This document shows, piece after piece, positions 1-33,042 of a stretch of 33,042 bases of DNA. A program made the position numbers and the translations under genes. Numbering within the stretch: position 1 is the stretch's first letter; every line of letters starts with the position of its first letter. Below the pieces are notes generated by a model. It searched no databases, was not told the DNA's origin, and saw only the letters and a program-made list of their open reading frames with translations. Source of the stretch: Desulfovibrio sp. OttesenSCG-928-A18 (GTDB lineage: Bacteria > Desulfobacterota > Desulfovibrionia > Desulfovibrionales > Desulfovibrionaceae); NCBI GenBank assembly GCA_030267245.1, contig JAJDJN010000005.1, forward strand, positions 1 through 33,042, read 5' to 3'.

Positions 1-263
1 CCCGTAGCAACGTTTCCGCTGTAGCCGTCGCCGCCGCCGCCGCCGCCGCCGAGACCGTCTCCTCCTCCTCCACCTCCTCCTCCACCTCCTCCTCCGTAGA
101 TATAGAGGGCTTCGGCCGTGGCCGGCGGGGTGTGGGCAAAGGTCAGCAGCAATGCGGCCAGAAAAAGACGGGGCAGAGCGCGCAAAAATTTTCGGCAGGC
201 CGGGTGCATGGGGCTGGCAAGGGCAGGGAGCAAAAAACAGGGGCGGGCAAGGCGGCAAAACAT
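1..263 (-). CDS. Glycine-rich secreted/surface protein, N-terminal part, truncated by the left window edge
   Basis: Reading the minus strand from ATG at 263: MFCRLARPCFLLPALASPMHPACRKFLRALPRLFLAALLLTFAHTPPATAEALYIYGGGGGGGGGGGGDGLGGGGGGGDGYSGNVAT. Signal-peptide-like core (LFLAALLLTFA) followed by Gly runs. AAGGAG Shine-Dalgarno upstream. Open to the window edge, so absent from the ORF track. Confidence 0.6.
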   Translation of the reverse strand, partial: MFCRLARPCFLLPALASPMHPACRKFLRALPRLFLAALLLTFAHTPPATAEALYIYGGGGGGGGGGGGDGLGGGGGGGDGYSGNVAT

Positions 264-731
264 GGCTGGCTCCTTGGAGATTGAGCGGCAACGGCTGCCG
301 CTTGCTGGCCGGAAAATGAAGCGCCGCTAAAAACGGCTCCCCGCATTTTTACGGCAGGCGTAAAAAAAGAGCCTGGAAGCGGCAAGCGGTGTCCAGGCGA
401 TACAAAGAAAAACGCGTTATGCGACGGTGTCAGGGGAAGGTAAAAAGCATACCGGAAAAAAACGGCGTAATCCGCTGCCCCAGGCTGGCAACGCTTTGAA
501 CTGTATAGCTTTTTTCGCATGGCATATATCTGTGCGTTATCAAAAAATTTTCCTACTATTTACACGCCCTTGTTGCGAAGTCAAGGTGGGTTATCCTGAT
601 TCCGCGGCACCTGATTCCGCGGCACTGGACGGCGGCGTTCATCTGCGTTAGTATGAGAATTCGGCATAAATCGCCGGGGGCGGACTTGACCAATCCGTCC
701 GAAACATCGTCATGACAGACAAGGAGAGAGT

Positions 732-1217
732 ATGCGCCGCGTTTTTCCCGTTCTCATACTGTTGAGTCTGATGCTGGCCCTTGCCGGGGCGTCCACGGCC
801 CTGGCCGCGTCCAAGGTGAACCCCAAAGATATCGTGGCCATTGACTCCGGCGATTTGCTGGCAATGGTGGCAAAAGACAAGGGCAAGATCGTGGTGGTGA
901 ATATCTTCGCCTCCTGGTGCCCCCCCTGCCGGGAGGAAATCCCCGGTCTGATCAAGGTGTTCAACGGCACTTCGCGCGACGAACTGGCCCTTGTGGGCGT
1001 TTCCGTCGACAAGGAGCCCAAGGCCCTGGCCACCTATATGCAGGATCTGCATATCAATTATCCCGTCTATCTGGCAAAGGGCGATTTCATCCAGAAGGTG
1101 CGGGTAACGGCTGTGCCGCAGCTGCTTATCTATAACAAGAAGGGCGATCTTGTGTTCAACCACCGCGGACTGGTGGATGAAGAGGATTTGCGTGAAGCGA
1201 TCCGGCAGGCGCAATAG
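732..1217 (+). CDS. TlpA/ResA-like thioredoxin-family protein, exported
   Basis: N-terminal signal peptide; FASWCPPCREEIPGLIKVF redox motif (CPPC) and thioredoxin fold motifs (VTAVPQLLIYNKKG). Confidence 0.88.
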   Translation: MRRVFPVLILLSLMLALAGASTALAASKVNPKDIVAIDSGDLLAMVAKDKGKIVVVNIFASWCPPCREEIPGLIKVFNGTSRDELALVGVSVDKEPKALATYMQDLHINYPVYLAKGDFIQKVRVTAVPQLLIYNKKGDLVFNHRGLVDEEDLREAIRQAQ

Positions 1218-1245
1218 CGGAACCGACTTTGCCTGTTTTGCTCAA

Positions 1246-1281
1246 GCCCCCAAAAGTCCGGGTTGCCGGGCTTTTGGGGGC
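1246..1281 (+). terminator. Strong hairpin, likely terminator between the thioredoxin and GNAT genes
   Basis: GCCCCCAAAAGTCCGG-GTTG-CCGGGCTTTTGGGGGC: 16-bp stem with one T.G wobble, GTTG loop. Confidence 0.7.
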
Positions 1282-1342
1282 TGCTGCCGCCTTTGCCCGC
1301 GCGTTCATCAATCAGCGCCTTCCCTACTTTAAAGTTGGATAT

Positions 1343-1804
1343 ATGGAGTATTCTCTGCATACAGCCAGAGTCAGCGATGTCAAGGAAATCCACAGCCTCC
1401 TGCTCGGGGCTGCCGACAAGGGACAACTGTTGGCCCGCTCCCTTTCCGATCTGTACAGCCACGCCCGCGACTTCGTGCTCATGAAAAACAGCCGGGGCGA
1501 AGTGGCGGGCTGTTGCGCCCTGGCCATCATATGGGAGGACCTGGCCGAAATCCGCTCCCTTTATGTGCGTGAAGAACTGCGCCTGGCCGGGCTGGGCCGG
1601 GCCATGGTGGAAAACTGCCTGCGCACCGCCGGGGACATGGGCCTGGCCAGGGTCTTTACCCTTACTTATAAAACCGCCTTTTTCGAGCGCCTGGGCTTTG
1701 CCGAGGTGGGCAAGGAAGTGCTGCCCCAGAAAATCTGGGCGGACTGCATCCATTGTCCCAAATTCCCCGATTGCGACGAAGTGGCGATGCAACGTGAGGT
1801 ATAG
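1343..1804 (+). CDS. GNAT-family N-acetyltransferase (ArgA-like GNAT domain)
   Basis: MEYSLHTARVSDVKEIHSLL...IRSLYVREELRLAGLGRAMVENCLRTAGDMGLARVFTLTYKTAFFERLGF. The track ORF starts at 1229, but its first codons run through the 1246-1281 hairpin, so the ATG at 1343 is preferred. Confidence 0.8.
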   Translation: MEYSLHTARVSDVKEIHSLLLGAADKGQLLARSLSDLYSHARDFVLMKNSRGEVAGCCALAIIWEDLAEIRSLYVREELRLAGLGRAMVENCLRTAGDMGLARVFTLTYKTAFFERLGFAEVGKEVLPQKIWADCIHCPKFPDCDEVAMQREV

Positions 1805-1822
1805 TCTTTTTGGAGTGTTCCC

Positions 1823-2356
1823 ATGCGCGTAAAAGCCTTGCACCAGCTTTATTCCAGCGAAGAGATCGCCCTTCGCGTCGCCGAACTCGCCGGGCGCATA
1901 AATCACTGTTACCGTGACGGGCAACTGGTGATGATCTGCGTTCTCAAAGGCGCCTTCATGTTCTTTTCCGATCTGCTGAAGCTGATCAATGTTGGCCCCG
2001 AAATAGACTTTGTGCGGGTGGCCAGTTACGGACACGGCGACACAAGCTCGGGTACGGTGAGCCTGCTCAAGGATGTGGAAACGGACCTGGCCGGCCGGCA
2101 TGTGCTGCTGGTTGAAGACGTGGTGGACACGGGCGCGACCATGGACTTTCTCCTGGCGCGGATGCGGGCCGCGGGCGCAAAAACATTGCGGCTTGCCGCG
2201 CTGGTTGATAAGGTTGAAAGAAGACGGACGGACCTGACTGTCGATTTTCCAGGTTTTTCCCTTTCGGAAGGCTTTATTGTCGGTTACGGTCTGGATTATG
2301 CCGAGCGTTACAGAGAGCTTCCCGCCATATATACCATTGAGTTTGAAGATGCATAG
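1823..2356 (+). CDS. hpt: Hypoxanthine phosphoribosyltransferase
   Basis: VLKGAFMFFSDLLKLI and PRPP motif VLLVEDVVDTGATMDFLLARM; family length. Confidence 0.93.
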   Translation: MRVKALHQLYSSEEIALRVAELAGRINHCYRDGQLVMICVLKGAFMFFSDLLKLINVGPEIDFVRVASYGHGDTSSGTVSLLKDVETDLAGRHVLLVEDVVDTGATMDFLLARMRAAGAKTLRLAALVDKVERRRTDLTVDFPGFSLSEGFIVGYGLDYAERYRELPAIYTIEFEDA

Positions 2357-2503
2357 GCTGTTGCGCCGCTCACCTGCGCTGATGCGCGCCGCAAAAAGAC
2401 GCAATGCCGCGGCCTTGCGCCGCGTCCGCTCGTCCGGAGCGCAGTGCACTGCTTTTGTCCGCCCGGGCGGACGCCCGCCCTACACCTGTGAACCGAGATT
2501 GTC

Positions 2504-3283
2504 ATGCTGATTGCCTGCCCGCGATGTGAAACAACGTTTTCCCTGCCGGACGCTTTATACAAGCCGGGCAAAAAGGCGCGTTGTTCGCAATGCGCTCTGG
2601 TGTTTCCCATGCCCGGACCGGATGAGGGCGGGGAGGAAAAAACGCGGGAGCCGGAACAGCCCCGCCCCGCTTCACAAAGCACGGCGGCCGCCCCCGGGGG
2701 GCAAAGGCGCGGCATCTCCGGCCTGCGTCCGGTGCTGCTCGGCCTGGCCGTATTTGTCCTGCTCACCCTTCTCGGCTACGGCAGTTATCTGATCTATGGC
2801 GCCTTTACCGGCTCCCCCGGCCCCGGCACCGCCGGCAACGGCCCTGGCGCCGGCCTCTCGCCCGATGCCAGGGCCGAATTGGAATCCAGGATAAAAAGCA
2901 TCGGCTTGGACGAAATCCGCCAGTTCCAGGTGGATAACGCCAGGATCGGAAAGGTCATGGTCATTCAGGGGGTCGCGGTAAACAATTCCTCCGCGAACAA
3001 GGACTATATCACCATTGAGGCCCGGCTTCTGGACATCAATAACAAGGTTCTGATGACCGTGCGCCAGTTATGCGGGGTGCAGCCGACCCTGTTCCAGCTT
3101 CAGACCCTGAGCGAGCCGGAACTCATGCAGACCCTCAACAACCGGACCAGCATTCTGATCAACAACACCAATATTCCGCCCCAGGGGCGCGTGTCCTTTG
3201 TCATGCTGTTCCCAAGGCCGCCGGAAAATACAAGGACCTTTGAACTGCAGGTCATTGATGTGCACGAGTCTCCGCCGGAATAA
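2504..3283 (+). CDS. Zinc-ribbon domain protein with one TM helix and DUF3426-like C-terminal region
   Basis: MLIACPRCETTFSLPDALYKPGKKARCSQCALVFPMP (MJ0042-type zinc ribbon), TM segment VLLGLAVFVLLTLLGYGSYLIYG, DUF3426-like tail. Confidence 0.78.
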   Translation: MLIACPRCETTFSLPDALYKPGKKARCSQCALVFPMPGPDEGGEEKTREPEQPRPASQSTAAAPGGQRRGISGLRPVLLGLAVFVLLTLLGYGSYLIYGAFTGSPGPGTAGNGPGAGLSPDARAELESRIKSIGLDEIRQFQVDNARIGKVMVIQGVAVNNSSANKDYITIEARLLDINNKVLMTVRQLCGVQPTLFQLQTLSEPELMQTLNNRTSILINNTNIPPQGRVSFVMLFPRPPENTRTFELQVIDVHESPPE

Positions 3284-3289
3284 GCCCCC

Positions 3290-4675
3290 ATGTCCAGGCT
3301 TCGCGAAATCTACGTCTGTTCCGCCTGTCAGGGCCGCTCTTCGCAATGGAAAGGGCAATGCCCCAACTGCGGCGAGTGGAACAGCCTTGAACCATTGCAA
3401 GTAAAAACGGCGGCCGCGCGCGCCTCTTCGCCTTTGGCGGCCCCTGGCGGGGCAGGCGGGCTGATGCGCCTGGCCGACGCCTGCGAATCGGCGGGCGCGG
3501 TGTTCAGCACCGGCCTCGACGCCTTTGACCGCGTGCTGGGCAAAGGGCTGGTTCCGGGCTCCGCCTTGCTGCTGGGCGGGGAACCCGGCATCGGCAAATC
3601 CACCTTGCTCCTGCAGGTGGCGGGGGCTGTGGCCGCTGCCGGCAACAGGGTAGTGTACCTTTCGGGTGAAGAATCCCTTGCCCAGATTCGGGCGCGGGCC
3701 CAGAGGCTGGGGCTGCTGCACGATGATCTCTATGCCATCGCCACTTCGCAGGTGGAAGATGTCTTTGCCCTGCTGGAAGGAAAAGAGCCGCCGGCGCTGC
3801 TCATTCTCGACTCGGTGCAGACCTTGAGTTCCCTGCGGGCCGATGGTTTGCCGGGCAACGTCAGCCAGGTGCGCGCCGTGGCGACCGAAGTTGTGGAGCG
3901 CTGCAAAAAAAGCGGCTGCGCGGTCATCCTGGTCGGCCACGTGACCAAGGACGGCGTTCTTGCCGGCCCCCGCCTTCTGGAACATATGGTTGATACGGTC
4001 ATCTCCCTGGAAGGGGACAGGCAGCAGATTTTCCGCCTGCTGCGCGTGCTCAAGAACCGCTTCGGCCCGAACCGGGAAATGCTCATCTTTCAGATGCTCG
4101 AACAGGGCATGGAACTGGTGGAAGACCCGGCCACCTATTTCCTCGGGGCGCGGGACGCAAGCTTGTCCGGTGCCGCCGTGGTCATGGCCGTGGACGGGCA
4201 ACGCCCCCTGGCCGTGGAAGTTCAGGCCCTGGTCACCAAAAGCTATCTTGCCATCCCCCGGCGCACCGGGCTGGGCTTTGACGTCAACCGCCTGCACCTG
4301 CTGCTTGCCGTGCTGGAAAAACGCCTGCAGATGTCCTTTGCCCAGGTTGATATTTACGCCAAGGTGGGCGGGGGCATGCGCCTTATGGAGCCGGGCATGG
4401 ACCTGGCCCTGGTGGCTGCCGTGCTGTCTTCATATTATGATCTGCCCTTGCCCGAGCGGGCCGTGTTCTGGGGCGAAGTAGATCTGAACGGGCAGATCCG
4501 TCCGGTGGCCGGGGATTCCATCCGAAGGGCCCAGGCCAGGCGGCTGGGCTATACGCCCCTCGTCTGCCCGCCGGCAGCCGGCCCGGGGGAGTCCGGAGAA
4601 CGGGCGGGGGGCTTCAGCACCATCAAGCAGATGCGGCAGGCCCTGTTTTCCCGCCAGAAAAGCGGGGGGCAGTAG
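3290..4675 (+). CDS. radA: DNA repair protein RadA
   Basis: Zn finger CSACQGRSSQWKGQCPNCGEWNSLEP, Walker A GGEPGIGKSTLLLQ, KNRFGPNRE motif. Confidence 0.96.
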   Translation: MSRLREIYVCSACQGRSSQWKGQCPNCGEWNSLEPLQVKTAAARASSPLAAPGGAGGLMRLADACESAGAVFSTGLDAFDRVLGKGLVPGSALLLGGEPGIGKSTLLLQVAGAVAAAGNRVVYLSGEESLAQIRARAQRLGLLHDDLYAIATSQVEDVFALLEGKEPPALLILDSVQTLSSLRADGLPGNVSQVRAVATEVVERCKKSGCAVILVGHVTKDGVLAGPRLLEHMVDTVISLEGDRQQIFRLLRVLKNRFGPNREMLIFQMLEQGMELVEDPATYFLGARDASLSGAAVVMAVDGQRPLAVEVQALVTKSYLAIPRRTGLGFDVNRLHLLLAVLEKRLQMSFAQVDIYAKVGGGMRLMEPGMDLALVAAVLSSYYDLPLPERAVFWGEVDLNGQIRPVAGDSIRRAQARRLGYTPLVCPPAAGPGESGERAGGFSTIKQMRQALFSRQKSGGQ

Positions 4676-4757
4676 GGGGCGCGCGCTTTCCCCTTGACCT
4701 TACAGCGGCCGGATATATCTACAGAAGTAGACGCAAGCCCGGATATTGCACGAGTTT

Positions 4758-4881
4758 ACGGGGCTGCCGCCCCGGACCCCGCTCGGGGGAAATGATTTCC
4801 CACTAAGCCCCTCATTTTCGGCAAAGGACGCTTTGGGGGTGCAGGGGATTGAATCCCCTGCCGGGGCTTTGGGGGCAAAGC
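4758..4881. repeat. Palindrome-rich intergenic mosaic element upstream of clpS
   Basis: Consecutive palindromes: GGGGC-TGCC-GCCCC, GGGAAAT-G-ATTTCCC (4787-4801), GCAGGGGATT-G-AATCCCCTGC (4841-4861), GGCTTTG-GGGG-CAAAGCC. Confidence 0.65.
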
Positions 4882-4937
4882 CACCAATTCATTTATGCCG
4901 CTTGCTTGTTACTACTGATAAAAACGGACATGACGCC

Positions 4938-5246
4938 ATGAGCCCTCTTTCTTCGGACAGCCGTTCAGATTCCCTGGTGGACCTGCAGTTGCGTGAACCG
5001 CGCCGTTTTCGCGTGCTGCTGCACAATGACGACTACACCACTATGCAATTTGTCATTGAGGTACTGGTGTCCATTTTTCGCAAAAGCCCGGATGAGGCCA
5101 TGGTGATCATGCTGGCCGTACATGAAAAAGGTCTTGGCTGCTGCGGCGTATACACGCAGGAGGTGGCCGAAACCAAGGTCGCCCAGGTGCACGATCGGGC
5201 CCGCAAAGCGGGTTTCCCCTTGCGCTGCAGCATGGAGGAGGAATAA
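4938..5246 (+). CDS. clpS: ATP-dependent Clp protease adaptor ClpS
   Basis: REPRRFRVLLHNDDYTTMQFVIEVLVSIFRKSPDEAMVIMLAVHEKGLGCCGVYTQEVAETKV. Start set at ATG 4938; the track's 64-codon upstream extension crosses the palindromic element. Confidence 0.92.
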   Translation: MSPLSSDSRSDSLVDLQLREPRRFRVLLHNDDYTTMQFVIEVLVSIFRKSPDEAMVIMLAVHEKGLGCCGVYTQEVAETKVAQVHDRARKAGFPLRCSMEEE

Positions 5247-5251
5247 ATCCC

Positions 5252-7702
<2,451 letters not shown>

Positions 7703-7746
7703 TGCCCCTTGCCCCCATTGCTCAGCGCATGGGCCTGCGTGCACCT

Positions 7747-7780
7747 GGCCCGTATTTTGCTCGAAGCGCAAAACACGGCC
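7747..7780. terminator. Probable bidirectional terminator between convergent clpA and the 7802-8260 gene
   Basis: GGCCCGTATTTTGC TCGAAGC GCAAAACACGGCC imperfect inverted repeat between convergent genes. Confidence 0.5.
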
Positions 7781-7801
7781 GGGCGCTTGCGAAGCGGCCC
7801 C

Positions 7802-8260
7802 CTACTGAATGGATATCAGCACCGACTCCACCATTCCCGCCATGTCCCGGTGGCTGCCCGTGACGGTGATCAGGTAGAAGCGCCTGCCCGAAACCACAAT
7901 GGAGGCTTCGGACGGAACATCGTCGGGCGATTTGAATTCAAAGGAATAATAGTTGGGGTCGCCGTCTTCCATGACCGGACTTGTGCCGTGCATATCCCGC
8001 GCGTACGCGTGGGCCAGTTCCTCGGCGGACAGACCCTCGGCGTTGGTGCCGGAAGTGAACTCCACGGTTACGGTAAGGGTGGATTCCTTGTCCGGCGAGA
8101 TAAAGGCTACGGTGATGCCTTCGTCGTAAATGACCCAGCCCGGTGGCACGTCAATGGAAAAATACGGGAAGTTCTTGAGACCGGCCGAGGCTGTTCCCAT
8201 GTGGAGCACCGCCATGAGCAGGGCCAGGGTCGTAAGTAAAAAAGACCGCATAGGGCGCAT
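7802..8260 (-). CDS. Small exported protein of unknown function
   Basis: Signal peptide MRPMRSFLLTTLALLMAVLHMGTASA; no family recognised with confidence. Confidence 0.7.
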   Translation of the reverse strand: MRPMRSFLLTTLALLMAVLHMGTASAGLKNFPYFSIDVPPGWVIYDEGITVAFISPDKESTLTVTVEFTSGTNAEGLSAEELAHAYARDMHGTSPVMEDGDPNYYSFEFKSPDDVPSEASIVVSGRRFYLITVTGSHRDMAGMVESVLISIQ

Positions 8261-8469
8261 CCAGGTTACAAAGCTCTGTTTCGTATAAACTTATCGATTT
8301 ATTAACAAGAAAGAAGAAAACACACAACCGGAATCCTGTGCCGGAACTTTTTTCTTGCGGCGTCTCCCTGTAGATTGTACAAAAACGGGTTGTGCCGTAC
8401 CTTGCCGCCTCCGCTTGCTCTTCCCTCAAGCCATAGTCTTCACCCGCGCTTTGCGCCTGGAACCAGAGA

Positions 8470-10323
8470 ATGAAAAACTGCATCCACAATGAATTCATAC
8501 GGAATATCGCCATTATCGCCCACGTCGACCACGGCAAGACCACCCTGGTTGACGCCCTGTTCCGCCAGAGCGGGGTCTTTCGCGACGGCCAGGCCGTTGA
8601 TGAACGGATCATGGACAGCATGGACCTGGAACGCGAGCGCGGCATCACCATTGCCGCCAAAAACTGCGCTGTTTCCTGGAAAGGGGTGAAGATCAATATC
8701 CTCGATACCCCCGGCCACTCCGATTTTGGCGGCGAGGTGGAGCGCGCCCTTTCCATGGTCACCGGCGCCATCCTGCTGGTCGATGCGGCCGAAGGCCCGC
8801 TGCCCCAGACCCGCTTTGTGCTCAAAAAGACCCTGGAGGCCGGACTGCGCATCATTGTGGTGGTCAACAAAGTGGACCGCAAGGACGCCAGGCCGCAGGA
8901 AGTGTTGAACGAAATCTACGATCTTTTCATCGATCTTGGCGCCAACGAAGAGCAACTGGAGTTCCCCGTCCTGTATGCCATCGGCCGCGAAGGCATTGCC
9001 ATGGCCTCTCCGGACGAGCGCGGCCAGGATCTTTCCGCCCTGTTTTCCGCGATTTTACAGGAGATCCCCGGGCCTGCCCACAATCCTGAAGAGCCTTTCC
9101 ACATGCTTGTATCCGACCTGGATTATTCCGACTATCTCGGACGCCTGGCCGTCGGCCGGGTGCAGCACGGCACGGTGCGTATGCGCGAATCCTTTGCCCG
9201 GGTGGGGGAAGACGGCAGGGCCGTTCCGGCAAAGATCTCCAAGTTGCAGGTTTACAGCGGCATGCAACTCGTGGAGGTGGAAGAGGCCCAGCCGGGAGAG
9301 ATAGTAGTGCTCTCCGGCATGGATGACGTGTTTATCGGCGATACGGTCTGCACCCGGGATGAGGTTCGCGTGCTGCCCCGCATCCAGGTGGATGCGCCCA
9401 CGGTATCCGTGTCTTTCGGCATCAACTCCTCCCCGCTGGCCGGCCAGGAGGGCAAAATTGTGCAGTCGCGCAAGATACGCGACCGCCTGATCCGCGAAAC
9501 GCAGCGCAATGTGGCGATCCAGGTGGAGGACTCGGCCGATGCGGACAGTTTTATCGTCAAGGGGCGCGGCGAATTCCAGATGGCCATCCTTGTCGAGCAG
9601 ATGCGCCGGGAGGGCTTTGAACTGAGCGTCGGGCGGCCGCAGGTGATCATGCGCCGCGAGGGCGAACAGCTGCTTGAACCCATCGAACACCTGTTTGTGG
9701 ACTGTGACGAGGCCTTCATGGGCATTGTCACGGAAAAGCTTTCCCAGCGCAAAGGGCGCATGACCGGGCTGGTCAACAACGGTTCCGGGCGGGTGCGGAT
9801 CGAGTTTTCCGTCCCTTCGCGCGGTCTGATCGGTTTTCGGGACGAGTTTCTTACAGATACGAGGGGAACCGGGATCATGAACTCCTACCTTTCGGGCTAT
9901 GAGCTGTTCCGGGGCGATTTCCCCACGCGCTTTACCGGCTCCCTTGTGGCCGACAGGCCGGGCCGGGCCGTGGCCTACGCCATTTACAATCTTGAACCGC
10001 GCGGGGTCATGTTTGTCGAACCGGGGGACCCGATGTATGAAGGTCTGGTGGTGGGCGAACATAATCGTGAAAACGATATTGACGTGAACCCGACCAAGGA
10101 AAAGAAGCTGACCAACCTGCGCGCCGCGGGCAAGGATGAAAACATCATCCTGACCCCCGTCCGGCCCATGACTCTGGAGCGCGCGCTGCAGTTTGTTGCG
10201 GATGATGAATTGGTGGAGGTCACGCCGCTGTCCATACGCCTGCGCAAAGCGGAACTCAGCGCCCAGAAGCGGCACCAGGCCGCCGGAAAAAAGAAAACCG
10301 CCTCGCCCGGCAAGGGAGAGTAA
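8470..10323 (+). CDS. typA: Translational GTPase TypA/BipA
   Basis: IRNIAIIAHVDHGKTTLVDALFRQSG, DSMDLERERGITIAAKN, DTPGHSDFGGEVER, C-terminal RGVMFVEPGDPMYEGLVVGEHNRENDIDVNPTKEKKLTNLRAAGKDE. Confidence 0.97.
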   Translation: MKNCIHNEFIRNIAIIAHVDHGKTTLVDALFRQSGVFRDGQAVDERIMDSMDLERERGITIAAKNCAVSWKGVKINILDTPGHSDFGGEVERALSMVTGAILLVDAAEGPLPQTRFVLKKTLEAGLRIIVVVNKVDRKDARPQEVLNEIYDLFIDLGANEEQLEFPVLYAIGREGIAMASPDERGQDLSALFSAILQEIPGPAHNPEEPFHMLVSDLDYSDYLGRLAVGRVQHGTVRMRESFARVGEDGRAVPAKISKLQVYSGMQLVEVEEAQPGEIVVLSGMDDVFIGDTVCTRDEVRVLPRIQVDAPTVSVSFGINSSPLAGQEGKIVQSRKIRDRLIRETQRNVAIQVEDSADADSFIVKGRGEFQMAILVEQMRREGFELSVGRPQVIMRREGEQLLEPIEHLFVDCDEAFMGIVTEKLSQRKGRMTGLVNNGSGRVRIEFSVPSRGLIGFRDEFLTDTRGTGIMNSYLSGYELFRGDFPTRFTGSLVADRPGRAVAYAIYNLEPRGVMFVEPGDPMYEGLVVGEHNRENDIDVNPTKEKKLTNLRAAGKDENIILTPVRPMTLERALQFVADDELVEVTPLSIRLRKAELSAQKRHQAAGKKKTASPGKGE

Positions 10324-10324
10324 G

Positions 10325-10350
10325 CGGATTTTGCGCGCTAGCAAAATCCG
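10325..10350. terminator. Terminator-like hairpin between convergent typA and trpA
   Basis: CGGATTTTGC-GCGCTA-GCAAAATCCG, perfect 10-bp arms. Confidence 0.6.
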
Positions 10351-10400
10351 GGTTGATTCCGGAGGGGCTTGGCCGGGCTCCTTGCGTTTTATTAGATACC

Positions 10401-11183
10401 TCAGGATGATATCGCTGACTTCATCCGCGAAACGAATTCGAAGATCTGGCTTGCCGCGTTCGCGCCGTGCTGCTCGACCAGGCGCACTATGGCGCTGCCT
10501 ACAATGACCCCGTCCGCGTACCGCGCAACCTGCCTGGCCTGTTCCGCTGTGCCGATGCCGAAGCCGGCCGCCACGGGAATCGTCGCTTCGGACTTGATTT
10601 TTTTCAGCAGCCCGTCCAGGCCCGCGTCAAGCTGGCTGCGCACCCCGGTCACCCCCATGGACGCCACGGTATAGATGAAACCGGTGGCGGGGCGGATCAG
10701 CAGGCCCAGCCTCGCTTCCGAACTGGGCGCGATCATGCTTATCAGTGTCACCCCATGCGCGGCGGCAGTATCAGCAAGCTCGCCGTGCTCCTCAAAGGGC
10801 AGATCCGGTATGATGATTCCGTCAACTCCCTTGCCTTCGCATGCGGAAAAAAAGCGTTCATAGCCGTAATGGAATACGGGGTTCAGGTAGCTCATGAACA
10901 AGAGCGGCGCTTCGGTTTTTTTCCGCAGTGACTCCACCAGCGAAAACAGCTTGTCCACCGTTGTTCCCGCCGCCAGGGCGCGTATGTTCGCGTTCTGAAT
11001 GGTTGGCCCTTCCGCAATGGGGTCTGAAAAGGGAATGCCGATTTCGATGATATCGGCTCCGGCTTCCAGCATCTTCAGGATATACTCTTCGGATTTTTCA
11101 ATTGACGGGTCGCCCCCGGTTATGAACGCGATAAAGGCTTTGCCCTTCCCAAAGGCCCCGGCGATCCTGTTCGTCCTATTCAT
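10401..11183 (-). CDS. trpA: Tryptophan synthase alpha chain
   Basis: [47 protein letters not shown]. Confidence 0.96.
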
Positions 11184-12360
11184 GGAGTTCTCTCCCCCTG
11201 TATCTCGCGATTGCTGCCACGTCCTTGTCTCCCCTGCCCGAAAGGCAGATGACGATAATCTTGTCTCTGGGCATGGCCGGGGCCATTTTCAGCACATGGG
11301 CCACGGCGTGGGCGCTTTCTATGGCCGCTATGATGCCCTCGGTGCGCGCCAGGTATTCAAAGGCCGAAACGGCATCTTCGTCCGTGACCGGCACGTATTC
11401 CGCGCGGCCAGAATCATGCAGCCAGGCATGCTCCGGCCCGATGCCGGGGTAATCAAGGCCCGCTGAAATGGAATATACCGGCAGGATCTGGCCGAACTCA
11501 TCCTGGCAAAAATAGGATTTCATGCCGTGCAGTACGCCGGGCACGCCCCTGGCGATCGCGGCGGCGTGCTTTTTCGTATGCAGGCCCCGCCCGGCTGCCT
11601 CGCAGCCGACAAGCCCAACCTTTGCATCCTCGATAAAGGGAAAAAACAGCCCCATGGCATTGCTCCCTCCGCCGCAGCAGGCCACCAGCGTATCCGGCAG
11701 GCGCCCTTCGCGGGCCTGAACCTGTTCTTTTGTTTCCCGGCCAATCACGCTTTGAAAATCCCGCACCATGCTCGGGAAGGGATGCGGCCCCATTACGGAA
11801 CCCAGAACATAAAGGGTATCGTGCATTCTGGCCGTCCATTGGCGCATGGTTTCGTTTACCGCGTCCTTCAGCACCATGGTTCCGGTTTCGACGGCCACTA
11901 CCCTGGCCCCGAGAAGCTGCATCCGGTAGACGTTCAGAAGCTGGCGCTCCATATCCTCACGCCCCATGAAAATCACGCACTCAAGCCCGAGAAGCGCGGC
12001 GGCGGTGGCTGTGGCCACACCGTGCTGACCGGCTCCGGTTTCCGCGATTACCCTTGTCTTGCCCATATGTCTGGCCAGAAGCACCTGCCCGAGAACGTTG
12101 TTGATCTTGTGCGACCCGGTGTGGTTCAAATCCTCGCGCTTGAGGTATATTTTTGCTCCGCCAAGGTCCCTGGTCATCTTTTCCGCGAAGTAGAGCATGG
12201 ACGGCCTTCCGGCGTAATCGCGCAGCAGGGCGTCCAGTTCCGCACGGAAGCCGGCGTCGGCCATGCAGCGCTTATAGTGCTCTTCAAGGGCGATGATTTC
12301 GCTCATCAGCGTTTCCGGTATGTACTGGCCGCCGTAAACGCCGAATTTTCCCCTGCTCAT
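11176..12360 (-). CDS. trpB: Tryptophan synthase beta chain
   Basis: [23 protein letters not shown] (PLP Lys), [27 protein letters not shown]. Confidence 0.97.
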
Positions 12361-13049
12361 ATATCTTGCTCCTTTTGCAGCGCTCGCGCCGCTTTTACAA
12401 AGGCTGCCACTTTATCCTTGTCCTTTATCCCCGGTGACGATTCCACGCCGCTGAGCACGTCCAGCATGTACGGCGGGTATTTCGCCGGGACGAGGGTATT
12501 AAGCTTGTCCGGGCTGAGCCCTCCGGCCAGGATAACCGGCAGGCTTGTGCTTTTTATGAGCGTCATGTAAGCGCCGGGGTCAACCGCGCGCCCGGAGCCG
12601 CCTGGCCGGGCCCGCGTGAAAGAATCGATCAGCAGGGCGTCCGCTCCCGCCTTTTCAAGCGCCCCGGCCGCAACGGCGATATCCGGGATTTCAAAGTTCA
12701 GCCTGCCGCCGCTGTCTATCCGAAGGGCCTTTACCGTGGAAATGCCAAGGGCTTTCAGCCTGCCCGATATTTCGCAAAGTTCGGCCAGCGTTTCCTCATG
12801 GTGCAACTGAACAAAGTCCGGCCTCAGTTGGCGCGCCAGGCCGACTACCCGGTCAGGGCTGCCGCCCGTGACCATGAAAGTGCTGGTGCCGCCGGGGATC
12901 AGTCTGACGAGTGAGGCGGCCTTTTCGGCATCCAGATTCCACGGCACATCCGCCGGGTATTGCACCACAAAGCCGCAGGCGTCCGCCCCCGCGTCGACGC
13001 AGAGGCTGATGTCGGATTCCCTTGTTATTCCGCATATTTTTACTTTCAT
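12357..13049 (-). CDS. trpF: Phosphoribosylanthranilate isomerase
   Basis: [44 protein letters not shown]-like C-terminus. Confidence 0.94.
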
Positions 13050-13053
13050 AGGG

Positions 13054-13818
13054 CTAAATCCCCTCTGTGCTGGGCATGGAAAGCTCTTTGTACTTTTGAG
13101 CTATATCCGATGCCTTCAGGAGCGCGGTTCCCACAAGAACGGCATCCGCTCCCGCTTTTTTTGCCCGCGCCACATCGCCCGGGCTCATGATGGAGCTTTC
13201 GCTTACAATAAAGGGTCCACCCTGAACCGGATTGTCCCGGCCCACCTTGCCCCGCATCTCCTTGCCCCGCATCTCCTTGCCCCGTATCGCCCTGACCAGA
13301 GCTTCCGTGGTGCCGAGGCCTCCGTCATCTTTTTCCAGGGACATGATATCCCTGTTGTTTATGCCGACAAGCTCCGGGCTGATGGCGTTGGCCATCTCGA
13401 TTTCGGAAAGCTTGTGGGTCTCCACAAGCGCGGTCAGCCCGTGCTTGAGCGCGGCTTCGTACAGGCAGCCAAGCCGTTTTTCATCCAGCAGCGCCACGAT
13501 GAGCAGAACGGCGGCAGCGCCGGCCGAGGCGCTTTCCCGAATTTGCTCTTCGCTTCGTATGAAGTCTTTACGGAGCACGGGCACGGAAACCTTGGCGCTT
13601 ATGCGCTCAAGCATGGCCAGCGAACCGCCGAAATACTTTTCCTCGGTGACCACGGAGAGCGCCGGCGCTCCTGCTAAAACCAGGGTTTCGGCCAGCTTCA
13701 GGGCATCCCTGTCGCCGAGGAGCGGGCCTTCCTTGGGGCTGTGTCTTTTTATGTCGGCTATTACCGGCATGCGCCGGGTCAGGGCGCACTGTTTCAGGGT
13801 TTGCAGAAAGTTCATCAT
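13054..13818 (-). CDS. trpC: Indole-3-glycerol phosphate synthase
   Basis: MPVIADIKRHSPKEGPL, VPVLRKDFIRSEEQI, VGINNRDIMSLE, ADAVLVGTALLKA. Carries an unusual KEMRG repeat insert. Confidence 0.94.
   Translation of the reverse strand: MMNFLQTLKQCALTRRMPVIADIKRHSPKEGPLLGDRDALKLAETLVLAGAPALSVVTEEKYFGGSLAMLERISAKVSVPVLRKDFIRSEEQIRESASAGAAAVLLIVALLDEKRLGCLYEAALKHGLTALVETHKLSEIEMANAISPELVGINNRDIMSLEKDDGGLGTTEALVRAIRGKEMRGKEMRGKVGRDNPVQGGPFIVSESSIMSPGDVARAKKAGADAVLVGTALLKASDIAQKYKELSMPSTEGI
13246..13290. repeat. 15-bp tandem repeat (3 units) inside trpC
   Basis: CTTGCCCCGCATCTC / CTTGCCCCGCATCTC / CTTGCCCCGTATCGC; codes for (A-I/E-M)-R-G-K repeats on the minus strand. Confidence 0.9.
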
Positions 13819-14852
13819 GCCGCGCGCCTCGCCGCAAAGTCATGGGAGGCCTCGACAAGCTGTTTCAGCTTTCTTTCGGCGTTGCCGCCGTCGACCAGTT
13901 CCGCCGCCAGTTGCACGCCCTGCTTGATGCTGTCCGCCCGATCTCCGATATACAGAGCGCCGGCGGTGTTAAGCAGTATGGCGTCGCGGCGGTGCCCCCT
14001 GTCTTTGCCGGAAAAGACGGCCCGGATCATTTCCGCGTTGGCGGCGGGCGTGCCGGTTGCGATATCCTCAAGCCTGCAGCGCCCAAGCCCCACTTGTTCA
14101 GGCCTCAGTTCGTACCTGCTTATCTGGCCGTTGCGCAGTTCATAAATTTGGCTCGCGCCCAGCAGGGAAAGCTCGTCCAGGCCGTTGGTGCCGTGAACGA
14201 ACAGCGCCCGCGTGTAGCCCAGATCCCTGGCGACCAGGCTGACCATGTCGAGCAGTTCCGGCTTGTACACGCCCATAAGGTGCCGTTTGGCCAGGGCGGG
14301 ATTTATCAGCGGGCCGATGATCGTGTAGAAGATGGTCTTTATTCCCAACTCGGTTTCCGGCTTCAGCACCTTGCACATGACCGGATGAAACAGCGGCGCG
14401 TACAGAAAGGAGATGCCGATCTCCTCGATCATCTTTTCCACGTCGGGAACGGCGAGCTTGATTTCGACGCCCAGGGTCTCCAAAACGTCCGCGCTTCCGG
14501 ACAGGCTGGCTATGGAGCGGCTTCCGTGCTTTGCCAGGGGGATCCCGGCGCAGGCGGCCACGATGGCCGCCGCTGTCGAGATGTTGAAGGTGGACAGCCC
14601 GCCGCCCGTTCCGCAGGTGTCCATGAGATCTTCCCCCACCTTCGGGGCGATTTTTACGCAATTGGCGCGCATGGAAGTGGCGATTGCGGATATCTCGCCC
14701 ATGGTCGGGCCCTTCATCATCAGGGCGACCTGGAAAGCGCTGATCTGCACCTCGCTGACTTCATCATTGTTAACGGCCGAGATAAATTCGGCGACTTCAT
14801 TTGCGTCAAGTTCTTTGCCGCCGGTAAGCTTTGAAAGTATATTTTTGATCAT
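13815..14852 (-). CDS. trpD: Anthranilate phosphoribosyltransferase
   Basis: DTCGTGGGLSTFNISTAAAIVAACAGIPLAKHGSRSIASLSGSADVLETLGV, family-diagnostic. Confidence 0.96.
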   Translation of the reverse strand: MIKNILSKLTGGKELDANEVAEFISAVNNDEVSEVQISAFQVALMMKGPTMGEISAIATSMRANCVKIAPKVGEDLMDTCGTGGGLSTFNISTAAAIVAACAGIPLAKHGSRSIASLSGSADVLETLGVEIKLAVPDVEKMIEEIGISFLYAPLFHPVMCKVLKPETELGIKTIFYTIIGPLINPALAKRHLMGVYKPELLDMVSLVARDLGYTRALFVHGTNGLDELSLLGASQIYELRNGQISRYELRPEQVGLGRCRLEDIATGTPAANAEMIRAVFSGKDRGHRRDAILLNTAGALYIGDRADSIKQGVQLAAELVDGGNAERKLKQLVEASHDFAARRAA

Positions 14853-14939
14853 GACTTTTTCCTTTAAATCTGAATAATTGTATCAGTAGTTGTGCTTGGT
14901 GCGCGTTGTGCCGTTGCGGAGTAAGTCAGATTGTCCTTT

Positions 14940-14981
14940 GCCATCGCCGGCTTATTTTCTTGTAAAAGAGCCGGCGATGGC
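14940..14981. repeat. Long perfect inverted repeat in the trpL-trpD gap
   Basis: GCCATCGCCGGCT-16 nt-AGCCGGCGATGGC, 13-bp perfect arms; the loop has further TTTT/AAAA pairing. Confidence 0.9.
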
Positions 14982-15154
14982 GCCCGTGGACCCAAGCGGT
15001 GTTGGCGGCATAAAGATTCAGGGCGCCAGCGCCAGGCGCAAGGCCTGTGAGCGCGCCCAAAGAGGGCTCGGGATTTCCGAAATATTGGGTGGGAGTGAGG
15101 TGCATATGGTCTCCTGCTTGTTGCCGGGGGCAGGCAACGGAGACCCAACAGCAT

Positions 15155-15186
15155 AAGAAAAGGGCCGCAAGCGTTGCCTGCGGCCC
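15155..15186 (-). terminator. trp attenuator terminator
   Basis: On the minus strand: GGGCCGCA-GGCAACGCT-TGCGGCCC followed by TTTTCTT, just downstream of the Trp-rich leader ORF. Confidence 0.85.
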
Positions 15187-15195
15187 CTGAAACAT

Positions 15196-15240
15196 GTGCT
15201 CTATTTTTCAGACATGACTCATGACCGCGAAAAAGAGCAC
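15196..15240 (-). promoter_or_regulatory. trp leader hairpin overlapping codons just after the Trp run (1:2-type)
   Basis: Minus strand GTGCTCT...AGAGCAC (7 bp), continuing as TTTTC/GAAAA with a bulge; the first arm begins at the codons right after the three Trp codons. Confidence 0.7.
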
Positions 15241-15320
15241 CACCACCAGCGGCCAATGGAGAAGACGCCGTTGTAAGCGGCGTTGCGCATGGATGAGGTA
15301 TGGGCTGTTTTTGCGTTCAT
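15219..15320 (-). CDS. trpL: trp operon leader peptide, 33 aa with three consecutive Trp codons
   Basis: Minus strand ATG AAC GCA AAA ACA GCC CAT ACC TCA TCC ATG CGC AAC GCC GCT TAC AAC GGC GTC TTC TCC ATT GGC CGC TGG TGG TGG TGC TCT TTT TCG CGG TCA TGA; GGAAAG upstream; followed by the attenuator. Confidence 0.9.
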   Translation of the reverse strand: MNAKTAHTSSMRNAAYNGVFSIGRWWWCSFSRS

Positions 15321-15343
15321 AAGTTTCTTTCCGTAAATACGCA

Positions 15344-15370
15344 GTTACATGCGGCCCACATTGTTGTCAA
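15344..15370 (-). promoter_or_regulatory. Candidate sigma70 promoter for the trp operon
   Basis: Minus strand TTGACA-N15-TGTAAC, with CGCA-N6-TGCG palindrome over the -10. Confidence 0.45.
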
Positions 15371-15423
15371 GCGGCCATTTTCCCTCTGCCTGCGTCAGCT
15401 TCGAGCGTGGATCCTGTTGCAAG

Positions 15424-15445
15424 CGGCCCGTTTTTTAGCGGGCCG
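15424..15445. terminator. GC-rich hairpin
   Basis: CGGCCCG-TTTTTTAG-CGGGCCG, 7-bp perfect arms. Confidence 0.45.
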
Positions 15446-15460
15446 ATAAGGGCAATGTAG

Positions 15461-15513
15461 AATTAATCACCGGTACCCCCCCGGCAAAGCCGGGGGGTTA
15501 CCGGTGATTAATT
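15461..15513. repeat. 53-nt near-perfect hairpin downstream of hicB
   Basis: AATTAATCACCGGTACCCCCCCGGC-AAA-GCCGGGGGGTTACCGGTGATTAATT: 25-bp arms with one mismatch, 3-nt loop. Confidence 0.9.
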
Positions 15514-15535
15514 ATGACTTTGGCTTCAAATAATG

Positions 15536-15871
15536 TTATCCCCGAACGGCCTCCCGCACGGTTTGGGCAATCCACTGGTTCAGGCTGACACCTTCCGCAG
15601 CGGCGGCAACGCTGGCATCATAGTAGGTTTGCGGGTCAAGCCGAAGCGCGAATTTACCCTTAGGCTTTTTGGCGGATACGCCGTCTTCCTCGCACATACG
15701 CAAAAACACATCCAGCGAGATTTTTCCCTCATGCTTTAGACTATCAGCGTCTTTGGCGTAAAAGTCCGCGCCGCCGTTCAAACCGACAAACTCACCCCGG
15801 AACATTTCAATTTCCGGGTCATATGTGATTACGGCTTTATACCCGCCGTCAAATTCCATTACATTTCTCAT
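15536..15871 (-). CDS. hicB: HicB-family antitoxin (HicB domain plus C-terminal ribbon-helix-helix)
   Basis: MRNVMEFDGGYKAVITYDPEIEMFRGEFVGLNGGADFYAKDADSLKHEGKISLDVFLRMC...GKFALRLDPQTYYDASVAAAAEGVSLNQWIAQTV. ATGA overlap with hicA. Confidence 0.9.
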   Translation of the reverse strand: MRNVMEFDGGYKAVITYDPEIEMFRGEFVGLNGGADFYAKDADSLKHEGKISLDVFLRMCEEDGVSAKKPKGKFALRLDPQTYYDASVAAAAEGVSLNQWIAQTVREAVRG

Positions 15872-16122
15872 GGCTTTACCCCGTTGGTTTCCAACCATTT
15901 GCGTATAGTCTCCACCGCGCCTTTATCCGTATCCGGTGAAGGATGCGGGCGGTGAAACACTCGCCTATCATCGAACAGCCGGACACAGACTCGGGAACCT
16001 TTCGCTTCGGATATTTCCGCACCAAGCGCCCTAAAGAGAGCATCAACCTCCGCCCACCGGACGCTACCACTTACCGGACGTTGAAAAATCAGTTGCAGCG
16101 TTTTCTGGTGCTTGGTTTTCAT
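15868..16122 (-). CDS. hicA: HicA-family mRNA interferase toxin
   Basis: MKTKHQKTLQLIFQRPVSGSVRWAEVDALFRALGAEISEAKGSRVCVRL...FHRPHPSPDTDKGAVETIRKWLETNGVKP. Confidence 0.92.
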   Translation of the reverse strand: MKTKHQKTLQLIFQRPVSGSVRWAEVDALFRALGAEISEAKGSRVCVRLFDDRRVFHRPHPSPDTDKGAVETIRKWLETNGVKP

Positions 16123-16128
16123 GTAGTT

Positions 16129-16156
16129 ATGATATTACTTTTTGATATTATGTCAA
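16129..16156 (-). promoter_or_regulatory. hicAB promoter with overlapping direct-repeat operator candidate
   Basis: Minus strand TTGACA-N16-TATCAT-AACTAC-ATG. TAATATCA occurs twice at 13-nt spacing (16130-16137, 16143-16150). Confidence 0.65.
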
Positions 16157-16208
16157 GGTAGGTGCAAAGCCGCTCATTATTTTTTATGCTCCGTATATAT
16201 TCGTGAAA

Positions 16209-16646
16209 TTAAGTCGAAAACAGGCCGAAAATGCGTAAAAGAAACTGTCGCAAACCCTTTTTTTTCTTGAGAATAAGTTTGGCAAAATCGTTCTTTGACA
16301 TTGTGTAGTTAGTCGTCCCTGAAAAAGTTCTATAGCCCCTGCGCACGCACAAACGCATGGCCTCCAGATTGTAGTACCGCACGCGGTATTGCTTGCCATC
16401 AGCGGCAGTCGTCAACTGTTGGTTGACAACTGAATCAGGCAAGAGTTCTCCATCGGCAAAAATCGCCTTAAGATGCTTGGCGATGTTCTGTAAAAAAGCT
16501 GGCCGGCGTGCCGGTTCGCCAGCGGCGCCGGGGCGAAAGGGCTGCCGGCATGTGGCCGTGATGCGTGAGGAGAGCGCGTAAAAGCTACCTGTAGCCTTTT
16601 TTCCATACGCTTTCCATGACGAAAATGGACCCTCCATGCTCTTCAA
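16209..16646 (-). pseudogene. Probable degraded RhuM-family (virulence/Fic-associated) gene remnant
   Basis: LQNIAKHLKAIFADGELLPDSVVNQQLTTAADGKQYRVRYYNLEAM resembles the RhuM core (NI..I..EGEL...SVV..F..TA.DGK.Y....YNL..I), but the expected GYRVxSxxGTQFRxWAT continuation is absent or altered and the N-terminus is not family-like. Confidence 0.5.
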
Positions 16647-16649
16647 TCG

Positions 16650-17876
16650 CTATACTTTAAGTGATTTGATTCGGGTTGCAGCTTCCCGCGTATCTTCCGG
16701 GCTTCCAAAGCCCGTAAAGCGAAAATATCCTTGCCCGCAAGGGCCGAAGCCGCTTCCCGGAGTGCCGACAACATCAATTTCCCGTAGCAGCCTGTCAAAA
16801 AAATCCCAGGAATCCGTACCGGTCGGCAGGGCAACCCAGACATAGGGGGCGTCCACGCCGCCGAATACCGCCAGCCCCAGGTCCATAAAGGCCTGGCGAA
16901 TCCGTGCGGCATTGTCCATGTAGACGTCAATTGCCGCCCTGGTCTGCGCCCGGCCTTTTGGGCTGTGCACCGCCTCCGCAGCTCTTTGCACAATGTAGGG
17001 GCATCCGTTGTACTTGGTTGTTTGGCGGCGAAGCCAGAACTCCCGCAAGGGGACATGTCTGCCAAAGGCTCCTTTTCCCCTTGCCGAAGCGGGAATGACC
17101 GCAAAGCCGCAACGCAGGCCGGTGAAGCCCGCCGACTTCGAGTAGCTGCGAAACTCGACAGCCACTTCGTCAGCGCCTTCAATTTCGTAGATGCTGTGCG
17201 GAACATCTTTGCTGCGGATATAGCCTTCATAGGCGGCATCAAAAAGAATGACGGCCTCCCGCTCCCGCGCATAGGCCACCCAGCGCGCCAGGTGTTCACG
17301 GCGCAGAGCGGTTCCTGTAGGATTGTTGGGGGAACAAAGATATATGATGTCCGGGCGTTCGCCGGGCAATTCCGGAATAAAGCCGTTTTCCGCCGTGCAG
17401 GGCAAATAAATGAGTTTTGCATATCTGCCGTTTTTTTGCATGCGCCCGGCTCTGCCCGCCATGACGTTGGAGTCGGCGTATACCGGATACACGGGGTCGG
17501 TAATGGCCACGCGGCATGAGCGGGAAAATACTTCCTGAAAATTGCCTATGTCGCATTTGGCCCCGTCGCTGACAAAGATATCGTCCGGGCTGATGCCGAG
17601 GCCATCGTAGCACGACCGCGCTATGGCTTCGCGAAGAAAACCATAACCCTGCTCGGGGCCGTACCCCCGAAATCCCTCGGGAGTTCCCTGCTCTGTAACT
17701 GCCATGCTCAAAGCGGCCACCACCGCTGGAACCAGGGGCTGCGTGACGTCGCCGATGCCAAGGCGGATCAATTTCCGGCCGGGATTCGCCACCGTGTGCG
17801 ACTGTATTCTCCCGGCAATCTCTGAAAACAGGTAACTGCCATGCAGCGCGGCATAATGGGAATTAAGCCTTGCCAT
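16650..17876 (-). CDS. dapL: LL-diaminopimelate aminotransferase
   Basis: GRKLIRLGIGDVTQPL, FVSDGAKCDIGNFQEVF, YLCSPNNPTGTAL, FRSYSKSAGFTGLRCGF. Confidence 0.95.
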   Translation of the reverse strand: MARLNSHYAALHGSYLFSEIAGRIQSHTVANPGRKLIRLGIGDVTQPLVPAVVAALSMAVTEQGTPEGFRGYGPEQGYGFLREAIARSCYDGLGISPDDIFVSDGAKCDIGNFQEVFSRSCRVAITDPVYPVYADSNVMAGRAGRMQKNGRYAKLIYLPCTAENGFIPELPGERPDIIYLCSPNNPTGTALRREHLARWVAYAREREAVILFDAAYEGYIRSKDVPHSIYEIEGADEVAVEFRSYSKSAGFTGLRCGFAVIPASARGKGAFGRHVPLREFWLRRQTTKYNGCPYIVQRAAEAVHSPKGRAQTRAAIDVYMDNAARIRQAFMDLGLAVFGGVDAPYVWVALPTGTDSWDFFDRLLREIDVVGTPGSGFGPCGQGYFRFTGFGSPEDTREAATRIKSLKV

Positions 17877-17958
17877 GCCGTACTTCTCCTGAACTGTGCT
17901 CGTGCGTTTTCACGGTCATGTTTGGGGGCATTGCACGCACTGTCTTTTTTTGACGCCC

Positions 17959-18915
17959 TTACCATTGCGGCACATGGTAGTTGCCGGAACACACCGAAAC
18001 TGCCGGGCCTGTCATGAATACGTTGCCGCCTTTTTCCCATTCAATGCACAGCGCGCCGCCGGGCAGCGATACCGTAATGTCCGGGCCCGTTTTTTCATTA
18101 AGAACGCAGGCAACCAAAGAGGCGCAGGCGCCTGTGCCGCATGCCAGGGTTTCTCCGCTGCCGCGTTCCCAAACACGCATGACAATGCGCTTTGGATCAA
18201 TAACCTGTATAAACTCGGTGTTGACTCTTTTGGGAAAATACGCGTGATTTTCAAAAAGCGGCCCGATGCGGGGCAAATCCAGCGAATGAAGATCATCAAC
18301 AAAAATCACAAGATGCGGATTGCCCATGGAAAGGGCAGTGCCGCGCCACAGTGTACCCGCAACGGTGAGTTCCTGATTGATGAAGTCCTTTGCCTTGACG
18401 CTCATGGGAATATCAGCGGGCGAAAAAGCAGGACGGCCCATATTCACGCGAACGGCGCGCACCAGCCCGTGCTCCACTTCAAGCGACACGCTTTTTATTC
18501 CGGCCTTTGTCTCCAGGCTCAGCTCATGCTTGAGCGTGCGCTTGTGTTCATACAGGTACTTGGCAACGCAGCGTGAGGCATTGCCGCACATTTCCGCCTC
18601 CGAGCCGTCGGCGTTGAAAATGCGCATGCGAAAATCCGCCGTGGAAGAAGGCCCGATGAGCACCAGCCCGTCGCCGCCGACCCCGAAATGCCGATGGCTG
18701 ATGTGCACCGCCAGCGCTTCCAGGTGCGGCAGCGGGAAGTCGAACTCCTCCACATATATATAATCGTTGCCCGCCCCGTGCATTTTGGTAAAGGGAATGC
18801 GGGCCGGCATATCCAGTCCTTTCAGTGACGGCAGCGATGCTCCCTTGTTCAGAGAAAGGCTGCTTCCCCCGGGTATGTTTTTTTCGTCATGCAGGGCTTG
18901 CGGTTGTTCAGACAT
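17959..18915 (-). CDS. dapF: Diaminopimelate epimerase
   Basis: FTKMHGAGNDYIYV, AEMCGNASRCVAKYL, ERGSGETLACGTGACAS. ATG at 18915 overlaps the gltB stop by 8 nt, with GGAGGAGG upstream. Confidence 0.94.
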   Translation of the reverse strand: MSEQPQALHDEKNIPGGSSLSLNKGASLPSLKGLDMPARIPFTKMHGAGNDYIYVEEFDFPLPHLEALAVHISHRHFGVGGDGLVLIGPSSTADFRMRIFNADGSEAEMCGNASRCVAKYLYEHKRTLKHELSLETKAGIKSVSLEVEHGLVRAVRVNMGRPAFSPADIPMSVKAKDFINQELTVAGTLWRGTALSMGNPHLVIFVDDLHSLDLPRIGPLFENHAYFPKRVNTEFIQVIDPKRIVMRVWERGSGETLACGTGACASLVACVLNEKTGPDITVSLPGGALCIEWEKGGNVFMTGPAVSVCSGNYHVPQW

Positions 18916-21900
18916 TATACACCTCCTCCGTGGCGGCAAGGCGCTCCACCTGCCTGCCTTCGCCATGCTTCAAGCGCTCAAGCGCCCGTTTGTATTCTAT
19001 GGGGAGAACCTTCAGAAAAATAGGCAGGCTGGCCTGCCAGTCCGCCAGCAACGCCGAGGCGAGGGGGCTGCCGGTATGGCGCACATGATGCGAAAGAAGA
19101 GCGCGCAAAAGCTGTATGTCGTCTTTGTGCCATACGCTTTCCAGATCAATGCTGTCCATGTTGCAGCGGGTCTGGAACTGTTCGCTGGGGTCATACACAT
19201 AGGCAACGCCGCCGCTCATACCGGCCGCGAAGTTGTAGCCCGTGGAGCCGAGCACCACCACGACACCCCCCGTCATATACTCACAGGCATGATCGCCCAC
19301 GCCCTCCACAACCGCCGAGGCCCCGCTGTTGCGCACGGCAAAGCGTTCTCCCGCGCTACCGGCAAAATAGGCTTCGCCGCAAGTCGCCCCGTATAAAGCG
19401 ACATTGCCCGCTATCACCTGGTTGTCCGGGAAGAAGCTTTGCGCCGGAAGGCCGCTGTGGCGCTGCGCGGGCCGTATGGCGATAACCCCGCCCGAAAGGC
19501 CTTTGCCGACGTAGTCATTGGCTTCGCCGGTCACGCGCAAAAATATGCCGCGTGTCAGGAAGGCCCCCAGGCTTTGCCCGGCGCTGCCCGTCAATTGCAT
19601 CTCCACCGAACCGGGGGGCAGGCCTTCCTCGCCATACAGCCGGGCGATTTCCCCGGCAATATGGCTGCCGACGGCCCGGTCGGTATTGGCTATGGGGCCT
19701 TCAAAGCGGCAGGGGCGCCGCGCGGCAATTCCCGGCATGAGCGCGGCGTATACAGAGCGGTGCAAGGCGGATTCCGTCGCCTTGTGCGGGGGGCGTTGCG
19801 CGGGGGTGACGTTTGTGCGTACGCATAACGGGGACAGGTCGAGAGTGTGCAGTTTCGTCGCGTGTTCAGGGGGCAAGCCCGCTGGCACGGGGGCCGGTTT
19901 CAGGCAATCCGCCCGGCCGATCAGCGCATCCACAGTCTTAAAGCCCAACGCGGCCATGTGCCGACGCATATCTTGAGCCAGAAAGCGGAAGTAGCGTTCC
20001 AGATGATCGGGCGAACCCTTGAAACGGGCGCGGAGCTTCGGATCCTGGGCGGCAATGCCCACGGGGCAGGTTCCCAAATGGCAGACGCGCAGCAGGCAGC
20101 AGCCCAGGGACACCAGGACCCCCGTGCCCAGGCCGAACTCTTCCGCCCCCATCAGGGCCGCCATGACCAGATCTTTGCCGGTGCGCAACTGCCCGTCCAC
20201 CTGCAAGCGTACAGTGTTTCGCAGGCCGTTGGCGCACAGCGCGGCCTGCGTTTCCGACAGGCCCATTTCCCAGGGAAGGCCCACATGATCAATGGCGCTG
20301 CGGGGTGAGGCCCCGGTGCCGCCGTCATGCCCGGAAACAAGAATCGTGTCGGCTCCGGCCTTGGCCACGCCTGAAGCCACCGTGCCGATACCCGTGCCCG
20401 CCACCAGCTTGACGGAAACGCGGGCTTTGGGGCTCACGCTTTTTACATCGTAAATAAGCTGTGCAAGATCCTCAATGGAATAAATATCATGATGCGGCGG
20501 CGGCGAAATAAGCGTAACGCCCGCCACCGTATGCCGCACGCGGGCTATATCCGGCAACACTTTGTGAGCGGGCAGTTGTCCGCCCTCTCCCGGTTTTGCG
20601 CCCTGGGCCATTTTTATCTGGATTTCATCCGCATTGACCAGGTAGCCGGCAGTCACGCCAAAGCGCCCGGAGGCGATTTGGCGCACGCGGGAGCGGACAT
20701 CGCTTCCGTCCTTACGCAAAGTGTTGCGTTCCGGCGCTTCGCCGCCCTCGCCGCAATTGGAGCGGGCCCCCACCCGGTTGCAGGCTATGGCGATGGCTTC
20801 ATGCGCTTCCGGGCTGATGGAGCCGTACGACATGGCCGAGGCCACAAAGCGGCGCATGATGGCTTCCACCGGCTCAACCTCGTCCAGAGGCACGGGAGCG
20901 TCTGCGTTAAATGCCAGCAGACTCCGCAAGGTAACGGGGCCGGACGTCTGCTCGTCGCTCACCCCTGCATAAGACTGGTAGCTTTCCCAGTCATCTTCGC
21001 GCACCGCCTTGTGCAGGGCGCGCACGGCGAGCGGCGTCCACAGGTGCGTTTCCCCTTGCGGGCTGTATGTATAACGCCCGTCGGGGCTGAGCGTTTCACC
21101 CGCGCCTGCCGCGCCTTTTTGTGCCGCCTGCGGGCCAAAGGCTTTGGCGTGCCTGGCCAGAGTGTCCATGGCCAGGTGCTCCAGACCTATGCCTCCCAAA
21201 CGGCTGGGCACACCGGAAAAATGCCGTTTCATCAGCAAGGGGTCCAGGCCCACGGCCTCAAAGGCCTGACCCCCCATGAAGGAGCGCGAAGTGGAAATGC
21301 CCATGCGCGAAAATGTTTTCAATAAACCCTTATGTACGGCGTTGGCATAGGCGGTGCAGGCCTGGTCGGCGGTTGCGCCGCTTTGCAACAGCCCTTGTTC
21401 CGCCAAAGCGCGCACCGAGGCAAAGGCCAGGCGCGGGTGTACCCCGCTGGCCCCAAAGGCGATAAGCTGCGCCACATGCATAACTTCGCGCGCTTCACCC
21501 GTATCCACAAGCAAAGAGCAGGCGTGCCGCAGGCCTTGACGCAGCAGATGGTGGTGCAGGCCGGAAACGGCAAGCAGCGACGAAATGGGGGCGTTATCCC
21601 GGTCAGCACCGGAGTCTGTCAACAACAGTAGTGTAGCGGGCTGGCTTTCGCCAGTGTCGGAATGGCTCAAGGCTTCTTCAGCCATGCGGAACACGCGTTC
21701 CAGTCCTTTTTCCAAAGCCCGGCCGGGGGGGCCGTCATGCGCGTCGAACAATATGGGAATAACTGCCACACGCACCGCGGGATGGCCTGAACCGAGCAGA
21801 CGCGGCATGTCCTCTGCCGTCAGCAGAGGGTTGCCCAGACGCAGACGCGCGTAGTGATCCGGCCCTTCTTCCAGCAAATTTCCCTGTTTTCCGGCAAAAC

Positions 21901-23590
21901 CCGTCAGGGTCATGACCAGCCCTTCGCGCAAGGGATCAATGGGAGGATTGGTCACCTGGGCGAAGCGCTGCTTGAAGTAGGAATAGAGCAGTTGGGGCCG
22001 CCCGGAAAGAACGGCCAGCGGACGGTCCGTTCCCATGGAGGCCGTGGGTTCCTGGGCGTCGCGGGCCATGGGCGACAGAATATCCCGTATGTCTTCCCTG
22101 CCGTATCCGAAGAGAATTTGCCGCTGAAACAGGGAAGCCGTGTCCTCGGGGGAGGAAGTGGCCCCCGAAATGGCGGGAGCGGCGGAAGGCAGCGGCAAAT
22201 CGCGCAGGCTTACGCCATTTTCCCGTACCCAGTGCCGATATGGTTGTGCGTAAATCACCCGGTTTTTGCACTCCGCGTCCGTAATGACGCGCCGGCGGGC
22301 GAAATCGACCATAAGCATCTGCCGGGGACGCAATCGGCCTTTCTGAACAATGCGCGAAGGCGGCAAATCGATAACGCCCGCTTCCGAGGCGAGCACAAAC
22401 AGGCCGTCTCTGGTTTGGGCGTAGCGGCAGGGGCGCAGGGCGTTTCTGTCCAGCATGGCGCCCAGTTGGCGTCTACCGTCTGTAAAGACCATGGCGGAGG
22501 GCCCGTCCCACGGCTCCATGAGGGCCGCGTGATATTCGTAAAAAGCCCGTTTGTCCTCGCCCATGGAAAAGGCCGGGCCGAAAGGTTCGGGCATGAGCAT
22601 AATGGCCGTGTGGGCCGGGCTTCTGCCCCCATGCAGCAGAAATTCGAAGCAGTTGTCCAGTGCGGCGGAATCGCTGCCGTGCGGTTCCAGCACCGGCAAA
22701 AGGTGCTTGATATCCTTGCCGAACAAAGGGGATTCCAGCAACGGCTCACGGATTGCCATATGCGCCCTGTTGCAGGACAATGTATTGATTTCTCCGTTAT
22801 GGGCCAGGCAATGAAAGGGCTGGGCCAGCTTCCAGACGGGTTGCGTATTGGTGCTGTATCGTTCATGCAGCACCGCGAAATGGATGGCAAAATCCCTGTC
22901 CGCCAAATCGGGATAAAAGGCGCTCAGTTGCCCCCCGGCCAGCAATCCCTTGTACACGATACTGCTGCCGGACAGGCTCGCCACATGAAAGTCTTCCAGA
23001 GCGCGAAGGGAGTTTTCCAGATGGCGGCGGGCTATATACAGGGTACGCTCAAAGCGGTCTTCTTCGGTCCTTCCGGAAGCATGTTCCAGAAAACCCGGCC
23101 GATCGGCACGGCGCTTCAACCCCGCCTGCATTGCTTCTGTCGGAGCAGCCAGGCATTGGCGGAAAACCGGGCAGGTTTTCGCCGCATGCGTCCCCAGAAT
23201 GTTCTTGCGGGCAGGAACGTCGCGCCAGCCAAGGACATGAATATCGTGCTCCGCAAAGACCCTGTTCACGGTTTTTTCCGCGTGCGTTTTGTCGGCAACA
23301 TCCCGCGGCATGAAAAACTGCCCGAGCGCGAACCTTGGCGGCAGCTCGCCGCAAACGGGTAGCCAGACTTTGCGCATAAAATTCACGGGCAGGGGCACAA
23401 GCAGCCCCGCTCCATCCGGATGCTCAGGGCCAAAACCGGCACCGCCGCGATGCGCCATGCGTTCCAGGGCCAGGACGGCGTCTTCCACAATTGTGTGGCT
23501 GGCTATGCCATCAAGGCGCGCTAAAAAACCCACTCCGCAGGCGTCGTGCTCTTCCGGAGTGTAGAGAGAATTGCGGTGATGTTTTTGCAT
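18908..23590 (-). CDS. gltB: Glutamate synthase large subunit
   Basis: N-terminal amidotransferase Cys after short propeptide (HDACGVGFLARLDG), ERYSTNTQPVWKLAQPF, SGHDGGTGASPRSAIDHVGLPWE, GTCPVGIAAQDPKLR, GXXGXXXG C-terminal domain. Confidence 0.96.
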   Translation of the reverse strand: MQKHHRNSLYTPEEHDACGVGFLARLDGIASHTIVEDAVLALERMAHRGGAGFGPEHPDGAGLLVPLPVNFMRKVWLPVCGELPPRFALGQFFMPRDVADKTHAEKTVNRVFAEHDIHVLGWRDVPARKNILGTHAAKTCPVFRQCLAAPTEAMQAGLKRRADRPGFLEHASGRTEEDRFERTLYIARRHLENSLRALEDFHVASLSGSSIVYKGLLAGGQLSAFYPDLADRDFAIHFAVLHERYSTNTQPVWKLAQPFHCLAHNGEINTLSCNRAHMAIREPLLESPLFGKDIKHLLPVLEPHGSDSAALDNCFEFLLHGGRSPAHTAIMLMPEPFGPAFSMGEDKRAFYEYHAALMEPWDGPSAMVFTDGRRQLGAMLDRNALRPCRYAQTRDGLFVLASEAGVIDLPPSRIVQKGRLRPRQMLMVDFARRRVITDAECKNRVIYAQPYRHWVRENGVSLRDLPLPSAAPAISGATSSPEDTASLFQRQILFGYGREDIRDILSPMARDAQEPTASMGTDRPLAVLSGRPQLLYSYFKQRFAQVTNPPIDPLREGLVMTLTGFAGKQGNLLEEGPDHYARLRLGNPLLTAEDMPRLLGSGHPAVRVAVIPILFDAHDGPPGRALEKGLERVFRMAEEALSHSDTGESQPATLLLLTDSGADRDNAPISSLLAVSGLHHHLLRQGLRHACSLLVDTGEAREVMHVAQLIAFGASGVHPRLAFASVRALAEQGLLQSGATADQACTAYANAVHKGLLKTFSRMGISTSRSFMGGQAFEAVGLDPLLMKRHFSGVPSRLGGIGLEHLAMDTLARHAKAFGPQAAQKGAAGAGETLSPDGRYTYSPQGETHLWTPLAVRALHKAVREDDWESYQSYAGVSDEQTSGPVTLRSLLAFNADAPVPLDEVEPVEAIMRRFVASAMSYGSISPEAHEAIAIACNRVGARSNCGEGGEAPERNTLRKDGSDVRSRVRQIASGRFGVTAGYLVNADEIQIKMAQGAKPGEGGQLPAHKVLPDIARVRHTVAGVTLISPPPHHDIYSIEDLAQLIYDVKSVSPKARVSVKLVAGTGIGTVASGVAKAGADTILVSGHDGGTGASPRSAIDHVGLPWEMGLSETQAALCANGLRNTVRLQVDGQLRTGKDLVMAALMGAEEFGLGTGVLVSLGCCLLRVCHLGTCPVGIAAQDPKLRARFKGSPDHLERYFRFLAQDMRRHMAALGFKTVDALIGRADCLKPAPVPAGLPPEHATKLHTLDLSPLCVRTNVTPAQRPPHKATESALHRSVYAALMPGIAARRPCRFEGPIANTDRAVGSHIAGEIARLYGEEGLPPGSVEMQLTGSAGQSLGAFLTRGIFLRVTGEANDYVGKGLSGGVIAIRPAQRHSGLPAQSFFPDNQVIAGNVALYGATCGEAYFAGSAGERFAVRNSGASAVVEGVGDHACEYMTGGVVVVLGSTGYNFAAGMSGGVAYVYDPSEQFQTRCNMDSIDLESVWHKDDIQLLRALLSHHVRHTGSPLASALLADWQASLPIFLKVLPIEYKRALERLKHGEGRQVERLAATEEVYNV

Positions 23591-23637
23591 TGTAACCCGT
23601 CTATCTCATTTTTGTATTGACACCGAACATACTCACG

Positions 23638-23653
23638 GGCAAAGGAAGCGCCG
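23638..23653 (-). promoter_or_regulatory. Sigma54 -24/-12 promoter for gltB-dapF(-dapL)
   Basis: Minus strand CGGCGCTTCCTTTGCC vs consensus TGGCACGNNNNTTGCW; GG and GC at the required spacing; about 48 nt upstream of the gltB ATG. Confidence 0.6.
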
Positions 23654-23741
23654 CCCCACCTTGGGGGCTGTTTCCAAGAAAGCGGTTTGGGAAACATTGA
23701 GTTTTTCATACGGAACAGATCAACGTTTCCCCAGATCGTGT

Positions 23742-25934
23742 CTAATGCTGCCAGAGTAATTCATTATACTTTGGCAAAGGCCAGTCAGCGTCATCGGTAA
23801 TGCCTTCCAGGGCATCCGCATGCGCGCGGCATTCCCGCATCAGGGGCAACAGGCAATCTCTGGCCGCCACGGCCCGTTCTTTTGTTCCGCTCATGGCGTC
23901 CAGCTTTTCATGGCAGGCATCCAGCGCGTCGAGCGCGGCCAGCAGGCCGAAAACATGGCCGCGCACCCTGTTGTAATAGCTTTCCTCCGCCGGTTGAGTG
24001 TTCTCTGTGCCTACGGCGCGCGCCAGTTGCAACATTTTTGCCGTTGTTTCCAGGTATTTTACGGCAACGGGCAAAATGACCGAACGGCCGAGAGCGGACG
24101 CGAGCTTGGTTTCCACATGAACGGCCCTGATATAGGTTTCCAGCAGAATCTCCTGCCTGGCCAGTTGTTCCCGCTCGCTCAGGACGCTGGTACGCGTGAA
24201 CACCGCCATCACATCAGGATCGCTGTAGTGCTCAAGCACAGACACGGTATCCTTGAAGTTGGGCAGCCCCCGGCGGGCCGCTTCTTCCTGCCATTCATCA
24301 GAGTAGCCGTTTCCGTTGAACACTATGGGCATGTGCTCCTTGAACAGGCGGACCAGCAGGCCCTGCACGGCCTCGTTAAGGGAAAGACCTTCCGCGACGG
24401 CGCTTTCCAACTCCGTGGCAATGTCGTCCAAGGCGCAGGCCACGGCGGCGTTCAGGGCAATGTTGGCGGGGGCGATGGATTGGGAAGAGCCCACGGCCCG
24501 GAATTCGAACTTGTTGCCGGTAAAGGCGAAGGGGCTGGTTCTGTTGCGGTCGGAAATATCTTTGGGCAAGGGCGGCAGGCTGGTCACGCCAACCCGCATG
24601 ATGCCGCCGTTCCATTCACCGGCTCCTTTGCCGTTACCGTCAATGATAGCCTTGAGCACGTTGGTCAGCGGCTCGCCGAGAAATATGGAAATGATGGCGG
24701 GCGGGGCTTCGTTCGCTCCCAGACGATGATCGTTGCCCGCGCCGATGGTGCCCAGGCGCAGAGTAACGGCATGCTTGTGTACCGCGCGCAGGATGGCGGC
24801 CAGAAAGATCAGAAACTGGGCGTTGTTCGCGGGGGTTGTTCCCGGCTCAAGAAGATTGTTGCCCTCGGAGTCGCAAAGCGACCAGTTGTTGTGCTTGCCC
24901 GAACCGTTCACCCCGGCAAAGGGTTTTTCATGCAGCAGGCAGGCAAAACCGTGCCGCCCGGCCGTAGTTCTGAGTATCTCCATGGTCAGCATGTTGTGGT
25001 CGGTGGCAAGGTTGGCGGCTTCAAACATGGGGGCCAGTTCAAACTGCCCAGGAGCCACCTCGTTGTGCCGGGTGCGGGCCGGAATGCCGAGCGCCAGCAT
25101 GCGTTCCTCCACTTCGGCCATAAAAGCCAGGACGCGGGGGCTGATGGTTCCGAAGTAGTGATCTTCCAGCTCCTGCCCCTTGGAGGGCTTTGCGCCGTAA
25201 ACGGTACGGCCCGCCAGCATGAGGTCGTCACGCAGGGAAAGGTAACGGCTGTCCACAAGAAAATATTCCTGCTCCGCTCCCACCATGGCGTTTACCTTGG
25301 TTGCCGTGGCGTTTCCGAACAGGCGGAGAACACGCAGGGCCTGTGTGGATACGGCTTCCAGCGAGCGTAACAAGGGGGTTTTCCGGTCAAGGGATTCACC
25401 GGTGTAGGAAAGGAAAATGGAAGGAATATACAGTGTTTTGCCGCAGGTGTTTTCCATGAGAAAGGCCGGGCTGGTGGGATCCCAGGCGGTGTAGCCCCTG
25501 GCTTCAAAGGTGGAGCGAATGCCGCCCGAGGGAAAGGAAGAGGCGTCCGGCTCGCCCTTGATGAGCATTTTGCCGGAAAATTCATTGATCATGCGGCCGC
25601 CGGAGGCCGGGGCAAGAAAGGCGTCGTGCTTTTCAGCCGTGCTGCCGGTCATGGGCTGAAACCAGTGCGTGTAGTGGGTTGCGCCACGTTCAATGGCCCA
25701 GTCTTTCATGGCTACGGCAACGATATCGGCATCGCCTTCAGCAAGGCTTTTTCCCTCGTGCGCCGCCTTTTCCAGGCGTTTGAACACAGGGGCGGGCAAA
25801 TGCTCGCGCATGGCGTCCATACCGAAAACATCTTTGCCGAATAAATCGGCCGGCCGATGTCTGGCCGGGTGTTCGGGGATGCGCGTATCCGTGGCTACGG
25901 AAAGGCGAACGGCTGAACGAAGAGTGCTGGACAT
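23742..25934 (-). CDS. glnN: Glutamine synthetase type III
   Basis: 730 aa; KDWAIERGATHYTHWFQPMTGSTAEKHD, SFPSGGIRSTFEARGYTAWDPTSPAF, ARTRHNEVAPGQFELAPMFE, GSGKHNNWSL: GSIII-specific. Confidence 0.95.
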   Translation of the reverse strand: MSSTLRSAVRLSVATDTRIPEHPARHRPADLFGKDVFGMDAMREHLPAPVFKRLEKAAHEGKSLAEGDADIVAVAMKDWAIERGATHYTHWFQPMTGSTAEKHDAFLAPASGGRMINEFSGKMLIKGEPDASSFPSGGIRSTFEARGYTAWDPTSPAFLMENTCGKTLYIPSIFLSYTGESLDRKTPLLRSLEAVSTQALRVLRLFGNATATKVNAMVGAEQEYFLVDSRYLSLRDDLMLAGRTVYGAKPSKGQELEDHYFGTISPRVLAFMAEVEERMLALGIPARTRHNEVAPGQFELAPMFEAANLATDHNMLTMEILRTTAGRHGFACLLHEKPFAGVNGSGKHNNWSLCDSEGNNLLEPGTTPANNAQFLIFLAAILRAVHKHAVTLRLGTIGAGNDHRLGANEAPPAIISIFLGEPLTNVLKAIIDGNGKGAGEWNGGIMRVGVTSLPPLPKDISDRNRTSPFAFTGNKFEFRAVGSSQSIAPANIALNAAVACALDDIATELESAVAEGLSLNEAVQGLLVRLFKEHMPIVFNGNGYSDEWQEEAARRGLPNFKDTVSVLEHYSDPDVMAVFTRTSVLSEREQLARQEILLETYIRAVHVETKLASALGRSVILPVAVKYLETTAKMLQLARAVGTENTQPAEESYYNRVRGHVFGLLAALDALDACHEKLDAMSGTKERAVAARDCLLPLMRECRAHADALEGITDDADWPLPKYNELLWQH

Positions 25935-25977
25935 ATGAAACTCCTTGCTTGCGGGCGGTTGGTGATGCCGGCCTCAA

Positions 25978-25993
25978 GGCAAGAAGCGCGCCA
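25978..25993 (-). promoter_or_regulatory. Sigma54 -24/-12 promoter for glnN
   Basis: Minus strand TGGCGCGCTTCTTGCC, correct GG-GC spacing, about 44 nt upstream of the glnN ATG. Confidence 0.7.
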
Positions 25994-26090
25994 GAGTACG
26001 CTCTTCCTCGTAACATAATCTTTTTTATTGGAAAAATGCTTTCACGGCGGTGTATTCCGGGCAAAGAGGCTCCTTTCGAGAAAAACATTC

Positions 26091-26106
26091 CTTACAAAAA
26101 TGTAAG
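26091..26106. promoter_or_regulatory. Palindrome in the divergent glnN/carA intergenic region
   Basis: CTTACA-AAAA-TGTAAG, located between the two opposing sigma54 promoters; possible activator site. Confidence 0.35.
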
Positions 26107-26222
26107 ATTTTAACCACAACCCCACATTTCCGTATGCTGTTCCCCCGCCCCCGGCGGGGTGAAAAAGCTGTTCCGTTTTGAAAGCCGGGAAAAAAACCGC
26201 CTTCCGGGCTAGCGCACCGGCG

Positions 26223-26238
26223 TGGCTTTAAAATTGCA
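26223..26238 (+). promoter_or_regulatory. Sigma54 -24/-12 promoter for carAB
   Basis: TGGCTTTAAAATTGCA, correct GG-GC spacing, 60 nt upstream of the carA ATG. Confidence 0.7.
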
Positions 26239-26297
26239 ATGTCCTCCCTGCACATGGCCGTTGTGCCGCGGCCGCACACGACACCACCGAGGACATT

Positions 26298-27464
26298 ATG
26301 GCGGAACAACAAGCCTTTTTGATGCTGGATGACGGTGCCTGCTTTTCGGGATTCGCTTGCGGAAAACAGGCCGAATCCATGGGCGAAGTGATTTTTACCA
26401 CCGGCATGGCCGGGTATCAGGAAACCCTGACAGACCCTTCCTACCACGGGCAGATAGTGGCTTTTACCGCCGCGCATGCCGGTAATTACGGAGCCTGTTC
26501 CCACGATGACGAAGCGCCGCGTATACAGGCGGGAGGGGCAATTTTTCATGAGCTTTTTTTACCCGAAGGCAACGGAAAGGGCGCTGGCGTGTCAGCGCCC
26601 TTTCCGCATTGGCGGGCGGAAGAAACACTGGACTTTCGCCTGCGCCGGGACGGGATAAGCGGAATATACGGTGTGGATACCCGCGCTCTTACTTTGCACC
26701 TGCGCGAATACGGTGTGCGAAACGGCATCATCAGCGCCCTGGATCTGGACAAGACGTCGCTCTTGCGCCGGGCCAGAGCGTTGCCCGATATGCGCGGGCG
26801 CGACCTGACAGGGGCGGTCACCTGCGCTGCCCCCTATGAATACGGGCATGGTACCGAAAACGTCTCCATACCATACGACAAGCCGCTTCGTGTCGCTGTG
26901 TATGACTACGGTATCAAGCGTTCCATTCTGGATGGGCTGTTTATGGCCGGTATGATTCCCACTGTCTGGCCCGCCGCCGCTTCGGCGGAAACAATTCTGG
27001 CGTCACAGCCAGACGGGGTTTTGCTTTCCAACGGACCGGGCGATCCGCAAGCCTGCACCCATGCCGTACAAGAAGTGCGCAAACTGCTCGGCGTTCTGCC
27101 GCTCTTCGGCATCTGTCTGGGGCATCAGATTCTCGCCCTGGCCCTTGGCGGAAAAACTTACAAGCTGCCTTTCGGGCATCACGGGGTCAACCATCCCGTA
27201 CAGGACCGCCTGACAGGGCGGGTATGGATTACCAGCCAGAATCACGGCTTCTGCGTTGATCCGGACTCTTTGCCGGAACATGCGCGGCCTTCGCACTGGA
27301 ATCTCAACGATCATACGCTGGCCGGGCTGACCTGTGACACATTCAAGGCTTTTTCCGTGCAGTTTCATCCCGAAGCAGGGCCGGGACCGCATGATGCGGC
27401 GGAACTGTTCCTGCGTTTCCGAAAGTTGATGCTGTCCGAAATAACAAACAAGAACGGTGCATGA
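26298..27464 (+). CDS. carA: Carbamoyl-phosphate synthase small subunit
   Basis: [89 protein letters not shown]. Confidence 0.96.
26573..26606. repeat. Perfect inverted repeat inside carA
   Basis: CGGAAAGGGCGCTG-GCGTGT-CAGCGCCCTTTCCG: 14-bp perfect arms, 6-nt loop. Confidence 0.95.
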
Positions 27465-27465
27465 C

Positions 27466-30400
27466 ATGCCCAGGCGTAACGACATACAATCGGTAATGGT
27501 TTTGGGTTCCGGCCCCATCGTCATCGGCCAGGCCTGCGAATTCGACTATTCGGGAACGCAGGGCTGCAAGGCGCTGAAAGAGGAAGGATGCAAGGTTATT
27601 CTCTTGAATTCCAATCCGGCGACAGTGATGACCGATCCCGGCTTTTCCGACCGCACCTACATAGAACCCCTCAATATCCACATGGCTTCGGCCATTATCC
27701 GCCGGGAGCGCCCGGATGCACTGTTGCCCACCCTTGGCGGGCAGACCGCGCTTAACCTGGCAATGGAGTTGCACCGTTCCGGCCTGCTTGAAGAATGCGG
27801 CGTACGCATGATCGGCGCACAACCTGAAGCCATTGAACTGGCTGAAAACAGACAAAAATTCCATGCCGCCATGCTGCAATCCGGGCTGGATCTGCCGCGC
27901 AGCGGCCTGGCCGCCTCCGTGGCGGATGCCGTGGAAATTGCAAGGACATTGGGCTTTCCGGCCATTATCCGCCCGTCCTACACACTTGGCGGAACCGGCG
28001 GCGGCATAGCCTACAACCTTGAGGAATTCAAAACGATGGTCCGCAGGGGCATTGAAGCCTCCCCCATAAGCGAAATTCTGGTGGAGGAATCCGTTCTGGG
28101 CTGGAAGGAGATAGAGCTGGAGGTGGTGCGCGACGGCGCCGACAATGCCGTTGTCATTTGCGGCATTGAAAATCTGGACCCCATGGGCGTGCATACGGGC
28201 GATTCCATTACCGTGGCCCCCATACAGACCCTTTCCGACCGGGAGTATCAGGCACTGCGGGACGACGCTCTGCGGGTGGTGCGCGCCGTGGGCGTGGACA
28301 CGGGCGGCTGCAACATCCAGTTTGCCGTGCATCCGCAAAGCGGGCGCAGGGTGGTCATTGAAATGAACCCCCGCGTATCCCGGTCTTCCGCGCTGGCCTC
28401 CAAGGCGACGGGATACCCCATAGCCCGCGTGGCGACAAAACTGGCCCTGGGCTATCACCTTGGCGAGTTGCGCAACGACATCACCGGAACCTCTGCCTGC
28501 TTTGAGCCAGTAGTTGACTACTGCGTGGTCAAGGCGCCGCGTTTCAATTATGAAAAATTTGACGGTTCCGAACCTGTGCTCGGCCTGCAAATGCATTCCG
28601 TGGGTGAAACCATGGCCATTGGCGGAAACTTTCGCGAAGCCCTGCAAAAAGCCTTGCGCGGGCTGGAGATTGGCCTTTCCGGACTGGAAGCGCCGCCCGA
28701 AAATACGAAGATCACGCCGCTTTCCCGGCAGCAGCGTCTGTGCGCGCGGCGCGAGGCGCTGCACCAGCCCGGCCCGGAACGTCTGCTCCTGATCTATGAA
28801 GCCATGCAGTTGGGGATGGAAGCGGAAGAGGCGCATGCCCTGACAGGCATTGATGTGTGGTTTCTTTTGCAGATTCAGCACATTCTGGACACAGAGCGGC
28901 GGATTGGAGAAGTTGTTCCGCCCCTGCTGCGGGAAATGCGGGGTGAGGACGGGAAAAGGCCTCCAGTGTCAGCAGGCGAGCGGGTAAAAGGCGCATTGCC
29001 TGCCGGGCAAGGCCGGACTTTGCGGCATATCAAGGCCCAGGGCTTCAGCGACGCCCGCATTGCCGCCCTAGCCCGCCGGGCTCTGTTTTTCGCGGGTGAG
29101 GAGGCCTTGGTCGATGAAGCCGACATACGCCGCCTGCGCGCGTATTGTGACGTGCACCCCGCGTTTCGGAGCGTGGATACCTGCGCGGGCGAGTACGCCG
29201 TTCTGACCCCCTATTATTATTCCACCTATGATGCGGAACAGGGCGAACGCCTGCCGCCTTCCGGAAAAAACGGACAAGCGCGTCAGGCGGCACCCGGTGA
29301 CGCCGTCCCCTTGCGAAAAGTCATGATTCTGGGCGGCGGCCCGAATCGCATCGGGCAGGGTGTGGAATTTGATTACTGCTGCGTTCAGGCCGCCTTTGCC
29401 TTGAAAGAAGCCGGAATCACCTCCATTATGGTGAATTCAAACCCCGAAACCGTCTCCACGGACTATGACACCGCTGATGTGCTGTACTTTGAGCCGCTCA
29501 CCGTGGAAGATATCCTCGCAATCTGCCGGGTTGAGCGGCCAGACGGGCTCATCGTCCAGTTTGGCGGGCAAACGCCCCTTAACCTCGCGGCGGCGTTGGA
29601 GAAAGAAGGCATCCCCATTATAGGCACTCCACCTGCCGCCATTGCCCTGGCGGAAGACCGGGATTCCTTTAGCCGGTTGATGGAATCCCTTCACATAGCG
29701 CAGCCCCCCAGCGGCATGGCGCATAACGAGGAATCCGCCTGCCGCATTGCCAAAGACATCGGCTACCCGGTCATGGCGCGCCCGTCTTTCGTTCTCGGCG
29801 GCAGAGCCATGCGCGTTATTCACGACGAAGCCTCTTTGCGCGAATATGTAGAAGGTACATATACCGGCGCCTGCCTACGGGAAGACAGCCCCATACTCGT
29901 GGACAAGTTTCTTGAGGAAGCCGTGGAAGTGGACGTGGATGCGGTGGTTGACGGAAAAAGCGTGACCATAGCGGCGATCATGGAACATATTGAACAGGCG
30001 GGAATCCATTCGGGCGATTCCTGCTGTTCCATCCCCACGCATACGCTCTCCTCGGCCGTTCTGGAACGCATTCGCGAGAACACGCGTCGCATCGGCCTTG
30101 CGCTGGGCGCTGTGGGGCTGTTGAACATTCAGTTCGCCGTCCGCGATGAAGAAGTCCATATCCTTGAAGCAAACCCCAGGGCCTCGCGCACCGTGCCCTT
30201 TGTCTCCAAGGCCACGGGTGTGCCCGTGGCCCGCATTGCTACCATGGTCATGTGCGGCTTCTCTCTGGCCGAAACAGGTTTTGTCAGCGAACCCGCACTC
30301 GCCTGCCACGCCATGAAGGAAGCCGTATTGCCCTTTGAGCGTTTCCCCGGAGCCGAAATCGGCCTCGGCCCGGAAATGCGTTCCACAGGAGAGGTCATGG

Positions 30401-30921
30401 GCTTGGACAAAAGCTTCGGCATGGCTTTTTTGAAGGCTCAATCCGCCGCAGGCACGCCCATTCCCTTTTCCGGCAACATCGTCCTTTCGGTCACGGACAG
30501 GGACAAGCAGGCCCTGGCACCGCTGGCGTCCCGGCTGGAAAAGCTCGGCTTTCGCCTGTACGCCACGCCGGGCACCAAAAAGGTTTTGGAAGAGCACGGC
30601 ATTGCGGCGGCGATTGTGGTCAAAATAGGCCCCAAGCGTCCGCACTTACTGGATTTCATGCGCAATGGAGAGGTGAACATGCTGGTGAATACCGTAAGCG
30701 GTTCAAAATCAGCGCGGGACGCCACGGCACTGCGGGCCCAAGCCCTGGCCCGCCATGTCACGACCATCACCACCATAGCGGCTTTGCGCGCGGCTGTGGA
30801 GGGGCTGGAGGCCAGACAAAGCAGCACGCGCAGCGTTGCTCCGCTGCAAGACTATTATTCGGATTCCAAATCAAAATTACGTCCATGCAATTTTGATTTA
30901 TCGGCTGCGGCGGGAGTGTGA
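27466..30921 (+). CDS. carB: Carbamoyl-phosphate synthase large subunit
   Basis: [65 protein letters not shown], duplicated ATP-grasp, C-terminal MGS domain. Confidence 0.96.
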
Positions 30922-31023
30922 TCCCGCCTTGCCTCTCGAAATGCTTCACATTTCGGCGCGACATCCTGTCACGCATTTCAATTCCAAGTTGAAATCATAG
31001 CAATTTCAACTTGGAATTGGAAT
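30868..31023 (+). repeat. Multi-hairpin repeat element, copy 1
   Basis: Hairpins in order: AAATCAAAATT-N10-AATTTTGATTT; GGCGGGA-GTGTGA-TCCCGCC; CGAAATG-CTTCA-CATTTCG; GCGCGACA-TCC-TGTCACGC; ATTTCAATTCCAAGTTGAAATC-ATAGC-AATTTCAACTTGGAATTGGAAT. About 16 differences over 136 nt against the inverted copy at 32905-33042. Confidence 0.9.
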
Positions 31024-31160
31024 CTGGCCAACGCGCAGCCCCTGCTTGCCCGCTACTGCGGCGGAAAGGTTGCTGTGGCGCATAACGGCAATCTGGCGGC
31101 AAGGCCGCGCCTTGCCGAGTCTTTGGCGGCAAAGGGTGCCCTGTTTGAGACCTCAACGCT
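31024..31160 (+). pseudogene. purF: Remnant of amidophosphoribosyltransferase (PurF)
   Basis: Reading from 31021: NLANAQPLLARYCGGKVAVAHNGNLAARPRLAESLAAKGALFETST, matching the PurF motif (R)NAQPxxxxYxxGxxAxAHNGNLxNxxxLRxxLxxxGAIFxTxSD; similarity then ends. Confidence 0.72.
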
Positions 31161-31342
31161 GCTTGGCATATTCGGCACAGACAAGGATTGCTTTTGTACC
31201 GCGTGCTGGAGCGGTATTTACTGTGTTGTATGAATGTACTATTTTCCCTGTGCAGGCACTGCGGCACGGTATTCCTGCAAAAACGCTGCAAGGGTGTGAC
31301 AAGCGATGCTCTGGAAGGCCGGCAAGAGAAAAAGGCACATAT

Positions 31343-32905
31343 ATGGCGGATGTTAATATACGCAATGAAGCCAACGAATTACGGCTCCTCTTTGAGATCA
31401 GCCAAGCTTTGGATGGGGCTGACGAGCTGTCCGACCCTTTGGAAGATGCTTTGGCGCTGATGGCGCGGTATACGGGGATGATGCGCGGAACCATAACCCT
31501 TGTTGACCCGGAGTGCGCTGAAATCGGAGTGGAAGCCTCCTACGGGCTTAACGAGCAGGAGCGCGACCGGGCGCATTATAAACTCGGGGAAGGTATTACC
31601 GGTAAAGTCATACAAACGGGAACGGGCATGGTTGTTCCCCATGTTTCCGAAGAGCCGCACTTTCTTAACCGTACCGGCGCGCGCGACCTGCAAAAAGAAG
31701 ATATTTCCTTTCTCTGTGTGCCCATAATCCTCAAGGGCAAGGCCGTGGGAGCCTTATCAGCGGACAAGCTGTTCGCCGATTCCATTTGCCTTGAGGAAGA
31801 TTTGCGTCTTTTGCAGGTGCTGGCCTCACTTATATCTCGCGCCGTGCAGCACCGGCGGGATATTCGCTCCAGGCACGCGGCGGTGATGGAAGAGAACCGG
31901 CGTCTGCAACGCATGGTTCACGGCAGCCTTGAGTCCGGTGCGCTGGTGGGCAATTCTGACGCTACACGGCAGCTTATGCTTGAAATCGCCAGAGTCAGCG
32001 CTTCCAACGCCACGGTGCTTATTCAGGGCGAAAGCGGCACGGGCAAGGAACTGGTTGCCGGTCTTATCCACTCAAACAGCCCCAGGGCCGGCCGGCCGCT
32101 TGTCAAGATAAACTGCGCGGCCCTGCCGGAAAATCTTATTGAAAGCGAACTGTTCGGACACGAGCGAGGAGCCTTTACCGGTGCCGTTGGAGCCAAAAAA
32201 GGCCGTTTTGAAATAGCCCACGGCGGCAGCCTGTTTTTGGACGAGGTGGGGGAACTTTCTTTGATGGCCCAGGCAAAACTGTTGCGGGCCTTGCAGGAAA
32301 AAGAGTTTGAGAGGGTGGGCGGAACAAAAACCCTGCGGGTGGATGTTCGCCTTATCGCCGCAACCAATCGAAATCTGGAGGAAATGGTCGCGGCAGGGAG
32401 GTTCCGGCAGGACCTTTATTACCGCATCAACGTATTTCCTCTGTATTCTCCTCCGCTGCGGGAACGAAAGGACGACATACTCCCCCTGGCAACCTATTTT
32501 GTGGACAGATATAATAAAGAATCCAACCGTCAAACCATGCGCATTGCCCCTGCGGCATCCGCTCTTCTGCTGGGATATGCCTGGCCGGGAAATATCCGGG
32601 AACTGCAGAACGTGATGGAACGGGCCGTGATTTTATGCGGCACCGGTGATGTTATTGATGCGTCTCATTTGCCGTTTTTACGAAAAGAAACGGTACATCA
32701 CGACTCCCCCCTTGCCCCAACAACCCTGAATGACGCATTGGCCGATCTGGAAAAACGCCTCATTGTCGAAGCCTTAAAGGCCGAGCGGGGCAACATGGTC
32801 AGGGCGGCGGAAAGGCTGGGCATCACCGAACGCATCATCGGCCTGCGCATGAAAACCTATGCGCTTGGCTACAGGAACTTCCGGCATAAGGCTGACGACA
32901 AGTAA
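31343..32905 (+). CDS. nifA: NifA-like sigma54-dependent activator (GAF + AAA+ with GAFTGA + HTH)
   Basis: RLLFEISQALDGADELSDPLEDALALMARYTGMMRGTITLVDPE (GAF), GESGTGKELVAGLIH, ESELFGHERGAFTGAVGAKKGRFE, AAERLGITERIIGLRMK. Start at ATG 31343; the track's 99-codon upstream extension crosses the purF remnant in another frame. Confidence 0.88.
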   Translation: MADVNIRNEANELRLLFEISQALDGADELSDPLEDALALMARYTGMMRGTITLVDPECAEIGVEASYGLNEQERDRAHYKLGEGITGKVIQTGTGMVVPHVSEEPHFLNRTGARDLQKEDISFLCVPIILKGKAVGALSADKLFADSICLEEDLRLLQVLASLISRAVQHRRDIRSRHAAVMEENRRLQRMVHGSLESGALVGNSDATRQLMLEIARVSASNATVLIQGESGTGKELVAGLIHSNSPRAGRPLVKINCAALPENLIESELFGHERGAFTGAVGAKKGRFEIAHGGSLFLDEVGELSLMAQAKLLRALQEKEFERVGGTKTLRVDVRLIAATNRNLEEMVAAGRFRQDLYYRINVFPLYSPPLRERKDDILPLATYFVDRYNKESNRQTMRIAPAASALLLGYAWPGNIRELQNVMERAVILCGTGDVIDASHLPFLRKETVHHDSPLAPTTLNDALADLEKRLIVEALKAERGNMVRAAERLGITERIIGLRMKTYALGYRNFRHKADDK

Positions 32906-33042
32906 TTCCAATTCCAAGTTGAAATTGCTATAATTTCAACTTGGAATTGGAATGCGCGACAAGATGTCGCGCCAAAATGCAGAGCATTTCGAGAGGCAAG
33001 GCGGGACCGCGTTCCCGCCGCCGCCGACAGATAAAAATTGGT
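32905..33042 (-). repeat. Multi-hairpin repeat element, copy 2 (inverted; runs to or past the right window edge)
   Basis: ATTCCAATTCCAAGTTGAAATT-GCTAT-AATTTCAACTTGGAATTGGAAT (perfect 22-bp arms), then GCGCGACAAGATGTCGCGC, CAAAATGC-AGA-GCATTTCG, GGCGGGA-CCGCGT-TCCCGCC: reverse complement of copy 1. Confidence 0.9.

Follow-up and report, generated by a model that had tools for sequence, protein, structure and literature searches.

The window, the whole 33,042-base stretch of DNA analysed here (contig C264), contains a minus-strand tryptophan locus in which a leader peptide gene and a putative attenuator directly precede trpD, trpC, trpF, trpB and trpA. Its parent assembly (G000), from a relative of sulfate-reducing bacteria, is a MAG of 2.37 Mb in 318 contigs, 66% complete and 0.11% contaminated, whose gene content presumably points to the Desulfovibrionaceae, and it was compared with 14 congeners and 288 genomes of the same family. 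The contig belongs to the genus, since its TypA is 76-89% identical to those of the congeners; typA lies 78 bp from trpA in convergent orientation, and dapF, on the other side, has 61% identity to that of G007. The locus comprises the following features:

15365..15370, minus strand: TTGACA, candidate -35 element, 266 nt before the trpE start position
15320-15219, minus strand: Trp leader peptide of 33 aa, with WWW as residues 25-27
15249..15254, minus strand: putative attenuator segment 1 (GGCCGC), which could pair with segment 2
15223..15228, minus strand: putative attenuator segment 2 (GCGGTC), positioned over the final codons of the leader; could pair with segment 3 as antiterminator
15160..15188, minus strand: predicted intrinsic terminator, segments 3 and 4
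15103..15114, minus strand: GGAGACC ribosome-binding site and ATG at the native trpE start position
14926..15105, minus strand: 59-aa ORF at the trpE start position, without recognisable trpE remnant
14940..14981, minus strand: inverted repeat with 18-nt arms in the spacer before trpD
13815..14852, minus strand: trpD of a divergent subfamily, with S111, E166, T177 and a deletion after GTGG
13054..13818, minus strand: trpC, foreign; catalytic Lys, Lys, Glu, Asn, Glu and Ser kept, with Asp for the first Glu
12357..13049, minus strand: trpF, foreign; catalytic Cys and Asp kept
11176..12360, minus strand: trpB, foreign; 73-75% identity to Syntrophomonadia and Lachnoclostridium, 53-56% to congeners
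10401..11183, minus strand: trpA, foreign; 51-56% identity, versus 34-38% to congeners

Directly upstream of the trp promoter region lies a HicB-domain gene (15898-15536, minus strand), itself preceded by a small HicA-like ORF (16122-15868), and an almost perfect palindrome (15461-15513; arms of 25 nt, loop of 3 nt) is located between hicB and this promoter region.

The leader ORF (MNAKTAHTSSMRNAAYNGVFSIGRWWWCSFSRS) contains three consecutive TGG codons at 15248-15240. The terminator stem comprises 13 bp, of which 9 are GC, and is followed by a T-rich tail; the fold of the leader-terminator region has a z-score of -4.4 relative to 200 shuffled sequences, none of which was equally stable (0/200). 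An RNA ending at segment 3, with segment 4 still incomplete, is predicted to fold as an antiterminator in which GCGGTC pairs with GGCCGC of the terminator arm. Judged from its sequence, the unit has the anatomy of a classical ribosome-mediated attenuator, and an Rfam search with the window leader returned zero matches.

All 14 congeners encode trpE, which adjoins a fused trpGD (450-730 aa; split into two frames in G002) in every genome except G005, where the two lie on different contigs, and trpC, trpF, trpB and trpA follow trpGD wherever the congener locus was read. In 12 of the 14, trpE is preceded by a leader-terminator unit (GGGCCGC...GCGGC and a T-run), most with a readable Trp leader. 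The leader-terminator DNA of the window is homologous to these pre-trpE stretches (blastn E 5e-17 to 4e-5; G004 5e-17, G014 2e-15, G005 1e-12 and G011 9e-7), with pairwise alignment z-scores of up to 13.6 between units. Counted from the trpE start, the positions in the window and in G004, respectively, are -266 and -267 for the -35 element, -216 to -114 and -221 to -113 for the leader, and -82 and -80 for the terminator. Across 13 sequences, pairing of the terminator stem is kept in 96.5% of cells, versus 39-56% in slid controls, and one stem position switches between A-U and G-C. On the evidence of the DNA homology, the same layout in 12/14 congeners, the paired terminator and the possible antiterminator, the attenuator of the window is native to the genus. 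The Trp-Trp-Trp leader and attenuator that the initial annotation placed before trpD are thus borne out by the TGG codons, the terminator fold and the congener homology, and its figure of about 365 bp from leader stop to trpD without trpE or trpG agrees with the measured 366 bp. Its intact promoter is supported in part: TTGACA is conserved in position (-261 to -268) in G004, G006, G009 and G013, but no consensus -10 was found. Gene order around trp and typA is not conserved in the genus, and the native trp locus gives no empty site to compare.

All five structural genes are foreign to the genus, as shown by the TrpD identities and tree and by the same identity pattern in TrpC, TrpF, TrpB and TrpA. 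Identity to the congeners is 30-36% for TrpD, about 29-38% for TrpC, 27-34% for TrpF, 53-56% for TrpB and 34-38% for TrpA, and the next TrpD among the 288 family genomes has 43% identity to that of the window. The best relatives are found in Syntrophomonadia (TrpD 63-66%, TrpC 44-51%, TrpF 44-50%), where the neighbours of divergent trpD include trpB with up to 75% and trpA with up to 56% identity. Furthermore, a Lachnoclostridium MAG encodes, as its second TrpD, a stand-alone protein with 65% identity to that of the window, a peptide-pattern search of GTDB genomes for close relatives of the window TrpD returned two (64-65%), and two Desulfobacterota of other families encode a TrpD with 54% identity. 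Maximum-likelihood analysis of 81 TrpD placed the window protein within an 11-member clade (support 100/99), a subfamily that occurs mainly in Syntrophomonadia, and all congeners in a separate 100/100 clade. A search for divergent TrpD on plasmids yielded only ordinary TrpD (about 40%) from three large replicons. The G+C content of the trp genes equals that of the other genes of the window, so that either some time has passed since the transfer or the direct donor had a similar G+C; no donor signature by G+C was found in the trp genes, and composition gives their foreign origin no support. In TrpC, Asp in place of the first catalytic Glu occurs in the inner clade members.

Related TrpD also occur in other settings. 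The Lachnoclostridium MAG encodes a complete T-box-controlled trpEGDCFBA operon followed by the extra divergent-type TrpD (L022:9989-11026, plus strand), in which the His of KHG is also lost. In L121:7159-8622 and L122:6663-8027 (minus strand), a TrpD of the 54% type shares one frame with an Lrp/AsnC ligand-binding domain and is followed only by trpC and trpF; a PF04392 substrate-binding protein is encoded near the L122 trpD.

Neither trpE nor trpG is present at the window locus. A domain search for PF00425 (chorismate-binding) and PF04715 (TrpE N-terminus) returned no match in the 66% complete assembly, with matches in 14/14 control genomes, and the assembly contains one trpD only, with no second copy. 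Chorismate synthase, present in 13 of the 14 congeners, was likewise not found in the 66% complete assembly, which may reflect the missing third of the genome. A trpE remnant after the retained ribosome-binding site was considered and rejected: the 59-aa ORF and all frames scored no higher than shuffled controls against an HMM of the 14 congener TrpE N-termini, the ORF falling below many of the shuffles. The initial annotation had proposed that trpEG were lost or moved. Both genes are indeed absent where the genus has them, as are PF00425 and PF04715 from the assembly, but the whole native operon appears to have been replaced here, rather than two genes lost. The counter-explanation that had been raised, with trpEG of the relatives at another site and a second attenuator before them, fails, as all 14 congeners have trpE and trpGD, 12 of them behind this same attenuator.

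TrpD type and the presence of PF00425 were also surveyed in 63 Syntrophomonadia genomes. A PF00425 protein (TrpE/PabB) is encoded by 32/32 genomes with ordinary TrpD and by 0/5 with only divergent TrpD (Fisher p 2.3e-6, an overstated value as the lineages are related). Three of these five TrpE-less genomes encode chorismate synthase, and chorismate is thus made in at least some of them. The divergent clusters are arranged as trpB-A-D-C-F or trpD-C-F(-B-A), and none includes E or G within the stretches examined. Two genomes (G289 and G306) encode both TrpD types, with an ordinary trpE-G-D operon separate from the divergent cluster. Among outer clade members, the PF00425 match of G594 looks like a stand-alone trpE; that of G534 was rejected as trpE, as it precedes an aminotransferase-like ORF and resembles pabB. 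Within the family of the window genome, the 93% complete G185 has a lone trpD (L127:7190-8218, plus strand) with no other trp genes nearby and no PF00425.

We hypothesize, with a probability of roughly two-thirds, that the native operon at this locus gave way to an acquired, anthranilate-synthase-free trpDCFBA behind the native attenuator, through which a salvaged aminobenzoate would be converted to tryptophan. The horizontally acquired genes would have taken the place of the native trpE-trpGD-trpC-trpF-trpB-trpA directly behind the attenuator, with the boundary of the replacement no further upstream than the former start of trpE. A shortage of charged tRNA-Trp would make the ribosome stall on the three Trp codons, segments 2 and 3 would pair, the terminator would not be formed and trpDCFBA would be read; when tryptophan is plentiful, the terminator would form. 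That the operon yields tryptophan follows from the ordinary trpBA at its end and from the Trp-codon switch ahead of it. Its enzymes would use PRPP together with an aminobenzoate as acceptor, most probably anthranilate or one of its close derivatives, which would come from outside since anthranilate synthase was found neither in the G000 assembly nor in the Syntrophomonadia with only divergent TrpD. The loss of trpEG is likely to be genome-wide. The regulatory switch would then have stayed put while all genes under its control were exchanged for a foreign, shorter pathway.

Counting against replacement, the leader could have been duplicated and the native operon could still be present elsewhere. 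It is possible, although unlikely, that a native trpEGDCFBA lies in the unassembled third of the genome and that the trpDCFBA of the window was acquired in addition to it, behind a second copy of the leader. At 66% completeness, an existing trpE would escape detection in about one case out of three, so that native trpEG may sit in the missing third, and G289 and G306 demonstrate that an ordinary trpEGD operon and a divergent cluster can occur in one genome. However, this arrangement requires duplication of the switch, the congeners contain a single trp set, and the only trpD of the assembly is the divergent one.

The acceptor site bears on the substrate of the acquired pathway. The window TrpD matches TIGR01245 over its whole length (360 bits; cut-off 199) and has the PRPP and metal residues of canonical TrpD (TIGR01245; PDB 9ucw), but differs from it by Arg164/193 to Glu, Asn109/138 to Ser, GTGGD without Asp, and a one-residue insertion before IGPL. 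Comparison of the pocket in alignment columns of 11 divergent and 70 ordinary TrpD revealed six columns that separate the groups, namely deletion of the GTGGD Asp, KHGN Asn to Ser, Arg to Glu, Asn177 to Thr, Glu49 to Pro and Leu280 to Phe. The Arg that binds the anthranilate carboxylate is Glu (window residue 166) in 11/11 divergent and Arg in 70/70 ordinary proteins; KHGN has become KHGS in all 11 (KTGS in one), whereas Asn is kept in 68/70; the GTGGD Asp is deleted in 11/11 and kept in 69/70; and Asn177 is replaced by Thr in every divergent TrpD and conserved in all 70 others. Contrastingly, the PRPP/metal residues G81-G84, N90, S92, K108, D226 and E227 (DE motif) are invariant in both groups. 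In Mycobacterium tuberculosis, R193 holds the anthranilate carboxylate and Asn138 contacts it, and substitutions at these sites weaken catalysis and give anthranilate a higher Km (PMC9835598); the same conserved Arg is numbered 159, 164 or 193, and GTGGD is a signature of the family (PMC5537072). With the catalytic residues of TrpC and TrpF kept and the TrpD pocket changed, recognition of the first acceptor seems to be altered and the later chemistry ordinary. Automatic annotation labels proteins of this subfamily as anthranilate phosphoribosyltransferase despite the replacement of the residues by which anthranilate is recognised.

These pocket changes argue against ordinary anthranilate as the substrate. 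An unlikely reading, compatible with replacement, is that the divergent TrpD does not use free anthranilate and that the starting compound is a derivatised aminobenzoate or some other aromatic amine, for which trpEG would be dispensable. The four changes shared by 11/11 members, the invariant PRPP/Mg residues, the reported roles of R193 and N138 (PMC9835598) and of Arg159/164/193 (PMC5537072), and chorismate synthase in three of the five TrpE-less genomes are consistent with such an acceptor. On the other hand, the retained TrpF and TrpC residues imply that the TrpD product should behave like phosphoribosyl-anthranilate, and a search for a candidate acceptor, or a gene for making one, yielded none. 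Also unlikely is an anthranilate-synthase-independent tryptophan branch in anaerobes, in which the TrpD acceptor site was rebuilt for a non-anthranilate substrate, with matching TrpC and TrpF, as a module that crosses phyla and here would have come under the attenuator of the recipient. Either these bacteria live on anthranilate from neighbours or a host, or tryptophan can come from another precursor.

Recycling of kynurenine in the style of Chlamydia caviae, in which host kynurenine would yield anthranilate through a kynureninase whose gene lies at another site of the genome, is very unlikely. One genome of the same family (G026; L128:4442-12410, minus strand) combines trpDCFBA in a single operon with genes for a TrpX-like ABC transporter and a kynureninase-like protein and has no PF00425, but its TrpD is of different descent in the tree, and no kynureninase was found in the 66% complete G000 assembly, in the seven congeners tested or next to the window operon. 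The G026 genome is 99% complete, and PF00425 and chorismate synthase are both absent from it. That an assembly or binning artefact joined a native leader to a foreign operon is very unlikely: although the MAG consists of 318 contigs and typA is nearest to G002, G003 and G012 (the last two partial matches) and the leader to G004, G005 and G014, the trp genes have the G+C of the host, estimated contamination is 0.11%, a genus-type typA lies 78 bp from trpA, and dapF is 61% identical to that of G007.

Replacement of the native operon sets the locus apart from several known systems that it resembles in part. Like the E. coli trpL type, its attenuator would combine tandem Trp codons, alternative segments 1-4 and an intrinsic terminator before the first structural gene; in contrast to that type, it precedes a foreign operon starting at trpD and has no Rfam match. 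Operons without trpEG are as such already known. Chlamydia caviae, C. felis and C. pecorum contain a trpR-trpDCFBA-kynU-prsA operon described as having lost trpEG, and in C. felis a putative Trp-rich leader directly precedes a classical trpD (PMC3937554). The window likewise carries trpDCFBA without anthranilate synthase and a leader before trpD, but kynU and prsA are absent from its operon, its genes are horizontally acquired and its TrpD acceptor site is changed. As of 2014, kynU was known in the chlamydial trp operon alone (PMC3937554). In the accessible portion of its description, variant A3 of 38 human gut genomes also comprises TrpDCFBA without TrpEG, with anthranilate salvage proposed; this portion, unlike the window, includes no TrpD subfamily, no altered TrpD pocket and no native attenuator that took control of such genes (PMC9026213). 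In the literature consulted, there is no precedent for a TrpD subfamily whose acceptor site is changed, for the association of this subfamily with missing TrpE, or for its capture, in a phylum far removed, by an attenuator native to the recipient.
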